Source: an uncultured bacterium (GTDB taxonomy: Bacteria; Bacillota_I; Bacilli_A; RFN20; CAG-826). Taken from it: a stretch of DNA of 64,000 nucleotides. Under the pieces are notes generated by a model. That model was not told the origin of the DNA. It did no database searches and saw only the letters and a program-made list of their open reading frames with translations. Where the stretch lies: the NCBI GenBank assembly GCA_949283025.1, contig CASDRB010000004.1, positions 1 to 64,000 of the forward strand, in the 5' to 3' direction. Made by a program: the position numbers and the translations under genes. Positions 1 through 64,000 of this stretch are shown here, in pieces (within the stretch, counting starts at the first letter, position 1; each line of letters starts with the position of its first letter).

Positions 1-1
1 A

Positions 2-40
2 ACCGAACACATCGATTTTGACTTATCTATTGTTAAGTAG
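2..40 (+). CDS. possible 3' end of an upstream gene
   Basis: Frame 2 is open from the window edge and stops at TAG 38-40, giving the tail TEHIDFDLSIVK. A perfect 7-bp hairpin (TCCTAAA/TTTAGGA, 42-59) starts right after the stop, as expected at a gene end. Frame 3 is also open for a few codons, so the assignment is weak. Confidence 0.22.
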   Translation, partial: TEHIDFDLSIVK

Positions 41-438
41 TTCCTAAATATTTTTAGGATTTAAGAGAAAGTTCCACAGAGAGAACTGTTTTTGTCATAC
101 AAATCAATTTTTACTTGATTTATTAATAGTTAAATCTCCTATATTTATAAATATATTTTCATTATATATTAACTTAAGATTTAAAGTACAGTAAATGCAT
201 CATACTCTAACGTCACAAAACGCATTTAACAGGTAAAAGAGACATATTAAAACAAAAACTAGAGCATCGAAAATTACAATCTCATTTAAAATTGATAAAA
301 AGCATCATTATTTTTTTCAAAACACCGAAAATATTTTTTTCAAAACACCGAAAATATTTTTTTCAAAACACCGAAAATATTTTTTTCAAAACACCGAAAA
401 TTATTTACTGCAATGCATTTCTATGTTATTAATTAATT
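41..438. other. 398-bp AT-rich intergenic region
   Basis: No coding frame is convincing here. It holds a 7-bp stem at 42-59, a second weak stem AGTTC/GAACT at 70-87 followed by GTTTTTG (a poor intrinsic terminator for the gene ending near 40), and the four-copy tandem repeat listed separately. The start of the ATPase gene at 439 has no Shine-Dalgarno. TGTTATTAA, an extended -10-like sequence, lies six bases before its ATG. Confidence 0.5.
311..401. repeat. four tandem copies of a 23-bp repeat
   Basis: The core CAAAACACCGAAAAT starts at 318, 341, 364 and 387, an exact 23-bp period, and copies are separated by ATTTTTTT runs. AAAATATTTT inside the unit is a perfect palindrome. The block ends about 38 bp before the ATPase start codon, a position typical of iterons or operators. 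There are no variable spacers, so it is not a CRISPR array. The binding protein is unknown; the adjacent ATPase is an obvious candidate, but that is inference. Confidence 0.9.
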
Positions 439-1737
439 ATGATTAAGACAGGGAAATATATTAAAAGATTAGCAGAATCTACTTTATTTGTTAAATTAAA
501 CTCTTCTGGATGTGTTTTGGTAACGGGTCCAAAATTTTGTGGCAAGTCCACAATGTGTAAACAATATGCAAAATCAATTGTTGAATTAAAATCAACCAAT
601 TCGATTAAATTAGCGAATGCCGACCCAAAATCTGCATTAATTGGTTCTTTCCCGCATCTAATAGATGAATGGCAAAAAGCGCCAGATATTTGGAATGAGA
701 TAAAAGATGATTTGGACAAAGATTATCAATTTGGAAAATATATACTAACTGGTAGCACTACTCCAATTGATCCTTCAAGAATTCAACATTCTGGTGCAGG
801 CAGAATATCAACAATGATTTTGAAACCTTTTTCCCTTTTTGAATCAGGAGAATCTAAAGGTTTAGTTTCGTTATCAAATTTGTTTTTGAATCCTAATCAA
901 GATATAAAAACCATTTATTCTAATCAAAATGATATATCGTTAAATGATATTGCTTTTTTAATTTGCCGAGGCGGTTGGCCGATTTCACTAAAAGCAAAAA
1001 AAGAATTTGCGATTAATGCTACAACTAACTATTATGAAGGTTTATTCGTTGTAGAAAACGAAAATGATGATTTTGTTTTATTTTTAAAAAACAAAAACAT
1101 TGAATTATTGCAAATTATTTTAAAGTCCTTTGCAAGAAATATTTCAACACAATCAAAAAAAACTAAAATGATTGCTGATATATTGGATTCTGGGTTTAGA
1201 AACAAACTAGATGATGATACATTTTTAACATATGAGAAAACGCTAAAAGATTTATTCATAATTTACGACATGCCAGCATGGAATTTAAATTTAAGGAGCA
1301 CAGTAAGTGTTAGAACTTCTCCCACGCATCACTTTATTGATACTTCTATCGCAACGGCAGCTTTAGGCATTGGACCATCAGATCTTTTAAATGATTTAAA
1401 TTCGTTTGGTTTCTTTTTTGAAGATTTTGCTGTTCGCGATATTTCTGTATACGCTGACGCTATCGGTGGCCGTTTAAAACATTATAGAGATAGTTCTGGT
1501 CAAGAAGTTGATGTAATTGTAGAATTAGCCGATGGCGAATATGGGGCAATTGAAATTAAAATTGCTAGTGAAGATAACATTAATCATGCAATTTCATCTT
1601 TGCAAAAATTTGAACAAAAAATAATTAAAAGCAATTTAAAAAAACCAAAATTTAAAATGATAATAACTAGTCATGGAGCATGTTATAAAACTAACGATGG
1701 TATTTTTGTTGTTCCTATTAATTGTTTGAAAAATTGA
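439..1737 (+). CDS. AAA ATPase with C-terminal DUF4143 (nuclease-like) domain
   Basis: 432 residues. The P-loop GPKFCGKS is at 30-37, a Walker B-like LIDEWQKAP follows near 73-81, and the sensor-like ILTGSTTP and a GRIS arginine region come after. The C-terminal third carries EVDVIVE and AIEIK, the acidic/Lys pattern of the PD-(D/E)XK-like fold typical of DUF4143. Proteins of this architecture are widespread, often stand alone and have no settled role; a link to defence or mobile DNA is often suggested. The start has no Shine-Dalgarno site. Four 23-bp repeats sit just upstream. The next gene begins 24 bp later with its own ribosome site, so co-transcription is possible but functionally unexplained. 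Confidence 0.85.
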   Translation: MIKTGKYIKRLAESTLFVKLNSSGCVLVTGPKFCGKSTMCKQYAKSIVELKSTNSIKLANADPKSALIGSFPHLIDEWQKAPDIWNEIKDDLDKDYQFGKYILTGSTTPIDPSRIQHSGAGRISTMILKPFSLFESGESKGLVSLSNLFLNPNQDIKTIYSNQNDISLNDIAFLICRGGWPISLKAKKEFAINATTNYYEGLFVVENENDDFVLFLKNKNIELLQIILKSFARNISTQSKKTKMIADILDSGFRNKLDDDTFLTYEKTLKDLFIIYDMPAWNLNLRSTVSVRTSPTHHFIDTSIATAALGIGPSDLLNDLNSFGFFFEDFAVRDISVYADAIGGRLKHYRDSSGQEVDVIVELADGEYGAIEIKIASEDNINHAISSLQKFEQKIIKSNLKKPKFKMIITSHGACYKTNDGIFVVPINCLKN

Positions 1738-1761
1738 TTTAATCATATATATGGAGCGTTT

Positions 1762-4389
1762 ATGTTAGAAATAAAAAATATCAATAAAAAATACGATGAT
1801 AAAAGTGTCTTACATGATTGCAATTATGTTTTTCCAAACATTGGAATGTTTTTTATCACTGGAAAGTCAGGATGTGGAAAGACGACATTGCTAAATTTAA
1901 TTGCGGGGTTTGATAAACCGACTTTGGGCGATATCATTTATAACGGCGTTATGATTAATAAGCTTAATGATAAAGATTTAAATACTTATTGGTCAAACGA
2001 TATCTCCTTTATATTTCAGTCTCTTAATTTAATTGAATCGTTAAACGTTGAAGAAAATTTGTTGGTTCCGTTAGAACTGATTGGAATTAAAAAAACAAAA
2101 AAAGAAATTGATGATGTTTTAAAATTGTTGGGTTTAGCTAATTTTAATAAAAGGAGAATTAACCAGTTATCTGGTGGACAAAAGCAACGTGTTGCAATCG
2201 CAAGAGCACTATTAAAAGATGCGAAAATATTACTTTGTGATGAACCAACTGGGGCACTAGATAAAAGCAATTCAAAAAACATTTTTGATTATCTAAAAGA
2301 AATTAGCAAGCATAAATTAGTCATAATTGTATCTCACAATATTGAATTAGCCAAAGAATATGCAGACCACATAATTGATATTAGTGACGGTACATTGTTA
2401 GAACGCGATCAATTCAAATTTGAATTAGACAAGATAAAGCAAAATAACGATTTTACTAATGAAAAGAAACAAAATAAAATATCATTTTGCAAAACTTTTA
2501 AAATGTCGCTTAACTATTTATTCAAGAAGAAAATGACATTGATTTTCTCTTTGATATTTGTTTCTGCTTCATTTTTGTCTTTTTCATTAAGTAGCACATT
2601 TGCATTTAAAAATAAAATTCAAACTATTTCTATGTCCATGATTGAAAATGACGAAAATTTTGTCACCCTATGTAAACAGGTAAATTACTCTATAAATGTA
2701 AATAATTCTATTGATGTTACATCTGCTTTCTATAATTTATCAAAGGAAAACTTTTCAGAGGTTGATAGATATTATAACGATGGTGCTATTGAAGTCTACG
2801 ATTATTTTTGTGGTGCTTTGCCAAACTGCGGATTTCCAGTTGATAATTACTATTTAAATGATGTCAGTGGATTTGCTGAAATTAATAATGATTTATTAGA
2901 TTTATATGATTTTAAACTTCATGGTTCGTTGCCTACTGTAGATGACGAAATTGCTATTACTGAATATATGTTTAATATCTATAAAGAAACAGGTTTTTTG
3001 AGCGATGATTATGGATTGATAGAAGTTTCAAATTATGATGATTTGTTTGGCGAAAACATTGCTTTTTCTAGCGGTGCTTTATTAAAGAAGGATTATTCGT
3101 TCAAGATAGTTGGAATTATAGATACTGATTTTAATTATGATTTATATCCTATGAATATTGAGGAAAAATATGAAGACAAAATTGATGATTATTATCATAT
3201 GATGCAATTTTCTTTGCATAATGCTTTATTTTTAAATGAAGGATTTTATAAAAGAAATTTAGCTACATTTAATGAACAATTAATAAATGCTGATATTGAA
3301 ATCCAATGTGATGACAATGATTTATTAGAAATTGATGTAGATGGACTATCTAAATACGATATAAAAAACGAAGCCACTGTCATTTATAATGACGAGGTTG
3401 CTAATGGGATTTTGCTATCATTGTCTAGTTTTTTTGTAGATGAACATTTTTGTTTGGAACAATATTTAATTTTATACTGCATTGATATATTTCCTTTGAT
3501 TGAAGATGAATTTGTAAAAGATTATTTTATTGGAGCAACATATAATGATTATTTCAAATATCTTGTCGGAAATGGATATCAAGATGATAAATATTATCCA
3601 AATTCTAAAGAAAATTTAACAAAAATATGTGTTAAATATTTTATCGATGATGCAAAACTATTTTCAAACAACGACTTGTCATTAAAGATTAATTCTATGT
3701 TTGAATATGATTGTCAAATAGCTGGAATATATTATGGAAATTATTCGTTGCCAAATTATATTTATTTAACAAACAATTATTTAGATAGTATTTTTGATGA
3801 TTTTTCTTTTTTACAAGATGATATCAAATTTGCTGCTGTTCCTTTATATAAAAATAACTACAAAAATATTGAATTATTAACTGATTTAAGCAAGTTGCAC
3901 GAAGCAGATTTTGATAATGATTTATTTGGAAATCCAATCAAGTCGTTTTCTATTATAATTAACAATGATTATTCTAATTCATACGATAAAGTGGATAAAA
4001 ATGTCTCGTTTTTATATTTAACAATTCTAATTGTTGGATTTGTTAGCCTTGTTTTTGCTATTTTCTTTTTGATTATTTATATTCAGGGTGTTATAAATGA
4101 TAAAAAGCAAGAAATTGGTATATTTAAATCTTTGGGCACAAACAAAAAAAATTTATTAAAAATATTTTTATATTTGAATGTCTTGTTTTTTGTTTTTGTC
4201 TCCTTTTTACTTACTATTGGAATTTTTGTCACCACATTTATAATCAACAATTATCTCTTTGAAATGTCTTTTTCTATAATCAACAATTATTTGAACATCA
4301 ATTGGCTACAATACATATTTATCTACTTGCTTCCAATCAGTTTTGGATTATTAACAACATTTATACCTATTAATAAGATTTTAAACTAA
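1762..4389 (+). CDS. ABC transporter, ATPase fused to FtsX-type permease (first of a pair)
   Basis: 875 residues. The N-terminal ATPase has Walker A GKSGCGKT (34-41), signature LSGGQ (136-140) and Walker B ILLCDE (156-161). One membrane segment lies at about 258-280, then roughly 465 residues of extracytoplasmic domain, then three membrane segments near 752-870. The cytoplasmic loop KKQEIGIFKSLG matches the FtsX/MacB permease signature. This is a LolD/MacB-like half transporter in one chain, a class that works by mechanotransmission on extracytoplasmic substrates such as lipoproteins or peptides. GGAG four bases before the ATG supports the start. The next gene is a full-length paralogue, so a heterodimer is likely. 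The substrate is unknown. Confidence 0.88.
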   Translation: MLEIKNINKKYDDKSVLHDCNYVFPNIGMFFITGKSGCGKTTLLNLIAGFDKPTLGDIIYNGVMINKLNDKDLNTYWSNDISFIFQSLNLIESLNVEENLLVPLELIGIKKTKKEIDDVLKLLGLANFNKRRINQLSGGQKQRVAIARALLKDAKILLCDEPTGALDKSNSKNIFDYLKEISKHKLVIIVSHNIELAKEYADHIIDISDGTLLERDQFKFELDKIKQNNDFTNEKKQNKISFCKTFKMSLNYLFKKKMTLIFSLIFVSASFLSFSLSSTFAFKNKIQTISMSMIENDENFVTLCKQVNYSINVNNSIDVTSAFYNLSKENFSEVDRYYNDGAIEVYDYFCGALPNCGFPVDNYYLNDVSGFAEINNDLLDLYDFKLHGSLPTVDDEIAITEYMFNIYKETGFLSDDYGLIEVSNYDDLFGENIAFSSGALLKKDYSFKIVGIIDTDFNYDLYPMNIEEKYEDKIDDYYHMMQFSLHNALFLNEGFYKRNLATFNEQLINADIEIQCDDNDLLEIDVDGLSKYDIKNEATVIYNDEVANGILLSLSSFFVDEHFCLEQYLILYCIDIFPLIEDEFVKDYFIGATYNDYFKYLVGNGYQDDKYYPNSKENLTKICVKYFIDDAKLFSNNDLSLKINSMFEYDCQIAGIYYGNYSLPNYIYLTNNYLDSIFDDFSFLQDDIKFAAVPLYKNNYKNIELLTDLSKLHEADFDNDLFGNPIKSFSIIINNDYSNSYDKVDKNVSFLYLTILIVGFVSLVFAIFFLIIYIQGVINDKKQEIGIFKSLGTNKKNLLKIFLYLNVLFFVFVSFLLTIGIFVTTFIINNYLFEMSFSIINNYLNINWLQYIFIYLLPISFGLLTTFIPINKILN

Positions 4390-4396
4390 AAATATT

Positions 4397-4458
4397 AAGA
4401 AAGGATTTATAAATGTAAATTTGTTTAACATTGACGCTTCAGTCAAGCGAATGTTAAA
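4397..4458 (+). promoter_or_regulatory. start-stop mini-ORF followed by an inverted repeat
   Basis: A strong ribosome site AAGAAAGGA (4397-4405) sits seven bases before ATG (4413), which is followed at once by TAA. An imperfect inverted repeat follows: TTTAACATT plus CGCTT (4424-4439) against AAGCG plus AATGTTAAA (4445-4458). The real start of the next ABC gene, 4473, has no Shine-Dalgarno of its own. This could be a translational-coupling or stalling element, or a relic of a changed start. Confidence 0.5.
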
Positions 4459-4472
4459 TTAAAAATAAATTT

Positions 4473-7112
4473 ATGATAAAAATAAATTCCTTATGCAAAA
4501 ACTATTTTACAAAGCACGAAGTGATTAACGCTTTGGAAAACATCAATTTAACTATTCCTAACAAAGGAATGATTTTTATTTGTGGCAATTCTGGCAGTGG
4601 GAAAACAACCTTACTAAATTGTCTTGGTGGATTAGATGATTTTGATTCTGGCAATATTCAAATAAATGATTGTATCTATGATAAAAAAGTTGATACAAAA
4701 CATTTTGGGTATGTGTTTCAAGAATATCATTTATTAAATTACTTAAGTGTCTATGATAATTTAAGTATCGCTTTAGGCTTTGATGATGAACAAAAAATTG
4801 ATGAAGTTTTATATTTGGTTGGTTTAAAAGGATATCAAAAAAAGAAAGTTATAGACTTGTCTGGTGGTGAAAAACAGCGCATTGCTATTGCAAGAGCTTT
4901 ATTAAATGGTGGGAATTTTTTATTATGCGATGAGCCTACAGGTTCATTAGATAAAAAAACATCGGAACAAATTTTTGATATTTTAAAATCGCTTAGCAAA
5001 ACAAAAACTGTTATTGTTGTAAGCCATGATGAAATATCAGCAAAAAAATACGCCGATCGAATTATAACTCTTGAAGATGGAAAAGTTTTTGAAGATGTAT
5101 CATTTGAGCAAAATGAAGAAATTTCAATCAAAAATCATTATTTTAATAATAAACGGCGTCTAAATTTTAAAACGATGATTAAAATTGCTACAAAAGTTAT
5201 GTTTGCTAGACCTATAATATCAATCATTTCGTTATTATTAAGTTGTTTGTCTGTCATCATGTTATCTGTTTCTTTGTCTATCAATAACAAAAATCAAAAC
5301 GAAACTATTGTTATGAGCATGATGGAAAATGGCAATACATGTTTAGTTATAAATAAAACGATAAAAGACGAAAATAATAATGAATATGTAGATAATTTAA
5401 ATCAAATTGATCTTGAACAATTAGAACAATTAAGCCAACAAAAGCCGTATCTTATTTATAAATTTGGAAATGGTAGAATAACAAACGCAAATATTTCTAT
5501 TATCATGAATGGCTATTCAGAAATTTCTTCTAATTTGTTGGATGAATTCAAATATACTTTGCTTTATGGAGAAATGCCGATTAAAGATAATGAAGCTATT
5601 ATAAGCGAATATATTTTTTCTCTGCTTCAAAAAAATGGCATCAAAAACATCAATGGTGTCAACTATCCAAAAACATATGCAGATATTATAGGTATGCCAT
5701 TGGCAATTGATGATATAGAATTTGAAATTTGTGGAATCGTGGATACCAATTTCAATTTCGATCGATATGCTTCTATAATTGAAACCGATTATGATAATAG
5801 TGGTTTTAAAACAGGTCTTGAATATTCCTTTCATACTACTCTTTTTGTTAAACAAGGGACGTACAAACACCCATTACTAACAAATTATGGAGATTATATT
5901 GATGATTATACATATCAGTTGCAGTATTTTATAAAAAATAACGGCGATTTATTTTTTGGTGGTCAAACAATTACTGCAAATGATATACCCGAGACATATA
6001 AAATTGTTATTAAAGATGAAAAAAGCATAGACCAGTTGAAAAATAATGAAATAGTTGTTCCATTTAGTCTTGCTATGCCTTTTTCTTTGACTGAATATTT
6101 AAATTTAGGAGCAAGAAAATACGCTTACTTACATTTTGAAGAAATAGAAGATTTATTTGCCCAAGATTATCCAGATGGTCATACCGTTGAAGATTATATT
6201 GAATATTTAATAATCAACAATTATAAAGATTTTAAGTATTGTCAGGTTGACAAAGATGAATTATTTGATCTTGGAATAAAAGAATTTTTAGAAAGAAATC
6301 CACAAATTTTTAGCGATTGTTTTAATAAAAAATATTCTTTAGGTTTTAAGTTGGACAGCATTAATGAATTGGACATTGAAGAAGTAGAAATTGTCGGGCT
6401 GTATTATCAAGATTATGAAAATTTTTATAATAACAGTGAACTATATACTTGCAATGATTTATTGACTAGTTTAAAACAAGAATCAGCGTATTATTTCGAT
6501 GATATTGCATATTGTGTTTTTGCTTTCAATGATGATTTTAATCACAATTTAAAATTGTATTCATTATTAGACAATTATTATGAACCATCAGAATATTATT
6601 GCTATTCGTATGGAACAAAAATAAAAATATCTGGATATAGTTATCTCAATAGAAATGAAAATTGTCTCTCTTATATTAGTAACTTAAATAATCTAAATAA
6701 TTTAGCAAACATCAGTAAATATATATCGTTAGGAATGATTGTTGTTTTGTTTTTTGTTATTATTTTACATATCGTTAGTAGCGTTAATATATCGCTTGTT
6801 AATATAGGCATATTAAAATCTTTAAATTATAATTTTAATGAAATAGCTAAAATATATGTTTTTATTCCTACAGTTGTGTTTATGCTGTTAGCAGTAATTA
6901 GTAATTGTTTATCAATTTTAGTTATAAATATTTTAAATCATTATCAAATAGAAACACAAATGTTGTTATTTTCTGCATATAATTTCTCGTATTTTGTATT
7001 CTTATTAAGTATTGTTGTAATATCCATTTTAGTTTTTACTACATCTATTTTAGCTTTGTTTTCAGCGTATAAAAAACCGATAAATCATCTCATAAACAAA
7101 ATAGATAAATGA
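4473..7112 (+). CDS. ABC transporter, ATPase fused to FtsX-type permease (second of a pair)
   Basis: 879 residues, a paralogue of the protein at 1762-4389. Walker A GNSGSGKT is at 38-45, signature LSGGE at 129-133 and Walker B LLCDEPTG at 150-157. One membrane span follows the ATPase, then a large extracytoplasmic domain, then three C-terminal spans. Both extracytoplasmic domains share short motifs: MSMIEN/MSMMEN just after the first span, GIIDTDFN/GIVDTNFN in the middle, and GIYYGNY/GLYYQDY near the end. That confirms duplication of the whole gene. The ATG follows a hairpin and lacks a Shine-Dalgarno. The pair probably forms one heterodimeric exporter or mechanotransmitter; the cargo is unknown. 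Confidence 0.87.
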   Translation: MIKINSLCKNYFTKHEVINALENINLTIPNKGMIFICGNSGSGKTTLLNCLGGLDDFDSGNIQINDCIYDKKVDTKHFGYVFQEYHLLNYLSVYDNLSIALGFDDEQKIDEVLYLVGLKGYQKKKVIDLSGGEKQRIAIARALLNGGNFLLCDEPTGSLDKKTSEQIFDILKSLSKTKTVIVVSHDEISAKKYADRIITLEDGKVFEDVSFEQNEEISIKNHYFNNKRRLNFKTMIKIATKVMFARPIISIISLLLSCLSVIMLSVSLSINNKNQNETIVMSMMENGNTCLVINKTIKDENNNEYVDNLNQIDLEQLEQLSQQKPYLIYKFGNGRITNANISIIMNGYSEISSNLLDEFKYTLLYGEMPIKDNEAIISEYIFSLLQKNGIKNINGVNYPKTYADIIGMPLAIDDIEFEICGIVDTNFNFDRYASIIETDYDNSGFKTGLEYSFHTTLFVKQGTYKHPLLTNYGDYIDDYTYQLQYFIKNNGDLFFGGQTITANDIPETYKIVIKDEKSIDQLKNNEIVVPFSLAMPFSLTEYLNLGARKYAYLHFEEIEDLFAQDYPDGHTVEDYIEYLIINNYKDFKYCQVDKDELFDLGIKEFLERNPQIFSDCFNKKYSLGFKLDSINELDIEEVEIVGLYYQDYENFYNNSELYTCNDLLTSLKQESAYYFDDIAYCVFAFNDDFNHNLKLYSLLDNYYEPSEYYCYSYGTKIKISGYSYLNRNENCLSYISNLNNLNNLANISKYISLGMIVVLFFVIILHIVSSVNISLVNIGILKSLNYNFNEIAKIYVFIPTVVFMLLAVISNCLSILVINILNHYQIETQMLLFSAYNFSYFVFLLSIVVISILVFTTSILALFSAYKKPINHLINKIDK

Positions 7113-7149
7113 AAATCGCCGTTTTAATTTAATTTAAGCAAATCTAAAA

Positions 7150-7341
7150 GTGGATATTTTGACCACATGTGATAAAGAAAGAATAGAAGAAGTGGGATTA
7201 AAAACTTATTTTGATACTGTTTTTGCTGATGAGATTAACTATCAAATGACGTCTAATCAAAATACTAATTTGTATGAATTTATCAAAGATGATAATATTA
7301 AACAACAATTAAAAGATTACTATTTTGAAAATTATATCTAA
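7150..7341 (+). CDS. small unrecognised ORF, possible gene remnant
   Basis: 63 codons from a GTG that lacks a convincing ribosome site. Composition is hydrophilic, with no signal peptide or membrane segment and no recognised motif. It may be the tail of a decayed gene or a chance frame between the ABC pair and the lipoprotein. The frame upstream closes at 7135-7137, so no longer intact version is present. Confidence 0.3.
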   Translation: MDILTTCDKERIEEVGLKTYFDTVFADEINYQMTSNQNTNLYEFIKDDNIKQQLKDYYFENYI

Positions 7342-7404
7342 TATTATTAATAATTTTGCAACCTTCTATCTTTTATTGCGTCTTAATAAATAGAGGATTG
7401 TTTT

Positions 7405-7974
7405 ATGAAAATATATAAATTGGTATCGGTATTTGTGATTCTAATTTCACTTAGTCTTATTAGTTGTGGACAGCAAGTTAAAGAAAGTTCTTTTTTTGCC
7501 AATTTTATATTTGATTGTGTATACAATCAAGATAAGCAAGAATATGTTGCTGATTTATTATTTGATAGTAATTATTTATCTGATGATTTTAATCAAATTG
7601 AAATCCCATCTAATTTAGTAGCAGGAGACGAACTTAAAATCAAACACACAGGTGATTTTATTGTTGCTGAATCATATCCAGGAATACTATATCTAGACGG
7701 GGAGTTGATTTCTTATTCATTTGTTTTAACTGATATTATAGGTATTCATGTCGATGACTCATATATAACAAAAGATGTTTTGTCTGCATACGTTTTAAAT
7801 AATGAAAATGTCATTTTAAATGATGATGGTGAATTTATATCATTAGATGAATATCAAGGACACGATATTTTTCTTAGTGTAGATAAATCAAAAGAGGAAA
7901 CTTGCCCAGATGGGGCATGGTGCACACCACAATTAAGATACATTGCTGGTTTATATGCTTATAAACCTCGCTAG
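7405..7974 (+). CDS. predicted lipoprotein of unknown function
   Basis: 189 residues. The N terminus has lysines, a hydrophobic stretch and a lipobox LISC with Cys at about residue 21, so it should be lipidated and surface-anchored. The C terminus holds a short Cys pair (ETCPDGAWCTPQ) that could form a disulfide or bind metal. The ribosome site AGAGGA lies seven bases before the ATG. It follows two MacB-like ABC proteins, whose class often handles lipoproteins, so a functional link is possible but unproven. I do not recognise the family. Confidence 0.75.
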   Translation: MKIYKLVSVFVILISLSLISCGQQVKESSFFANFIFDCVYNQDKQEYVADLLFDSNYLSDDFNQIEIPSNLVAGDELKIKHTGDFIVAESYPGILYLDGELISYSFVLTDIIGIHVDDSYITKDVLSAYVLNNENVILNDDGEFISLDEYQGHDIFLSVDKSKEETCPDGAWCTPQLRYIAGLYAYKPR

Positions 7975-8002
7975 TTTTGTTATATTCAAAATTGTAGTTT
8001 TA

Positions 8003-8011
8003 TGCTAATAT
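8003..8011 (+). promoter_or_regulatory. extended -10 (TGcTAATAT) six bases before a GTG start
   Basis: TG at 8003-8004 and TAATAT at 8006-8011 form an extended -10. The GTG start is at 8018 and there is no Shine-Dalgarno. Transcription from this element would begin at or next to the start codon. Confidence 0.5.
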
Positions 8012-8017
8012 ATTAAA

Positions 8018-8794
8018 GTGATTTTATATTTTTCTGGAACTGGTAACACTAAATATATTGCCAAAACATTAAGCAGCAAATTAAATGATGAATGTTTTGA
8101 TTTAAAAAATATTTTGTGTGAGCAGCCATCTTCATCTTTTTATTCATCTAAACCTTTTGTCATATTGTCACCAATTTATGCCTGGGGACTGCCTAAAGAT
8201 ATTATTAATTTGATTAAAAAATCCATTTTTTTAGGTTCAAGCAATGTTTACGTTATTGTCACTATGGGTGAAAATTATGGTAGAGCCGATAAAAAAATTA
8301 AAAAGATAATTCTCAATAAGAAAATGTCGTATAAAGGCTTTTATGCAATAACAATGCCTAATAATTATTTTGTCGGTTTTAAACTTAATGATTATCAAAC
8401 ACAATTAAAAATAATAAGAAATAGTATAAAAGAAATTGATTATGTGTTTCAAAAAATTAAAAATAATGATTGTTTAATTTGTAAAGATAAAATAAAAACA
8501 GGTGGATTCATGTTAAGGCTCATGTCATCTTTAATTAATTTCTTTTTTAACTTAGGAGTTAATAAAATAAATAAATTTACTGTTTCTAATAATTGTGTAA
8601 AATGTTTAAAATGTGTCAATTTTTGTCCTATGCACAATATTGCAATGGAAGACGATAAGATTATTTTTAATAAAAAATGTATGTCTTGTTTAGGGTGTGT
8701 GTCTATTTGTCCAACTAATTCAATCGATATTAATCATAAGGCAAAGCGAAATGGTGTATACCATTTTCCAAATAATATAAAAGAATATGAATGA
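8018..8794 (+). CDS. EFR1-type flavodoxin plus 2[4Fe-4S] ferredoxin protein
   Basis: 258 residues. The N terminus YFSGTGNT is the flavodoxin phosphate-binding loop. The C-terminal part has two clusters, CVKCLKCVNFCP and CMSCLGCVSICP, each the CxxCxxCxxxCP pattern of bacterial ferredoxins. Such EFR1-family proteins are cytoplasmic electron carriers in anaerobes. The start is GTG; the flavodoxin loop lies only four residues in, so an upstream start is not needed. The 3' end overlaps the AlkD-like gene by 8 bp, so the two are co-transcribed. Confidence 0.85.
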   Translation: MILYFSGTGNTKYIAKTLSSKLNDECFDLKNILCEQPSSSFYSSKPFVILSPIYAWGLPKDIINLIKKSIFLGSSNVYVIVTMGENYGRADKKIKKIILNKKMSYKGFYAITMPNNYFVGFKLNDYQTQLKIIRNSIKEIDYVFQKIKNNDCLICKDKIKTGGFMLRLMSSLINFFFNLGVNKINKFTVSNNCVKCLKCVNFCPMHNIAMEDDKIIFNKKCMSCLGCVSICPTNSIDINHKAKRNGVYHFPNNIKEYE

Positions 8795-9449
8795 AAAATA
8801 TGAATTGTTATTAAAAAGATTTATAAATAACAAAGATGATAATAACGCTATAAAGATGTCAAAATATATGCGCAATATGTTTTCTTTTTTTGGAATAGAT
8901 ACCTCAAAAAGAAGAAAATTATATAATGATTTAATATTAGCTGATAAAAAAATAGGTAAAATTGATTGGGAATTTTTGGATGCTTGTTATTTAGATGAAC
9001 ATCGAGAATTTCAATATTTTGTCTGCAACTATTTAAACAAGTTAAATTATTTATTGACTTATAATGATATATTTAAAATCCAAAGTTATATTCAATGCAA
9101 ATCGTGGTGGGATACAATCGATTGCTTCGATGAAATAATTGGTCAGATAGTTTTAAGCGATAATAGGGCTAAACAAGTAATGCTAGATTGGTCAAAAGAT
9201 GATGATTTTTGGTTGAGAAGGGTTGCTATTGACCACCAATTAAATTTTAAAAATAAAACAGATGTATCATTATTAGAAAAAATCATAACTAACAATTTTA
9301 ATAGCACCGAGTTTTTTATTAATAAAGCGATAGGCTGGAGTTTAAGACAATATAGCAAAACTAATCCTTTTTGGGTAAAAAATTTTATTCAAAAATACGA
9401 GAAACAACTGAATTCGTTAAGTATAAAAGAAGCAAGTAAATATATTTAA
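8787..9449 (+). CDS. DNA alkylation repair protein, AlkD family
   Basis: 220 residues, the usual length of AlkD-type HEAT-repeat DNA glycosylases, which excise cationic alkylated bases without flipping them out. The family signatures are visible in order: MSKYMRNMFSFFGI near the N terminus, KSWWDTIDCFDE in the middle, FWLRRVAIDHQL, and KAIGWSLRQYSKTNP near the C terminus. The Trp and Asp of WWDTID correspond to the lesion-binding residues of the family. It is translationally coupled to the upstream ferredoxin-like gene by an 8-bp overlap. Confidence 0.88.
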   Translation: MNEKYELLLKRFINNKDDNNAIKMSKYMRNMFSFFGIDTSKRRKLYNDLILADKKIGKIDWEFLDACYLDEHREFQYFVCNYLNKLNYLLTYNDIFKIQSYIQCKSWWDTIDCFDEIIGQIVLSDNRAKQVMLDWSKDDDFWLRRVAIDHQLNFKNKTDVSLLEKIITNNFNSTEFFINKAIGWSLRQYSKTNPFWVKNFIQKYEKQLNSLSIKEASKYI

Positions 9450-9488
9450 TTATTTGATTTGATATTCTCAAAATCTCTATTAACAATG

Positions 9489-9494
9489 TATAAT
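9489..9494 (+). promoter_or_regulatory. -10 TATAAT four bases before the start codon
   Basis: A perfect TATAAT at 9489-9494 is followed by ACTA and the ATG at 9499. A second in-frame ATG lies at 9505. There is no Shine-Dalgarno, so the mRNA is probably leaderless or nearly so. Confidence 0.55.
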
Positions 9495-9498
9495 ACTA

Positions 9499-10653
9499 AT
9501 GGAAATGAAAAGAAAAATATACTGGTGCATTCAACAATTAGAAAAAATCGGCGGAACAGAAATGGTAACATTGCAAATTATCCGCTTTTTAGCTGATGAA
9601 TATGAAATACATGTTATTCCTTTTGATGAAGTTGATTTGAGCAAAATAAAATATAATGTTCCAGATAATGTCTATATTGAAAATATTGGTTTTCCTAAAG
9701 ATATTTCGCAAGTAGCGGTCAATGTTGACAAAAACATTAAACAAAAACACTTTTTTAAAGCTTTATCACTGATTTTTAAATCCTTTTGGGTCTACACTTT
9801 TGGGCGTTTTGAAATTCGGCAAAGAATTGCTAATATAACTTCAAAAGACGATATTATTATAATTAGTTCTGGGGAGTTGATGATGTTTGCCCCTAAAAAT
9901 CGTTTTATCATTCAGCATTTTCATTTTAATAGCAAATTATATAATTCTATTAGTTCTAAATCGTTTCGTCTTTTGTCCAAAAAACCTGATTTTATTATTT
10001 TTTTAAGTGAATCAACTCAAGATAAAATAAAAAAACATCTTGATGTACCTTCAACCACAATTCCTAACCCATGTCGATTTTTAAGACAAGAAAGTTATGA
10101 ATATCATCGCAATTCTTTAATTAGTGTCTGCCGATTAGAGTATCAAAAAGATCCGATGCTGATGTTAAAAATCGCTAAGGATTTAGATAATTTAAATTTT
10201 GATTACTCCTATCATATTTATGGCAATGGCACATATAAAAACAAGATGATGAAATATATCAAAAAGCATCATCTAAACAAAGTACAAATCATTGAAGGTA
10301 TCAGTGATTTATCTGAATATTATAAAAATAGTGATTTATATATTATGACATCAAGATTTGAAGGCTTACCGCTTACTGGCATTGAAGCAAACTCCTTAAG
10401 TTTACCGATTATTTGGATGGATATGGATGATCCGACATCGTCGTTTATGATTGAAGGTCAAAATGGATATATCATCCCTAAACGTAACAGCATGTTATTT
10501 GCTAAAAAAATTATTGAAGTATTAAACGATAAATCTCTTCTTCAAGAATTGAAAAAAACATCCTTTGCGTCCAGCGAAAGATTTATGCAAGATAACATCA
10601 AACAAAAATGGATTGAAACTTTAGATTATTGTTTTGATTCAATTAGTGAATAA
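9499..10653 (+). CDS. glycosyltransferase family 4 (GT-B fold)
   Basis: 384 residues. The N-terminal half begins with the GGTEM loop typical of GT-B acceptor domains (KIGGTEMVTLQI). The C-terminal Rossmann half has SVCRLEYQKDP, HIYGNG and the EX7E-type motif SRFEGLPLTGIEA. Family 4 enzymes transfer sugars from nucleotide donors with retention, usually onto lipids or cell-surface glycans on the cytoplasmic side of the membrane. The gene for a small kinase-like protein begins 5 bp downstream, so the two may modify the same glycan. ATG 9505 is an alternative start. Confidence 0.85.
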   Translation: MEMKRKIYWCIQQLEKIGGTEMVTLQIIRFLADEYEIHVIPFDEVDLSKIKYNVPDNVYIENIGFPKDISQVAVNVDKNIKQKHFFKALSLIFKSFWVYTFGRFEIRQRIANITSKDDIIIISSGELMMFAPKNRFIIQHFHFNSKLYNSISSKSFRLLSKKPDFIIFLSESTQDKIKKHLDVPSTTIPNPCRFLRQESYEYHRNSLISVCRLEYQKDPMLMLKIAKDLDNLNFDYSYHIYGNGTYKNKMMKYIKKHHLNKVQIIEGISDLSEYYKNSDLYIMTSRFEGLPLTGIEANSLSLPIIWMDMDDPTSSFMIEGQNGYIIPKRNSMLFAKKIIEVLNDKSLLQELKKTSFASSERFMQDNIKQKWIETLDYCFDSISE

Positions 10654-10658
10654 ATTTT

Positions 10659-11174
10659 ATGAAAGATTACATTTATGTCAATGATAATCAATATTTAATT
10701 GTTTCATTTTTAGGTAAAGGGAAAAGTGGATATTCATATTTAGCAACAAAGGATAATCAATATTTTGTTTTAAAACAAATTCATCATGAACCATGTGATT
10801 ATTATCAATTTGGCGATAAATTAAGCGCTGAGATAAATGCTTACCGTCGTTTGTTAGAAATTAAAATACCCATTCCAAAGTTAATTGAAATAGATTATAA
10901 AAAAGAAATCATTGTCAAACAATACATCGACGGACCAACTATAGCAGAATTAATCAAAAAAGGTATTGATATTTCTATTTATCTAAACCAATTAAAATCT
11001 TGGCTTCCAATTTTATATTCTAACAATATTAATATTGATTATTATCCGACAAATTTTGTTATTGATAATTCGCAAATTTATTATATTGATTATGAATACA
11101 ATACATACGATTTGAAATGGAATTTTGAAAATTGGGGAATGAAATATTGGCTAAAAATTGAACCAATAGAATAA
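10659..11174 (+). CDS. minimal protein-kinase-fold protein
   Basis: 171 residues, much shorter than a standard kinase domain. The visible elements are a glycine-rich loop GKGKSGYSYLA, a lysine strand FVLKQI, a helix glutamate in SAEINAYRRL, a catalytic-loop-like INIDYYPTNF and a metal-binding-loop equivalent YIDYEY. This order matches small-molecule or lipid-carrier sugar kinases and RIO/APH-like folds better than classical Ser/Thr kinases. The gene directly follows the glycosyltransferase and has no clear ribosome site, so a role in phosphorylating a glycan or lipid is plausible. The substrate is unknown. Confidence 0.65.
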   Translation: MKDYIYVNDNQYLIVSFLGKGKSGYSYLATKDNQYFVLKQIHHEPCDYYQFGDKLSAEINAYRRLLEIKIPIPKLIEIDYKKEIIVKQYIDGPTIAELIKKGIDISIYLNQLKSWLPILYSNNINIDYYPTNFVIDNSQIYYIDYEYNTYDLKWNFENWGMKYWLKIEPIE

Positions 11175-11219
11175 ATTTTGTTTATCTAGACTGATTATTT
11201 TAAATAATTCTACTAGTAG

Positions 11220-11251
11220 TAGAGATATTTTATTTTTCTCTATTTTATTTT
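11220..11251 (+). terminator. weak intrinsic terminator
   Basis: The stem TAGAGA/TCTCTA (11220-11225 with 11237-11242) is followed by TTTTATTTT. It is only six AT-rich pairs with an 11-base loop, but it is placed to end the glycosyltransferase/kinase-like unit. Confidence 0.4.
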
Positions 11252-11264
11252 AATTAATGGTTTA

Positions 11265-11318
11265 TTGTTTTTATCAATGTTTATTTTACAATTCCTCTGA
11301 GACAATTGTTTCAGGAGG
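11265..11318 (+). promoter_or_regulatory. promoter and 5'-hairpin of degV
   Basis: TTGTTT (11265-11270), a 16-base spacer and TACAAT (11287-11292) form a promoter. The predicted transcript starts near 11299, inside a hairpin CTGAGAC/GTTTCAG (11297-11314, loop AATT). The ribosome site GGAGG (11314-11318) begins at the foot of that stem. The site fixes the start codon at 11327. Confidence 0.55.
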
Positions 11319-11326
11319 ATTTTAAT

Positions 11327-12169
11327 ATGTTGAGAATATTAATTGATTCAAGTGCTGATTTTATGCTAGAAGAAGCTAAAAAATTAAATATAGAGATTAT
11401 TCGTTTGCCAGTTTATTTTGGTGAAGAAATATATTATCAAGAAGACGACCCAGAGTTTAAAAACTTTTTTAAAAAAGCGGATATAGCAAGCATTCACCCT
11501 AAAACATCAAGAGCAAACCCTAATGATTATTTGCAAGTTTTTAAAGATGTAAAAAACAAAAATGATGAAATGTTAGTCATGACTATTTCAAGTGGGATAT
11601 CGGGATCATATGAATCTGCATACATGGCTTATAAAGAAATTAATTACGACAAAATTAAAATAATCGATAGTCAAAGTGTTTGCTTAGGTTTAAGGCAATT
11701 GACGATGCTAGCTATTAAATTAAGAGATGAAGGATTAGATTTAAATCAAATTTATAATCAAATATTAGAAGCATCTAAAAAAGTGCGCGTGTGGGCTATT
11801 TTAGATACGATGAATTATGTTAAAAAAGGCGGTAGAATTTCAAAATACAAATGCTTAATTGTCAATTTATTGAAGATTAAACCATGTGGACATGTCGTCG
11901 ATGGAAAAATCGAAGTTGCTACTAAAGGTATTGGATTAAGAAATGCTGTAGGCAACGCTATCAACTATTCTTTAAAAGAAAAACTAGATTTTTCAAAGCC
12001 AATAATGTTTGGCTATACTGTCAAATTTGAACATGGCCAAATGGCTAAAAAAGTGTTTGATGAGAAAATAAAAACAAAATATATAGATGGTGGAATCCAC
12101 CCTAATGGTGCGGTTATTGGAACACATTTAGGGCCTAACGCTATTACATTTTCATATTTTGTTAAATAA
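11327..12169 (+). CDS. degV: DegV family fatty-acid-binding protein
   Basis: 280 residues from ATG 11327, which follows CAGGAGG at good spacing. The frame extends 21 bases upstream only through the ribosome site. The N terminus ILIDSSADF, the serine loop TISSGISGSYESA, DSQSVCLGLRQL and KGGRISKY are the family signatures; the conserved Ser in the SSGISGS loop contacts the lipid carboxylate. DegV (FakB-type) proteins present fatty acids to a FakA kinase for incorporation into phospholipid. No FakA is in the window. The gene appears monocistronic. Confidence 0.9.
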   Translation: MLRILIDSSADFMLEEAKKLNIEIIRLPVYFGEEIYYQEDDPEFKNFFKKADIASIHPKTSRANPNDYLQVFKDVKNKNDEMLVMTISSGISGSYESAYMAYKEINYDKIKIIDSQSVCLGLRQLTMLAIKLRDEGLDLNQIYNQILEASKKVRVWAILDTMNYVKKGGRISKYKCLIVNLLKIKPCGHVVDGKIEVATKGIGLRNAVGNAINYSLKEKLDFSKPIMFGYTVKFEHGQMAKKVFDEKIKTKYIDGGIHPNGAVIGTHLGPNAITFSYFVK

Positions 12170-12222
12170 TAATTGAATGGTTTTTATAAAGATACTTATA
12201 ATGTTTAAGAGGTATTATAAGT

Positions 12223-12917
12223 ATGAAAAAAATATTTTATTTATCAATCGCTTTGCTAGTATTATGTGGATGCACGACTATTTATAATTCGAGCAATGTA
12301 TCATCAACTAGCGATAATTCTTCTAACGACTCTTCTTTTGTTGATACAAGCAGCACTCAAACATCCAGTCAGCCAACATACGAGACTATATTTTATAAAG
12401 TTTTAGTGGGTATGTTAATGAAGAATTGGAGTTTTTTGCTGAAGGATATTCAACTGCTAATTCAAAATTTGCTGATAATTATATAAATTTAATTGATCCA
12501 GACGGATATGTTAGAACTTGCGATATTGAAAATCTAAGTAACGACATCGTCATTAATTTAAAATCGCATGTTACTAATTTGCATAATTTAAACGATACCG
12601 CGGTTGGTCAAACATTCGGATTTAAAATAGAAACTATCAATTATCATTTAGATGAAAATGATTTTAGCGTTATTGATGTTATTGATGATTATCATTTTGA
12701 ATACACTTTGACTCCGCAAGACATCGTGAATCAATCTATTCCTAATATTCCATCGTATAGCGCTGATTTTAGCAATGATCCAATAAGCGTCAGTCTTAAT
12801 GGCGAAGGTGCTAATAAAATTTTAATTACAATGACTTCAAAAATTGATTTTATAATTGGCGATAAAACTGCAGGATGCAATTTTTCAATTCACAGTTTAG
12901 AAGTTTTAAAATATTAA
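12223..12917 (+). pseudogene. frameshifted lipoprotein gene
   Basis: The first frame, from ATG 12223 after AAGAGG, encodes a signal peptide with lipobox VLCGC and a Ser/Thr-rich linker, then runs out of frame at a T4 run (12401-12404). The second frame continues to 12917. It is open back to 12399, so joining the two by a -1 shift gives SFSGYVNEELEFFAEGYS in place of the aberrant tail. The full span of 695 bp is one base short of a whole number of codons, consistent with one lost T. It is either a real pseudogene or an assembly error in a homopolymer. The encoded protein, about 231 residues, is unrecognised. Confidence 0.75.
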
Positions 12918-12918
12918 G

Positions 12919-13503
12919 ATGATTGAGCAAGACTTAAAAAATTTAGTGGATGATTTGATTTTAGAAAACGATGAGTCGAATATTATTTTTAAGTTGAATA
13001 AAATTAATAATTTTATTTTAAAAAATTGTCTTATAAAAATTGATGATCATATCATTCAACCTCTTTGGTTAGAGGCTTATTTTTATTGTGATAGTTTTAA
13101 AGATGATTCATGTCATAAAAAAAGTAAGCAAATTAATAATCCGTTTCAATTGTATATTCATGAAAAAGGATGGGGAGGGGTGGATTTGTGTCTTTCATTT
13201 AATAATGATTATTATTTGTCTTTTTTAATTAAATTATCACTTTTAGACGATACGAAAATTATCACGCAAACTGAGTTAAAAGAAATTGTTATTTCATGTG
13301 ATTACAATAATATTAAATTATTAAAAAACGACGTTAAATTTATACAACCGACTATTTTTTCAAAAAGAATAGGGCTTAATAAAAACAGCAAATATCAAAA
13401 CGCTTTGTTAGCCGCTCATTTTAAATATAGTTATCAATATTGTCGATTGATGCGTCATAATCAACAATTTGTTGACGAATTTTTAAAATCGATTATGAAA
13501 TAA
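12919..13503 (+). CDS. conserved-looking hypothetical protein
   Basis: 194 residues, soluble, with no signal peptide. It begins one base after the stop of the frameshifted lipoprotein frame, so it is coupled to it. Visible features are LWLEAYFYCDS, a Cys/His segment SCHKKSKQ, the striking run HEKGWGGVDLCLSF, and a Lys/Arg-rich C-terminal half with YQNALLAAHFKYS. The compact motif spacing suggests an enzyme or nucleic-acid-binding fold, but I cannot assign a family. Confidence 0.7.
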   Translation: MIEQDLKNLVDDLILENDESNIIFKLNKINNFILKNCLIKIDDHIIQPLWLEAYFYCDSFKDDSCHKKSKQINNPFQLYIHEKGWGGVDLCLSFNNDYYLSFLIKLSLLDDTKIITQTELKEIVISCDYNNIKLLKNDVKFIQPTIFSKRIGLNKNSKYQNALLAAHFKYSYQYCRLMRHNQQFVDEFLKSIMK

Positions 13504-13570
13504 AATTACACAATCCTCTTTTTGTTATAAAAAAATCATATTTTTTATATAAATGTTTTTTTACTTGTTA

Positions 13571-13576
13571 TATAAT
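13571..13576 (+). promoter_or_regulatory. -10 TATAAT eight bases before the start codon
   Basis: Perfect TATAAT at 13571-13576; the ATG is at 13585 and no Shine-Dalgarno is present. A near-leaderless mRNA is expected. Confidence 0.5.
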
Positions 13577-13584
13577 ATCGCAGT

Positions 13585-14244
13585 ATGAACAAGAAAATTG
13601 AAAAGGCGATATTTTTTGATTTAGATGGAACGCTATGGGATGCTGTTTTTCCAATATATACTAGTTGGAATGAAACGATGAAGAATCATAATTTACCTTA
13701 TCAATTTAGTTACGATCAAGTTAAATCATTCATGGGACTTGTCGGTAAAGAAATTGGAGAAAAAGCTTTTAAGGATGTCGACATTGATACCGCTCATTCA
13801 TATTTTGATTTAATTTCACTTGAACAAGTGGCTTATTTAGGTAAGCATCCTGGAAAGCCATTCGAAAATGAAAAAGAAGTATTAGAAACACTAAAAAATG
13901 AATACCCATTATTTATAGTTTCAAATTGTGAGCAGGGATACATAGAAAATTATTTAAATGGTCTTAATATGCATCGCTATTTTTTAGACCATACATGTGT
14001 AGGTGATACGGGTTTAGAAAAATGGCAAAATATTTTATATTTAAAAAATAAATATAATATAAAAAATATTATCTATGTTGGCGATACGATAAAAGATTAT
14101 GAGGCGAGCCAAAAAGCTGGAGTAAATTTTATTCACGCTAATTATGGTTTTGGCAAAGTTGATCAAGACAAACATCAAATTAATAGCATTAAAGAATTGC
14201 CAAATGCTGTAAAAAATATATTTAATAATTTAATCAAAAATTAA
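13585..14244 (+). CDS. HAD superfamily phosphatase (phosphoglycolate-phosphatase-like)
   Basis: 219 residues with the HAD motifs in order: DLDGTLWD (motif I, nucleophile first Asp), IVSNCEQGY (motif II Ser/Asn), a Lys in TGLEKWQNI (motif III) and YVGDTIKDYEAS (motif IV). The helical cap between motifs I and II makes it subfamily IA, cytoplasmic hydrolases of small phosphorylated metabolites. It is preceded by a bare -10 and followed by about 120 bp of intergenic DNA, so it is probably monocistronic. The specific substrate cannot be read from sequence. Confidence 0.82.
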   Translation: MNKKIEKAIFFDLDGTLWDAVFPIYTSWNETMKNHNLPYQFSYDQVKSFMGLVGKEIGEKAFKDVDIDTAHSYFDLISLEQVAYLGKHPGKPFENEKEVLETLKNEYPLFIVSNCEQGYIENYLNGLNMHRYFLDHTCVGDTGLEKWQNILYLKNKYNIKNIIYVGDTIKDYEASQKAGVNFIHANYGFGKVDQDKHQINSIKELPNAVKNIFNNLIKN

Positions 14245-14311
14245 AAAACAAATAAATTTTACATTTATTACTTTATTCATTTAAACACTTATGCGACAAT
14301 AATATAAGCAA

Positions 14312-14335
14312 AGCAATGTTATATATATTATTGCT
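14312..14335. promoter_or_regulatory. AGCAAT/ATTGCT inverted repeat upstream of the GIY-YIG gene
   Basis: AGCAAT (14312-14317) and ATTGCT (14330-14335) flank an alternating AT core, 33 bp before the start at 14369. It could be an operator or simply AT-rich promoter DNA. Confidence 0.3.
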
Positions 14336-14368
14336 ACATAATGATTTTTATTTTTAAGGAGTGAATTT

Positions 14369-15214
14369 ATGTCAATTCAAATTAATACAATCATATACGA
14401 TGGTGAATTAGACGGTATTAAACGTTATGTTGTTCGTAACTGGTCTGGAAAAATTTATGTTATTCCTCGCATTTTAGTTTCTAAAATGAGTGAAATGGAA
14501 GACTTTATTGATAATCCTTGTATTTATATTTTAAAAGGCTCAAAAAACAATCAAGATGCATATTATGTTGGAGAAAGCGATGATATTGTTAATCGTATTG
14601 CTCAACATAAAAAGCCAAGTGAAGATTATTGGAATCAAGCCATTATTATGGCTAATAACCAAGAAGATAAATTGTCTAAAGGGATTACAAAATATTTAGA
14701 AAACGAATTATATACTATCGCTAAGAAAGCTTCTGCTGCTTCATTAGGGTTTATTTTGATGCCAAATAATAATGCCCGCACAAGTCCTTTATCTCCATAT
14801 GACGAAGATATGGCCATGGAATTTTTAGATCGTGTTGCATCTATTTCCGATTTATTTGGCTGCAAACAATTGTTTGAGATTCCAGAAGAAATGAAAAATC
14901 AAGAAAAGATTTCTGACTTGTTTATTAAAACTAAAGGTTTAGTGGCGTTAGGCGGAAGAACTCTTGATGGTTTTATTGTTTATAAAGGCAGCCAAGTGGC
15001 AGATTCTTGTGCCCAAGCAACATCGGCAACATTGATTGAATTAGGCAACGTGTTAAGAAAAAATAAAATTATCGTTGATAATGTATTTGCTAAAGACTAT
15101 GTTTTTAAAACACCATCAATTGCTTCAAGTATCGTTGTTGGTTATAATTCCAACGGCTATAAGCTTTGGAAGGATTATGCTGGAAAAACATTGGCTGAAT
15201 TAGAAGATAAGTAG
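14369..15214 (+). CDS. GIY-YIG nuclease-domain protein with DUF4357
   Basis: 281 residues. The N-terminal half has CIYILKG and AYYVGESDDIVNRIAQHKK, the GIY-YIG core with its catalytic Arg after the YVG strand, then a Glu in LENELY. The C-terminal 60 residues hold a DUF4357-type segment ending WKDYAGKTLAELE. This two-domain arrangement is common in stand-alone bacterial GIY-YIG proteins whose DNA target is unknown. AAGGAG six bases before the ATG supports the start. A bidirectional terminator follows. The gene is alone between a HAD phosphatase and a LysR regulator. Confidence 0.85.
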   Translation: MSIQINTIIYDGELDGIKRYVVRNWSGKIYVIPRILVSKMSEMEDFIDNPCIYILKGSKNNQDAYYVGESDDIVNRIAQHKKPSEDYWNQAIIMANNQEDKLSKGITKYLENELYTIAKKASAASLGFILMPNNNARTSPLSPYDEDMAMEFLDRVASISDLFGCKQLFEIPEEMKNQEKISDLFIKTKGLVALGGRTLDGFIVYKGSQVADSCAQATSATLIELGNVLRKNKIIVDNVFAKDYVFKTPSIASSIVVGYNSNGYKLWKDYAGKTLAELEDK

Positions 15215-15233
15215 TTTAATATCTTTTAAAAAT

Positions 15234-15256
15234 AAAGACGCTTATGCGTCTTTTTT
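15234..15256. terminator. bidirectional intrinsic terminator
   Basis: AAAGACGC-TTAT-GCGTCTTTTTT: a stable 8-bp stem with T6 on the plus strand and an A-run on the other side. It separates the convergent GIY-YIG and LysR genes. Confidence 0.85.
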
Positions 15257-15257
15257 A

Positions 15258-16148
15258 TTATAATACTAATTCATGATACAACTTCACTAGTTCATCTAAA
15301 ATGTGATGATCAGTAAAGTCTTTTAAAAATACAATATTGATTTGTCTAATCATTGTCATATTTTCAATTGGTCTAACTGCCAATGAATGATTTTTTAATT
15401 CGTGATAACAAACGCTTTTTGGCAAAATTGATATTCCTTGTTCTTTTAATACCAAATCTTTGATAGTCGCAATATTGTCGATTTCTAATATGATATTAAA
15501 CTCATCAATACTGCGATTGATTGTTTCTAATTGGGTGGCAAAAAGCGATCTAGTTTGGCTAGAAGGCAATCTTAAAATCATTTTTTCTTTACGTAGTTGA
15601 TCGATATTGATGCTAACTTGTTGACTTAAGGGATGATTTTTAGGCAAAACAGCCATCAATGAATCTGTATCTAACAATATCGAAGAATACTTTTTATTGT
15701 TGTTTTGACCTTCAACAATTGCAAGGTCGATTTCATATGCAGACAATTTATCATAAAGATTTTTTATTGTATCAGTAATAATTTTTATTCTAACACCCTT
15801 ATTTTTTGAACAATAATTAGCTAAAACTTCTGCGATAACATTGCTTTCAGCGGTGTGAGTAATACCGATAATCAATGATTGAGTATTAATTTTAGAATCG
15901 TTAATTCTCGTCTTTAAATCTTTATATAAAGAAGCAATGCGACGGGCATATTTATATAAAATAATACCTTCATTGGTTAATTTGATTTCATTTCCAATTC
16001 TATTGAATAATCGAATATCAAGTTCTTGTTCAAGCTGTTTTAAATGTTGGCTTACCGCTGGTTGAGTTAAATTTAAAGCCTTTGCTGCAGCAGTATAATT
16101 TTTGGTTTCACAAACTTTTAAAAATGTTTCTAATTTGACATCTATCAT
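15258..16148 (-). CDS. LysR-type transcriptional regulator
   Basis: 296 residues, standard length. The N-terminal winged helix is clear (LETFLKVCETKNYTAAAKAL, then LTQPAVSQHLKQLE), followed by a periplasmic-binding-like effector domain. GAGG seven bases before the ATG supports the start. It is divergent from a CPA2 cation/proton antiporter with a 120-bp shared control region, the classic arrangement in which a LysR protein controls its neighbour. The co-inducer is unknown. Confidence 0.9.
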   Translation of the reverse strand: MIDVKLETFLKVCETKNYTAAAKALNLTQPAVSQHLKQLEQELDIRLFNRIGNEIKLTNEGIILYKYARRIASLYKDLKTRINDSKINTQSLIIGITHTAESNVIAEVLANYCSKNKGVRIKIITDTIKNLYDKLSAYEIDLAIVEGQNNNKKYSSILLDTDSLMAVLPKNHPLSQQVSINIDQLRKEKMILRLPSSQTRSLFATQLETINRSIDEFNIILEIDNIATIKDLVLKEQGISILPKSVCYHELKNHSLAVRPIENMTMIRQINIVFLKDFTDHHILDELVKLYHELVL

Positions 16149-16181
16149 AATTGCCTCACTATAAGAAAAATTTATACACCA

Positions 16182-16227
16182 ATAAGTAAATATTAGTTTT
16201 GCTTATGATGTTTCTTGTTAAGATAAT
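16182..16227 (+). promoter_or_regulatory. antiporter promoter with LysR-type palindrome
   Basis: TTGCTT (16199-16204), a 17-base spacer and GATAAT (16222-16227) make a promoter reading to the antiporter. ATAAG (16182-16186) and CTTAT (16202-16206) form a 15-base-spaced palindrome of the T-N11-A kind that overlaps the -35, a plausible LysR site. Confidence 0.55.
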
Positions 16228-16268
16228 AGCACGTTTAAAACTAATTGCAATAAAAAGGAGAAACAAAA

Positions 16269-17681
16269 ATGAATCTAAAATTATATGAATTCTATGATGG
16301 TAAGGGTGGAGCCACAATATTAATTGCTCTTGCCATCATATTCTTAGTCGGATTTGGTTTATCAAGATTAACAAAATTAATGAGATTGCCTAATGTTACT
16401 GGCTATATCATTTCTGGGGTTTTAATAGGACCATTTGTTCTTGATTTAATACCGCATGACATCATTGACAATATGTCTTTTTTAAGTGATTTAGCTTTGG
16501 GGTTTATCGCATTTGGAGTTGGTAAATTTTTTAAAAAAGAAGTTTTAAAAGCAACAGGAGGACGAGTGATAGTAATTACTATTTTAGAAGCCCTAGCAGC
16601 AGGAATTTTAGTTACAGTCGTCGTCGGTTTATGCTTTCCTAAAATGGGTTGGTCATTTGCTTTATTGTTAGGAGCGATTGCCACTGCGACCGCACCAGCA
16701 TCAACCATGATGACTATCAATCAATATAAAGCTAAAGGCGAATTTGTTAATACTTTATTGCAAGTAGTTGCTTTAGATGATGTTGTTTGCTTATTAGTAT
16801 TTTCAATTATTGCATCTTTAGTAGAAGGTTTTAGCGCTGGAAATGTTGATGTATGGCAATTGATTCTACCTATTTTATATAATATTGGCTTTGTTATTGC
16901 TGGTTTTGTCGGTGGTTTAATTTTGACTTTTTTAGTCAAGGGTAGATCGCCAAACTCACGCTTAATTATTGCAGTTGGAATTATCTGTGTCATTAGTGGA
17001 GCAGGAATTTTATTAGATGTGTCTCCTTTGCTTTCTTGCATGGTTTTTGGTGCTACATATATCAATTTAACTCACGACGAAAAAATATTTAAATATATGG
17101 ATCATTTTACACCACCAGTCATGTTGCTATTTTTCGTGATGTCTGGAATGAATATGGACTTATCCGCTTTTGCTAGTATAGGACTAATTGGAATCGTCTA
17201 CTTCTTAGTAAGAATTGTTGGAAAATATGGCGGTGCATATTTAGGATGTAAAATTACTCGCCAAGACAATAAAATTACCAATAACTTAGGATTGGCCTTG
17301 ATTCCACAAGCAGGAGTAGCAATTGGCTTAGCGTTTTTTGGTCAAAGAATGTTGCCGGCAGATATAGGCAATACATTTTTATCAGTAATTTTGTGTTCTT
17401 CAGTCTTATATGAAATGGCTGGACCTATCATGGCTAAAATCGGACTTATTAAAAGTGGTGCAATCACAAAAGAGATGTTGCTTAATCCTGTCAATAAGAA
17501 AATCGATGTCATCGACAATGTTGCTGATCACCACGTTAATTTGTCATCAATTGATGGTTCATCATCTACTCCCAAATCTAATGAACCTGTTATGTCATCG
17601 ACTATCATTCAAGATGAACAAATTTCATCTAAACCAAATTTCAATCAAAATATTGTTTCCACAAGGAGGGCTAAAAAATGA
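16269..17681 (+). CDS. monovalent cation:proton antiporter, CPA2 family
   Basis: 470 residues with about 11-12 membrane segments. RLPNVTGYIISGVLIGPF is the family N-terminal signature, ATATAPASTMM the discontinuous helix, and ALDDVVCLLVF carries the paired Asp residues that bind the cation and proton in CPA2 exchangers. There is no C-terminal RCK/TrkA domain; the last 60 residues are a Ser/Thr-rich hydrophilic tail. AAAAGGAG fixes the ATG. The gene is divergent from a LysR regulator and overlaps the next small membrane protein by 4 bp (ATGA). Na+/H+ or K+/H+ exchange is expected. Confidence 0.88.
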   Translation: MNLKLYEFYDGKGGATILIALAIIFLVGFGLSRLTKLMRLPNVTGYIISGVLIGPFVLDLIPHDIIDNMSFLSDLALGFIAFGVGKFFKKEVLKATGGRVIVITILEALAAGILVTVVVGLCFPKMGWSFALLLGAIATATAPASTMMTINQYKAKGEFVNTLLQVVALDDVVCLLVFSIIASLVEGFSAGNVDVWQLILPILYNIGFVIAGFVGGLILTFLVKGRSPNSRLIIAVGIICVISGAGILLDVSPLLSCMVFGATYINLTHDEKIFKYMDHFTPPVMLLFFVMSGMNMDLSAFASIGLIGIVYFLVRIVGKYGGAYLGCKITRQDNKITNNLGLALIPQAGVAIGLAFFGQRMLPADIGNTFLSVILCSSVLYEMAGPIMAKIGLIKSGAITKEMLLNPVNKKIDVIDNVADHHVNLSSIDGSSSTPKSNEPVMSSTIIQDEQISSKPNFNQNIVSTRRAKK

Positions 17682-18091
17682 CAAATTTTTATTTAAAAGC
17701 TACATGTTCTAGCTTGATGCGTTTTAATCCATTTATAAAAAAGGAAAAGCGACAAGAGTTTGCTTATAATCGCATTTTAAAAGAATCATATGAACAAAAA
17801 CATTCATTAATTTTGACAACACTATTATTAAACCTTGGAATGATATTATTGACGGTTGGATTAGATTTATTAGTTTATTTTGACCATATTAATTACTGGT
17901 TTGCTTTATTAATACATTTGCCAGTTTTAATACTATATTGTTTAAATTTTTCTCTTTTTGAAAATTTCGCATCCAAAATATTCTTATTTATATTTATGGT
18001 TGTCGCTTTATTTATCTTTGAGTATTGGTCATTGACATTATTGTTTTGCATAGTTGGCATGGCTTTCGTGCATGATATTTTTTATAACTGA
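17678..18091 (+). CDS. small membrane protein coupled to the antiporter
   Basis: 137 residues: a basic N-terminal segment of about 40 residues, then hydrophobic stretches giving three or four membrane spans. The start overlaps the antiporter stop (ATGA) and has a strong AAGGAGG site, so the two are translationally coupled. It may be an accessory subunit or an unrelated passenger. No family is recognised. Confidence 0.7.
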   Translation: MTNFYLKATCSSLMRFNPFIKKEKRQEFAYNRILKESYEQKHSLILTTLLLNLGMILLTVGLDLLVYFDHINYWFALLIHLPVLILYCLNFSLFENFASKIFLFIFMVVALFIFEYWSLTLLFCIVGMAFVHDIFYN

Positions 18092-18112
18092 TTTTATTGA
18101 GCTCTATTTTCA

Positions 18113-18141
18113 TTGACTATATGTCTTTATTTATCAATAAT
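18113..18141 (+). promoter_or_regulatory. sigma-A-type promoter of the NatA-like gene
   Basis: TTGACT (18113-18118), 17 bases, AATAAT (18136-18141), then six bases to ATG 18148. The near-consensus -35 at exact spacing argues for a true promoter and a leaderless mRNA. Confidence 0.6.
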
Positions 18142-18147
18142 ATTGCT

Positions 18148-18912
18148 ATGGCTGTTATTGAAGTAAAAGAATTAACAAAAGTCTTCACATTAAATAAAAA
18201 GCAAAGAAAAGATAAAAAAATTGCTTCTAGTAAATTAATAGCGGTTGACCATATTTCATTTGAATTGCATGAAGGTGAAATATATGGTCTTTTAGGACCT
18301 AATGGAGCAGGTAAAACGACAACATTAAGAATGCTTGCAACTTTATTAACTCCTACTTCAGGAAGTATCAATATTTATCAAAAAGATATTGTTAAACAAC
18401 CAAGTGAAGCAAGATGCATGATTGGTTTTTTAACTTCTGATTTAAAATTAGATAATTTTTTTACTCCAAGTTACACATTTGATTTTTTTGCAGATTTATA
18501 TGGTTTGACTAACGATGAAAAAGAAAGTCGAAAACAATTTTTATTTTCAAAATTTGGCATTGATGAATTTAAATATAAAAAGATTGGCGAACTATCTACT
18601 GGTATGAAACAAAAAGTTTCTTTAGCCATCTCTTTAGTTCACGACCCTAAAGTCGTTATTTTTGATGAACCAACGAATGGATTAGATATCATTGCTAGCA
18701 AATTAGTGGAAGATTATTTAATCGATATGAAAAAGCAAAATAAGACTATTATCATTTCTACACATATTCTTTCTTTGGTTGAGAAATTATGCGATCGTAT
18801 CGGCATAATTATCGATGGGAAATTAATGTTCGAAGATAGCAAATCTAATATTAACGATTTAGAAAAAACATTTTTTGATTTGTATCAAAATGTTCATGGA
18901 GAAAATGATTAA
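18148..18912 (+). CDS. ABC transporter ATP-binding protein (NatA-like)
   Basis: 254 residues from ATG 18148; the frame extends upstream to a TTG at 18097 but the added residues are atypical and a promoter lies there. Walker A GPNGAGKTT, signature LSTGM (the NatA/CcmA-type variant of LSGGQ) and Walker B VVIFDEPTNGLD are present. The next gene is an ABC-2 permease overlapping by one base (TAATG), so this is a two-gene exporter. NatAB-type systems export Na+ or drugs; the neighbourhood of ion transporters fits, but the substrate is inferred. Confidence 0.88.
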   Translation: MAVIEVKELTKVFTLNKKQRKDKKIASSKLIAVDHISFELHEGEIYGLLGPNGAGKTTTLRMLATLLTPTSGSINIYQKDIVKQPSEARCMIGFLTSDLKLDNFFTPSYTFDFFADLYGLTNDEKESRKQFLFSKFGIDEFKYKKIGELSTGMKQKVSLAISLVHDPKVVIFDEPTNGLDIIASKLVEDYLIDMKKQNKTIIISTHILSLVEKLCDRIGIIIDGKLMFEDSKSNINDLEKTFFDLYQNVHGEND

Positions 18913-20105
18913 TGAAAAGGATTTGGGCTGTCATAAAAAAAGAATTAAAAAGATTTTTTACAGATTATCGAATGCTTTTAGCACTAGTATTGCCTGGAAT
19001 TGCTATTTTTATTTTTTATAATGTTTTAGGCAATGTTTTATCAAGCGAAAATCTCATTCAAATAGATACGACATATCAATATCATATAGCTTTATCAAAT
19101 AATTATAACGATGATAAAAATCAAGATGATTGCTCTTTGTTGCAGTTGTCTTTGACATCGACTTTAACTGCTCAAAAATATCCTTCTCCAGTATTTCTTG
19201 AGTTTGACATTTCACAAAAAGATGAATATATCTCTAAATTAAAAAATATGGAAGTTGATACGGTCATAATTTTTGATGACAATTTTGAAAAAAATGTTTT
19301 TGATAATGTCGATTACGCTAATCGTCCAAACATTAATGTCTTATATAATTCTGAATCAAAAGCTTCGGAAATTTTATTTTCTTACACCAAAGAAATTATA
19401 AATGTCATTTACTCTAAATATACAATTAATAATGATTATACAAATCCAAATGTTGGCGAGTCGTCGTCAATGATGAAACAAATCATGGGTATGGTACTAC
19501 CGATGGTTACTATGTCTTTGTTGTATTCAATTACTCTGACAGTTTGTCCTGAATCAATCGCTGGAGAAAAAGAGCGGGGGACCTTGTCATCAATATTGAT
19601 TACACCAATTAAAAGAAGCGAATTTGCTTTAGGAAAAATTATTGCTCTTTGCATTGTTTCTATTTTTGGGGGAACAATTTCTGGAGCCGGAATGTTGATG
19701 TCGCTTCCAAAAATGATGGGAGCAGGTGGTTCCATCAATATAAATGCTGGCGAATATGTTTTAATCTTTTTTGTGATGCTGACATTGATGTTACTTTTTG
19801 TCAATGTTGCAACGACTGTATCAACTTTTGCCAAAACAACAAAAGAAGCCTCTGGTTATTTAGCTCCTTTAATTGCTGTCTTTATGTTTTTAGCGTTGGT
19901 GCCTGGATTTATTAACGCTAGTGGGATTGGATATGCTTTTATTCCAATTGTCAACACATCACAAGCCATTAATTCAATTATTAATAATTCTTTAAATGTT
20001 CCTTATTTGATTGTTACTTTGCTTAGCAACGTCTTTTTTTCTTTTCTTTTAATTTTAATTGATGTTAAATTGTTTAAGACAGAAAGCGTTGTCATGCGTC
20101 AATGA
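18912..20105 (+). CDS. ABC-2 type permease (NatB-like)
   Basis: 397 residues. The N-terminal cytoplasmic start MKRIWAVIKKELKRFF and first span are followed by about 150 extracytoplasmic residues, then five spans. The segment CPESIAGEKERGTLSSIL is the ABC-2 signature that couples to the ATPase. It starts one base before the end of the ATPase gene, with GGAG about ten bases upstream. It converges on the ArsB/NhaD-type gene with only three bases between stops and no visible terminator. Confidence 0.87.
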   Translation: MKRIWAVIKKELKRFFTDYRMLLALVLPGIAIFIFYNVLGNVLSSENLIQIDTTYQYHIALSNNYNDDKNQDDCSLLQLSLTSTLTAQKYPSPVFLEFDISQKDEYISKLKNMEVDTVIIFDDNFEKNVFDNVDYANRPNINVLYNSESKASEILFSYTKEIINVIYSKYTINNDYTNPNVGESSSMMKQIMGMVLPMVTMSLLYSITLTVCPESIAGEKERGTLSSILITPIKRSEFALGKIIALCIVSIFGGTISGAGMLMSLPKMMGAGGSININAGEYVLIFFVMLTLMLLFVNVATTVSTFAKTTKEASGYLAPLIAVFMFLALVPGFINASGIGYAFIPIVNTSQAINSIINNSLNVPYLIVTLLSNVFFSFLLILIDVKLFKTESVVMRQ

Positions 20106-20108
20106 TTA

Positions 20109-21418
20109 TTAAAATATAATACACGCAATAAATAGACCGCCTAATGATGCTATTAGCGTTGGAATGGAAATAATAGCACCATAGGCTGTAAATTTTAAAA
20201 ATGTGAATTTAACCCCGTTTTGTTTTAAAATGCCCATCCACATCATGCCCGCCAATGCGCCAATTGGAGTAAAAAAAGCAGCGATGTTTGAGCCAATAAT
20301 TGATGCATATATCGCTTCATGAGATGCCAAAGTTGTAAAATTAGAAATAATATCCACAAACAATACGCTCACTGGAATATTGTTGATAAAATTAGCGCTT
20401 AAAAAAGATGATAGACCAAATGATAAAATAGGTTGACACGTATTTAAAAAATCATAAATATGCTCACTAATTTTATAAGCATGCAGCGATAAGACGATGA
20501 CAAACATCGATAGCAATAATGGAATCAAATTATACGGCAACCTTAATAATGATTCTTTTAATATAAACATCTCTTTGCGATTTATTAAGCAATATATGAT
20601 GATAAATGTTAACAAAGTGCCGCCACAAGTTAATGCAATCAAATACATCGGAATGTCGATCCAAGAACTAATTGATAGCAAAACTATGCAAATTCCAAGC
20701 AAAATCAAAGAAACTATATAAATTGGTTTATCTAAAATATGAGTTGGTTCGACATGATTATCAATATGTTGCTTCAAATGTTTTTTAAACAAAAAGAGCA
20801 TGATAGATAACGAAGTTGCTCCCGCAAAAATGCTTGGTATAAACATATGCAGTATATATTCGCTAAAATTTATATTATATGATGTTGCTAAATATATATT
20901 TGTTGGATTGCCTATTATTAATAACATCGACCATGTATTCGCGGCGACAAATTCCGCCACAAGATAAGGAATAGGGTTAATTTTGGTGTTTTTGCAAAAA
21001 AAGATTATGAATGGTGTAAAAGTGATAACAATTATATCGTTGGATGTAAAAATAGTTAGTACAGAAACAACAAAAATAATATAACAAATAAAAGCATCTG
21101 GTTGTTATTGGCTTTTTTTACCGCGATGGATGCTAGATATTTAAAAAATCCAACTTCGTCCAATACGACAGAAATAAAAACCATCGATATAAAAATAATT
21201 AAAATTTGAATTGGATTGACGCTAGAAGAAGCAATCAATGAAGAAAACACAAATTGAGGGTCAATTAATCCACATATTAAAATAAGAATCGCTCCTAAAA
21301 AAGGTGCAAACCAAAATGTTTGCATTTGAAATTTTCCAATTTTTAAAATAGGGAAAAACATGACGCAAATGATCATGGAAATAATACTGATAATAGTGAT
21401 GCATAAAACCGCCACCAT
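20109..21418 (-). pseudogene. ArsB/NhaD-type permease gene broken by a -1 frameshift
   Basis: The 5' frame (21418 down to about 21056) encodes four spans and DEVGFFKYLASIAVKK, then stops soon after a T5 run (coordinates 21072-21076). In the -1 frame the sequence continues as SVLTIFTSNDIIVITFTPF and joins the second open frame, with IIGNPTNIYLATSY and more spans to 20109. TSNDIIVITFTPF and IGNPTN are hallmark segments of ArsB/NhaD/SLC13-like permeases. The span of 1310 bp is one base short of 437 codons, so one T is missing. It is either a recent pseudogene or a homopolymer assembly error. It lies 52 bp downstream of mgtE on the same strand and may share its M-box-controlled transcript. Confidence 0.82.
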
Positions 21419-21469
21419 AAAAACAAACTATACTCCTAAATGATGGCAATGTTAATATTTTTTTATTAA

Positions 21470-22861
21470 TTAAAAAAGAATATTAAAAAACGCCATAGCT
21501 AACCCATAATATGCTACAACTGCTACCATATCATCAATAGTAGTGATTAATGGTCCAGATGCGACTGCTGGATCAATTTTCCATTTTTTAAAAATTACTG
21601 GGATGAAAACACCGACAAAGCTTGCTAATGTAAGTGCGGCAATCATGGCAATCAATACGCTGCTAGATAAAAATAAGGCATCATGAATCAAAAATGTTTC
21701 TCCAGTAATTGGTTGATGTTTAACAAATAAAAATGCCAAGACAATTAAAAATGAAATCCCGCCTATTACAATTCCATTTGTAAACCCTAATCTCACTTCT
21801 TTAAAAATCATTTTGCTTGTTTTTTTAGGTGTAACCTCATCGCTATTCAAATATCTAATAGTGACCGCCAATGATTGAGTTCCAACATTTCCAGCCATAT
21901 CTAATACTATCGATTGGAAAAAAACGACCATTGGTATGATAGCAATAATAGCTTCAAATTGTGATATAACCATTGATACGCATAATCCTAAAATTAATAA
22001 AAGCCCTAACCAAGGAAGTCTTTTTTTCAATGAACGGAAATATGGCTCATCAACATCTTCTTCTTTACTAAGACCTGCTAGTTTAGCATAATCTTCTCCT
22101 AATTCGGCATCAACTGCTTCAACGATATCACTAGAAGTAATAACGCCAATTAAATGATTTTGTTGATCTAAAACCGGAATCATTACCAAGTCATATTCTT
22201 TTAAACCATTGATAACATCGCTCACTTTATCTTTATCTTTTAGATAAGGATAATTAGTGTGTATTATGGTGTTTATATCTGTTTCAGCACGAGCAATAAT
22301 TAAATCTTTTAATTCGATACATCCAAAAAAAGTGTCGTCATCTTCGACAACATAAATTGTATTTACATTATCATTTTCATTAGCGTTTTTAACGACTATT
22401 CGCATCGCTTGTTTAATAGTGGAATGATGAGGAATGACAATATAATTAGTAGTCATTTTGCTGCCGATTTCATCTTCTTCATAACTAGCGATTAACTTGA
22501 TATCTTGCTTTGCTTCATCTTCCATTTTAGAGACGATTTGTTTTCGATCGTCCAAATCTAGTTCTTGCAAAACATCGATGGCGTCGTCTGCATCCATTTC
22601 TTGCAAAATATCTGCAGCTTTATCGTCATCTAATTCTTCAATATAATCTTCAACATCATCTAGATGGGCGAAAATATCTGATGTAGCTTTATCACCTAGG
22701 ATTTCATATAATTTTTGACGTTCTTCTTTGCTTAAAAAGGCAACGGCATCAGCAATATCGCTCTCGTGATAATGGTCTAAAGCCTTTCTTAATTTACTTT
22801 TAGATAAATCAGAGCGGATTAAATTTAAAATTTCTTGAATGATGTTTGATGTTTCTTTCAT
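21470..22861 (-). CDS. mgtE: magnesium transporter MgtE
   Basis: 463 residues from ATG 22861, set by AGGAGGTGG three bases upstream; the longer frame to 22897 crosses the terminator. The domain order is MgtE N domain (superhelical, acidic; repeated DAADAI/ADILQEMD-like segments), two CBS domains (about 140-260) and a five-helix membrane pore domain with VVFFQSIVLDMAGNVGTQS, the conserved pore motif. MgtE is a Mg2+-gated Mg2+ channel. An M-box riboswitch and terminator precede it, so expression should rise when Mg2+ is low. The broken ArsB/NhaD-like gene follows. Confidence 0.95.
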   Translation of the reverse strand: MKETSNIIQEILNLIRSDLSKSKLRKALDHYHESDIADAVAFLSKEERQKLYEILGDKATSDIFAHLDDVEDYIEELDDDKAADILQEMDADDAIDVLQELDLDDRKQIVSKMEDEAKQDIKLIASYEEDEIGSKMTTNYIVIPHHSTIKQAMRIVVKNANENDNVNTIYVVEDDDTFFGCIELKDLIIARAETDINTIIHTNYPYLKDKDKVSDVINGLKEYDLVMIPVLDQQNHLIGVITSSDIVEAVDAELGEDYAKLAGLSKEEDVDEPYFRSLKKRLPWLGLLLILGLCVSMVISQFEAIIAIIPMVVFFQSIVLDMAGNVGTQSLAVTIRYLNSDEVTPKKTSKMIFKEVRLGFTNGIVIGGISFLIVLAFLFVKHQPITGETFLIHDALFLSSSVLIAMIAALTLASFVGVFIPVIFKKWKIDPAVASGPLITTIDDMVAVVAYYGLAMAFFNILF

Positions 22862-22879
22862 ATGCCACCTCCTATAAAC

Positions 22880-22904
22880 AAAAAAATCACCGATCAATCG
22901 GTGA
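22880..22904 (-). terminator. intrinsic terminator of the M-box leader
   Basis: On the minus strand, TCACCGAT-TG-ATCGGTGA (22904-22887) is followed by seven U residues. It lies between the aptamer and the mgtE ribosome site, the expected expression platform. Confidence 0.9.
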
Positions 22905-22907
22905 CAA

Positions 22908-23075
22908 GTAATAAAAGCTTATAACCAACGTGTGAGCTTTAACTCCGTGAAGCGATGAAACTGTATTAGGATATGCCTTGTTGTCGACATTTCCTGCTGG
23001 CCCTCGAGTAGTGTCTCCACTAGTTTGCGGCAACAGTCCGTATCTTCATGGTAGTCTCGCCTACCGATTAACTAC
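22908..23075 (-). ncRNA. M-box (ykoK-type) magnesium riboswitch
   Basis: Read on the minus strand, the leader shows the M-box landmarks in order: TCGGTAGGCGAGACTACC at the 5' side, GATACGGACTGTTGCCGC, GTCGACAACAAGGCATATCC, and the 3' part with AAGCTCACACGTTGG. The terminator and mgtE follow immediately. M-boxes fold around several Mg2+ ions and favour termination when Mg2+ is plentiful. Boundaries are approximate. Confidence 0.9.
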
Positions 23076-23081
23076 ACTTTA

Positions 23082-23110
23082 TTTATATATATTTTATAAA
23101 AAATATGCAA
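23082..23110 (-). promoter_or_regulatory. promoter of the M-box/mgtE transcript
   Basis: On the minus strand TTGCAT (23110-23105), a 17-base spacer and TATAAA (23087-23082). The predicted transcript begins near 23075, exactly where the M-box sequence starts. Confidence 0.65.
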
Positions 23111-23119
23111 CAAAATTCG

Positions 23120-23908
23120 TCATTTTATTAGTTTAAGATATTTTAGTCCATTTAATATACCATCGTCTTCGATATTAGTGGTGACATAATATGCATGTTT
23201 TTTAGCTATTTCTTTTCCATTTCCTAAGCAAATTCCATATTTGACAAAATCAAACATATCTAAATCGTTTATATCATCGCCAAATGCCGCAATTTGATTA
23301 GGATTAAAACCAAAATAATTAATGATTGCTTCAATTCCTTCCTTTTTTGAAAATAATTGAGCGCTAATTTCGACATTAGTCTCAAAAAAACGATCAATAG
23401 TTACATTTTTAATATTATCAAAAATATAATCTTTGTCTTTGCTTACATAAACTTGAATTGTTAAAACATCATCGTTATTATACAAAGATATATCTTTTGG
23501 ATACGGCTCATAAAAAACTTCATAAAATCTTTTAACATTAGGGTCATTATCAACATTTTTAATGTAAGCATCATTTATAGTTGAAATCATGTATGACACA
23601 TTTTCTTTTTCTAAAACATTTCTGATTTCTTCAACTTTTTCTTTGCATAAAAAGTGAGCATATAAAATTTTATCTTTTAAAAAAGTAGAAGCGCCATTCG
23701 AAACCACAAACCCATCAAAATGCAGATTTTCAAAAGTATTTAATCCTGCTAATGAATAATATGATCGTGCGGAATTAATAAAAATTTTTACACCGTTTTT
23801 TTGTATTTGATTGATAGCATCAATAGCGGAAGGAACAAAGGTGTGTGTCTTATGATCAAATAATGTCCAGTCAAAATCAAAAAATACGGCTTTAATTTTT
23901 TGTTTCAT
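23120..23908 (-). CDS. HAD hydrolase, Cof type
   Basis: 262 residues, the typical length of Cof-type (subfamily IIB) phosphatases, with the large alpha/beta cap after motif II. Motif I reads FFDFDWTLFD: the usual DGT glycine is replaced by Trp, while both catalytic Asp residues remain. Motif II is NSAR and motif IV AAFGDDINDLDMF, with IEAIINYFGF before it in the family's order. These enzymes dephosphorylate sugar phosphates or cofactors. It starts 6 bp after the EEP-family gene, so the two form an operon. Confidence 0.85.
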   Translation of the reverse strand: MKQKIKAVFFDFDWTLFDHKTHTFVPSAIDAINQIQKNGVKIFINSARSYYSLAGLNTFENLHFDGFVVSNGASTFLKDKILYAHFLCKEKVEEIRNVLEKENVSYMISTINDAYIKNVDNDPNVKRFYEVFYEPYPKDISLYNNDDVLTIQVYVSKDKDYIFDNIKNVTIDRFFETNVEISAQLFSKKEGIEAIINYFGFNPNQIAAFGDDINDLDMFDFVKYGICLGNGKEIAKKHAYYVTTNIEDDGILNGLKYLKLIK

Positions 23909-23914
23909 AATCTC

Positions 23915-25102
23915 CTATGATAATTTAAATGTTAACGTTGTAGGCTGATGATCGGAAAAAGCAAACATATCAGTAGTGGTGTCTGTTGTTTGATGTGTTT
24001 TAACGCCGATTACTTCAACATTGTCTGAAACAATAAATCCATCAACAGTGCAGACAAATGTTTTTCCAGGTTCGTAAATGCAGTCAGCGCCTCTAAGCGA
24101 AGGGGTAGTATCATCAGCATAAATGGCAAAATGGGAGTCAAAATTGCATGTGCCATCTTCTTCAAACATAAAAGATAGCCAATTCGGTTGAAGCTGAGTA
24201 TAAGTATCACTAAAAGGTAAATTAGATTTTGTGTAGTTATACTTAGGATTATAAGTTAATAAATCGTGATTGAAATCACCGCCAACTATGATGTAATTTC
24301 CATTTTGATATTCGTTTAATAGATATTCGTTTAACTGTTTTAATTGTTGATTTCTGATGATACCACCTTCATCATAAGCAGACATATGAGAATTAATGAG
24401 TATCATTTTTTTCTTGTTTTCAACAGGAATGACATTGACGCTAAAGCATCTATCTAAATCAAAAAATTTGTCAGGGAAAGCATTAGAAACAACAAAAGAC
24501 TTTCTTATCGAATTTTCGATATGATATTTTGATAATGTTTGCAGCCCGGCTAAAGATTTACCATGATTATCATACAATGGATAAGCAAGATAAGCTGAAT
24601 GGAAATTAATAGCAAAAGTTTCAGCGTAATTCGTCATTTGTTTTTGTATCATTTTTTGTTGATTTATATGATAAGCACGATCAGAATCGACATCCACTTC
24701 CTGAATGGCATAAAAATCGCTATCTAAATTTTTAATCGCTTCAATTGATCCTGTAGTATTTTTTAAAACATCGTCATAAGATAACCCTTTTGAATAATAA
24801 CCCCAAGAGGAACTACCATCGGCATTAATACCTTCATCTAAAAAGAAAGTAAATTGACTTGAATATGCGCCAAACCCAATGTTATAACAAGTAAAAGTTA
24901 ATTCTTCATCAATGGGAACAATGCTTTTTTGATTATTTTCAATTTCTAAAATTTGATTGTCATCAATTCTATAATAAGTAGCAATCACATAAATAAGATA
25001 AGTGCTGATTGTTAAAATAAAAACACCGACTAATGAACACAACACAATTAAACTAATTTTAATCGTTTTAAAAATTGTTTTTTTCTTTTCCATATTTTCC
25101 AT
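23915..25102 (-). CDS. membrane-anchored endonuclease/exonuclease/phosphatase-family protein
   Basis: 395 residues with one N-terminal membrane span (about 13-37) and an extracytoplasmic EEP domain. The visible motifs are FTCYNIGFGAYSS (metal-site Asn), AIQEVDVDSDR (metal-binding Glu), LINSHMSAYDEG, GGDFNHDLL (catalytic Asp/Asn) and AFSDHQPTTLTF (final Asp-His). The complete catalytic set points to a surface phosphodiesterase: a DNase-, sphingomyelinase- or phosphoinositide-like enzyme. ATG 25093 is an alternative start, nine bases downstream. Confidence 0.85.
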   Translation of the reverse strand: MENMEKKKTIFKTIKISLIVLCSLVGVFILTISTYLIYVIATYYRIDDNQILEIENNQKSIVPIDEELTFTCYNIGFGAYSSQFTFFLDEGINADGSSSWGYYSKGLSYDDVLKNTTGSIEAIKNLDSDFYAIQEVDVDSDRAYHINQQKMIQKQMTNYAETFAINFHSAYLAYPLYDNHGKSLAGLQTLSKYHIENSIRKSFVVSNAFPDKFFDLDRCFSVNVIPVENKKKMILINSHMSAYDEGGIIRNQQLKQLNEYLLNEYQNGNYIIVGGDFNHDLLTYNPKYNYTKSNLPFSDTYTQLQPNWLSFMFEEDGTCNFDSHFAIYADDTTPSLRGADCIYEPGKTFVCTVDGFIVSDNVEVIGVKTHQTTDTTTDMFAFSDHQPTTLTFKLS

Positions 25103-25114
25103 AATTACTTAATT

Positions 25115-25143
25115 ATTTTAATTTTTTATTGTCGCTTTTTCAA
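25115..25143 (-). promoter_or_regulatory. promoter of the EEP-HAD unit
   Basis: On the minus strand TTGAAA (25143-25138), 17 bases, TAAAAT (25120-25115). The leader would be only about five bases before ATG 25102. Confidence 0.5.
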
Positions 25144-25166
25144 TGATGTATCTATATTATCTATAT

Positions 25167-25195
25167 TTGACACATATATTAAAAAGTGTGATAAT
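25167..25195 (+). promoter_or_regulatory. consensus promoter of mscS
   Basis: TTGACA (25167-25172), exactly 17 bases, GATAAT (25190-25195), with TG at 25187-25188 giving an extended -10. The roughly 115-base leader that follows contains an 8-bp inverted repeat, AAATTGAT/ATCAATTT (25208-25215 and 25236-25243). Confidence 0.75.
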
Positions 25196-25315
25196 AAAAT
25201 TAATATGAAATTGATTCGTATAAAATCATTAATTCATCAATTTTAATATGATGCATTTTTTATTTTGGCTTATGAATTATGAACATATATATTGAGATAT
25301 TTTAAGGAGTTTAAA

Positions 25316-26341
25316 ATGGAAAAGAAGAAGTTCAACATTAAAAAAATTATCTGGGTTTCAATTTTAGCAATCATATCGATCGCTTATATTTTATTTTTGT
25401 CTTTGGGTTGGTTTAAAATCCAGTCTAATGAGATTTATGAAGGATTAAATATTTTCTTAAAAGTTGAAAGAAATGATCCAACATTTATTATTTTAAGAAT
25501 TGTATCAGCAACAATATTAATGTTGATGATTTCAGTATTTTTAAGAATGATAATCGATTTTATTTCTCGATTTTTTAAAAAACATCGCGCCTTTTTAAAT
25601 TTGCTTTCAAGTTTTATTAAATATCTTTCAATAATTATTTGGATTTTCTTGGTTTTATCTATAGCGGGCGTTGACACAACTACTTTATTAGCCGGAGCCG
25701 GAATATTATCTTTAATTGTTGGGCTTGGTGCTCAACCGCTCATAGAAGATATCATCGCTGGTTTATTTATTGTTTTTGAAGACGTTTTTGATGTAGGCGA
25801 CATTATTGTTGTCGATGGTTTTAGAGGGACAGTAAAAGAAATGGGTATTCGTACCACTAAAATTGTTGATGCAGGTGGAGACATTAAAATTGTTAATAAC
25901 TCTGATATCCGCACCCTCATCAATATGACTTCTGAATTGTCATTAGCTATTTGCGATATTGATATAGAATATAGCGAATCAATTGAACATGTTGAATCAA
26001 TTATTAATGCCAATATGGAAAAACTTAAAAAGTCAAATAAACATATTGTTCAAATTTATTATTTAGGCGTGCAACAATTAGGCTCTAGTGGTGTTACGCT
26101 ACGCTTTACAGCCGATTGTAATGAAACATTTAAATTCCAAGTTCAAAGAGATTTAAATAGAGCTTTAAAATTATTGTTTGATGCTAATAATATCAACATT
26201 CCATTCACACAAGTTGTTTTACATCAAGCTGAAAAGCATGCAAAAACTCCTTTGCCTCAAGAAGTTGCTGATGCCAAAAAATTTAGCGAAAAGCAAAAAG
26301 AAATATCGCTCGGCAAAGATGGCGAAGTTGAAAATCAGTAA
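25316..26341 (+). CDS. small-conductance mechanosensitive channel MscS
   Basis: 341 residues from ATG 25316, set by AAGGAG; the frame opens earlier at a TTG within the ribosome site. Three membrane spans precede the pore helix LLAGAGILSLIVGLGAQPLIEDI (given here only as its 23-residue region, near 129-151), rich in Gly/Ala as in MscS TM3. The beta domain follows with FDVGDIIVVDGFRGTVKEMG, then the C-terminal alpha/beta cage. The channel releases solutes under hypo-osmotic stress. It overlaps the Nudix gene by one base. Confidence 0.92.
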   Translation: MEKKKFNIKKIIWVSILAIISIAYILFLSLGWFKIQSNEIYEGLNIFLKVERNDPTFIILRIVSATILMLMISVFLRMIIDFISRFFKKHRAFLNLLSSFIKYLSIIIWIFLVLSIAGVDTTTLLAGAGILSLIVGLGAQPLIEDIIAGLFIVFEDVFDVGDIIVVDGFRGTVKEMGIRTTKIVDAGGDIKIVNNSDIRTLINMTSELSLAICDIDIEYSESIEHVESIINANMEKLKKSNKHIVQIYYLGVQQLGSSGVTLRFTADCNETFKFQVQRDLNRALKLLFDANNINIPFTQVVLHQAEKHAKTPLPQEVADAKKFSEKQKEISLGKDGEVENQ

Positions 26342-26733
26342 TGGATAAAATATCAAAAGTCATTTTATCTAATATGTGCATGGTTTACGACCATGATCGA
26401 ATTTTAGTAGTAGACCGCTATAAAAGTGATTGGCCCGGTCTTTCTTTTCCTGGCGGCCATGTTGAAAATAATGAAACATTAATCGATAGTGTTATTCGAG
26501 AAATTAAAGAAGAGACTGGTTTAACAATTATTAATCCAGTTTTGTGCGATGTTATCGAATGGGATTGGGGCAATAATGTTCGCTATTTGGCTTTTTTATA
26601 TAAAACAAATCAATTTCAAGGTCAATTAATATCTTCCAATGAAGGAAAAGTTTTTTGGATAAATAAAAAAGATATAAGTAAGTATCAATTATCGACCGAT
26701 TTTGAAAAAATATATAATTTGATTAACAAATAA
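26341..26733 (+). CDS. Nudix hydrolase, MutT/MutX-like
   Basis: 130 residues. The Nudix box runs from GGHVENNETL to REIKEETG with all conserved Gly and Glu positions. FPGGHVE and the preceding LVVDRYKSDWPGLS resemble 8-oxo-dGTP-type diphosphatases. The start codon overlaps the mscS stop (TAATG). A housecleaning role on oxidised nucleotides is likely, but the substrate is not proven. Confidence 0.88.
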   Translation: MDKISKVILSNMCMVYDHDRILVVDRYKSDWPGLSFPGGHVENNETLIDSVIREIKEETGLTIINPVLCDVIEWDWGNNVRYLAFLYKTNQFQGQLISSNEGKVFWINKKDISKYQLSTDFEKIYNLINK

Positions 26734-26763
26734 ATTGGAATTTTTGGTATTATTTTAAATATT

Positions 26764-26805
26764 TTCCAATAAAAACGATGTTTAATTTGTTATATAGGTG
26801 AAAAG
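26764..26805 (+). promoter_or_regulatory. candidate ECF-sigma autoregulated promoter, copy 1
   Basis: TTCCAATAAAA (26764-26774), 11 bases, then TTTGTTATATAGGTGAAAAG (26786-26805). The same two blocks with identical spacing occur before the lipoprotein gene at 28385-28426. Read as hexamers, TTCCAA-17-TTGTTA is unlike a sigma-A promoter. The downstream block also supplies the ribosome site of the sigma gene. Confidence 0.65.
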
Positions 26806-26808
26806 ACT

Positions 26809-27336
26809 ATGGATGTTAAAAATAGATTGACTGAATTGTTGATTCGACTACAACATGAAGAAATAGACGCGTTTGATGAATTATATTCTTTAACAAAAAA
26901 AGGTGTCTATATATCGATTTTGCTCATCATAAAAAACGAGCATACTGTCGAGGATATTATGCAAGAGACATACATTGATTTTTTAAATCATAAAAATAAA
27001 TTAAAACATGATATAGATGTTTATGGATATTTAGTCCAATCAGCCAAAAATAAGGCAATCAATTATTGGAACAAAAATAAATATGAACATGAATATGTCC
27101 TGAGTAATTATCAAGATGAATCTTATCGTTTAGATAAAATTATTGATAGTGGTTTAATTCAAAAAATTCAAAACAGTCTAAACCCCAAAGAATATGAAAT
27201 ATTCATGCTTAAAGTGTTGGGAGATTATTCATTTAAAGAAATATCGAAGTTAAAAAAAGTTCCGATTGGAACATGCACATGGCTCTATCAAGAAGCTAGA
27301 AAAAAATTGCAAGATAAATTAGGAGGTATCTATTGA
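26809..27336 (+). CDS. ECF-type RNA polymerase sigma factor
   Basis: 175 residues. Region 2 contains ILLIIKNEHTVEDIMQETYI and the Trp/Tyr-rich NKAINYWNK; region 4 contains LNPKEYEIFMLKVLGDYSF then KEISKLKKVPIGTCTWLYQ, a helix-turn-helix. There is no region 1 or 3, as in group IV (ECF) factors. The next gene starts on the sigma stop codon (TGATG) and encodes a single-pass membrane protein in the usual anti-sigma position. The promoter is shared in sequence with the downstream lipoprotein gene, which suggests autoregulation. Confidence 0.88.
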   Translation: MDVKNRLTELLIRLQHEEIDAFDELYSLTKKGVYISILLIIKNEHTVEDIMQETYIDFLNHKNKLKHDIDVYGYLVQSAKNKAINYWNKNKYEHEYVLSNYQDESYRLDKIIDSGLIQKIQNSLNPKEYEIFMLKVLGDYSFKEISKLKKVPIGTCTWLYQEARKKLQDKLGGIY

Positions 27337-28379
27337 TGTTAGACGACAAAAATATTCGAGAATCCATCATTTCTAAAATTGATGAAAATCAAATTCCTGA
27401 TTTAAGCCAGGCAATTAAACAACAATATTTAAAACAAAAAAGTCATAAAGCCACTCCTTGGTATAAAAAACCGTTGTTTTATGGTGTGGGAACGCCAATT
27501 TTAGCATGTGGCATCATCGCTTGCATTGTGATTCCTAATGCTATCGCTAATCATAAAACTAGTGGTGAACCACCTATAATTAATGTTGGAAAACGGCAAG
27601 AAGAAATAGCTTTTGGCATCTTTTCAATCAATAACATTATTTCGAATAATAATCATTTGTCTTTAAATATAAAATCAAAGATTAATGTAGATCAATTTAA
27701 ACAACAAATTGATATTTTAAATCCGTACATGCTTACTAGTGAAGCAATGTTGAACAATGATTTTATTGTCGTACCTGAAGTTTTTATTTCCGAGGATTTA
27801 AATTACCAATATGTCATGCAAATCAATAATGAGTTTGGTCAAGTTGAATTTTACTATAACGAAACTTTTTTAAATTCTGATGACGATGAAGAAGAATACA
27901 CCATTGACGGGATATTTATAAAAGATGGTACCACCTATCAGGTCGAAGGGGAAAAATCGCTTGAAAATGATGTTGATGAAAAAGAGGCCGAATTGGAATT
28001 AAAAGCTTATTTAAATAGCAGCAAAGACTCTTATATTTTGATCGAGCAAGAAATTGAAAGCGAAGTCGACGAATACGAACAAAAATATTTATATAGTATC
28101 GTCGAGTCTGGTGTCGCTTATCGATATGTAGAAATAGGTTTTGAACACGAGATAAACGAAGAAAAGGTAGTGGAAATTAAAACTTACAATTCTGATATTT
28201 CTAATTTAGAAAGTGAGTATAAAATAACAAACGATGGCAAAGATTTTATTTGTGAATACAAAATGTTAGATAGCGAAGGCATAATTAACATTTCCATAAT
28301 CGATAATCAAGATGGTGGCACATCCTATTTATACGAAGAAAAAATGCTTGATTTTTCTTACATATTAAAAAGAAATTAA
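27336..28379 (+). CDS. putative transmembrane anti-sigma factor with acidic sensor domain
   Basis: 347 residues from ATG 27336, with AGGAGG nine bases upstream (a TTG three bases earlier is also possible). About 45 cytoplasmic residues, one span (about 47-71), then an extracytoplasmic domain of about 270 residues rich in Glu/Asp. This domain is related to the lipoprotein encoded next: both have FYYNETFLN/MYYNETILN, an acidic run, DGIFIKDGTTYQVEGEK versus EGIIKIDDQIYQMRGEK, and ILIEQEIESE versus VIVEQEIEGE. No zinc-binding HxxxCxxC anti-sigma motif is seen in the short N-terminal part. The anti-sigma role is inferred from position. Confidence 0.75.
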   Translation: MLDDKNIRESIISKIDENQIPDLSQAIKQQYLKQKSHKATPWYKKPLFYGVGTPILACGIIACIVIPNAIANHKTSGEPPIINVGKRQEEIAFGIFSINNIISNNNHLSLNIKSKINVDQFKQQIDILNPYMLTSEAMLNNDFIVVPEVFISEDLNYQYVMQINNEFGQVEFYYNETFLNSDDDEEEYTIDGIFIKDGTTYQVEGEKSLENDVDEKEAELELKAYLNSSKDSYILIEQEIESEVDEYEQKYLYSIVESGVAYRYVEIGFEHEINEEKVVEIKTYNSDISNLESEYKITNDGKDFICEYKMLDSEGIINISIIDNQDGGTSYLYEEKMLDFSYILKRN

Positions 28380-28384
28380 AAAAA

Positions 28385-28426
28385 TTCCAATAAAATATTA
28401 AATATGTTTGTTGTATAAGTGAAAGG
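28385..28426 (+). promoter_or_regulatory. candidate ECF-sigma promoter, copy 2
   Basis: TTCCAATAAAA (28385-28395) is identical to copy 1. After 11 bases, TTTGTTGTATAAGTGAAAGG (28407-28426) matches copy 1 at 17 of 20 positions, and all three differences are A/G changes. It lies six bases after the anti-sigma stop. Confidence 0.65.
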
Positions 28427-28439
28427 CGGTAAAAACCAC

Positions 28440-29285
28440 ATGAAAACAACAAAAATTTTAATCCCATTATTTGCAGTTATGTTATTAAGCGGCTGCGCTA
28501 CCACACATGAAAATAGCAATTTTCCACTTGACTCTGCGTCTAATTCCCACGATGTTTATGCATTTGAAGCAGCAACCTCAGTCGGATTATTAAACGATGC
28601 TTTAAACGATACTAATTTAAAAGCTAAGATGTCAAAAAAAGAATTGACACCAGATGTTATTGATGAAATAGCTAGTTATTTACCATCCATTGAAGCAGCA
28701 TTAACCGGTGTTGATAGTCTTGTTACTTCGATAAGCGCGGAAAGCGATTTAGCTGAATACGAGGCGATGATGACAGTTACTTATCAAGACATTAATTCAA
28801 TTAAAAATACATTTGTTATGTATTATAATGAGACAATTTTAAATGATGATGATCACGACGAAGACGAGCAAGAGTCTTACATTGAGGGAATTATTAAAAT
28901 CGATGATCAAATATACCAAATGAGAGGCGAAAAAGAAATTGAACAAGATGAATTTGAAATTTCTTTCACTTATCGTTTAGACGAACAAACCTATGTTATT
29001 GTTGAACAAGAAATTGAAGGCGAAAAAACAGAATTTCAATACGAAATTGTTAAAAATGGCGAATCGATTTATGAATACTCATTAGAAGTAAAACGCCACT
29101 CAGTTGAATTAGAAGTTGAAAATCAAACCATCGGCGAAAAAGAAATGGAATTCTATTTGTTTGAAAAAGATGGAAAAACTTTAATAAAGGCTGAAGTCGA
29201 AGACAATGAACAAGAATACGAAATACTATTTGAGAAGGTTATTGACGTTGAAACAGGAAATGTCAATTACATTGTCATTAACTAA
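28440..29285 (+). CDS. lipoprotein sharing the anti-sigma sensor domain
   Basis: 281 residues from ATG 28440; GGCGG lies upstream and the longer GTG frame overlaps the promoter block. Signal peptide with lipobox LLSGC (Cys near residue 19). The mature protein is very acidic (DDDHDEDEQE run) and homologous over most of its length to the extracytoplasmic part of the preceding membrane protein. It has its own copy of the sigma-gene promoter, so it is probably a regulon member: a sensor, decoy or effector for the same signal. A strong terminator follows. Confidence 0.75.
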   Translation: MKTTKILIPLFAVMLLSGCATTHENSNFPLDSASNSHDVYAFEAATSVGLLNDALNDTNLKAKMSKKELTPDVIDEIASYLPSIEAALTGVDSLVTSISAESDLAEYEAMMTVTYQDINSIKNTFVMYYNETILNDDDHDEDEQESYIEGIIKIDDQIYQMRGEKEIEQDEFEISFTYRLDEQTYVIVEQEIEGEKTEFQYEIVKNGESIYEYSLEVKRHSVELEVENQTIGEKEMEFYLFEKDGKTLIKAEVEDNEQEYEILFEKVIDVETGNVNYIVIN

Positions 29286-29296
29286 AATTACAAATT

Positions 29297-29318
29297 GACC
29301 CTTTTGGGTCTTTTTTTT
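29297..29318 (+). terminator. intrinsic terminator of the ECF module
   Basis: GACCC-TTTT-GGGTC (29297-29310) followed by T8, with As on the 5' side. Confidence 0.88.
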
Positions 29319-29365
29319 ATGGCTTTATATTTGCTTATTTTATATAATGGTAAAGAAGTATTATT

Positions 29366-30823
29366 ATGAAAAGTTTTAAATTATCAGTATTGCTGTTCAT
29401 TTTGTTGTTAAGTGCGTGTCAATCGCCAATATCTAGTTCTAATACAGTTGATAGTAGTTTTCAAACTTCTACAAGCTCAATTGATGAATTTGAAAACTTG
29501 TACGATGAATTATACTATCCAACTTCGCAAGTTGAAATATACTTAAATTTTACAAATGAATCTATTTATAAACTAGCTAAATATTCTAGCGATGAAGTAA
29601 AAAAAGAAATGTATCATCCTTGCGATATTGTTTTTGTATTAAATCAAAAGAAATATGAATATTTAGAGGCCGGTGTAAGGATGAAAGGCAACACCAGCCG
29701 CAACGAGAATTTTGTGGACTCAAGCGGGCATATTTTGGGTTTGGTTCACTTTAAGATTTCTTTAAAAGAAACATTTGATGATGTTGAAGATAATGATTAT
29801 TATATTCGTTCATGGGAAAATGACGATGCTAGAAAGCAAAGAAAGGATCGCCAATTTGCTAATCAACAAAAACTTGATTTGAAATGGAATAAAAGTGAAG
29901 ATAAAACATTTACCAAGCAAATTTATGCTTATCATGCTTTTGAAAGCGAAGGCTTAATGGCGTCTAAAGTTCAGTTAGTTCAAGTTCATTTGCAAACTCA
30001 ATCAGATTCAAAAACATATTTATGCCAACTTCAAGAAACTATCGATAAAGATTTTTTAACGAAAAGATTAGCAAAAGAAAGTTCAAAAGGAAACTTATAT
30101 AAGTCTACATACACTGATATGGGTCCTGCTTCTTTAAGTCAAGAAAGCGTTTCATCAATTGGTGTTGAAGGTCCTAATTACCATCCTTCTTACGATTTAA
30201 AAACAAATGATAAAGAAGATGAAATCGACCATTCTTTGTTAACAAATTTAATTAATGTGGTCAATCAAAATACTTCAAATAGTGATAGTTTTAAACTTAT
30301 CATTGATGAATTAATTGATGTTGATTCAATATTAAAATATCAAGCATTATGCTGGGTAATTGGCAATCCAGACGATTCTAGAAATAATTCGAACAATTAT
30401 TACATTTATTTTAATTCGTCTAATGATAAAGCTTGCTTCATTCCATATGATTTTGATCGATGTTTTGGCATTTTAAAAGACTGGGAAGTTCATATGGAAG
30501 ACATCCCGTTGTATACAACAAAACAAAATCTAGGATATGAAAGAGTTTGGCAACCTAATCCATTGCTTTGGCGATTAATTATTAATACAGACGACTCATC
30601 TGTTGATTATTCGATTAAATGGCCAGTTATTAAATCGTATCAAGATTTATATGTGAAATATTGTCTTGAATATGGCCAAAAATATCTAGACGCAGCCAAA
30701 TTTGAGCAATTTAGCAATCAATTTTATTTTGCCAATAAAGATTATGAAGACGGTGGAGCAAATAATTTATCTTTTAAAAATTATGCTACAATAAAATTAT
30801 CAACTTTAGATCCTTATCTTTGA
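29366..30823 (+). CDS. CotH-kinase family lipoprotein
   Basis: 485 residues with signal peptide and lipobox LLSAC, then a Ser-rich linker. The CotH domain shows VRMKGNTSRN, LKYQALCWVIGNPDDSRNN with NNYYIYF, and FIPYDFDRCFGI, the conserved catalytic segments of the family. CotH proteins are atypical kinases of surface or spore-coat proteins; lipoprotein versions occur in many anaerobes. TATAAT lies 17 bases before the ATG, with only a weak ribosome site. Confidence 0.85.
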   Translation: MKSFKLSVLLFILLLSACQSPISSSNTVDSSFQTSTSSIDEFENLYDELYYPTSQVEIYLNFTNESIYKLAKYSSDEVKKEMYHPCDIVFVLNQKKYEYLEAGVRMKGNTSRNENFVDSSGHILGLVHFKISLKETFDDVEDNDYYIRSWENDDARKQRKDRQFANQQKLDLKWNKSEDKTFTKQIYAYHAFESEGLMASKVQLVQVHLQTQSDSKTYLCQLQETIDKDFLTKRLAKESSKGNLYKSTYTDMGPASLSQESVSSIGVEGPNYHPSYDLKTNDKEDEIDHSLLTNLINVVNQNTSNSDSFKLIIDELIDVDSILKYQALCWVIGNPDDSRNNSNNYYIYFNSSNDKACFIPYDFDRCFGILKDWEVHMEDIPLYTTKQNLGYERVWQPNPLLWRLIINTDDSSVDYSIKWPVIKSYQDLYVKYCLEYGQKYLDAAKFEQFSNQFYFANKDYEDGGANNLSFKNYATIKLSTLDPYL

Positions 30824-30849
30824 TGAATTAATAAATTTAAGAGGTGCTT

Positions 30850-32418
30850 ATGAAAAAACAAAATGCTTTATTAACATTACTTTTTATCCCTTTATTGTTG
30901 GCCGGATGTAATCCGATAACTACAATCACAACGAGTGAAAGTGAATCTAGTTTTGAAACAAGCAGTGATGTTATTACTTCCACATCGCTTCCTAAAGAAA
31001 CCATTGATGGCATGCTTGATTTTTGGGTTATCAATGACTATCATGGACGGATTGTTGCTAATGAATCTTTAAACGAACCTGGATTAGCAAAATTGGCTAC
31101 TTTTTTGCATTATAAAGAAGCTGAAAATTATGGAAATTTTGTCTTTTTAAGTTCTGGAGATACATTTCAAGATACATATGACTCCGGCACCAATCAAGGA
31201 GAATTAATTGCTAAAACATTGCCGATGCTTAATTGCGAAGCTATGGCGGTAGGCAATCATGAATTTGATTGGGGAATCGATATTTTAAAAAGAAATGCCG
31301 AATTTGCAGGGGATTGTGCTTTTTTGGGCGCAAATGTCTATCATTATGATGAAGAAAATAATACCGTTAGTGATTTTGCTTCTGAATTAGTCGATAAGTA
31401 TAAAGTTATTGAAAGAAATGGTGTAAAAATCGGTATTATTGGCATAATCGGTGAGGACCAAATCACATCAATTACTTCTACAATTTGGGAAGGTTATACA
31501 TTTGTTGAGCCGACCGAAATTGTCAAACAATGTTCAGATGAATTAAGAATTGATTATGGTTGTGATGTCGTTGTTGTTAATGCACATGCATCATATAGCG
31601 ATTTAGGATATCAATTTGTCAATGGCGTTACTAGCGTTTCACAAAATAGCAATGAAAGATATGTAGATGCTGTTTTTACTGCTCATTCACATGGATTTGA
31701 TTTTAAAACTAGCAATGGTGTTCCTTTTATTCAAAGTGGAAGTCATGGTGAATATATTTCTCATGTTAGATTAGATGTTAGTGAAGAAACTCCAAAATTA
31801 GAGACAATGGAATCGGTGTTTATTGGCAATAATTATACAGAAGATGCCCAAATAAAATCTTTTATTGACACTTATTTTGATGAAGATTTTTATCGCGTTA
31901 AAAATGAAGTTATTGGCACGATTGAAGGTGCTACTTATCTAACTTCTACAATGTCAGGTAGAATGTTAGCGTGGATGTCATATGAATTGATGAAAGACGA
32001 TGTTTCAAATATCGTTGTAGTTATCAATAATGGTGGTCGTTCTTCGATAAATTTATCTGAGGATGGAGAAATAACTAGAGGCCTTATTTTTGATGCATTA
32101 CCATTTCAAAATAAAACATATGTGACACAAGTTAAAGGTGCAGATATATTAAGAAATACTTCTAGTTATCCATATTATGCACCTAATCCAATCACTATCA
32201 ATAGTGATGAATATTATACAGTCGCTTGCATTGACTATGTTTTATTCCATAAAGACTCAAATCGCAACTATGATAAGTTTCCTTCTTTTAACGGAGAATA
32301 TTCATATGTGGAAGAAAGAGTATCATCTACATTGATAGAAGATTATTTTGCTATAAATCCAATTATTTCTTTTGAAGATTTATCTAGCCAACCAGGCTTT
32401 AATAATATTAGTAGGTAA
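30850..32418 (+). CDS. 5'-nucleotidase / metallophosphatase lipoprotein
   Basis: 522 residues from ATG 30850 (AGAGG five bases upstream). Lipobox LLAGC, then a Ser/Thr linker. The UshA-type metallophosphatase domain has WVINDYHGRI (first metal Asp-x-His), SSGDTFQDT, AVGNHEFDWG (Asn-His-Glu-Phe-Asp), VVVNAHAS and DAVFTAHSHGF. The C-terminal substrate domain has INNGGRSSINL and FQNKTYVTQVKG. It should hydrolyse extracellular nucleotides to nucleosides and phosphate. The secreted nuclease gene starts 5 bp later, so the two likely work in sequence. Confidence 0.9.
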   Translation: MKKQNALLTLLFIPLLLAGCNPITTITTSESESSFETSSDVITSTSLPKETIDGMLDFWVINDYHGRIVANESLNEPGLAKLATFLHYKEAENYGNFVFLSSGDTFQDTYDSGTNQGELIAKTLPMLNCEAMAVGNHEFDWGIDILKRNAEFAGDCAFLGANVYHYDEENNTVSDFASELVDKYKVIERNGVKIGIIGIIGEDQITSITSTIWEGYTFVEPTEIVKQCSDELRIDYGCDVVVVNAHASYSDLGYQFVNGVTSVSQNSNERYVDAVFTAHSHGFDFKTSNGVPFIQSGSHGEYISHVRLDVSEETPKLETMESVFIGNNYTEDAQIKSFIDTYFDEDFYRVKNEVIGTIEGATYLTSTMSGRMLAWMSYELMKDDVSNIVVVINNGGRSSINLSEDGEITRGLIFDALPFQNKTYVTQVKGADILRNTSSYPYYAPNPITINSDEYYTVACIDYVLFHKDSNRNYDKFPSFNGEYSYVEERVSSTLIEDYFAINPIISFEDLSSQPGFNNISR

Positions 32419-32422
32419 AAAA

Positions 32423-33739
32423 ATGAAAACTGTTAAAAAAATTATTCTTTTAATCAGTACTATTTCTTTAATTGGTTGTGCAAACAGCTCTTCAAAAAGC
32501 AGTATTACAACTAGTTCGAGTAGTGTCGATAACAGTTCTACATCGATAGGGGTTAGCGATAGCCAAGATGATACATCAATCTCAAGTTCAAGCGAAGAAA
32601 AAAACATTATTTATTTTAATGATCCAAATCAAAACGCAATTGAAACAACAGTATCGGATTTAATCAATCGCAAGAGCGTTGACGGTTTGTTATATCGCTT
32701 ATCAGGCGTGATGCAGTTTGTGCAAGAAACGACTTATGGTAGTTTTGAATTTAGTGATGAAACTGGTTCAATTTTGGTCTATGGTTTATCGAAAAATAGC
32801 AGTTGCATTACTTTTAATGGTTCAACATATTCATATCGAAACGCTAAAAATTTTTCATCCACTGGTTTAGCTGGTGGCGATGAAGTGATAATTGAATGCG
32901 TCTATGATATTTATACTTATGAGTCATCTGGATATTCTTTTGTGGAAATTATGGGTTATCCTGTTCAAGCCATCGACAACGGATATGATGATATTATTTC
33001 TAAAGCATATCAAGAAAACGATTTATATCAAGGCAATTACTACGATGGTATTGGAAATGTAGTAGGAAAACAGTTAGGATTACAACTTCACAATTTAATG
33101 ATGTCTACTCACAAAACCTATACTTCGTATAGTTCATTAAAAAATCATTTTAAATCAAGTGACACTCATGGGCATTCCACACCATATTGTTTTTATTCTA
33201 ATCGGTCGATATCTTCTTTAAATAGAGAACATATTTGGCCAAAATCTCTTTCTAATGATGTTTTTGATGAATTTTATGCTGGCGCAGATATTCATCACTT
33301 ACGGGCGACTGAATCAAATATTAATTCAATTCGCGGTAATGCAAGATTTGCTCCAATGTTTTATCATGAGTCTTTAAATATTATCACTTATAATGGTGGT
33401 ACTAATAATTATTATGGGGCTAGATCTGCATATGCATGCTTTGAACCTGCCGATGAAATAAAAGGGGATGTAGCACGCATCATTGCTTATGTATATGTCC
33501 ATTATACGACCACTTTTGGAGGCACGACAAAACAAGGCGTGACAGGAGAGTTATTTTTAAGTGATGTTTTAGGTGTTCCTGAAACCGAAGTAAATGATTT
33601 ATTGTGCTTATGGAATTCTATTGATCCAGTCGATCAATATGAGATGGAAAGAAATGAATATGCATTCAGTGTTCAAGGGAATCGAAACCCATTCATTGAT
33701 AAGCCTTCCTACATTGATTATTTATTTGGCAATCTTTAA
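32423..33739 (+). CDS. secreted endonuclease I family nuclease lipoprotein
   Basis: 438 residues from ATG 32423; the frame runs further upstream into the previous gene but the signal peptide starts here. Lipobox LIGC and a long Ser/Thr linker, then an OB-fold-like segment (about 80-150, GVMQFVQ and FEFSDETGSILVYG). The C-terminal endonuclease I domain has LNREHIWPKS (catalytic His), ADIHHLRA and SIRGNARF. Such enzymes cut single- and double-stranded nucleic acid outside the cell. It is paired with a 5'-nucleotidase. Its stop abuts that of the convergent uridine kinase gene with no gap. Confidence 0.9.
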   Translation: MKTVKKIILLISTISLIGCANSSSKSSITTSSSSVDNSSTSIGVSDSQDDTSISSSSEEKNIIYFNDPNQNAIETTVSDLINRKSVDGLLYRLSGVMQFVQETTYGSFEFSDETGSILVYGLSKNSSCITFNGSTYSYRNAKNFSSTGLAGGDEVIIECVYDIYTYESSGYSFVEIMGYPVQAIDNGYDDIISKAYQENDLYQGNYYDGIGNVVGKQLGLQLHNLMMSTHKTYTSYSSLKNHFKSSDTHGHSTPYCFYSNRSISSLNREHIWPKSLSNDVFDEFYAGADIHHLRATESNINSIRGNARFAPMFYHESLNIITYNGGTNNYYGARSAYACFEPADEIKGDVARIIAYVYVHYTTTFGGTTKQGVTGELFLSDVLGVPETEVNDLLCLWNSIDPVDQYEMERNEYAFSVQGNRNPFIDKPSYIDYLFGNL

Positions 33740-34360
33740 TTAAATTGATAATTTTTTGATTTTATTGACGACAACTTCAACTTGCTTTTGATTCAATCCA
33801 TCGTTTTGATTGTTGATAAAAATGTGATTAGCATTATTTTTAGTAGGTTCTATATAAATATTATGCATGGGGGCGACGGTTTTTTTAAACTGTTTTAAAA
33901 CACTTTCTTTTGTCCGCCCTCTTTCGTTAATATCGCGGATAATACGACGATTTAAACGAATATTTTGGTCGGCGTCAACATATATAGTTAAATCAGCAAT
34001 ATTTAATAACTCTTGATAATACAAAGCAAAAATGCCATCGACGATAATATATCGACATGGCTTGATATGTATAGAATTAATCGATCTTAAATGATTGGCA
34101 AAATCATAAATCGGAATATCAATTTCCATTCCGCTTTTTAATTGTTTAATGCATTTAATCATCAATGATGAATCGATTGAATCTGGATGATCATAATTTA
34201 CTTTTGTTCGTTCCTCAAAAGATAATTGAGGGTTATTTTTATAAAAATTGTCAATGTTGATAACGCAGACACATTCATCTAATTCTTTTTTTATGTATTG
34301 TGTTAATAGCGTTTTCCCTGATGCAGAGCCACCGCCTATTAAAATAACATATGATTTCAT
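33740..34360 (-). CDS. udk: uridine kinase
   Basis: 206 residues, the normal length. The P-loop GGGSASGKT is at about 8-16; NIDNFYKN holds the Asp base and tyrosine; NYDHPDSID is the uridine-binding signature; VDGIFALYY is Walker B-like; RRIIRDINERGRTKE is the lid. It phosphorylates uridine and cytidine to the monophosphates. It overlaps pepT by 4 bp (ATGA), with AAAGG upstream. It sits near genes for extracellular nucleotide breakdown and dCMP deaminase, fitting nucleoside salvage. Confidence 0.92.
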   Translation of the reverse strand: MKSYVILIGGGSASGKTLLTQYIKKELDECVCVINIDNFYKNNPQLSFEERTKVNYDHPDSIDSSLMIKCIKQLKSGMEIDIPIYDFANHLRSINSIHIKPCRYIIVDGIFALYYQELLNIADLTIYVDADQNIRLNRRIIRDINERGRTKESVLKQFKKTVAPMHNIYIEPTKNNANHIFINNQNDGLNQKQVEVVVNKIKKLSI

Positions 34361-35568
34361 GCTTTGACGATTTCCTTTAATATTTCAATCATTAAATCAT
34401 GTTCTTGTTTTACTAAAAATTCAAATGGACCATGATGATTGTAAGAACCAGTTCCTAAATTAGGAGTAGGGCATCCTTTAAAAGAAAAAGTCGCGCCATC
34501 GGTTCCGCCACGAATGGGAACGAAATCAAGTTTCAAATTTAATTTATTAAATACATTTTTGATTTTTAAAAGAGCCGAATCATCTTTTTCAAAAATCTCT
34601 TTCATATTTTTATAATCATAACCAACTTCAATAACAAGTTCATTTAGTTTAGGATATTTTTGTTGTATTATTGCTTTGGCATTATAAAATTCTTTAATTT
34701 TTTCTTCTAGCTTTTGTTTATCATGATCTCGGATGATGTAAGATAATTTAGTATGTGAAGTAGTTCCACACATTTGTGTTAAATGGTGAAAACCTTCATA
34801 ACCTTGAGTTTTTTCTGGCACTTGTTGCGGGTTTAATAAAGCATCAAAATCCATCGCTATTTTAATGGCGTTGATCATTTTGTCTTTTGCTTCACCTGGA
34901 TGAATTGAAATTCCTTGAATATCGACATCAATATGAGCTGCATTAAAGTTTTCATACGACGCAATGTAAGGAGAATCACCATCAATAGTATATGCATAAT
35001 TAGAGTTGAATTTTTGTGAATCGAAATGATCAGCACCTCTTCCAATTTCTTCATCGCAAGTGAAAAGCAATGAAATAGGATGATGTTTAAAATTTGGATT
35101 AGAGATTAAAAACTCCACCAAATTCATAATAATTGAAATACCGGCTTTATCATCAGCGCCAAGCAAAGTATCTGAATCGCTAACGACAATATCTTTCCCA
35201 ACGTATTTCTTAAATATTGGAAAATCATTGACATCGATTAATGAGCCACATTTTTTTAAAATTGATTCGCCATTATAATTATGTATAAGTCTAGGAATTA
35301 CACCACAACCAGAATAATCAGTAGCAGTATCCATATGTGCGTTAAAACCAATAGTAGGCAAATTTGAGTCACCTTCAATAAATGCCCAAATTTGTCCAAA
35401 TTCATCGATTTTGCAAGATTTTACTCCTAAATTGCTTAAATCTTGAAGAATTTCTTTGGCTAGTTTGATTTGCTTTTTACTAGATGGAACAGTTAAAGAA
35501 TCATCATCTGATTGCGTGTCAAATTTGACATATTTTAAAAAATATTTTAAGGAATCATCATTGGTCAT
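34357..35568 (-). CDS. pepT: peptidase T (tripeptide aminopeptidase)
   Basis: 403 residues. M20 family motifs: NAHMDTATDYSG (first zinc His and catalytic Asp), LLGADDKAGI (bridging Asp), TCDEEIGRGAD (catalytic Glu pair), TIDGDSPY and, near the end, GTGSYNHHGPFEF (last zinc His). A cytoplasmic zinc enzyme that trims N-terminal residues from tripeptides. The start follows AAGAGGC and overlaps the membrane-channel gene by 11 bp. Confidence 0.93.
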   Translation of the reverse strand: MTNDDSLKYFLKYVKFDTQSDDDSLTVPSSKKQIKLAKEILQDLSNLGVKSCKIDEFGQIWAFIEGDSNLPTIGFNAHMDTATDYSGCGVIPRLIHNYNGESILKKCGSLIDVNDFPIFKKYVGKDIVVSDSDTLLGADDKAGISIIMNLVEFLISNPNFKHHPISLLFTCDEEIGRGADHFDSQKFNSNYAYTIDGDSPYIASYENFNAAHIDVDIQGISIHPGEAKDKMINAIKIAMDFDALLNPQQVPEKTQGYEGFHHLTQMCGTTSHTKLSYIIRDHDKQKLEEKIKEFYNAKAIIQQKYPKLNELVIEVGYDYKNMKEIFEKDDSALLKIKNVFNKLNLKLDFVPIRGGTDGATFSFKGCPTPNLGTGSYNHHGPFEFLVKQEHDLMIEILKEIVKA

Positions 35569-36244
35569 AATTTGCCTCTTTTAATTTATTTATTATAAGA
35601 AATAGACTATAAATAAATAATGACCCTAATGAGTTTCCTATTGTAGTGACAACAATATTAACAAGCGATTGCCAAGACCATATTTTTGCGCTAGCAAAAT
35701 AAGTCATATTAGCAATGCAGTGTTGAAAACCGGATATAACAAATGCGGCGACACATAAGATAACAATGACTATCTTTAAAAAATTTATCGAGATATTTTT
35801 ATAGCTATATACAGCTAAAAAGACCAAAATCCCGCATAAAAAAGAAGTCAATAAACTTGATAAATAACTTTGGAAATCGTTTAGAGCAAATAAGCGGCTA
35901 GATGCAATTGTATATGCTTGGTTTATTAAGTCGCTATTTTGCCCAAAGGCATAAAAAGTGATTGTTCCAATTAATAATGCTCCAATTACATTACCAAGAT
36001 ACATGATTAACAAATCTAAAAACGGATATGGCTTTTTTTCAAAAATAAAACCAATTTTACCAGTGTATAAATTTAAACTAAATCCACAAACCATTAACAA
36101 TCCAACAGAAAAAAAGATGGAACCTAAAACAGTTTGATTTTTAACGGCGCAGGCAATATAGGCAACACCGCCTAATCCAATAGCAATTCCTGCTAAAATT
36201 CCTAATATTAAACATCTTATTATTGGTTTAATTTTTGCTGTCAT
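35558..36244 (-). CDS. formate/nitrite transporter family channel
   Basis: 228 residues, six membrane spans. LGGVAYIACAVKN and GFSLNLYTGKIGFIFE resemble the conserved first and second half-helix regions of FNT channels, and GFQHCIANMTYF contains the gating His with the usual HxxANM arrangement. FNT proteins move formate, nitrite or hydrosulfide. In a fermenter, formate export is the simplest guess. The start overlaps the ThyX-like gene by 17 bp. Confidence 0.85.
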   Translation of the reverse strand: MTAKIKPIIRCLILGILAGIAIGLGGVAYIACAVKNQTVLGSIFFSVGLLMVCGFSLNLYTGKIGFIFEKKPYPFLDLLIMYLGNVIGALLIGTITFYAFGQNSDLINQAYTIASSRLFALNDFQSYLSSLLTSFLCGILVFLAVYSYKNISINFLKIVIVILCVAAFVISGFQHCIANMTYFASAKIWSWQSLVNIVVTTIGNSLGSLFIYSLFLIINKLKEANYDQ

Positions 36245-36857
36245 TATTTTTGACCCCTGTTAATTCAATAAAATATGGCAAAGTTTCGCACCAATGACAA
36301 AATTCGTGCCATTCCTTTAATTTATGATTTTTGCGTTGCAAGTACATTGTTTTTAATTGACGATAGTTAGTCGTCATTGTCGCTCCTAGCACAAAACCAC
36401 AGGGTAAAGATGCAACTAATTTCCTCCACATCGATTTTTGTTTGCTAGGATCAATATTATTTTTTTCTTGGTTATTGTAGGCGTTATATTCATCTAGCAA
36501 TTGTTGATAACGATTTAAAATTAGTTCATCGGTGTCACTAACGCATTGAGTTTTTACATCAAACTTTGCAAGGCGATGCATGGTAGATTGTGATGAAATA
36601 AAATTTAAAAATTTATAGCGTTGTATTTCTTTCCATTGGAAAAGCGGGGCATATAAATCAAAAGACACCAATATCCCAGTTAGAAATTGGTCGTGGCCTT
36701 CGCCAAGTCCAGTCTGTCCAAGCAAAATTCCTCGTTTTAAATCTTTTTCGCTCATTTTGATTGTATTATCATCCATGGTTGTACGCATAGCGTTACCACT
36801 TGCAATAATTGCCTTATCAATACCATAAACAGCAGTATTTTCAATTTTAAATTCCAT
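36228..36857 (-). CDS. divergent ThyX-like (flavin-dependent thymidylate synthase) protein
   Basis: 209 residues. The middle has an aromatic/Arg run, LFQWKEIQRYKF, then SSQSTMHRL, at the place of the RHRxxS signature of ThyX. The C-terminal third has ATMTTNYRQLKTMYLQRK then NHKLKEWHEFCHW, matching the order of the ThyX C-terminal helix that binds dUMP and flavin, but the classical signature is not intact. Placement directly after folD and dCMP deaminase supports a dTMP role, since ThyX uses the products of both. Start set by AAAGG. It could be an inactive homologue. Confidence 0.55.
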   Translation of the reverse strand: MEFKIENTAVYGIDKAIIASGNAMRTTMDDNTIKMSEKDLKRGILLGQTGLGEGHDQFLTGILVSFDLYAPLFQWKEIQRYKFLNFISSQSTMHRLAKFDVKTQCVSDTDELILNRYQQLLDEYNAYNNQEKNNIDPSKQKSMWRKLVASLPCGFVLGATMTTNYRQLKTMYLQRKNHKLKEWHEFCHWCETLPYFIELTGVKNNDSKN

Positions 36858-36858
36858 A

Positions 36859-37650
36859 TTATTTTCCTTTTGTCAGTTCTAATAAATTTTCATATAAAGC
36901 CAAGCGTGTTAATAAACCAACACCCCCAGGAACAGGAGTTTGTATTTTGACCCCTAAATCTTTGATGGCATCTCCTTTTAAACCCTCATCTGTTCTAGAA
37001 ATTCCGACATCTACAATCACGGAATCAGGCTTATAATTAAATCGTTTATCTAAAAACCCTGGCCTACCGATAGCAACGACGATAATATCGGCGTTTTTGA
37101 TATAATTTGCCATATCTTCAAATTTTGTTTTTGAATGCAAAATTGTGACATTGCATGATTCGTTTAATAACAATTTAGCCATCGGTTTTCCAACGATATT
37201 GCTTCGGCCGATTACCACTGCGTTTTTGCCCAATAATTCAACATTTTCATATTTCAAATAATTCATTATACCTTTTGGAGTGCATGGCGATAAAGTTGAC
37301 AAAGGGTGGAATCCATCAATATCTTTTTTTGGCGATATAGCTAATTTTATTGCCTCTTCATTTATTTGATTCGGAAGAGGCATTTGCACGATAAAACCAT
37401 CATAGTTATCGCCATTATTTAATTTATTAATTAAAGTCAATAACTCTTCTTGAGTAGTTGATTGTGGAAGTTTGATTAACTTAGCATTAATATTTAATTC
37501 TTCAGCATCTTTTAATTTGCCTTTAATATAAGCATTAGAAGCTGGATCATCATTGACTTGCACTATCGCTAATGAAGGTTTTTTTTGCATGCAAGATACA
37601 TATTGCTTTATTTCTTGTTTTCTTTTTAAAACATATTCTTTAATTGTCAT
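36859..37650 (-). CDS. folD: FolD: methylenetetrahydrofolate dehydrogenase/cyclohydrolase
   Basis: 263 residues, slightly short for the family (about 280). VQVNDDPASNAYIKGKLKDA contains the folate-site Tyr and Lys; QMPLPNQI, SPKKDIDGFHP and GRSNIVGKPMA are the NADP-site signatures; TPVPGGVGLLTRLAL closes the protein. It interconverts 5,10-methylene- and 10-formyl-THF. It lies three bases after dCMP deaminase and two bases before the ThyX-like gene, so it should supply methylene-THF for dTMP synthesis. Confidence 0.95.
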   Translation of the reverse strand: MTIKEYVLKRKQEIKQYVSCMQKKPSLAIVQVNDDPASNAYIKGKLKDAEELNINAKLIKLPQSTTQEELLTLINKLNNGDNYDGFIVQMPLPNQINEEAIKLAISPKKDIDGFHPLSTLSPCTPKGIMNYLKYENVELLGKNAVVIGRSNIVGKPMAKLLLNESCNVTILHSKTKFEDMANYIKNADIIVVAIGRPGFLDKRFNYKPDSVIVDVGISRTDEGLKGDAIKDLGVKIQTPVPGGVGLLTRLALYENLLELTKGK

Positions 37651-37653
37651 TTT

Positions 37654-38130
37654 TTAATCCATTACATCAATTTTAAGAGTTCTTCCGCGGTATTTTCGTA
37701 TTTTAACTCCTGCTAATTGCAACATTTTCAAACTAGCGCGTGTTGTGATACTATTTTCGTATTTGTTATCCATATATATAATTTCTTTGATTCCAACTTG
37801 AATAATAGCTTTAGCACATTCATTGCAAGGGAATAGTGTCACATACAAGGTACAATTTTTTAAAGCGGATCCGTTGCGCGTATTTAGTATTGCATTGAAC
37901 TCGGCATGGCATACATACAAATATTTATTATCTAAATCTTCACCTTTGTTCCACGATAATTCGCCATCATCTATAAGGCGCGGCATGCCATTGTATCCAA
38001 TAGATACTACTTTGTGATCTTCATCGACGATACAAGCACCTACTTTTGTGTTTGGGTCTTTGCTTCTTAACGCGCTTAAAGAAGCAATTCCCATGAAGTA
38101 TTCGTCCCAGTTTATATTATTTGTTTTCAT
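37654..38130 (-). CDS. dCMP deaminase (ComEB family)
   Basis: 158 residues. Zinc motif: CHAEFNAI (His and catalytic Glu) and FPCNECAKAII (two Cys). GYNGMPR and the insertion before HAE are typical of dCMP rather than tRNA or guanine deaminases. It makes dUMP. It is the first gene of a minus-strand run, with TAGAAT seven bases before the ATG and no ribosome site. The divergent partner is nrdG. Confidence 0.9.
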   Translation of the reverse strand: MKTNNINWDEYFMGIASLSALRSKDPNTKVGACIVDEDHKVVSIGYNGMPRLIDDGELSWNKGEDLDNKYLYVCHAEFNAILNTRNGSALKNCTLYVTLFPCNECAKAIIQVGIKEIIYMDNKYENSITTRASLKMLQLAGVKIRKYRGRTLKIDVMD

Positions 38131-38137
38131 GGTTAAT

Positions 38138-38143
38138 ATTCTA
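38138..38143 (-). promoter_or_regulatory. -10 TAGAAT seven bases before the dCMP deaminase start
   Basis: On the minus strand TAGAAT (38143-38138), seven bases, then ATG at 38130. No Shine-Dalgarno. A leaderless transcript is likely. Confidence 0.5.
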
Positions 38144-38217
38144 ACAAATTATTATATAAAAAAATAGAACTAATTAAATAAATTTAATTGGGTATGTATT
38201 TTAATTGTTTAAAGCTA

Positions 38218-38223
38218 TATAAT
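38218..38223 (+). promoter_or_regulatory. -10 TATAAT six bases before the nrdG start
   Basis: Perfect TATAAT at 38218-38223, TTTATT, then ATG 38230. The longer frame to 38188 would put the promoter inside the gene, so this element also decides the start. Confidence 0.6.
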
Positions 38224-38229
38224 TTTATT

Positions 38230-38919
38230 ATGGATTTTGTAGGAATTGAAAAACTTTCATTGCTTGACTTTGATGAAAAAGTTTCATGCATTTTATTTTG
38301 TGAACATTGCAACTTTCGATGCCCGTTTTGTCATAACTCTTCTTTAGTATATGGGATTCATAATCAAGTTATACCATTTTCTGAGATAATAGCCTATTTA
38401 AATAAAAGAAAACATATTTTGGATGCGGTTGTTATTTCTGGTGGTGAACCGACATTGATGGATGATTTAAAAGATAAAATAAAAACAATAAAAAATATGA
38501 GTTTTTTATTAAAATTGGACACTAATGGCACAAAGCCAAATGTTATTAAAGAATTGGTTGAAGAAAAATTGATTGATTATGTTGCAATGGATATAAAAAA
38601 TTGTTTGGAAAAATATCCTTTGACTTGTGGAGTTAAACAAACTCCAAATGAAGAAATATTGAAAAGCATTGATTATTTAAAATCTAATGCGATTGATTAT
38701 GAATTTAGAACCACTTTAATTAAAGAGTTTCACGATGAAGCAGCTATTGTCAAAATGGGTGAAATGATTAAAGGTGCCAAAAAATTGTTTTTACAAAAAT
38801 TTATTGCTCATGATGAGTGCATCAATCCTAATTTAGAGCCAGTGGATATTGAGCAGGCTAATAAATATAGACAAATATTGTTGAACTATGTTGAAAATGT
38901 AGAATTGCGCGGATATTAA
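38230..38919 (+). CDS. nrdG: anaerobic ribonucleotide reductase activating protein (radical SAM)
   Basis: 229 residues from ATG 38230, where the protein begins MDFVGIEKLSLLDF as family members do. CEHCNFRCPFCHNS contains the CxxxCxxC-like cluster segment of radical SAM activases (here CEHCNFRCPFC), followed by VVISGGEPTL and LKLDTNGTKP. The activase makes the glycyl radical in NrdD. It is divergent from the dCMP deaminase and convergent with trxB-nrdD. Other glycyl-radical-enzyme activases look similar, but nrdD is the only such enzyme seen nearby. Confidence 0.85.
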   Translation: MDFVGIEKLSLLDFDEKVSCILFCEHCNFRCPFCHNSSLVYGIHNQVIPFSEIIAYLNKRKHILDAVVISGGEPTLMDDLKDKIKTIKNMSFLLKLDTNGTKPNVIKELVEEKLIDYVAMDIKNCLEKYPLTCGVKQTPNEEILKSIDYLKSNAIDYEFRTTLIKEFHDEAAIVKMGEMIKGAKKLFLQKFIAHDECINPNLEPVDIEQANKYRQILLNYVENVELRGY

Positions 38920-38943
38920 AAAAAGAGGTAAAACCTCTTTTTA
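38920..38943. terminator. bidirectional terminator between nrdG and trxB
   Basis: AAAAGAGG-TAAAA-CCTCTTTT (38921-38941), with A- and T-runs on both sides, serving the convergent nrdG and trxB-nrdD units. Confidence 0.82.
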
Positions 38944-38946
38944 TTA

Positions 38947-39846
38947 TTAATCCAAATATTTTAAAGCAGAAACCGCAGCGATAGCACCATCATTGCAAGC
39001 AGTAACTAATTGTCTAACTTGTTTTACTCGTGTGTCGCCGATTGCAAACAATCCATTTGTTTTTGTTTCCATATTTTGATCAACGACGATGTATCCATTA
39101 TCTAAATCAACCAAATTTTTAAACATATCATTGTTTGGAATTTGTCCAATAGCAATAAAAACATTATTGGTTTTAAAATTAATTATTTCTTTAGTTTTAG
39201 TGTCTTGAAAAGTCAAACCTTCTAGTTGAGTTTCTCCAACATAAGAAATTAGGTTTAAGTTATGTCTTACTTCAATTTTATTATTTGTTAAAACTCTTTT
39301 TTGCAAAATATCATCACTAAAGAATCGATCAAATAAAGTAAATAAATGAACTTTTGGACAATAGTTAGCTAACATCAAGGCGTATTGAAGCGCTGAATTT
39401 GCATCGCCAATAACATATGTTTCCTGCCCTTTATAAAAGGCGCCATCACAGACAGCACAATATGAAATTCCCTTGCCAATTAAATGTTCTTCATTTGCTA
39501 GGTTCATACGTCGATGCTTAACGCCATTAGCAATGATAACAGTTTTAGATTCATAAGTATGGTAATTTGTCGATACGATGAACCCTTGATTGTTTTTTTG
39601 AATATCAGTGACACATTCCAATTCAAAATTAGCGCCTAAATTCATGATTTGTTCAAACATTAAATCGCTCAATTGCAATCCAGAGATTGATTGATGGGTA
39701 GGAAAATTTTCTACCCTAGGAGAGGTGGCGATTTGCCCACCAAAAGATTCTTTTTCTAAAATAAGAACAGTTTTAGAAGATCTTAATGCATATAAGGCGG
39801 CAGTCATGCCGGAAGGTCCGCCACCAACAATAATAATATCAAACAT
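38947..39846 (-). CDS. trxB: thioredoxin reductase
   Basis: 299 residues. FAD site IIVGGGPSGMTAALYA, redox-active CAVCD at about 130-134, pyridine-nucleotide site IGDANSALQYA (the Rossmann glycines partly changed), and C-terminal GLFAIGDTR. It reduces thioredoxin-like partners with NAD(P)H. It follows nrdD by two bases. NrdD ends in a CPNC redoxin domain, so TrxB is probably the reductase of that domain as well as of TrxA (48600-48908). Confidence 0.92.
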   Translation of the reverse strand: MFDIIIVGGGPSGMTAALYALRSSKTVLILEKESFGGQIATSPRVENFPTHQSISGLQLSDLMFEQIMNLGANFELECVTDIQKNNQGFIVSTNYHTYESKTVIIANGVKHRRMNLANEEHLIGKGISYCAVCDGAFYKGQETYVIGDANSALQYALMLANYCPKVHLFTLFDRFFSDDILQKRVLTNNKIEVRHNLNLISYVGETQLEGLTFQDTKTKEIINFKTNNVFIAIGQIPNNDMFKNLVDLDNGYIVVDQNMETKTNGLFAIGDTRVKQVRQLVTACNDGAIAAVSALKYLD

Positions 39847-39848
39847 TA

Positions 39849-42221
39849 TTATGCTTGAGCCTCTATAAACGATTTAATATTAGATGCGTTTTCATAAACA
39901 TCAAATTGATCGTCGTGAGGAACTAATAATGTTGGCGCTTTTTTAATGCCGTAAGCAATAGCAATGGCCTTGTCATCTTCGGCATCGATGACACGATATT
40001 TAATTCCGGCTTTATCAAGCAACATTTTGGCCATTTTACAATTTGGACAAGTCTTAGTGGTAAACAACATTATTTCTTTAACATCGCTGGTATGAATGGT
40101 TTCACATACTTGGTCGATGCCGTTTTCTTTTAATGAATGAGTTAAATTGGAATGTTCCAAGTCATATTCTTTACGATTTTTGAATTCTTCAGTTTTACCA
40201 TCGTTCCAGTTTTGAATAGGACGATAGTAGCCGGTAATTCGAGAATAAACCTCGGTTTTTTGATGGCATATTGGGCATTCATATTGTTCGCCGACTAAAT
40301 AACCATGATCTTTACATACAGAATATGTAGGTGACATCGTATAATATGGCAAGTGATAATTTTCAGCAATTTTTCTTACTAAATTCATGCAAGATTTCCA
40401 TGATGGCAATTTCTGACCTAAGAAGCAATGGAAGACGGTTCCAGACGTGTATAATGTTTGTAGTTCATCTTGAATGTCCAACGCTGCAAATAAGTCATCA
40501 GTATAGCCAACTGGTAGATGAGAAGAGTTAGTATAGTAGGGTGTTTTACCATTTTCACTAGCGGTAATAATATCTGGGTATTTTTTCTTATCATGTTTTG
40601 CTAAACGATATGCAGTTGATTCAGCAGGAGTTGCCTCTAAATTATATAAATCACCATATAGTTCTTGATAGTCAGATAATCTTTCGCGCATATGATTCAA
40701 AACAGCTTTAGTAAATGTCTGTGCTAAAGGATGGGTTAAATCTTTTTTAATCCATCTAGCGTTTAAACACGCCTCATTCATGCCGACTAATCCAATCGTT
40801 GAAAAGTGATTGTCAAATGAACCTAAATAACGTTTGGTATATGGATATAAACCAGCATTCAATAGGGCGGTAATCGTATTTCTTTTTACTTTTAAAGAAC
40901 GAGCAGCGACGTCCATGATATGGTCTAAACGATGATAAAAATCAGCTTCATCAGTAGCTAAATAAGCTAAGCGTGGCATATTGATTGTAACGACACCAAT
41001 TGAGCCAGTAGATTCGCCACTTCCAAAAAAACCACCTGATTTTTTTCTTAATTCTCTTAAATCTAAACGCAAGCGACAACACATGCTACGCACATCGCTT
41101 GGCTCCATATCAGAGTTAACATAATTTGAAAAATAAGGAGTACCATATTTTGCAGCCATTTCAAATAGCATCTTGTTGTTTTCAGTTTCGCTCCAATCAA
41201 AAGTGCGAGTGATGGAGTATGTTGGAATTGGATATTGAAAACCTCTTCCATTTGCGTCGCCTTCGATCATTATCTCAATGAAAGCTTTATTAATCATCGC
41301 CATTTCTTTTACGCAATCTTTATATTTAAAGTTAACTTCTTTGCCACCGATAATACAATTTAATTCAGCCATATCGTTTGGCACTACCCAGTCTAAAGTA
41401 ATGTTTGAAAATGGTGCTTGTGTTCCCCAACGAGAGGGCGTATTAACTCCAAATACAAAAGATTGAATGCATTGTTTAACTTCTTTATAAGTTAAATTGT
41501 CTACTTTAACAAATGGTGCTAAATAAGTATCAAACGAAGAGAAAGCTTGAGCTCCTGCCCATTCGTTTTGCATGATACCTAAAAAATTAACCATTTGGTT
41601 GCACAATGTAGATAAATGTGAGGCAGGAGAAGAAGTGATTTTTCCAGCTACGCCGCCTAAACCTTCTTGTATTAATTGCTTTAATGACCAGCCTGCACAA
41701 TACCCGCTCAACATCGACAAATCGTGCAAATGAATATCGGCATTTCGATGAGCATTGGCAATTTCTTGATCATATACTTCACTCAACCAATAATTTGCGG
41801 TGACAGCCCCAGAGTTTGATAAAATCAAACCGCCCAGTGAATAAGTGACAGTTGAATTCTCTTTAACACGCCAGTCATTAATTTTTAAATAATCATCGAC
41901 AATATTTTTATAATTGATATTAGTTGTTTTGATTTCTCTTAAATTTTGATGTTGTTTTCGATAAATCATATATGATCTTGCAACATCAATATAACCTGCT
42001 TGAATTAAAACAACTTCAACACTATCTTGTATATCTTCGACATCGACAATTTCGTTTTTGACTTTTTGATTGAAATCAGCAGTGACGCGCAATGCAAGCA
42101 TTTCAATGATGTCCTTATTGTAGTACTTATGTTCAGCTAAAAAAGCTCTTTCAATTGCGTTTTGAATCTTTTCAATTGCAAAATCATTGATTGATCCATC
42201 TCTTTTTCTTACTTTTAACAT
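39849..42221 (-). CDS. nrdD: anaerobic (class III) ribonucleotide reductase with fused C-terminal redoxin domain
   Basis: 790 residues. An ATP-cone occupies about 3-90. The barrel includes NADIHLHDLSMLSGYCAGWS, GFQYPIPTYSIT and MCCRLRLDL. Zinc ligands SVCKDHG and ECPICH precede the glycyl-radical loop SRITGYY (Gly664). A thioredoxin-fold domain of about 75 residues follows, with active site CPNC (725-728) and AYGIKKAPTLLV. It reduces NTPs to dNTPs without oxygen. The fused redoxin and the adjacent trxB suggest electrons from NAD(P)H via TrxB rather than formate, as known for the NrdD2 subtype. AAGGAGG supports the start. A structured leader precedes it. Confidence 0.93.
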   Translation of the reverse strand: MLKVRKRDGSINDFAIEKIQNAIERAFLAEHKYYNKDIIEMLALRVTADFNQKVKNEIVDVEDIQDSVEVVLIQAGYIDVARSYMIYRKQHQNLREIKTTNINYKNIVDDYLKINDWRVKENSTVTYSLGGLILSNSGAVTANYWLSEVYDQEIANAHRNADIHLHDLSMLSGYCAGWSLKQLIQEGLGGVAGKITSSPASHLSTLCNQMVNFLGIMQNEWAGAQAFSSFDTYLAPFVKVDNLTYKEVKQCIQSFVFGVNTPSRWGTQAPFSNITLDWVVPNDMAELNCIIGGKEVNFKYKDCVKEMAMINKAFIEIMIEGDANGRGFQYPIPTYSITRTFDWSETENNKMLFEMAAKYGTPYFSNYVNSDMEPSDVRSMCCRLRLDLRELRKKSGGFFGSGESTGSIGVVTINMPRLAYLATDEADFYHRLDHIMDVAARSLKVKRNTITALLNAGLYPYTKRYLGSFDNHFSTIGLVGMNEACLNARWIKKDLTHPLAQTFTKAVLNHMRERLSDYQELYGDLYNLEATPAESTAYRLAKHDKKKYPDIITASENGKTPYYTNSSHLPVGYTDDLFAALDIQDELQTLYTSGTVFHCFLGQKLPSWKSCMNLVRKIAENYHLPYYTMSPTYSVCKDHGYLVGEQYECPICHQKTEVYSRITGYYRPIQNWNDGKTEEFKNRKEYDLEHSNLTHSLKENGIDQVCETIHTSDVKEIMLFTTKTCPNCKMAKMLLDKAGIKYRVIDAEDDKAIAIAYGIKKAPTLLVPHDDQFDVYENASNIKSFIEAQA

Positions 42222-42254
42222 CCTTATATCCCTCCTTAGGTGTAAATGAAAAAA

Positions 42255-42342
42255 TATGTAACTAAGAACTTGAGTTCTATTATCTTATCGAATCCCCCAT
42301 TTTCGGGATACATAGGGGAGTCGTCTTAAATAATATATTATA
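42255..42342 (-). promoter_or_regulatory. structured nrdD leader with possible pseudoknot
   Basis: On the minus strand a -10 TATAAT (42342-42337) precedes a leader of about 108 bases. Stem 1 pairs CGACTCCCC (42323-42315) with GGGGGATTCG (42298-42289). Its loop contains TATGTA (42314-42309), which is complementary to TACATA (42260-42255) farther on. Between them lies hairpin AGAAC/GTTCT (42278-42265). A competing pair ATCCC/GGGAT exists within stem 1. I do not recognise a known riboswitch class. Confidence 0.5.
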
Positions 42343-42480
42343 TAAAGGTTAAAACACAAATAAAAAAATTAAAAAACTACTAATATTTATACAGTGTCAA
42401 AAAGTTTGAAATTTGGGCTTGGAAATTGCATTGGTTTATGTATCAAAGAAAAACTTTTTTCTATCCTAGTTTTATTTGTA

Positions 42481-42486
42481 TATAAT
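42481..42486 (+). promoter_or_regulatory. -10 TATAAT six bases before the GH2 start
   Basis: Perfect TATAAT at 42481-42486, TTAATT, then ATG 42493, with no ribosome site. The open frame upstream to 42394 carries residues unlike the family. Confidence 0.6.
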
Positions 42487-42492
42487 TTAATT

Positions 42493-44241
42493 ATGAAAGT
42501 GAAACCAGAACAAATCATCCCTTTATATGAGTATCCACGTCCTCAATTTGAAAGGTCGTCATATTTATGTCTCAATGGCATTTGGAGATACGCTTTTTCT
42601 AATAGTGATTCGCGATTGCAAGAAATGGATGGAAACATCGTTGTCCCTTATTCTCCAGAATCGAGATTAAGTGGTGTCAACAGGCAATTACAAAAAGATC
42701 AATTTCTTCATTATTGCCGATATTTTAAATTACCTGATGGTTTTTTTAAAGGACGTTTAATTTTAAATATTGGTGCAATAGATCAAAGATGTCGCATTTA
42801 CATTAATGGACATTTTGTTGCGCAATGGAACTTTGGTTATATTCCAATCAGTGTTGATATTACTAAATATATTGTGCAATATGACAATAACGAAATTTAT
42901 ATTGTGGTTTATGATGATGCCGATAGTGAAGTTTTTGCTCGTGGCAAACAAGCTTATAAGCGAGGTGGGATTTGGTATACAGCTATATCAGGTATTTATC
43001 AAACTGTTTTTTTGGAATCTGTGCCTAAAAATTATTTAAGAAATATTAAAATCACTCCTGAATTTGATAATCAAATTATTAAATTCGATCTTGATTGTGT
43101 TGGAGAGTTAAGAAACATTAATTTTGACATATATGAAGAAAATAAATTAATCCAAACAATTGTTTCCAAAAATGGAGAATCTATTTCTTTTCGTTTTCAT
43201 TCCATACACCCATGGACTTGCGAAGACCCTTTTTTATATGATGTGAAAATAAGATACTCAAATGATGAAATATCTACATATTTCGCTATGCGAAAATTTT
43301 CTGTTTTAAATGTTGATAAATTTAAATATTTTGCCTTAAATAATAAACCTATTTTAATGAAGGGCGTTTTGGATCAAGGATATTTTTATGATGGAATCTA
43401 TACTCCTAAATTTTATAAAGATTATCTTAAGGATATAAAACTTGCTAAAGCATTAGGATTTAATGTTTTAAGAAAACACATTAAAATTGAACCATATCGT
43501 TTTTATTATTATTGTGATAAGTTAGGAATGATTGTTTGGCAAGATTTTGTAAATGGCGGTGCTAAATATAAAAAAAGTTATATATATTTACGACCTTTTT
43601 TCAATTTTAATGTCGATGATTTAGATTATAAAAAATTAGGTAGGGCAAATGAAAAATCTAGAATTCAGTTTTATAAAGAAATGAATTTGACTGTTGCTAC
43701 TTTATACAATTGTCCATGCATTGGGCTTTGGACCATTTTTAACGAAGGATGGGGCCAATTTGACAGCGAACAAGCAACCGAGGTTTTAAAGACGCTTGAT
43801 CAGACTAGATTGATTGATTCAGCTTCTGGGTGGTATGACCAAGGTGCAGGTGATTGCAATTCTAAACATGTTTATTTTAAAACGATAAGAATATACAACG
43901 ATTATAAAAGAGTATTGTCTTTATCTGAATTTGGTGGTTATTCTTTATACATTAAAGATCACAGTTTTTCAAAAAAATCTTTTGGTTATAAAAAAATGTA
44001 TAATTCAGATGAATTGAGCGATGAAATATATAAACTCTTTGTCAGTGAAGTAAAACATGCTATTTGTCATCAAGGATTAAGTGCGTATATATATACGCAG
44101 TTAAGCGATGTTGAAGACGAAGTGAATGGATTTATTACATATGATCGGAAAGTAATAAAAGTTGATATTGATAAAATTAAAAGCGCCAATGAGGCGCTTG
44201 ACAAAATCTTTTATGTTAAATTTAATCACTCATCAACATAG
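42493..44241 (+). CDS. glycoside hydrolase family 2 protein
   Basis: 582 residues from ATG 42493, beginning MKVKPEQIIPLYEYPRPQF like other family members. Jelly-roll sugar-binding domain (LNGIWRYAF, RIYINGHFVAQWNFGY), immunoglobulin-like domain, then TIM barrel with MKGVLDQGYFYDG, GMIVWQDFVNGG, acid/base Glu in IFNEGWGQFD and nucleophile Glu in LSEFGGYS. No signal peptide, so it acts in the cytoplasm on an imported glycoside. GH2 covers beta-galactosidases, beta-glucuronidases and others; specificity is open. The 3' end overlaps the convergent MFS transporter gene by 16 bp. Confidence 0.88.
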   Translation: MKVKPEQIIPLYEYPRPQFERSSYLCLNGIWRYAFSNSDSRLQEMDGNIVVPYSPESRLSGVNRQLQKDQFLHYCRYFKLPDGFFKGRLILNIGAIDQRCRIYINGHFVAQWNFGYIPISVDITKYIVQYDNNEIYIVVYDDADSEVFARGKQAYKRGGIWYTAISGIYQTVFLESVPKNYLRNIKITPEFDNQIIKFDLDCVGELRNINFDIYEENKLIQTIVSKNGESISFRFHSIHPWTCEDPFLYDVKIRYSNDEISTYFAMRKFSVLNVDKFKYFALNNKPILMKGVLDQGYFYDGIYTPKFYKDYLKDIKLAKALGFNVLRKHIKIEPYRFYYYCDKLGMIVWQDFVNGGAKYKKSYIYLRPFFNFNVDDLDYKKLGRANEKSRIQFYKEMNLTVATLYNCPCIGLWTIFNEGWGQFDSEQATEVLKTLDQTRLIDSASGWYDQGAGDCNSKHVYFKTIRIYNDYKRVLSLSEFGGYSLYIKDHSFSKKSFGYKKMYNSDELSDEIYKLFVSEVKHAICHQGLSAYIYTQLSDVEDEVNGFITYDRKVIKVDIDKIKSANEALDKIFYVKFNHSST

Positions 44242-45647
44242 ACGGGTGGGCGTTTTTTTATTTCAAAATAAGCAAGCGTGATTGGTATGAAAGTTAACAA
44301 AGCCAAACCAGCAGCGATAATAAACAACCAATAATTAGGCGCAAAACCTGTCACCTCTCCGCGCTCATAAACTAATACAATTTCATTACCCATGTTTTGG
44401 ACGATGACATTGCCAACTAAAGTTCCTAAAAACATCGGAATGCATACATAGAATAACATCCTAATTCCTTCAAAACGGCTGCGCATATCTTCAGGATATA
44501 GATTTTTTATCCATACCATCAATGCTTGATATAAACACATATATCCAGCACCTACAAAAAATATCCCAATCAAAATAATAGCTAATTCTCCACCATATTT
44601 TACGCCACTAATTCCACCTATAAACATTATTAATAGACCGATAACATTAACAATTACTGATAAAAATAAAATTAATATAAATTTTTGTTTATTTAATATT
44701 TTCCCGCAGAAAATAACTAATGGGAAAGCTAATAACAATCCAATCGCTAATAATCCGCCAGCAATCATTTCAACACTATTTTCATTTCCAAACAAAGAGG
44801 TAGAAACCCAATTCAAAGTGTCTTTACTTGTTCCATAGATAAAATAATTTAAGATGTGGGGGAAATAGACATTAAATGAGATAAAAAACAACATAAATGT
44901 CAATAATACATAAACCATCAATCGATTTTTCTTTAATAATTTAAAGTCAAATGGTTTAGCCATTGATTTTGCAAACGAGTCATCTTTTCTTGCAATCAAA
45001 GTTGGAGATTCTTTGATTAAAAAATATGATACGATGCCAATAATGATAATAGCGATTCCAGCGATGACAAACATCATAAAATAATCTAGAGTCTGGCCAT
45101 TTATTTTAAAGTCAGAAAATCCTGATATAATAGCACCAAATAATAAAGATCCAACAACAGTGGCGATAACTGGTTGGACCGCTAAAGCAGTTCCTAAAGT
45201 TCCGCGATTATGAGGATTAGTTATATCTGTCGTCCAAGTTGAAAATCCACAATCGTTACCCATCGAGCCAAAAAAAGACATTATTGCATCGGCGATAACT
45301 ACCATAATAGCAGCACCAGTAACACCTAAAATGCCAATAGTAAATTGGGTTAAACCAAACACAATAGTGGAAACTCCCCACATTATATATCCCAGCAAAA
45401 CAAAAATTCTTCTTTTTCCAATGCGATCAGATAATGTTCCGCAAAGAAAAGTAGAAAATGTAGAAGCAATTGCAGATATAGCCACCATCCAAGTAATGAT
45501 GTTTGGATTTGGGGCAATCTTATCATAGACAAAGGTATTGAACCATTGATTTTCGATACTCCAAACTAATTGACCTGCTATTCCTGCCACCCAAATAACA
45601 AGCCAAAATTGCCAACTAATTCGGTTTTTATTATTGCTTTTTTCCAT
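44226..45647 (-). CDS. major facilitator superfamily transporter
   Basis: 473 residues, 12 predicted spans. The loop 2-3 signature CGTLSDRIGKRRIF (GxxxDRxGRR-type) marks the first half, and a long central cytoplasmic loop KESPTLIARKDDSFAK follows span 6. AAGGGG lies upstream of the ATG. Its stop overlaps that of the GH2 glycosidase, so an uptake role for a glycoside is attractive but is inference from position. Confidence 0.85.
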   Translation of the reverse strand: MEKSNNKNRISWQFWLVIWVAGIAGQLVWSIENQWFNTFVYDKIAPNPNIITWMVAISAIASTFSTFLCGTLSDRIGKRRIFVLLGYIMWGVSTIVFGLTQFTIGILGVTGAAIMVVIADAIMSFFGSMGNDCGFSTWTTDITNPHNRGTLGTALAVQPVIATVVGSLLFGAIISGFSDFKINGQTLDYFMMFVIAGIAIIIIGIVSYFLIKESPTLIARKDDSFAKSMAKPFDFKLLKKNRLMVYVLLTFMLFFISFNVYFPHILNYFIYGTSKDTLNWVSTSLFGNENSVEMIAGGLLAIGLLLAFPLVIFCGKILNKQKFILILFLSVIVNVIGLLIMFIGGISGVKYGGELAIILIGIFFVGAGYMCLYQALMVWIKNLYPEDMRSRFEGIRMLFYVCIPMFLGTLVGNVIVQNMGNEIVLVYERGEVTGFAPNYWLFIIAAGLALLTFIPITLAYFEIKKRPPVYVDE

Positions 45648-45721
45648 ATTACTAACCCCTTTATATATTTATTATAATCAAATTTATTTGCTAAGAATAA
45701 AAACTAAATTAAAATATAATT

Positions 45722-46393
45722 ATGGTTCTCACAGCATGTGTGTTTATGGCTGCATCGCTATATTTTAGTACAATTCATCTTTTCTTTTGTTATAAATTAA
45801 ATGAAAAAATGAGAAAGTTAACAAAAGTATTATGCGTTGCTTTTTTAAGTTTATCTTTAATGTTTTTTGCGCCCTCTTGGCCTTTGATATATTTAGGAAC
45901 AATATGTGGGTTTATCGGGGATTATTTTTTAATCAAAAAAGAAAAAATGCGTTCTTTGATGGCGGGAATTATTTTATTTTTTATAGGCCACATATTTTAT
46001 ATATTGCAGCTAATGATAATTATTAACTCTCCTATTTGGGGGTATATTTTATATATTGGGTTGTCTTTGTTTTTAATTGTTTTAGGGCAAGTCATCTTCT
46101 ATCCAAAATTGAAGTATCTGACACATAATTCAACCAATTTAGGAATAGCTTATTTTGTCACCATGACTTCAGCATTAATTTTATCTATTATATCAATTAG
46201 CGTTTTGTCGAACGCATTATATTTGATTTTAGTTATATTTGGCTATGTTTTATTCATAATTAGCGATTCAACATTACTTTATACAACATATATTAAGCAT
46301 TATAAAAGAGCCGATTTTTATATAATGCTAACATACTTAGCTGCGCAATATTTAATAACAATAGGGCTTGTTTTAACATTGGCACAATATTAA
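45722..46393 (+). CDS. YhhN/TMEM86 family membrane protein (lysoplasmalogenase-like)
   Basis: 223 residues, eight predicted spans. LYLGTIC-like GFIGDYFLI and FFIGHIFYILQL are the conserved YhhN segments with the paired Asp/His. Homologues cleave vinyl-ether lysophospholipids; plasmalogens occur in anaerobes, which fits. The start is uncertain: TATAAT ends one base before ATG 45722, so if that is the promoter the true start would be the in-frame ATG at 45746. Confidence 0.75.
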   Translation: MVLTACVFMAASLYFSTIHLFFCYKLNEKMRKLTKVLCVAFLSLSLMFFAPSWPLIYLGTICGFIGDYFLIKKEKMRSLMAGIILFFIGHIFYILQLMIIINSPIWGYILYIGLSLFLIVLGQVIFYPKLKYLTHNSTNLGIAYFVTMTSALILSIISISVLSNALYLILVIFGYVLFIISDSTLLYTTYIKHYKRADFYIMLTYLAAQYLITIGLVLTLAQY

Positions 46394-46403
46394 ACTATTA
46401 CAC

Positions 46404-47447
46404 ATGAAACAAAAAGGATTTTGCATATTTTGTCATACAGGCGATGATTATGAACGTGTTTTTGAAGTTGAAACTAATGACGAATATTCTTATTGTCCTC
46501 AATGTGGAAGAAAAATAAAAACCGAAGATGCTGTTAAAGCATTTAAATCTAGAATTCAATTTTTGTTGAAAAAAGCATATTATGAATTCAACATAAAAAC
46601 AAAATATGATAAAGCATATGAAAAATTTGGAGATATTTTGTTATATGACGAAGATAACCCTGTAGCATTATGCGGAAGAATTGAATCGCTATTGATGATG
46701 TCCACATTGCGTCAACCTCGTTTTGAAGATGCCTCGGTTTTAATTAATTACGCTAGCAAGTCGCAATTACATAAATCAAAAAATATGATAGTTTATTTTG
46801 ATTTTTTATTAAAATATGAACGAATTGCACGTTTATATATCGAAAATATCAAAAAAATGCTAACTAATAAGAATTTCTTTTACGATGAAGAATGCGTTAG
46901 AATGTATGTATATCGTACTAACCAAATTAAACAATTCTATTCATTGATTTTGCAAGAGATATTGTTTTTATTAGGCAAAGGATTGAATTTGACTAACGCC
47001 GAATTAAAACGCGAGATGATTGAATTAAATGCAAAAAAAATTGATGATATTTTAAAAAGTTCATTTACATGTGTCGATGGAATTACTTATCGAATAAAAT
47101 ATATTCATGAAAATGAAATTTCTTTAGTAGATGATGGTATTAAAATTGATACGAAACTCAATGGTTATAAAATTTATTCGCTAGTGCCAAACGAGCAAAA
47201 AAAGCCAATTATTAAAGATCGTGTATTCAAATTAAATAGATTAAAATATGGCTTATTTATTTTTTCGATATTATCGATGAGCATGGCTGTAATTTGTGCC
47301 ACCGCATTTTTTGTTTTAGCTTTTTGTATACCGGTTTATCGAACAATTTTCTTTGTCGTTTTTGGTGTTTCAATATTGATTTTGATTGCGTGTTTATGCG
47401 CAAGATTTATTTTAAAAGCATTGATGAAAAAAAAGAAATTACATTAA
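46404..47447 (+). CDS. zinc-ribbon membrane protein of unknown function
   Basis: 347 residues. N-terminal Cys pairs FCIFCHTGDDY and YCPQCGRKIK form a zinc ribbon. The next about 230 residues are charged and helical, TPR-like in texture (KAYEKFGDILLYDEDNPVAL). The C terminus has two spans (about 280-340) and a Lys-rich tail. It lies 10 bp after the YhhN gene and is probably co-transcribed. It overlaps the convergent rdgB by 9 bp. No family is recognised. Confidence 0.72.
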   Translation: MKQKGFCIFCHTGDDYERVFEVETNDEYSYCPQCGRKIKTEDAVKAFKSRIQFLLKKAYYEFNIKTKYDKAYEKFGDILLYDEDNPVALCGRIESLLMMSTLRQPRFEDASVLINYASKSQLHKSKNMIVYFDFLLKYERIARLYIENIKKMLTNKNFFYDEECVRMYVYRTNQIKQFYSLILQEILFLLGKGLNLTNAELKREMIELNAKKIDDILKSSFTCVDGITYRIKYIHENEISLVDDGIKIDTKLNGYKIYSLVPNEQKKPIIKDRVFKLNRLKYGLFIFSILSMSMAVICATAFFVLAFCIPVYRTIFFVVFGVSILILIACLCARFILKALMKKKKLH

Positions 47448-48035
47448 GTTATTTTCTTTTAAATACTTCACCATTTTTTTAATAGCATCGCTACGATGCG
47501 AAATACTGTTTTTTTGATTTGAATTCAATTGCGCAAAACTGCAATTAAAATTATTGGGTATAAAAATAGGGTCGTAGCCAAATCCATTATCTCCTAAAAT
47601 CTTACATGCAATTTTACCAACACATTCACCTTTAAAAACGAGTGGTTCTTTTTTAACATTGCATAATGCAATATGGCAAACAAAACGAGCGTTTCTTTTA
47701 TTGTCACCTAATGATTTGAAAATATATTCAAAAGCGCAATCATATCCCCCTAAAGATTTGGCAAACCTAGCACTATTAATGCCTGGTTTATTATCTAGCG
47801 CCTCAATTTCTAATCCAGAGTCGTCACTCATTACTGGGTAAGTTGTATATTTAGCTATTGATGATGCCTTTTTTATAGCGTTTTCATAATAAGTTGCTCC
47901 GTCCTCCACAACTTCTTGGTGAGGAATATTTAATTCTTCCGGTGTTAAAATATTAATATCAATATTTTTTAAAATAGCTTTAATTTCCTGTAATTTGTGT
48001 TTGTTATTAGAAGATAAAACGATTGTTAACCCCAT
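47439..48035 (-). CDS. rdgB: XTP/dITP pyrophosphatase (RdgB/HAM1)
   Basis: 198 residues. LSSNNKHKLQEI (substrate-binding N terminus), SDDSGLEIEALDNKPGINSA and GFGYDPIFIP are the family signatures, with the catalytic Asp in DDSG. It removes non-canonical purine triphosphates from the pool. AAAGGTGA lies before the ATG. A hairpin RNA with its own promoter lies 70-120 bp upstream. Confidence 0.93.
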   Translation of the reverse strand: MGLTIVLSSNNKHKLQEIKAILKNIDINILTPEELNIPHQEVVEDGATYYENAIKKASSIAKYTTYPVMSDDSGLEIEALDNKPGINSARFAKSLGGYDCAFEYIFKSLGDNKRNARFVCHIALCNVKKEPLVFKGECVGKIACKILGDNGFGYDPIFIPNNFNCSFAQLNSNQKNSISHRSDAIKKMVKYLKENNLM

Positions 48036-48106
48036 GGATAATCACCTTTCCCTTAATCATATTTATTATAATTATAATATCGTAATAAAACATTAAAATT
48101 TGCATC

Positions 48107-48158
48107 AAAAAAGAGGCAGCTCAGCACCAAACGAAGGTACTTGGAGAGATGCCTCTTT
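48107..48158 (-). ncRNA. candidate 52-nt hairpin RNA or rdgB attenuator
   Basis: On the minus strand AAAGAGGCA (48158-48150) pairs perfectly with TGCCTCTTT (48118-48110), and the 3' side continues to T6. Inside, AGTACC pairs with GGTGCT around a TTCGTTT loop. One inner pair is G-U in the minus-strand RNA but A-C on the plus strand, so the minus strand is the folded product. It could be a small RNA or the leader of rdgB. Confidence 0.5.
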
Positions 48159-48164
48159 ACAAAT

Positions 48165-48192
48165 ATTATAAACAAGATTATCGAATATACAA
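48165..48192 (-). promoter_or_regulatory. promoter of the hairpin RNA
   Basis: On the minus strand TTGTAT (48192-48187), 16 bases, TATAAT (48170-48165). The predicted first base is about 48158, the first base of the hairpin. Confidence 0.5.
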
Positions 48193-48193
48193 G

Positions 48194-48364
48194 ATGAAAA
48201 ATATTTTATCAAGATTATTAGTAATTATAATTTTTATTATTTTAATCATCGTAACTGTGTTTTTTATTTATTCATGTTCTTCTTTATCATCAAAATATAC
48301 CATTGATAATCTTATTGATAAATGCTTTATAAATCAAAATCAAAGCATTTCATTAATGGTTTAA
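48194..48364 (+). CDS. small membrane protein or lipoprotein
   Basis: 56 residues from ATG 48194; the frame opens at 48149 inside the hairpin sequence, which is unlikely to be coding. One strongly hydrophobic span (about 8-27) ends IYSCSSLSSKYTI, an imperfect lipobox with Cys near 29. No ribosome site. It lies head to head with the minus-strand hairpin RNA promoter. Function unknown. Confidence 0.4.
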   Translation: MKNILSRLLVIIIFIILIIVTVFFIYSCSSLSSKYTIDNLIDKCFINQNQSISLMV

Positions 48365-48423
48365 TCTTTACTGCATTTTAAATATTTTTTTCTTCAATTT
48401 TATCTCATTGTTGACACAAACAA

Positions 48424-48447
48424 TAAAAAACGCTGATAGAATCAGCG
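48424..48447 (-). terminator. terminator of tRNA-Gly
   Basis: On the minus strand CGCTGAT-TCT-ATCAGCG (48447-48431) followed by T6. Confidence 0.9.
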
Positions 48448-48459
48448 TTAACAATCATA

Positions 48460-48533
48460 TGGAGCAGGTGACGAGAATCGAACCCGCGTAGTCAGCTTGG
48501 AAGGCTGAAGTTCTACCATTGAACTACACCTGC
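48460..48533 (-). tRNA. tRNA-Gly (anticodon TCC)
   Basis: 74 bases on the minus strand. Acceptor GCAGGTG (48533-48527) pairs with CACCTGC, then discriminator T and encoded CCA (48462-48460). The D arm has GTTCAATGGTAGAAC. Anticodon stem TCAGC/GCTGA encloses loop CTTCCAA, anticodon TCC. The T loop is TTCGATT. Its own promoter lies in the 66 bp between it and trxA, and a terminator follows. Confidence 0.95.
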
Positions 48534-48537
48534 ATAA

Positions 48538-48597
48538 TATTTGCGAGATTTATTATAAGAAAACCATTAAAAAGTATCAAGTAAAATCTCGCAAATA
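48538..48597 (-). promoter_or_regulatory. tRNA-Gly promoter enclosed in a 14-bp perfect inverted repeat
   Basis: On the minus strand TTGATA (48580-48575), 17 bases, TATAAT (48557-48552), reading into tRNA-Gly. The promoter fills the 32-base loop between TATTTGCGAGATTT (48538-48551) and its exact complement AAATCTCGCAAATA (48584-48597). The arms could be operator half-sites, a processing hairpin for trxA read-through, or an invertible element. Confidence 0.75.
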
Positions 48598-48599
48598 AT

Positions 48600-48908
48600 T
48601 TATTGATTGATAAAATTAACAAGATGGTTTTTTGGCATAAAGCCAGATTGACGTTTAATTTCAACGCCATCTTTTAATAAAACTAATGTAGGTATCACTT
48701 GTACATGATATTTAGCGGCTACATCGCCAACTTTATCGACGTCAACTTTGACAATTTTTGCTTGTGTCAAATTTTGTTGATCTATTTCTTCAAGAACCGG
48801 AGCAAGCATGCGACACGGTCCGCACCAAGTAGCAAAAAAATCAACAAGCACCAATCCTTTTTCTGTTTCTGCTTTAAATTCATTTGTTGTTTCAATATGT
48901 TTGACCAT
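48600..48908 (-). CDS. trxA: thioredoxin
   Basis: 102 residues with VDFFATWCGPCRM (active site 28-32) and the cis-Pro segment VQVIPTLVLLKDG. A complete single-domain thioredoxin. AAAGGAG supports the start, and a good promoter lies upstream. It is the likely partner of TrxB (38947-39846). Confidence 0.95.
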   Translation of the reverse strand: MVKHIETTNEFKAETEKGLVLVDFFATWCGPCRMLAPVLEEIDQQNLTQAKIVKVDVDKVGDVAAKYHVQVIPTLVLLKDGVEIKRQSGFMPKNHLVNFINQ

Positions 48909-48933
48909 AGTATTTTTCTCCTTTGTTTATTCC

Positions 48934-48962
48934 ATATTAATTAGTTGCCCAAAAAATGTAAA
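48934..48962 (-). promoter_or_regulatory. trxA promoter
   Basis: On the minus strand TTTACA (48962-48957), 17 bases, TAATAT (48939-48934), followed by a short leader with AAAGGAG. Confidence 0.6.
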
Positions 48963-48974
48963 CTGATATGCTTT

Positions 48975-49865
48975 TTAAATTAATGTGCCAATAATAGCAA
49001 ATATGCCATATAGCAAAATCAAGTGAGCTGGATAATAAATATATGCGAAAATATTAAACCATTTTTTGTTGTATCCTCTTCTTCCGTTATAAAGCAGCAA
49101 TATGAATCCAGTTATAATAGCGAATAATTGGATATCAGGATTCCAATAAACCCACTTTGGATAAATAAAATATGTCGCGAAATATAAAAAAGATATAATA
49201 GTCAATCCCAAAAAACAAAAGGTATTAACATATATACGATAATTAAATGTGTTTAAATATAATTCGCTTTTAAATCCATAATAATCATATAATTTTGGAA
49301 CAATTTTATACGCTCCATAAAAAACTAAAATCATGCCGATTCCCAACCAATCATATTCTGGTCTTAATAAATATGGAAACCACCAAATAGTAATATTGTT
49401 TTCCCATTCTAAACAAGTACAAACAAATGCACATATTGAAATAGCGATTGGGATTAACCCTAATGATTTAACACCTTTGTTTTTATTTTCAAAACAATAA
49501 ATCATCAATGCACCCAAGATCAAAGTAATAAAGATATTTGTCGATTGAAATCGATAGTCAATGTTTGCTTTGCTAGCATAATACATAATTTCACCTAATG
49601 ATTGAAACAAAGCTATGCAAAAAGCAACGATTCCTAACCTCAACATATATTTCTTAAAATTGTGAGTATGCAAAACGCCTTCTACTAATAAAAAACAAAA
49701 TAGTGGTAGTGCTAAACGACCTATGTAGCGACAAATAGTAGAAACAATATAAATAGTAGAATTTTCTGGCATCATATTAAATAAAAACAGTCCAACATGG
49801 TCAATAGTCATTGATATTATGGCTATTAATTTTAGTTGAAAATTAGACAAAAAAAGTTTTTTCAT
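48975..49865 (-). CDS. TraX family membrane protein
   Basis: 296 residues from ATG 49865, which overlaps the stop of the CPBP gene (ATGA) and follows GGTGATGG; ATG 49880 is a possible alternative. About nine spans. IAIISMTIDHVGLFLF and YIGRLALPLFCFLLVEG are the TraX/acyltransferase-3-like N-terminal motifs with the conserved His. F-plasmid TraX acetylates pilin. Chromosomal Bacillota homologues are probably O-acyltransferases of unknown substrate. There is no conjugation context here. Confidence 0.85.
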   Translation of the reverse strand: MKKLFLSNFQLKLIAIISMTIDHVGLFLFNMMPENSTIYIVSTICRYIGRLALPLFCFLLVEGVLHTHNFKKYMLRLGIVAFCIALFQSLGEIMYYASKANIDYRFQSTNIFITLILGALMIYCFENKNKGVKSLGLIPIAISICAFVCTCLEWENNITIWWFPYLLRPEYDWLGIGMILVFYGAYKIVPKLYDYYGFKSELYLNTFNYRIYVNTFCFLGLTIISFLYFATYFIYPKWVYWNPDIQLFAIITGFILLLYNGRRGYNKKWFNIFAYIYYPAHLILLYGIFAIIGTLI

Positions 49866-50716
49866 TTGGCCATCACCCAATTTGCTAAAATCATCATTAT
49901 TACACTAAAAGAGTTGTTGATAATATGGGAAATACATGAACCAGCCCAAGAAGATTTTTCAAACACAAAACATAATATGGCGCCTGCAAAAATATAAGAA
50001 GGTATATTAATCAATTCAATTATTATTGAATCTAAAGAGTTGCCAAAACATGTAAAATCAAAATGAATAAATGCAAAAATCAATATGGTCAAAATATATG
50101 CCAATATCTTATTAATACGATAAAAAAACCCAAATACGCCAACCCGATAAGTGAACTCTTCAACAATTGGTCCGATTATTCCCAATAATAAAAGCGAGGC
50201 TAATGGATAATAATCGACCATGCTGATTGTAACTTGCTGGTTTGCGTTGCCACTCGTATTGTAAAAAATATTAATAAAAGCGCTATAGAACATGGAAACT
50301 AAAATCAAAACAATTCCACCGACAATTCCATATAAAATTTTTCTTTTATCGACACATTTAAATAAATCTTTTAAAAACGGATACATTATTCCTGTCAATA
50401 TGCACAAAATGATTGTATATGATATTGAATTAGTAAGCATGCTGACAAACAAAGAGAAACTTTCGTTATTAGGACAAACTTCTTTAGCATAAGGTATTAA
50501 TATTAATTGGATTATAACGCCAAGTATTTGAAAGCTAACAAATCCAACCAAAAAGAGTAATAGTTGTCTCCATGATTCAACAAAAAATATAAAATTTGAT
50601 GTAAGTGGTTTTGGGCGATTGGTGTTTTTGTATTGACATGACGGACAACGCAATAACAAATCATCATATTTATTTAAGCAATTCGGACAAATATTTTTTC
50701 TACTGTGGAATTTCAT
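49862..50716 (-). CDS. CPBP-family intramembrane metalloprotease with zinc ribbon
   Basis: 284 residues. N-terminal zinc ribbon (ICPNCLNKYD, LRCPSCQYK), then about eight spans. The CPBP/Abi motifs are GPIVEEFTYRVGVFGFFY (motif 1 Glu-Glu and Arg), FAFIHFDF (motif 2 His) and SHIINNS (motif 3 His/Asn). Family members are Rce1-like proteases, sometimes linked to bacteriocin self-immunity. TAAAAT lies seven bases before the ATG, with no ribosome site. It is translationally coupled to the TraX gene. Confidence 0.87.
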   Translation of the reverse strand: MKFHSRKNICPNCLNKYDDLLLRCPSCQYKNTNRPKPLTSNFIFFVESWRQLLLFLVGFVSFQILGVIIQLILIPYAKEVCPNNESFSLFVSMLTNSISYTIILCILTGIMYPFLKDLFKCVDKRKILYGIVGGIVLILVSMFYSAFINIFYNTSGNANQQVTISMVDYYPLASLLLLGIIGPIVEEFTYRVGVFGFFYRINKILAYILTILIFAFIHFDFTCFGNSLDSIIIELINIPSYIFAGAILCFVFEKSSWAGSCISHIINNSFSVIMMILANWVMAK

Positions 50717-50723
50717 CTTTTAT

Positions 50724-50729
50724 ATTTTA
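50724..50729 (-). promoter_or_regulatory. -10 TAAAAT seven bases before the CPBP start
   Basis: On the minus strand TAAAAT (50729-50724), preceded directly by TG, then seven bases to ATG 50716. A leaderless transcript is likely. Plus-strand TATAAT copies at 50767-50772 and 50774-50779 face the giant gene. Confidence 0.45.
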
Positions 50730-50801
50730 CACAAATTATTTGATAAACACTAGCGATTATCATACATATAATGTATAATTTATGAGAAAGACTTGCTTTT
50801 T

Positions 50802-53800
50802 ATGCCGAACGCTGAACAAATTAATCAAATACTCAATTATTCTCTATTAGGTGTTTTTATAGCGATTATTGTATTCTTTGCAATTGCTTTAATCATAGGT
50901 TTATTTAAAGGTGTTTTTAGCACTACATTTAAATTATTTTTTATTTTAATGCTTGTTATTATTAGTTTTACTACATTGGATTTAATTTTTGATGCTGTTA
51001 GAAAAATTGATTTAACATCGCTTAATTATTATTTAAATTTAATAAATGAGTCAACAGGAGAAGCTATCTCCATACGTATAACTACCATAGAAGATACATT
51101 GGCCAATGCTATTGCTGGATTGATGTATTTATATAATGTATCTAGTGGTTCAAGCAGTGAAATTAGCGCTTTTGCTTATGGTTTTGCTGAGATGATTTTA
51201 AAATACGCAATTGTCATAGTTGATATGGTGTTAATTGCCACACTAGGATTTTTCACTGCTTGGATATTATGGCATTGCTGCTTTAAGTTTTTGATACCCA
51301 AATTAGCAAGAAAAGCAGTTAAGATTCGCTGGCTAGCCATGTTAGAAAATGGTGTTGCATATGTTATTGTTGCCGCCTTGTTTTTGATGCCTTTTACTTC
51401 GTTGGTCAATACTATAAACCAATCTTATCAGCGATATGGAAAACAAAGTGATGATTCAGTCGTTAGCGATATTGGATCATTTATTGATACTTATAATGAT
51501 TCCTTACTTGCTAAAACTTTTTTTAATTGGACTGTCGACGAAAATGGTACGACTATCGATGCACAGTTATTGGATTCCATCATTTCGACAACTGTAGGAG
51601 ATGTCGAAACATCATTAATTGAAACTATAAGTAATATTTCTGATATTGGCGCTTCGGTAATGGACGCTTTTTCTTCATCCAGCAATCAAATTTTCGATTA
51701 TGGAGTTTTGCTAAGCGAAGGCACATTGAAAAATATCTTCACCCATTTAAATGATACAAAATTGTTTGTTTATTTATTGCCAATTGTTGCTAATCTAGCT
51801 CTAAATTCCAATTTGTTAGCACAGTATGTCGACACATCGCTTTTGGAAATAGATGATATAAATTGGAGCCTGGAACTAGAAAATATAGAAAGGATGACAT
51901 TGGATGTTATCAATAGTGGTGTTTTAGATAACTTTATCAATGAAAATGGAGAATTTGTTTCTAATAGTGATACGACCGCTATTGTTACATCATTGCTTGA
52001 TAGAAATTCTTATTCGTATTTGACAAGAATCTTTGAATCAATCGACAATTCAAAATTATTAAGTAGGGCAATTCCATCAGTTTTATGGACCGTTTCCGAA
52101 ACATATTCTGCCATAAATGATATATTGCCATTATCATGGTCGGAAATGAATAATTATCAATGGGGAAAAGAATTTACTATTATATATGATTGTTTATTTA
52201 GAATGAATCAAACAGATCCAGAAATGGTGAACTTGATTTTAAATTTTGATTCGAATCAAACATCGCAAAATCAATCTATTTTATATCAAAATAACGAAAG
52301 TTCTAACAATGATTTGATGGATATTCTAATTAAAAATGTCGATGCTTTGAAAACAATTTTAATTGGCGAATTTGACCAAAGTGGTAATTTGTTAAATTGC
52401 GATTCTAATGGAGTTACTATCGTTTATCAAAATGGGCGCAAATTACCTAATCGCCATTATAGTTTATTCGATTCAAACATCGTCAAAAATATTTTTCCAA
52501 GTTTAGCCAATTCCTTAATTGATTTGTTGCCAACTTCTGAGGATGTATCACTTGATAAAGATGCTGTTATTAGTGTCATTAATAATTTATATGAAGGCGA
52601 AATTATTAAAAATTTCAAAATCGAATTTGCTTCTATTTTGGATTCTTTTTCTAAAATTGTAAGCAATGACGAATTGTTAAATATTATAAAAAATCCTTCT
52701 AGCATAGACGAAAGTTTTATACATAATCAAAATACAATTAAATCTTTCCAAGAGGTGTTGCCATCTTTAGATAAATCAAAAATCATTTCTGCAGCAGTTA
52801 GACCTGTGCTAAAAAACATGCTTTTGAATGGCGAAATTGCTGAACAATTTAAAAATGTTGGAATAGATCCAGAAACATTTGATTTAGATATGCCTAATTT
52901 AGGTAGCGAAATTGCTCATTTGTTGGACGCGGTTAGTTGTTTTGATTTAATCGAAGACATTAACAACTCTAATGCTAGCAGTCAAGATATTGTCATAAAG
53001 ATGGCAAATAATTATGAATCTATTGCTGTAATTTTAGATGTCGTTTTCGAATCGCAAATTATTAATCCAAGTGATGATTTTTATGGAAATTATGATAATA
53101 ATTTTTTCAATATTCTAAATTATATATTCGAAGGTCCTAATGGAAAGACAAACCTAGTTAAAGGATTAATTTTTGATGAATATAAAGTCGGTTTTTATCC
53201 TGAAAGCCATGGAGCAGGCAAACATAATTGGAATAACACTAAAGCACCAAATGGTGAATATTTTAAAGATGGTTATGGACGACCCATATTCGATGGAGAA
53301 AACGGCTATATCGCCCAAGTTATTGCTACTCTTGGCACTAAGTCAAACGACGGACAAACTTTGTTTGAAGTTGTTTCTTCTAGCGATGTAGTTTCTCAAA
53401 TTGGGCGTTTAGAAAAAGACTTTAATATCTCTGGATTATTTAAAGCCGTTGATAATTCATCTTTATTTTCTACTACTTTTGGTAGTTTTTTGGATGAAAC
53501 TTTATCAAGCAATGATTTAGATTTGATCAATGTAGCCGAGGGAAGAACGTTTACTCAAATTAATGATTGGACACTCGAAGGAATAAAATTTGGGCGAATA
53601 TGTGATTCGATTGATCAACTTGGTGTTGACTTGAACAATCTTGATATAACAAATATTAAAAATATTCCTGCTCTTAATAAATTGTTGCACTCTTTATCTG
53701 ATAGTGGACTTTTTGGCGTAGGTGACAATCAATATAATTTCAATGTTTTTATTTATCAAAAATTGCAAGATAATTTTGCTGATTTTAATTATGATTTGAC

Positions 53801-56800
53801 ATCTGATCCGTTTTCCTATGAAACCGGCAATCCTACATATCAAAAAATCATGAATGACTTTGATGTTTACGTTGAACATGGTTCTAGTGGTGATGTTTTC
53901 CTTAGCAATACTAGCAAAGATATTTGGGTAAGCGAAGAATGGATGAATAAATTTATCGATTTAGATTTCTCTAAACCTAATGCGATGGATGGTGTTAATT
54001 TAGATGAATTTTATTCTAGTGACACTATCGGACGAGTTTGTCGAGTTTTAGATGAGATGAACAAGGGATTAGAAGCGGCTAACGAAACAGAAGAACAATA
54101 TGGCAATATTGCCGATGCTATTAATGCCCAAGCCGTTCCAACATCAAATTTAAGAAAAATATTGCTAGCTATGAATGATGCTGATCAATTTAGGATGGTC
54201 ATTTATCATCTTGTCGATATCATTAGAGATTATGATGCATCAAAGTATGGTTTTGACTTGAATAAAATTAATGCTGAATATATGTGTGACGACGGCGAAT
54301 TTTATAATCATGTTACCACTAAAGAAGAACGTGAAGTCGAAATTAATTATTTAGTTGATATTTTAGACATTTTCAATAAATTGAATATTAAAGATGAAAA
54401 TGGTGAATTTGATACTGATACATTGACAAAAGATCCTAACAACATGGTTAGATTGCTGCCAGCAATGGAAATGATGAATGAATCTTGTTTGTTCCATAAG
54501 GGTGAATTCGCTATCATGCATTTTGATATCGACAATCAACAAGTGATTTCATATTTTGATACGACCGTCTTTCAAGATGTAATTAAAGAATTTGTTATCG
54601 ACCAGTCGATTGGAAATTTCTATTATTTAGCAGATTCTCCAAAAGATATTTATTATGATGATATTTATGTAGATGTGAATAGTAAAGCTGAGCACTTTAT
54701 ACCGATAATATTCCCAAATATTGGAGACGAAAATATTTTTGCCAAGGAAAAAGAAGAGATAATTCGCATTGTTGAATTATTGTCATCATTGACTGGCTCT
54801 TATCGTAATATCGAGCAAGTCGACTTAAAAATTAATCCCGATACTGGATTGGAACATGCATATTATGGTGATAGATTAGCTGATGAAAACGATTTATATC
54901 AAGGCATTCCATCAAAATCAAATCCAGGAACGGTTACAATCAATATTAATGACATGGATTTTGATAATATTGGTTCACAATCAATTCAAGACATTTTAAC
55001 TAATTTTAATTCTTCTGATTTATTGTATGATTGCGCTCCAAATGCTTTAAATACTGTATTTAAAAATCTTGATGTTGGAGCTTTGACAGAAGCTATGCAA
55101 AAAGCCGATCCTTTCTATTTGTATTATATTAATTCTGCTTCCAATCCCAATTTCGAAATAAGATATGTCAATGTAGAAAGAGCGGATCGTGAAGATGCAT
55201 ACGAAATAGAAAATATCGCCAATGTAATCGAAAATTATAAAAAATTGCAACGCGAACTTAATGATGCTGGAATTGCTAATTTTGACGAAATATTTACAAT
55301 TACCGATGATTTGGTTTTAGATAAAGTCAATGGTGCGATAGTCGATTTGTTGGTTTCTTTTAAAAACACGTACACATTGCATAAAGGCACAGCTGTCATG
55401 AATGGGGCATATTTAGTTAATCAATCGACAATAAATCGAAATTTAAGTGCATTTGAAACATTAATAAAATCGTTATATATTCGTACTGGCTTAATGGAAT
55501 TAGCTAAATTACCTGCTTCATTGAGCGCTGATAGCCAACTAACTGCCAAAATTAAATTGTTGACGCAACAAGACGTTAATTTCAATGCTGGAATCAATGA
55601 TGTTAATTATATTGGATATTCTAAACAATGGAACGACGAGATTGAAGCATTCTTTGATTTTGTTTTTGATATCAATAAGTTTATTACCAGCGGAGAACTT
55701 GATTCTTTTGAATTTGATTTAAATTCTCCAAATGCTTCTCCTGAAAGTATCAGCAACATATTATATCGCATCAATAAATTGGATTTAGCAGAGGGAGCTT
55801 TGCCTAATTTATTGAAAAAAACTTTCACCCAATTTGGTTTATCGCAATTTTCTAGTTATGGTAATGATGAAAACGCAGATAAGGCTAACTATTATTTATC
55901 TCAACATGAATATGGCGGAGACAATAATGATGGTGGGGAAATTGATAATATCTATAATTTGTTAAATGAAATGCAAATCAAGGACGATCAAAGCCAATTC
56001 GGTGGCTATGTTAAAATTGAAGGCGCTGATGGCGATGCGATTAAACAATTTGTTGAAGAAAATGGTAAATCTAGCAAAATTTTAACAAATTTTGTCTACA
56101 ATAGTTTGCTTTACAACGGTGCATTTGAATTATCAAGCAACATCAATCCAGGAAATATCACATATGTAAATTCTTTATTTTATTATAATATTGCAAGCAA
56201 AACTGGAATTGAAAAATATATTTTAGGTACGCAAGATGCATCTGATAGTTTAAGTTATAACGATTCACGCATTCGCACAATCAATAAATTATTAAATGAT
56301 CCAACTATACCATTTAACCCTGATAATGAAGGCGAATCGTTTGATAATTTAATTACTCATTCAGATTCTTTTACCGGCGGATTTAAAAATGATGACATTG
56401 ACCAAGTAAAATCAATAAAAGAAGCCATCGTACTAATTTTAGATTCATTGACAATTACCGAAGAGGATGGTTCGATTACACGAGCCTATGTTGCCTCAGA
56501 GATGGTTGCAGGTATTTTGCAGCCATTGTTACAAATAGAAGTAAAAAATATTGCCACCATTGATGAGCCAAAAATGATTTATCCACGCATGGATAATCAA
56601 CATCAAATTATTGACAACCCTTCTTCTAGTATTGATCGTGGTTATTTAAATAAATTATATTCTCAAACATATGATTTGTTAAATGATTATGAAGCTGTTG
56701 CTTTAGATGCTATTTTAGATTTTTATGATCCAAATGCATCAAATGTTAATGATTATTTGGAGAAATTTAATACATTAGACGATTCATTTAAAAAGATGGT

Positions 56801-57038
56801 TTACACTGATGTAGACGGCATTGAAAAGAATTCTATTATGGCTAGTATTATTTATTGCTCAAGAATTAATCCGATGATTGTTTCGTTTAATAGCAGTTTG
56901 CCTCCTTTTGGGCAACAATACGCCCTTCCTGAAGCGGATGTAAATGAATTTTTAGATTATGGCCGATCTAATGAAAATCCAGGCATTTCCATTTATGCAT
57001 ACTATCAATCTTTAGTTAGCAAATTGAATCAAATATGA
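50802..57038 (+). CDS. giant membrane-anchored repeat protein (2078 residues)
   Basis: The start is taken as ATG 50802; the frame opens at TTG 50793. Spans at about 14-36, 43-64, 132-160 and 182-202 form a CvpA-like N-terminal membrane domain. About 1870 residues follow without another clear span or cell-wall signal. This part is made of degenerate helical repeats: a short Asn/Asp-Ser/Lys-x-Leu turn then a Pro-containing hydrophobic helix, near residues 315 (NDTKLFVYLLPIVANL), 413 (DNSKLLSRAIPSVLW), 654 (DKSKIISAAVRPVLK), 882, 965, 1123, 1403 (NSSDLLYDCAPNALN) and 1656 (NKLDLAEGALPNLLK). Most units then carry a W-x-x-E helix. No enzymatic motif is visible. It is translationally coupled to yigZ. 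Function unknown. Confidence 0.85.
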   Translation: MPNAEQINQILNYSLLGVFIAIIVFFAIALIIGLFKGVFSTTFKLFFILMLVIISFTTLDLIFDAVRKIDLTSLNYYLNLINESTGEAISIRITTIEDTLANAIAGLMYLYNVSSGSSSEISAFAYGFAEMILKYAIVIVDMVLIATLGFFTAWILWHCCFKFLIPKLARKAVKIRWLAMLENGVAYVIVAALFLMPFTSLVNTINQSYQRYGKQSDDSVVSDIGSFIDTYNDSLLAKTFFNWTVDENGTTIDAQLLDSIISTTVGDVETSLIETISNISDIGASVMDAFSSSSNQIFDYGVLLSEGTLKNIFTHLNDTKLFVYLLPIVANLALNSNLLAQYVDTSLLEIDDINWSLELENIERMTLDVINSGVLDNFINENGEFVSNSDTTAIVTSLLDRNSYSYLTRIFESIDNSKLLSRAIPSVLWTVSETYSAINDILPLSWSEMNNYQWGKEFTIIYDCLFRMNQTDPEMVNLILNFDSNQTSQNQSILYQNNESSNNDLMDILIKNVDALKTILIGEFDQSGNLLNCDSNGVTIVYQNGRKLPNRHYSLFDSNIVKNIFPSLANSLIDLLPTSEDVSLDKDAVISVINNLYEGEIIKNFKIEFASILDSFSKIVSNDELLNIIKNPSSIDESFIHNQNTIKSFQEVLPSLDKSKIISAAVRPVLKNMLLNGEIAEQFKNVGIDPETFDLDMPNLGSEIAHLLDAVSCFDLIEDINNSNASSQDIVIKMANNYESIAVILDVVFESQIINPSDDFYGNYDNNFFNILNYIFEGPNGKTNLVKGLIFDEYKVGFYPESHGAGKHNWNNTKAPNGEYFKDGYGRPIFDGENGYIAQVIATLGTKSNDGQTLFEVVSSSDVVSQIGRLEKDFNISGLFKAVDNSSLFSTTFGSFLDETLSSNDLDLINVAEGRTFTQINDWTLEGIKFGRICDSIDQLGVDLNNLDITNIKNIPALNKLLHSLSDSGLFGVGDNQYNFNVFIYQKLQDNFADFNYDLTSDPFSYETGNPTYQKIMNDFDVYVEHGSSGDVFLSNTSKDIWVSEEWMNKFIDLDFSKPNAMDGVNLDEFYSSDTIGRVCRVLDEMNKGLEAANETEEQYGNIADAINAQAVPTSNLRKILLAMNDADQFRMVIYHLVDIIRDYDASKYGFDLNKINAEYMCDDGEFYNHVTTKEEREVEINYLVDILDIFNKLNIKDENGEFDTDTLTKDPNNMVRLLPAMEMMNESCLFHKGEFAIMHFDIDNQQVISYFDTTVFQDVIKEFVIDQSIGNFYYLADSPKDIYYDDIYVDVNSKAEHFIPIIFPNIGDENIFAKEKEEIIRIVELLSSLTGSYRNIEQVDLKINPDTGLEHAYYGDRLADENDLYQGIPSKSNPGTVTININDMDFDNIGSQSIQDILTNFNSSDLLYDCAPNALNTVFKNLDVGALTEAMQKADPFYLYYINSASNPNFEIRYVNVERADREDAYEIENIANVIENYKKLQRELNDAGIANFDEIFTITDDLVLDKVNGAIVDLLVSFKNTYTLHKGTAVMNGAYLVNQSTINRNLSAFETLIKSLYIRTGLMELAKLPASLSADSQLTAKIKLLTQQDVNFNAGINDVNYIGYSKQWNDEIEAFFDFVFDINKFITSGELDSFEFDLNSPNASPESISNILYRINKLDLAEGALPNLLKKTFTQFGLSQFSSYGNDENADKANYYLSQHEYGGDNNDGGEIDNIYNLLNEMQIKDDQSQFGGYVKIEGADGDAIKQFVEENGKSSKILTNFVYNSLLYNGAFELSSNINPGNITYVNSLFYYNIASKTGIEKYILGTQDASDSLSYNDSRIRTINKLLNDPTIPFNPDNEGESFDNLITHSDSFTGGFKNDDIDQVKSIKEAIVLILDSLTITEEDGSITRAYVASEMVAGILQPLLQIEVKNIATIDEPKMIYPRMDNQHQIIDNPSSSIDRGYLNKLYSQTYDLLNDYEAVALDAILDFYDPNASNVNDYLEKFNTLDDSFKKMVYTDVDGIEKNSIMASIIYCSRINPMIVSFNSSLPPFGQQYALPEADVNEFLDYGRSNENPGISIYAYYQSLVSKLNQI

Positions 57039-57406
57039 TTGTTGAAAAAATAGTTAAAAGTGAACTTATAGAAAATAAATCGAAATTTATTTCGATTATT
57101 TTTCCTTTGCAAGAGCAAGAAGAATACAAACAAATTATAAAGCAATTAAAAAAAGATTATAAAGACGCCAAACACATTTGCTTTGCTATGCGTTTTAAAT
57201 CATATGCAAAATGCGATGATGATGGTGAACCAAAAGGCACAGCTGGATACCCAATATTGAAAGTTTTGCAAACAAAGGATTTGGATTGTTGTCTTTTAGT
57301 AGTTATTAGATATTTTGGTGGTGTAAAATTAGGTGCAGGCAGATTATTAAGAACTTATGTTAAATCTGCTGCTGATGTTACAAATTTAATGTTAAAGGCT
57401 AATTAA
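57035..57406 (+). CDS. YigZ/IMPACT-type protein, N-terminal domain only
   Basis: 123 residues against about 200 for typical YigZ, because the C-terminal DUF1949 domain is absent. The UPF0029 core is intact: SKFISIIFPL, DAKHICFAMRF, DDDGEPKGTAGYPIL and VIRYFGGVKLGAGRLLRTY. The family is thought to act in translation regulation or as a peptidase-like factor. The start overlaps the giant gene (ATGA) and pepP follows 12 bp later, so it sits inside an operon. Confidence 0.85.
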   Translation: MIVEKIVKSELIENKSKFISIIFPLQEQEEYKQIIKQLKKDYKDAKHICFAMRFKSYAKCDDDGEPKGTAGYPILKVLQTKDLDCCLLVVIRYFGGVKLGAGRLLRTYVKSAADVTNLMLKAN

Positions 57407-57418
57407 GGAGGAGCGCAT

Positions 57419-58690
57419 ATGTCTGAATTTGAAAATCGAAGACAAAAATTATTTGATTTAATCCCAGAAGGAAGCGTTGTTATTGTTCATTCTGGGGTGA
57501 GCAAAATTGCTAGCGAGGATGAATTTTTCCCTTTTAGAGTAAACAATAACTTCTTTTATTTAACTGGAATTAAACAAGAAAATTCTGTATTGTTCATGGT
57601 TAAAAATTTAGGTGTTAAAAAGACATATTTATTCATAGATGAATACTCAGCGTTGAAAGAAAAATGGACCGGAAAAAGGTTAAGCGTTGAAGAGGCGTCG
57701 ATGATTTCAGATATAAAAAATGTATTGACTAATAATGTCTACGAATCTCAATTGGATTTAGCTATTCAGGATGGTTCAACACATTTTGGAACGATTGAAA
57801 AACTTTATATTGATTTATCTGAAGAATTAAAAATCGGTCCTAATACATCAACTAAAGAGTTTGAAAATAGAATTCATGAATTATATCCTCATATCGAGGT
57901 GTTAAATATTAGACCACTGATATGTAATTTGCGAATGGTAAAAAGCAATTATGAAATTGAGTGCATTAAAAACGCTATTAATTTAACTCATCATGGCATC
58001 AATCAAATGTTGATGTTGATGAAAGAGGGAATGAAAGAATATCAACTTGCAAATATTTTCGAATATTACGGAAAAGACAAAGATAAAACGCCACTAGCTT
58101 TTGATACGATTGTGGCTGCAGGAAAAAACGCTACCTGTTTGCATTATCCAAGTCAAATGGATCGTTTAAAAGCAACGGATTTGGTCCTTTTTGATTTAGG
58201 ATATAGCGTTGATGGATATTCTGGCGATATTTCAAGAACATATCCAATAAGCGGTAAATTTAACGATTTGCAACGTCAAATTTATTCGGTTGTTCTTTTA
58301 TGCAATAAAGCTGTTATTGAGTATGCAAAGCCAGGTTTGACATTGATGGATTTACAAAATTATTGCGTTGATTTTTTTAAAAATGAATTGCTTAGAACAT
58401 CCCTTTTAAAAGAAGAAGATGATATTAAACAAGTTTATTATCATAGCGTCTCGCATCATCTAGGTTTAGACACACATGATATTTCTGATCGAAATCTACC
58501 ATTGCAACCTGGCAATGTCATTACGGTTGAGCCAGGATTATATTTTGCAAAATATGGAATTGGAATTCGAATTGAAGACGACATATTAATCAACGAAAAT
58601 GGATGCGAAGTTTTATCTCGTTCAATTAAAAAAGAAATTGATGAAATAGAAGATTTGTTAAGTTCTATAAAATTCAAAACTAGAGGTTAA
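57419..58690 (+). CDS. pepP: Xaa-Pro aminopeptidase (aminopeptidase P, M24B)
   Basis: 423 residues. The N-terminal AMP-N domain has FFPFRVNNNFFYLTGI. The M24 metal ligands are in order: LVLFDLGYSVDGYSGDISRT (two Asp), HSVSHHLGLDTHD (His), VEPGLYF (Glu) and IRIEDDIL (Glu). The enzyme removes N-terminal residues before proline. A strong AAGGAGG precedes the ATG. It ends one base before glpK. Confidence 0.93.
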   Translation: MSEFENRRQKLFDLIPEGSVVIVHSGVSKIASEDEFFPFRVNNNFFYLTGIKQENSVLFMVKNLGVKKTYLFIDEYSALKEKWTGKRLSVEEASMISDIKNVLTNNVYESQLDLAIQDGSTHFGTIEKLYIDLSEELKIGPNTSTKEFENRIHELYPHIEVLNIRPLICNLRMVKSNYEIECIKNAINLTHHGINQMLMLMKEGMKEYQLANIFEYYGKDKDKTPLAFDTIVAAGKNATCLHYPSQMDRLKATDLVLFDLGYSVDGYSGDISRTYPISGKFNDLQRQIYSVVLLCNKAVIEYAKPGLTLMDLQNYCVDFFKNELLRTSLLKEEDDIKQVYYHSVSHHLGLDTHDISDRNLPLQPGNVITVEPGLYFAKYGIGIRIEDDILINENGCEVLSRSIKKEIDEIEDLLSSIKFKTRG

Positions 58691-58691
58691 T

Positions 58692-60170
58692 ATGAATAAA
58701 TATATCTTAGCTATTGATCAAGGAACAACATCCACTCGAGCAATATTATTTGATCGAAAATCTATCCCATTGTATAGCGCTCAAAGAGAGGTCAAATGCT
58801 ATTATCCACATTCAGGATGGGTTGAATCTGACCCTTTAGAATTGTGGGTTAGTGTTATTGATGTAATCAATGAGATTTTAGTTAAAGCAAATATTACCAT
58901 GAAAAATATTGATTCTATCGGAATCACTAATCAACGTGAAACTACTATTGTATGGGACAAAGAAACTGGCATGCCTGTATATCGCGCCATTATATGGCAA
59001 TCGCGCCAATCTAACGACATTTGCGAACGTTTAAAAAAATATGAAAAGTTCATTCAATCAAAAACAGGTTTAATTATGAACCCATATTTTTCGGCTTCAA
59101 AAATTCGTTTCATTTTAGATCATATTCCTAATGGTCAAGAAAGGGCTAGAAAAGGTCAACTAATGTTTGGCACAGTTGATACTTGGATATTATATAAATT
59201 AACTAGTGGAGAAGTCTTTGCCACAGATGTCAGCAATGCTTCTAGAACTTTGTTGTTTAATATTCACACCATGTCTTGGGATAAAGAATTATGCGATTTA
59301 TTCGACATACCGATGAATATGTTGCCTATTGTTAGACCTTCGTCGTATCGCTTTGGAAAAGCTTCATTTTTTTCTAGTGAGGTTTATGTTTGTGGAATTG
59401 CTGGAGACCAGCAAGCCGCTTTGTTTGGGCAAACTTGCTTTGAAAAAGGTGAAAGTAAAAATACTTATGGAACAGGATGTTTTATGTTGTTAAATATTGG
59501 CGATAAACCAATGATTTCTACTAATGGATTATTGACGACTGTCGCTTGGCAAATTAAAGACAAGGTCACTTACGCTTTAGAAGGATCAGTTTTTATTGGC
59601 GGTGCTGTTGTACAATGGCTTAGAGACGAAATGCAATTAATTGAAAAAGCATCTGATTCTGAAAAAATGGCTAATAAAACAGACGATTGCAATGGCGTGT
59701 ATATTGTACCTGCTTTTGTTGGATTAGGCACTCCTTATTGGGATAACGATGCTAGAGGAGCGGTTTTTGGTTTGACAAGAGGAACAAATAAGTACCAATT
59801 TGTTAGAGCCTCGCTTGAAGCCATTGCTTATCAATGCAAAGATGTCATTGAAGTGATGAAAAAAGATTCTAATTTGAAAATTAAAACATTGAAAGTTGAT
59901 GGTGGTGCAACCGCAAATAATTATCTAATGCAATTTCAAGCAGATATTTTAAACACCCCCCTTAAATTGCCTAAATGTTTGGAAACTACTGCTTTAGGCG
60001 TTGCTTATTTAGCGGGATTAGAGAGTGGATATTTTAAATCTTTAGACGATATTAGTTCATGTCATGTTCATAAATTAATTTATGAACCAAACATGTCAAA
60101 AAATGAAATTGATCGCCGATATAATGGATGGAAAAAGGCGGTTGAAGCTACTCAAGTATTCAAGATATAG
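58692..60170 (+). CDS. glpK: glycerol kinase
   Basis: 492 residues, standard length. AIDQGTTSTRAILFD is the phosphate-1 motif; GITNQRETTIVWD and IWQSRQSND bind glycerol; YGTGCFMLLNIG is phosphate 2; VDGGATANNYLMQFQADIL is the adenosine motif. It phosphorylates glycerol to glycerol-3-phosphate. No glpF or glpO/D is adjacent. AGAGG lies before the ATG, and it is the last gene of the operon, followed by a terminator. Confidence 0.96.
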   Translation: MNKYILAIDQGTTSTRAILFDRKSIPLYSAQREVKCYYPHSGWVESDPLELWVSVIDVINEILVKANITMKNIDSIGITNQRETTIVWDKETGMPVYRAIIWQSRQSNDICERLKKYEKFIQSKTGLIMNPYFSASKIRFILDHIPNGQERARKGQLMFGTVDTWILYKLTSGEVFATDVSNASRTLLFNIHTMSWDKELCDLFDIPMNMLPIVRPSSYRFGKASFFSSEVYVCGIAGDQQAALFGQTCFEKGESKNTYGTGCFMLLNIGDKPMISTNGLLTTVAWQIKDKVTYALEGSVFIGGAVVQWLRDEMQLIEKASDSEKMANKTDDCNGVYIVPAFVGLGTPYWDNDARGAVFGLTRGTNKYQFVRASLEAIAYQCKDVIEVMKKDSNLKIKTLKVDGGATANNYLMQFQADILNTPLKLPKCLETTALGVAYLAGLESGYFKSLDDISSCHVHKLIYEPNMSKNEIDRRYNGWKKAVEATQVFKI

Positions 60171-60188
60171 ACGGGCTAGCCCGTCTTT
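60169..60188 (+). terminator. intrinsic terminator after glpK
   Basis: AGACGGGCTAGCCCGTCT is a perfect 18-bp palindrome overlapping the glpK stop codon (stem of about seven pairs allowing for the loop), followed by a short T-rich tail. Confidence 0.75.
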
Positions 60189-60208
60189 ACTTTTAATTTG
60201 ACGTTTGT

Positions 60209-60214
60209 TAGAAT
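60209..60214 (+). promoter_or_regulatory. -10 TAGAAT six bases before the addB start
   Basis: TAGAAT (60209-60214), six bases, ATG 60221. No ribosome site. A weak -35, TTTACT, lies 17 bases upstream (60186-60191). Confidence 0.5.
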
Positions 60215-60220
60215 GTTTTT

Positions 60221-62524
60221 ATGCCAAAATTGATTATTGCGCCATATTTTTTTCATCAAAATTTGATTAGTTTTTATCGTCAAAAAGATCCTTTTAATGA
60301 TGTTAAATTTTTGACAAAAGAAGAACTTATAGATTCTTTTTATGGCAAATTCAATGATAAATCTATTGTATTTTTGATGAAAAAGTTTCAACTATCTTAT
60401 TCAATGTCAAAATCATTATTAGCATACTTACCTTTCATCAAAAATGATAATTCGAACGCTAAAATTCATTATCTTTTTGAATTAAAAAAGTGTTTAATAG
60501 AGAATAATTTTTATAAAAAAGATTTTAATTTGTGTCAATTTCTCTCATATCAAAATATCGATATCTATGGCTATAGTAAAATTGATACGACATTAAATGA
60601 TATTTTTAATTTTTTGCATGTTACGCCAACATATTGTCATAAGAATGGGCACAAACAAAATAACTTATTTATTTACAACGACGCAGAAGAAGAAGTTCAT
60701 CATTTGTTTGTCAAAATAATCGATTCAATAAATTCGGGTGTAAATATAAATGATATATTCATTTATTTAAAAAACGATTCATATATTCCAATTTTATGCC
60801 GCTATCAAAATTATTATCATATTCCTATCAATGGTTTAATAGGGGAATCAATCTTTGGTTTTGAATACGTAAAAAGATTTTTTAAATACTACGAAAATAA
60901 AATCAAAGTAGATGATATTTTTGAAATGTTAAAAGAATTTGATGAAGATGAGAATTATCTAGTTTTTAAAAACAAAATTTTATCTTTAACAGATGATGAA
61001 TTAACTTATGCTCAACAATTAGATGTTTACAATCATTTAGCCAATTTTGATATTGAATCAGAATTATTTGAATCAGGATTAAATTTAATTCATGATAGGC
61101 AATTTTTAAAAAATAAACATATTTTTGTATTAGGCTTTGCGCAAGGTTTTTTTCCAAGATTGTTCAGCGATGATGAATTCTTATTAGATTATGAGAAAAA
61201 AATAATTAATTTCCCAACTAGCGAACAACAAAATTTAATTAGCAAAGATGAAGAAATAATATTTTTATCTAGTCTAAATGAATTTTCATTTTCATTTTCT
61301 TATCGAAATATTCAAGAAAAATATTACATTTCTTTTTTAAAAGATGATTTGAATTTGCAAATTCAAAAACCTCTTTTGACATACGATTATAGTTTTGATG
61401 CAAGCCAAATATCTTTGCTGAAAATGAAAGATAAAAAAGCTAAATATCGATACATTAATCCGCTTTTAAATTCTTATGAAAAGCAAGTGGATTTTTCATA
61501 TAACACATACGATAATGATTTTAAATTTTTTAAATTGGTTAATAAACAACAAAAATTAACTCATTCTTATTCGAGCTTATCTAAATATTTGGAGTGCCCG
61601 TTTGCATATTTTATAAAATACTATTTAAAAATTGATGAAGATGAAGAAAATTTTAATTTAAAATTAGGAAATTTTGTTCATAAACTTTTAGAAAAAGCGA
61701 TTACAGATCCTTTATTGAGTTATGATGAATGTTTTCAATTGGCTTTTAATCATCAAATTTGGACTTCTAAGGAAAAAATATTTTTAAATTCGAATTATTT
61801 AGGATTGCAAGTGGCTTTTGATGCGATTAAAGCTCAACTTGAGCAAATAAAAAATGTGCGAGTAGAGGTTGAAAAAGAATTATCCATTCAGTTAAATCAA
61901 CATAGTATTTTTTACGGTAAAATTGATAAATTGATAGTTGCTGATAACAAGTTTTTAGCACTGATTGATTATAAAACTAGCAATGTAAAATTTACTCCTA
62001 ATAAAATCAATTTAGGACAAAGTTTACAATTGCCTTCATATGCGCTTTTGGTCAGCCAACATCATGACTATCAAAATTATATAGTTGGTGGTTTATATAT
62101 TAACCAAGTTATTCCTGATGATATAAACATTCGCATCGATGATATAAACAATTTAACATATTTAAAATTAAAAGGTCGGTCCTTGGAAAATCTTGACTAT
62201 TGTTTAGCAATGGAACCAAATTATTTAAATAAAGACATCAAATTTATCGCTAATATTTTTCCAGCAGGAAAAAGCGCGTTTTCAAAAAAAGGATTTGTTG
62301 ATGATTCGCAGATGAAATCATACATAGAGCAATGTCGAAAATTTTATTTGGAGGCAGATCAAAAAATTAGAGATAATCAGTTTAATGTCTCGCCAAAAAG
62401 ATATTCATCTTCAACATCGTGCCAATATTGTCCTTACAATGATATTTGTTATGTAAAGTATTATCAATTTGTGACCATAGAAGATGAAGAACAAGATGAA
62501 GAGGAAGCAAATGATGGCAATTAA
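60221..62524 (+). CDS. addB: AddB/RexB subunit of the recombination nuclease-helicase
   Basis: 767 residues, well below the 1100-1170 of B. subtilis AddB, so the inactive helicase half is trimmed. The C-terminal RecB-type nuclease domain is intact: LECPFAYFIKYYL (first Fe-S Cys), LGNFVHKLLE (His), IDYKTSN (Asp and Lys catalytic, near 582), QLPSYALLV and CQYCPYNDIC (remaining Fe-S Cys, near 733-741). It works with AddA to resect double-strand breaks to Chi. The last codons overlap the addA start. Confidence 0.88.
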   Translation: MPKLIIAPYFFHQNLISFYRQKDPFNDVKFLTKEELIDSFYGKFNDKSIVFLMKKFQLSYSMSKSLLAYLPFIKNDNSNAKIHYLFELKKCLIENNFYKKDFNLCQFLSYQNIDIYGYSKIDTTLNDIFNFLHVTPTYCHKNGHKQNNLFIYNDAEEEVHHLFVKIIDSINSGVNINDIFIYLKNDSYIPILCRYQNYYHIPINGLIGESIFGFEYVKRFFKYYENKIKVDDIFEMLKEFDEDENYLVFKNKILSLTDDELTYAQQLDVYNHLANFDIESELFESGLNLIHDRQFLKNKHIFVLGFAQGFFPRLFSDDEFLLDYEKKIINFPTSEQQNLISKDEEIIFLSSLNEFSFSFSYRNIQEKYYISFLKDDLNLQIQKPLLTYDYSFDASQISLLKMKDKKAKYRYINPLLNSYEKQVDFSYNTYDNDFKFFKLVNKQQKLTHSYSSLSKYLECPFAYFIKYYLKIDEDEENFNLKLGNFVHKLLEKAITDPLLSYDECFQLAFNHQIWTSKEKIFLNSNYLGLQVAFDAIKAQLEQIKNVRVEVEKELSIQLNQHSIFYGKIDKLIVADNKFLALIDYKTSNVKFTPNKINLGQSLQLPSYALLVSQHHDYQNYIVGGLYINQVIPDDINIRIDDINNLTYLKLKGRSLENLDYCLAMEPNYLNKDIKFIANIFPAGKSAFSKKGFVDDSQMKSYIEQCRKFYLEADQKIRDNQFNVSPKRYSSSTSCQYCPYNDICYVKYYQFVTIEDEEQDEEEANDGN

Positions 62525-64000
62525 TTGGAGCAAGCAGCAACAACAAGCAATCACCTCTATCAACACTAATGAATTAGTGAATGCAGGTGCAGGAAGTGGT
62601 AAAACCGCTGTTTTAAGCGAGCATGTTATATATTTGTTGGAAAATGGGTATCAGTTAAATGAAATGTTGATTATGACTTTTACCAATTTGGCCGCTAATG
62701 AAATGAAACAGCGCATCAAAAAAAAGATTGATGAAAAGCCTAATTTAAGAAAAAAGTTTTCTCATTTGGTTGATTCGTCACACATTGAAACATTTGATGC
62801 TTTTGCCTTGTTTTTAGTTAGGAAATATCATTATTTATTTGACATTGAAAAAAATGTCAATATCATTGATTCGTCTATTTTAAACATTCAAAAAAATAAA
62901 ATATTAAATTGTATTTTTGACAAAAAATACGAAGCCAATGATTTAAATTTTATTAATTTAATTAAAAAATATTGCGTTAAGTCAGATGATAATTTAAAAA
63001 ATCTTGTTTTAGCAATTCATGAATTAAGCGAAAAAAAAGTTGATAAAAAAGAATATTTAACAAACTATATCCAAAAACATTACAGCGAAAATTTTATCGA
63101 TGAATTAATTTTAATTCGCTTTAAAGAACTGCAAAAATCAATTATTTATTTAAAAAACGCCGCTAATACTTTGCAAGATGATAGAGATGTTGAATCATTA
63201 AATGTTTTTTTTGATAATTTATTGCAATGCCAAAATTACGACGATTTATATGGCCAATTATTTTTGGTTTCATTTCCAAATAAACCTCGCACTTTGAAAA
63301 ACTCAAATTTTGACGATAGTAAGAAACGTGAGTCAATTAAAAAAGAATATAAAAAATTATTGAAATCTATTGGCTTTAAAGAAGAAATAAAATCCAATTA
63401 TTTTAATCAAAAAGAAGATGTCCAAACGTTAATTGGCATTGCTATTGAATTAGATAATGAATTAGATGAATTTAAAAGAAAACGCAATGTTTATGATTTT
63501 AGCGATATAGCTTTGATGGCGTTAAAAATAGTTGAAAATCAAAACATATTAAAAGAATTAAAATGTATTTTTAAATACATTATGGTAGATGAATATCAAG
63601 ATACGTCTGATATTCAAGAATCTTTGATTTTAAAATTAGCTAATAATAATGTGTTTATGGTTGGAGATGTCAAACAATCTATATATCGTTTTAGAAATGC
63701 TAATTGCAATATTTTCCAAGAGAAGTATAATCGCTATTCTACAAACAACGGTGGTCATAAAATTGACATGACCGCTAACTATCGTTCAAGAGAGGAATTG
63801 ATTGACGATTTTAATTATGTTTTTTCAAACTTGATGAAGCCTGAATATAATTTAATTGACTATCTTGATGGTCATATCACCGAATTTGGGGAACAAAAAT
63901 ACAATCAGTTTAAAAACATAAAGCAAAAATACGGATTGAGTTTTTATCGTTATATTTTCGATAAAAATATTGGTTACGCCACTCAAGAAGCAAAAATAAT
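62514..64000 (+). CDS. addA: AddA/RexA helicase-nuclease subunit, 5' part (runs off the window)
   Basis: The frame is open from ATG 62514 (or ATG 62511) to the window edge, 495 full codons. GAGGA at 62501-62505 supports the start, which overlaps addB by 11 bp. UvrD-like motifs are in order: Walker A VNAGAGSGKTA (24-31 region), Ia MTFTNLAANEMKQRI, II VDEYQDTS (near 360), III GDVKQSIYRFRNAN and IV-like NYRSREELI. AddA is the active 3'-5' helicase with a C-terminal nuclease that lies beyond this window. Confidence 0.92.
   Translation, partial: MAINWSKQQQQAITSINTNELVNAGAGSGKTAVLSEHVIYLLENGYQLNEMLIMTFTNLAANEMKQRIKKKIDEKPNLRKKFSHLVDSSHIETFDAFALFLVRKYHYLFDIEKNVNIIDSSILNIQKNKILNCIFDKKYEANDLNFINLIKKYCVKSDDNLKNLVLAIHELSEKKVDKKEYLTNYIQKHYSENFIDELILIRFKELQKSIIYLKNAANTLQDDRDVESLNVFFDNLLQCQNYDDLYGQLFLVSFPNKPRTLKNSNFDDSKKRESIKKEYKKLLKSIGFKEEIKSNYFNQKEDVQTLIGIAIELDNELDEFKRKRNVYDFSDIALMALKIVENQNILKELKCIFKYIMVDEYQDTSDIQESLILKLANNNVFMVGDVKQSIYRFRNANCNIFQEKYNRYSTNNGGHKIDMTANYRSREELIDDFNYVFSNLMKPEYNLIDYLDGHITEFGEQKYNQFKNIKQKYGLSFYRYIFDKNIGYATQEAKI

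Follow-up and report, generated by a model that had tools for sequence, protein, structure and literature searches.

Sensor domains homologous to an induced effector, which removes the signal, are known from BlaR1 and class D beta-lactamase; unlike the locus described here, this is a non-sigma system and its effector is an enzyme. In C. thermocellum, the anti-sigma factor RsgI6 carries an external GH10 module 57% identical to Xyn10D, whose promoter is activated by SigI6, the sigma factor of RsgI6 (PMC4711584). RsgI6/Xyn10D is a precedent for a regulator and a product with homologous external domains. As is observed or predicted for our locus, (i) the external module of the membrane anti-sigma factor has a homologue among the secreted products of the cognate sigma factor, (ii) the sigma factor is autoregulated and (iii) most rsgI genes overlap sigI genes (PMC4711584). 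An external module homologous to the predicted product of the regulon, as in RsgI-type proteins, was likewise found here, judging from homology and a promoter element. In contrast, the RsgI6 module is a glycoside hydrolase that binds polysaccharide, the N-terminal part of RsgI6 comprises approximately 165 residues and the system has several targets; the sections of PMC4711584 dealing with it mention no lipoprotein, and it has no family match in common with the proteins of the window (the whole 64,000-nucleotide stretch of DNA that was analysed). No Pfam or NCBIfam match to the RsgI N-terminal domain was obtained with the window membrane protein.

B. subtilis RsiV is both the receptor and an in vitro inhibitor of lysozyme (PMC5014341). 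It resembles the system described here in being a one-pass anti-sigma factor of an ECF sigma factor (SigV), and its ectodomain, receptor and inhibitor in one, embodies the principle proposed below. It differs in that this ectodomain contains DUF4163 and DUF3298, and the passages of PMC5014341 devoted to RsiV mention no paralogous lipoprotein. Neither DUF gave a Pfam match in the window membrane protein, and neither was among the 16 families found at E≤0.1 for 30 relatives. Where a genome has no match to a penicillin-binding transpeptidase, lysozyme is unlikely to be the ligand. In S. coelicolor, a lipoprotein (CseA) encoded beside the gene of the ECF sigma factor SigE attenuates the response on the outer side of the membrane, as may happen here; however, SigE has no anti-sigma factor, is under two-component control and does not act on the sigE promoter, and the relevant part of PMC6767563 does not describe CseA as a relative of the sensor. 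In view of RsgI6/Xyn10D (PMC4711584) and RsiV (PMC5014341), the earlier note went too far in stating that no described family matches this design. No description of such a triplet was recognised in the openly licensed literature searched, which does not in itself prove its absence.

The locus lies on the forward strand of the window, whose host is a small-genome bacterium. Its first gene (26809–27336) encodes a 175-aa protein with sigma regions 2 and 4 (Sigma70_r2 and r4_2), which belongs to the ECF sigma family, since it matches PF04542 and PF08281 above the Pfam cut-offs; it also exceeds the cut-off of the NCBIfam sigma70-ECF model TIGR02937 (59.6 bits; cut-off 42.9). The second gene (27336–28379; ATG at 27336) overlaps the sigma stop codon by one base (TGATG) and encodes a candidate anti-sigma factor of 347 aa, comprising some 45 cytoplasmic residues at the N terminus, a single transmembrane helix and an acidic beta ectodomain. 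Two helices (residues 4–14 and 23–35) were predicted in the N terminus with only moderate confidence. No recognised anti-sigma domain was found in this protein with Pfam or NCBIfam. The zinc-type class I anti-sigma domain, marked by an HxxxCxxC motif, was rejected, as residues 1–45 contain no cysteine and match no such family in either database. The third gene (28440–29285; ATG at 28440) encodes a 281-aa lipoprotein with the lipobox LSGC, whose cysteine (Cys19) is invariant across 11 aligned sequences. The transcription unit probably ends at a hairpin with a trailing run of T (GACCC-TTTT-GGGTC-T8; 29297–29318), read by eye from the sequence. The genome also encodes an M50 (site-2-type) protease, which is of little informative value, since M50 proteases are encoded in 14 of 14 control genomes as well.

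As the earlier note had claimed, the external parts of the membrane protein and the lipoprotein are homologous (27% identity over 268 columns, BLASTP E=7e-11; profile-profile probability 99.8%, E=8.7e-28, 224 columns), and the motifs that it quoted (YYNET, the acidic run, GI...YQ..GEK and EQEIE.E) are present in both. The common domain, delimited by BLASTP, profile-profile comparison and predicted structure, spans residues 86–347 of the membrane protein (27591–28376) and forms most of the mature lipoprotein. A profile built from 25 membrane proteins of a first set of loci recovered 19 of 19 lipoproteins at loci L105–L123, and a lipoprotein profile recovered 12 of 12 membrane proteins there, several of these loci being from the same genomes as the first set. 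The likeness is not a matter of chance, because the triplet recurs at 55 of 76 loci. Residues Y80, E143, G150, G163, E171 and E193 are invariant in membrane proteins and lipoproteins alike.

The predicted fold of the ectodomain consists of N-terminal helices followed by a long antiparallel beta meander. Its acidity, also pointed out earlier, exceeds that of local lipoproteins: the mean net charge per 100 residues is −13.5 for the 55 membrane proteins and −15.2 for the 55 lipoproteins, compared to −7.1 for 18 other lipobox proteins at first-set loci (one of them at −18.4). The conserved acids are concentrated in turns 3, 5, 7 and 9, which lie together at one edge of the sheet as predicted (acidic excess of 3.7–7.8 each, versus −0.7 to 1.7 per turn at the opposite end); turns 1, 11 and 13, located at the same end, have an excess of only 2.0, −0.5 and 2.6.

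Searches with the shared domain, which the earlier note had suggested, matched no named family above cut-off: neither the two window proteins that bear it nor 30 relatives reached a Pfam or NCBIfam threshold, and only scattered sub-threshold matches were seen. A sequence-profile search of the PDB gave a ribosomal protein as the best hit (E=0.073), and Foldseek with the predicted structures gave no match at E≤0.001. The best VIA fold comparisons (Z 9.6, rmsd 9.3; Z 8.3, rmsd 11.2) had unrelated beta barrels just behind them. Such weak scores do not stand clear of unrelated barrels, and the likenesses to porins, OspA-like proteins, nitrobindin and ORP lipid-transfer proteins were therefore not accepted as relations. 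The fold matches listed included neither RsiV nor any other anti-sigma ectodomain, a silence with which an RsiV fold would be compatible. By all these comparisons, the external domain is an unnamed one.

A search for related loci with a single protein as query gave no matches. The wider survey, a check proposed in the earlier note, revealed the triplet of sigma factor, one-pass membrane protein and lipoprotein across the class, at 25 of 36 loci of the first set and 30 of 40 of the second. The genes occur in forward order in 42 triplets (all of the first set and 17 of the second) and in swapped order in 13; the linkage therefore outlasts rearrangement. The sigma and membrane-protein genes overlap in 49 of the 55 pairs, taking the first start in frame, and lie no more than 3 bases apart in the remaining 6. 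In all 55 membrane proteins the most hydrophobic stretch begins at residue 40–64, and in 53 the flank before it is more positive than the flank after it, which, by hydropathy and charge, indicates a single span with the N terminus inside.

A two-part element, CCAATAAA-N14-TGT, stands before the sigma gene and, separately, before the lipoprotein gene. The copy upstream of the sigma gene (26766–26796) consists of CCAATAAA (26766–26773), a 14-base spacer and TGTTATATA (26788–26796); the copy upstream of the lipoprotein gene (28387–28417) has the same blocks and spacing, with CCAATAAA, 14 bases and TGTTGTATA. Among the 55 triplets, the element precedes 45 lipoprotein genes (20/25 in the first set, 25/30 in the second), 35 of the 42 sigma genes in forward order (21/25 and 14/17) and none of the 13 in swapped order, and it is absent upstream of all 55 membrane-protein genes (0/25 and 0/30). 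It was found before 0 of 208 other genes in the first set and 5 of 159 in the second, for which the pattern had been widened post hoc (GTAATAA variant, spacer 13–15). The pattern counted was drawn up after inspection of the element, so that the first-set counts are not blind, and the searched regions extend 110 and 70 bases into sigma genes, because some sigma starts are called too early, versus 20–40 bases into other genes. The two copies also vary together: the variant GTAATAAA-CGTTTGG precedes both genes in L043 and L191, and CCAATAAA-CGCTTTAT both genes in L058. The lipoprotein gene of G181 has an element with a CGTATATAT box (G181:C1:444468–444496).

When the regions upstream of the sigma and lipoprotein genes were compared without bias over 34 bases, a procedure that penalises the variable spacer of the element, the score exceeded the maximum of 60 shuffles at 16 of 25 loci (hand count); the window locus was not among them, some of the winning alignments did not correspond to the element, and at only 8 loci was the own lipoprotein region the best of the 25. 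A two-block comparison of the second set exceeded the maximum of 50 shuffles at 14 of 30 loci, namely 13 loci in forward order, where both regions contain the element, and L183, which has a coding repeat. In the genome of the window, only the two copies at the locus were found with 0–1 mismatch, and 2 mismatches gave 12 further matches, compared to 8 for a reversed control. The exact pattern missed the lipoprotein copy in this genome and matched two other places (control 1); in 34 genomes it gave 36 matches, of which 17 were triplet promoters and 19 lay elsewhere (reversed control 18; hand count).

Since the element stands before both genes and has only two near-exact copies in the genome, the lipoprotein looks like the constant and almost only target of a private sigma factor. 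The earlier view that one protein regulates and the other is induced gains support, as the element of the sigma gene is repeated separately before the lipoprotein gene. Autoregulation of the sigma factor, to judge from the swapped-order loci (0/13), is not universal.

A domain common to a regulator and its product points to a cell that detects a signal and responds to it with more copies of the sensor. Our best model, which is put forward tentatively, is a private and nearly closed circuit of "sense and soak". The ECF sigma factor would be co-produced with the membrane protein, which, given its anatomy and the constant linkage, probably tethers it through the 45-residue cytoplasmic end. The acidic ectodomain may contact a ligand outside the membrane, the best guess being a cationic one (an antimicrobial peptide, polyamine or metal). 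The candidate anti-sigma factor would then be inactivated, perhaps by regulated proteolysis, and the sigma factor released. Comparison of the upstream regions supports transcription of the lipoprotein gene by this sigma factor in almost every triplet, and of its own operon in forward order, from a dedicated promoter present at few or no other sites. Many lipid-anchored copies of the domain may capture and neutralise the ligand; this would shield the membrane and lower the occupancy of the anti-sigma factor, and the response would therefore terminate itself.

A somewhat unlikely alternative is that the two proteins share nothing more than ancestry, the ectodomain being a common surface module: the anti-sigma factor would sense, and the lipoprotein would perform unrelated structural or protective work without feedback. 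The identity of 27% is in line with this, as is the tree, in which the membrane-protein and lipoprotein clades of forward-order loci separated long ago and contain parallel subgroups. At only 3 of 55 loci (L053, L169 and L181) does a membrane protein match its own partner better than any other lipoprotein; together with the tree, this contradicts concerted evolution as a general rule of pair matching. Because the paralogues split long ago at forward-order loci and so rarely match their own partner best, one domain in both proteins does not prove one common ligand. Such low identity in the window and so few own-best matches would not be expected of fine-tuned ligand sharing, and count against capture of a shared ligand. 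On the other side, the six invariant residues and the acidity are common to both proteins, and membrane-protein ectodomains cluster with lipoproteins in two cases, at L053, where residues 106–208 of the membrane protein share 57% identity with the lipoprotein of the locus, and at L157/L160/L169. The domains at these loci behave as if they were interchangeable.

Lone lipoproteins fit mere shared ancestry as well. A lipoprotein without a detected anti-sigma factor was found in at least seven genomes (G080, G082, G091 and G094, which belong to one genus, and G100, G131 and G157), counting lipobox genes away from contig ends that were the only match of the anti-sigma profile; distant anti-sigma factors may evade this profile, which matches the true G181 anti-sigma factor only from profile position 73. 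Left out of the count were G133 and G158 (loci not inspected), G146, in which a contig ends at the gene, and G162, which gave no match. In light of these partnerless genes, the lipoprotein probably has a role of its own beyond the circuit.

The same genes, within the limits of the profile, weigh against direct protein feedback, which we consider unlikely. Here the induced lipoprotein would pair with the anti-sigma ectodomain, block the access of the protease and switch the sigma factor off, with no soaking up of a ligand, as an extracytoplasmic co-repressor comparable to CseA or RseB, the latter being a co-repressor of this kind. Homologous beta-rich domains are capable of pairing, and the promoter element makes the lipoprotein a constant target. 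Loss of the extracytoplasmic lipoprotein CseA raises sigE expression, according to the relevant part of PMC6767563. However, own pairs have no extra likeness at most loci, and a role beyond repression seems likely. A lipoprotein monitored as cargo, with which the anti-sigma factor pairs to gauge supply or maturation and whose shortage frees the sigma factor in homeostatic control of one surface protein, would fit a regulon of little more than the lipoprotein and the sigma operon, but it is very improbable, as there is no sign of pairing and it leaves unexplained why the sensor is a copy of the cargo instead of a partner.

Wall-less bacteria expose their membrane directly, and to our knowledge how they sense and respond to membrane attack is poorly known. 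The domain family is present in 97 of 395 sampled genomes, and a penicillin-binding transpeptidase match was found in 14 of these 97, versus 161 of the 298 without the family (hand count; lineages unevenly sampled, and both surveys taken as covering the identical 395 genomes). Judging by these matches, most carriers seem to lack a peptidoglycan cell wall; strict restriction to wall-less hosts was rejected, at least six triplet genomes (G065, G075, G083, G165, G263 and G274) having a transpeptidase match. It is a rather doubtful proposition that the triplet is a surface-immunity circuit not described before and common among Bacilli that mostly lack a wall, in which the essentially single output of a private sigma factor is a lipid-anchored decoy of the anti-sigma receptor domain that traps cationic membrane-active molecules at its acidic edge, and in this way both shields the membrane and returns the switch to rest. 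Were the decoy reading true, this would be a rare case of a duplicated receptor ending the cell's own stress response. Even without it, previously unlabelled proteins of the 97 genomes gain a family and, when they are triplet members, a likely regulator, and the locus offers a compact, recurrent switch of three genes that combines an unnamed domain with a legible promoter code and almost a single output gene.

Reports on melittin-resistant A. laidlawii name no identifiable triplet gene, either in PMC5764945 or in the relevant part of PMC6698929. Transcription starts of strain PG-8A of this species have been mapped (PMC5138195, whose relevant part does not mention the triplet locus). Acholeplasma laidlawii is itself very probably a carrier of the triplet family, which would therefore be accessible to study in culture.

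The three genes form a consecutive run on the + strand of the window, whose genome comprises 1.2 Mb in 16 contigs: (i) an ECF sigma factor gene (26809-27336), passing the cut-offs of Pfam sigma-70 regions 2 and 4 and of the NCBIfam ECF superfamily, (ii) a gene encoding a one-pass membrane protein (27336-28379), whose ATG lies within the sigma stop codon, and (iii) a lipoprotein gene (ATG at 28440, end at 29285). No Pfam or NCBIfam cut-off was reached by the latter two proteins of the window. They are homologous in their external parts (BLASTP E=7e-11; profile-profile probability 99.8%), as the earlier note had claimed. Three further probable lipoprotein genes lie downstream (29366-33739; lipobox found by script in two and by eye in the third), and none of them was found to have the sigma element upstream with up to one mismatch. 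On contig 8 of the same genome (locus L003, 660-1791), a second ECF sigma gene overlaps that of a 197-aa protein likely to span the membrane once; the two are a further candidate sigma/anti-sigma pair.

When 95 relatives were searched with the lipoprotein as query, 36 genomes (its own included) gave matches, and many of these have two adjacent copies. Among the 36 loci of the first set (the window plus 35 fetched from the other matching genomes), the complete triplet is present in 25, the window counted; in five of these (L041, L044, L050, L052 and L063) the membrane protein was missed by single-sequence search and was assigned on position, length and membrane span. The remaining 11 loci contain a single lipoprotein-like gene (two in L046) with no adjoining sigma gene. 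With a profile built from 30 members, family proteins were detected in 97 of 395 genomes sampled across the class, and the triplet recurred in 30 of 40 additional loci (the second set), hand-picked among the profile matches. It occurs there in two gene orders, either sigma, membrane protein, lipoprotein (forward; 17 loci) or lipoprotein, sigma, membrane protein (swapped; 13 loci), which indicates that the linkage of the three genes survives rearrangement. Of the other ten loci, eight carry only the lipoprotein, L167 has sigma and the membrane protein, and L175 has a membrane protein close to the end of its contig. The 19 named records bear titles of uncultured Bacilli, Firmicutes or bacteria, with in addition a single Christensenella and a single Clostridia; L164 (genome G181) is very probably the triplet of A. 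laidlawii. Lipoprotein relatives were seen in contigs titled Christensenella (L122, 4634-5566) and Clostridia (L123, 2010-2954), and on these stretches the profiles detected neither a sigma nor a membrane-protein partner.

In the window, the two-part element TTCCAATAAAA-N12-TTGTTRTAT precedes both the sigma and the lipoprotein gene with identical spacing. In its spacing and its CGT or TGT block, the element presumably fits an ECF-type promoter. In the first set, the pattern CCAAYAAW-N14-NGT was found before 21 of 25 sigma genes and 20 of 25 lipoprotein genes, and before none of the 25 membrane protein genes or 208 other genes of the same loci; the reversed pattern gave no match in any gene set. 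Most misses were close (spacer longer or shorter by one base, or a variant common to both genes, as in L043 and L058). With a wider pattern applied to the second set, matches preceded 14/17 sigma and 16/17 lipoprotein genes in forward loci, 0/13 and 9/13, respectively, in swapped loci, 0/30 membrane protein genes and 5/159 other genes. Matches outside triplets include two second family lipoproteins (L178_6 and L180_9), and in L183, where the element falls within the called lipoprotein frame, the start was probably called too early. By eye, swapped-order sigma genes have TATAAT-like boxes in place of the element. These counts point to the lipoprotein promoter as the constant feature, and to putative self-activation of sigma as an accompaniment of the forward order. 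The lipoprotein, previously proposed to be induced, thus appears to have its own dedicated promoter element and to be the constant target across triplets. Earlier, less focused promoter tests were noisier. In L044 and L057, the predicted -10 block is very near the called sigma start, and the transcript may be nearly leaderless.

The window's genome contains no further element match at 0 or 1 mismatch, and 12 at two mismatches compared to 8 for the reversed control. Across 34 genomes, exact CCAATAAA-N14-YGTWWT gave 36 matches by hand count, 17 at triplet promoters and 19 elsewhere, compared to 18 for its reversed control; in G058, G070 and G079 the sole two matches are both triplet promoters. 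Exact CCAAYAAA-N14/15-CGTWTA gave 14 matches in 13 swapped-order genomes (4 for the control), 10 of them before family lipoproteins and 4 elsewhere, one of which (L200) lies within a coding frame. From these counts, the predicted regulon looks like the triplet itself, perhaps with a few additions in some lineages. The other three of these four, away from the triplet at 1501-1528 of L208 (G205:C8), L202 (G205:C2) and L209 (G329:C75), could be extra targets or chance occurrences. The L208 copy precedes the gene of an exported-looking protein, which adjoins a gene that by eye resembles one for a histidine kinase.

Sequence comparison demonstrates the homology of the two proteins, the repeated linkage, a dedicated putative promoter with the lipoprotein as constant target, and the near-absence of others. 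The lipoprotein is very probably a target of the ECF sigma factor, and pairing of the latter with the membrane protein as its anti-sigma factor is highly probable. The ectodomain of the membrane protein would sense a ligand, possibly cationic, which the lipoprotein would soak up, resetting the switch; as a whole, this model is tentative, with the balance slightly against it. AlphaFold2 models of the membrane protein and lipoprotein (mean pLDDT 76.9 and 75.7) comprise N-terminal helices followed by 15 and 14 antiparallel strands, respectively, mostly at pLDDT 80-95, and fold searches with them yielded no solved fold that stands out. In the lipoprotein model, the four strongly acidic turns (3, 5, 7 and 9) are predicted to share one sheet end, as judged from strand order and not from measured distances; turns 1, 11 and 13 of this end are weaker and those of the opposite end nearly neutral. 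The swapped-order lipoprotein genes of L160, L183 and L186 end in long runs of Asp/Glu codons.

A peptidoglycan fragment or lysozyme is unlikely as the general ligand, because the family leans to genomes lacking a penicillin-binding transpeptidase: by hand count, this single marker, in unevenly sampled lineages, matched in 14 of 97 genomes with the family compared to 161 of 298 without it. No match was found in the window's genome, G307, G058, G181, G224, G250, G243 or G236; matches are present in at least six triplet genomes and in G100 and G150, which had been retrieved for their lone-lipoprotein loci.

The external GH10 module of RsgI6 shares 57% identity with Xyn10D, the product of a SigI6-responsive promoter (PMC4711584); lysozyme is both bound and inhibited by RsiV (PMC5014341); and CseA exemplifies a lipoprotein beside an ECF sigma factor that can damp it (PMC6767563). 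The principle of a sensor related to an induced product already exists (RsgI6/Xyn10D), and the earlier note's statement on the lack of a described family with this design goes too far; of the triplet itself, no published description was recognised in the open-licence literature. Compared with these systems, the triplet is distinguished by its unnamed domain, near one-output regulon, lipid-anchored copy and occurrence across mostly transpeptidase-free Bacilli.

The tree of 104 ectodomains, built by a quick method with three near-identical genomes (L037, L055 and L062) excluded and showing many long branches, requires six switches between the two protein types, membrane protein and lipoprotein. 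In forward-order loci the membrane proteins and the lipoproteins fall into old, separate groups whose subgroups run parallel, and in swapped-order loci they are intermingled with weak resolution. Membrane proteins from L157, L160 and L169 are placed among lipoproteins (support 87). Among lipoproteins, a membrane protein's own is generally not its nearest match (nearest in 3 of 55 loci). The L053 membrane protein (7034-8140) groups with its own lipoprotein and one other (support 99), and its ectodomain residues 106-208, 57% identical to its own lipoprotein, are a probable gene-conversion patch. In ten of 11 presumed lone-lipoprotein genomes the anti-sigma profile, which a distant anti-sigma could escape, matched a single time, and in G162 it did not match; the set relied on, four of seven from one genus, comprises G080, G082, G091, G094, G100, G131 and G157, in which the lipobox gene was seen away from contig ends. 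Upstream of the lone lipoprotein in both L054 and L056 lies another two-part element (AACAAGTCA ... TATCGTACAT), perhaps the promoter of another alternative sigma factor.

Follow-up and report, generated by a model that had tools for sequence, protein, structure and literature searches.

What is a protein of 2,078 residues doing in the small genome of an uncultured bacterium of the order RFN20? Its gene lies in the 64,000-nucleotide stretch of DNA analyzed here (the window). An earlier description, made from the letters of the window and hereafter called the sequence-only reading, proposed a membrane-anchored chain of helical repeats and suggested two kinds of function: a periplasm-spanning or lipid-transfer-like scaffold, or a surface adhesin. 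We analyzed the gene, its relatives and the envelope genes of its host to evaluate these proposals.

Gene and neighborhood

The open reading frame occupies positions 50802-57038 of the forward strand, with an ATG at 50802, a stop codon ending at 57038 and a product of 2,078 residues. An alternative TTG start at 50793, nine bases 5' of the ATG, would add three residues. The flanking features are:

50744..50772, + strand: promoter-like site TAAACA-17-TATAAT, from a consensus scan only, with 10 of 12 positions in agreement
48600..50716, - strand: thioredoxin (trx), TraX-like and CAAX-protease genes, divergent and conserved neighbors (Pfam PF05857, PF02517)
57035..60170, + strand: yigZ (UPF0029), pepP and glpK, probable operon partners (Pfam matches for yigZ and pepP; kept order)
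60169-60186: terminator-like stem after glpK

The number of promoter-like sites found in the region is close to chance expectation. Upstream, the giant gene faces the divergently transcribed genes for the CAAX-type protease, the TraX-like protein and thioredoxin. Downstream, the end of the gene and the start of yigZ share 4 nt, the two following gaps are short, and the terminator-like stem lies past glpK, so that a single operon of the giant gene with yigZ, pepP and glpK, as asserted in the sequence-only reading, is plausible. The three partners are housekeeping genes and do not hint at adhesion.

Membrane anchor and topology

The N-terminal part of the protein comprises two elements:

50802..51437, + strand: four-span CvpA-like membrane anchor, residues 1-212, predicted N-out/C-out from hydropathy and loop charges
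51438..51689, + strand: juxtamembrane module FxDaYnnS..A..FFNW....G.TlD, residues 213-296, with Y231, S234 and D253 near-invariant in two alignments

Hydropathy analysis places the four spans at residues ~15-33, 45-63, 137-160 and 180-202. Across 44 family members, the short loops that join span 1 to span 2 and span 3 to span 4 are basic, with mean net charges of +2.5 and +6.8. By contrast, the mean charge is negative in the N-tail (-1.5), in the central loop (-4.1) and over the 60 residues that follow span 4 (-5.1); the charge balance runs in the same direction in all 44. As judged by the positive-inside rule, this pattern predicts an N-out/C-out orientation that would place the repeat region outside the cell. 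Every ectodomain examined is acidic: past residue 230 the net charge is -157 for the window protein and ranges from -42 to -290 among the listed relatives.

The sequence-only reading had described the anchor as CvpA-like. The window protein shares with CvpA the four membrane spans and a basic turn after span 1 with the motif G-x-x-[KR]-G. Profile similarity is weak: hhalign of the anchor against true CvpA proteins of the order gives a partial match of 72.8% (E 3.2e-5) over 42 columns only, with negative controls at 0.2-0.3%. Other members of the family match the CvpA/Colicin_V profile PF02674, one of them (G058) above the curated cut-off only when neighboring stretches are counted, and three (G038, G048 and G085) below it. 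However, PF02674 has no match in the window protein itself or in the rest of its own genome. The anchor is described here as CvpA-like, a likeness supported only indirectly, and is not classed as a CvpA member. Short true CvpA proteins of about 175-300 residues, without a repeat ectodomain, occur in the order. A published precedent for this arrangement is MarP (Rv3671c), a mycobacterial membrane serine protease with four N-terminal spans and an extracytoplasmic domain (PMC4992679); unlike the protein described here, its ectodomain is a trypsin-like protease without repeats.

Degenerate repeats in the predicted ectodomain

Plain BLASTP self-comparison of the window protein returns zero repeats, and these are seen by profiles only, which indicates that they are truly degenerate. 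When an HMM is built solely from unit 1 (Q303-382 with the orthologous stretches of the 44 members), 25 of the 44 proteins show further copies downstream, 64 in all at i-E<0.1, with 1 match in fivefold shuffled and 1 in reversed controls. An iterated 105-residue model yields 358 units at <1e-3, with 0 in threefold shuffles and 1 in reversed sequences; at <0.1 the reversed control rises to as many as 21, and the three weak units of the window protein therefore need caution. Internal similarity is also significant by profile-profile comparison: units 1 and 2, aligned separately, match in hhalign at 95.2% (E 2.6e-8; negative controls 0.2-0.3%). The window protein contains eight significant units of ~105 residues and three weaker ones, followed by a C-terminal segment:

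51690..51998, + strand: repeat unit, residues 297-399, i-E 3.7e-11
51990..52286, + strand: repeat unit, residues 397-495, i-E 4.6e-13 (the unit compared with unit 1 by hhalign, 95.2%)
52419..52718, + strand: repeat unit, residues 540-639, i-E 8.5e-6
52719..52982, + strand: repeat unit, residues 640-727, i-E 5.9e-12
52995..53387, + strand: weak repeat unit with a polar insert, residues 732-862, i-E 0.076
53415..53687, + strand: repeat unit, residues 872-962, i-E 1.8e-11
54114..54452, + strand: repeat unit, residues 1105-1217, i-E 9.2e-10
54552..54827, + strand: weak repeat unit, residues 1251-1342, i-E 0.24
54948..55313, + strand: repeat unit, residues 1383-1504, i-E 6.6e-13
55566..55730, + strand: partial, weaker repeat unit, residues 1589-1643, i-E 0.0016
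55719..56060, + strand: repeat unit, residues 1640-1753, i-E 1.7e-10
56439..57035, + strand: C-terminal segment, candidate tip, residues 1880-2078, with the polar residues R1894, S1899, E1900, E1964, N2010, S2011 and Y2018 in invariant alignment columns

The consensus of a unit reads roughly as a helix xxIFxxLxxS, a helix LLxxxLPxxixxxL, a variable polar loop, and a helix WxxElxxlxxlyxxL. The motif noticed in the sequence-only reading (polar turn, S-x-L, a Pro-containing hydrophobic helix, a W-x-x-E helix) agrees with this consensus, and its count of at least eight degenerate units is borne out by the profiles.

Searches against known families and folds

No Pfam or NCBIfam family scores over its cut-off in the window protein, in agreement with the earlier statement that the chain carries no LPXTG, no known adhesin motif and no enzymatic signature. 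LPXTG is absent on sequence inspection, and the anchor is N-terminal, not C-terminal. Pfam repeat families (HEAT, ARM, TPR and others) and S-layer domains are absent from the window protein and from 20 members, and no binding domain was recognised in the window protein. A clear match to a known family was likewise lacking in PADLOC and in searches of PDB by sequence and by fold.

Several candidates were rejected. The NCBIfam AlbA match (E 0.0026) scores just 16 bits where the cut-off is 850. Like the scattered Pfam matches to DUF7212, DUF5332, HDOD and DUF7779 in single relatives, it was treated as due to chance or to summing over tandem repeats, with no single stretch passing where listed. 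Sequence matches in PDB, to viral capsid proteins (E about 0.3) and a designed helical repeat (E 0.2), are also attributed to chance. With zero PADLOC matches and one weak PHROG match of unknown function (E 0.042) for the window protein, an origin in defence or in a phage tape measure is unsupported.

The chain was modeled with AlphaFold2 in two halves, residues 1-1060 (pLDDT 72.1, pTM 0.57) and 1040-2078 (pLDDT 76.5, pTM 0.68), both of which are mostly helical with few short strands. The predicted fold of the full chain is thus all-helical in overall character, at moderate confidence, as the sequence-only reading had anticipated. Neither half has a Foldseek match in PDB or BFVD at E<=1e-3. 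The top PDB matches of both, karyopherins and other HEAT-type solenoids, are not significant (E 0.02, TM-score about 0.1); these HEAT/ARM α-solenoids (karyopherins, importins) are eukaryotic cytoplasmic proteins, unlike the protein described here, which has no Pfam HEAT or ARM match.

We found no description of the protein family in the open-access literature. As far as could be tested, the repeat, the anchor and the length series at a fixed locus are new; very large repetitive proteins on the cell surface are, as a kind, already known.

A family of variable length at a fixed locus

Searching genome contigs with the single protein gives no relatives. An alignment-based search recovers 13 named loci, with titles referring to uncultured Bacilli, Erysipelotrichaceae and Bacillales. 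The protein, for which a search of related lineages had been advised, is not an orphan but belongs to a large family, whose fixed locus and repeat-dependent length the sequence-only reading had missed. A profile covering residues 1-700 matches (E<=0.001) 163 of 279 genomes of the order (92 of 150 among those of good quality) and 107 of 291 good genomes of a class-wide sample; since some of these matches are short CvpA proteins of 250-300 residues, the giant form is present in at most this many genomes. A single-contig genome of 1,496,992 bases carries one member. The repeat unit recurs at i-E<1e-3 in 15 of 16 further members outside the model-building set.

Members in the order range from 619 to 3,907 residues, nearly all at the same locus; family ORFs reach 4,461 residues, and 6,056 in the class-wide sample. 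Length follows the number of units in order members (Pearson r=0.82, Spearman 0.63). In sister species of the window's genus the protein is ~540 residues longer, and a two-unit module present there in tandem copies (44-74% identical) coincides with the added stretch. Distant relatives from other families of the class have the same repeat, in some of them as tandem units of 71-93 residues that are up to 85-96% identical. Tandem amplification is thus recent in some members and ongoing in the family. Identity to a close relative is 28-37% in the distal half and 34-56% elsewhere.

The CAAX and TraX genes adjoin the giant gene in 40 of 43 other order-level members, with yigZ directly next in most. 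In relatives without the giant gene, CAAX and yigZ are adjacent with the same neighbors, in 13 of the 13 examined. The simplest history would be that of an ancestral gene lost several times. The clean empty sites imply that the gene is dispensable for life, as are accessory surface proteins.

The host cell envelope

In the genome to which the window belongs, which is 97% complete, PBP transpeptidase, Mur ligase and Omp85 are all absent. This gene content is most naturally read as that of a cell bounded by a single membrane and lacking peptidoglycan, in which the ectodomain would face the medium directly. Most RFN20 genomes lack mraY and murG (PMC7301438). Among the sampled genomes, about 53 of 295 carry a member of at least 500 residues, and 9 of these have PBPs; some of the carriers with PBPs belong to other families. 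The protein is thus tied to lineage rather than strictly to wall loss, and is no wall-loss marker.

Proposed function and alternatives

Based on these observations, we propose, at roughly an even chance, that the protein is a membrane-anchored surface stalk, probably for attachment. Four CvpA-like helices would reside in the single membrane, with the N-terminus, the central loop and the C-terminal part predicted outside. The remaining ~1,870 residues would make up some ten degenerate helical units in a row, projecting from the cell as a chain whose length would be set by gain and loss of tandem units, and the distal part would probably bind a surface, a neighboring cell or a matrix polymer. 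The strongest points for this proposal are the predicted outside location, a repeat number that varies while the locus stays the same, and the fact that the gene is cleanly dispensable. The adhesin that the sequence-only reading had listed as a possibility is supported as such.

Alternatively, many copies standing side by side could form a coat or lattice that, in the manner of an S-layer, protects or shapes the cell and stands in part for the missing wall. The absence of wall genes from the host and from most sampled carriers, the acidic and predicted extracellular ectodomain, and the very large investment for a 1.2-Mb genome would fit such a layer, which we nevertheless regard as unlikely: the gene is cleanly absent from 13 close relatives, four of which were tested and also lack a PBP transpeptidase; a sixfold length range at one locus is odd for a lattice; and some carriers have PBPs.

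A somewhat less likely reading is that the four-span part is the functional one, acting in transport, stress or envelope homeostasis, with the repeat chain as a docking or sensing arm. Most near-invariant residues fall in the anchor and the juxtamembrane motif, resistance of EHEC and Vibrio to the bile salt deoxycholate depends on CvpA (PMC6705877), and the host genome has no other recognisable CvpA. Nonetheless, the divergence of the anchor is great enough for PF02674 to miss the window protein, and relatives exist in which neither the giant gene nor CvpA was detected (G020, G021).

We consider it doubtful, a little more so than the preceding reading, that the protein is a cell-cell contact factor, a stalk that binds partner microbes in anaerobic consortia. 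Such a role would suit the accessory presence of the gene and the varied uncultured sources of its carriers, at least one being yak omasum (from contig titles only), but neither a partner nor a ligand domain was identified.

Finally, the periplasm-spanning or lipid-transfer bridge of the sequence-only reading, which a long and probably extracytoplasmic repeat protein with hydrophobic helices might bring to mind, is very improbable, since a genome without Omp85, PBP transpeptidase and Mur ligase does not point to a second membrane that such a bridge would reach. AlphaFold2 moreover predicts helices rather than a β-groove, and no lipid-transfer family matches.

A surface stalk would have architectural counterparts among known proteins. 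Gli349 of the wall-less Mycoplasma mobile, with 3,183 residues and 18 repeats of ~100 residues, is essential for binding and gliding (PMC7052211). Like the protein described here it is very large, anchored in the membrane and displayed on a cell without a wall, a likeness of architecture only (PMC7052211); Gli349 differs in having one N-terminal TM segment in the published scheme and in belonging to a gliding machine not known here. Embp of Staphylococcus epidermidis and the 7,651-residue Ig-repeat adhesin of Mobiluncus mulieris (PMC9302970, PMC10619420) are also very long, repetitive surface proteins with a role in attachment, although their repeats are different, their hosts are walled, and the family searches made gave no similarity.

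More tentatively, and with rather less confidence than in the stalk itself, we suggest that a new extracellular α-helical repeat serves as a genetically adjustable surface stalk across a class of mostly wall-less bacteria, with a single conserved locus in the order, a single type of four-span anchor, and tandem duplication and loss determining how many repeats there are. If true, some of the least-known uncultured bacteria would possess a large family of surface proteins for which Pfam has no model, and the purpose of a gene that ranks among the largest in their small genomes would be explained. The natural length series at one locus, with its matched empty sites, would then permit a direct test of the effect of stalk length.

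Genes neighbouring the giant gene

The thioredoxin (trx), TraX and CAAX protease genes form a cassette divergent from the giant gene, and comparison of loci shows this cassette intact next to yigZ also in relatives that lack the giant gene, so its conservation is independent of that gene. A further ORF in the window encodes a protein whose N-terminus may form a zinc ribbon and whose C-terminal part has two spans; it matched no Pfam family over the cut-off, and ORFs of similar size recur next to rdgB in related loci.

Window 48600-50716, minus strand: trx-TraX-CAAX protease cassette
Window 46404-47447: 347-aa protein

Variation within the family

One genome (G022) carries two family members (L038 and L050): the conserved locus holds a protein of 619 aa, and a paralogue of 2,190 aa lies at another site. 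In a single genus, members L103, L116 and L117 (genomes G121, G122 and G123) contain an in-frame TAG inside the matched N-terminal part; the choice of start site could account for it, as could recoding or a gene that is broken.

Four class-level members (L150, L148, L145 and L144) contain near-identical tandem repeats with units of 71-93 aa and identity of up to 96%, a sign of recent amplification.

L150, residues 1881-2600: near-identical tandem repeats
L148, residues 1231-1656: near-identical tandem repeats

For L149 and L150, Pfam totals exceed the cut-off for HDOD and DUF7779, yet no single stretch passes; these scores are likely an artefact of summing across tandem repeats, and call for caution when this family of giant repeat proteins is annotated automatically.
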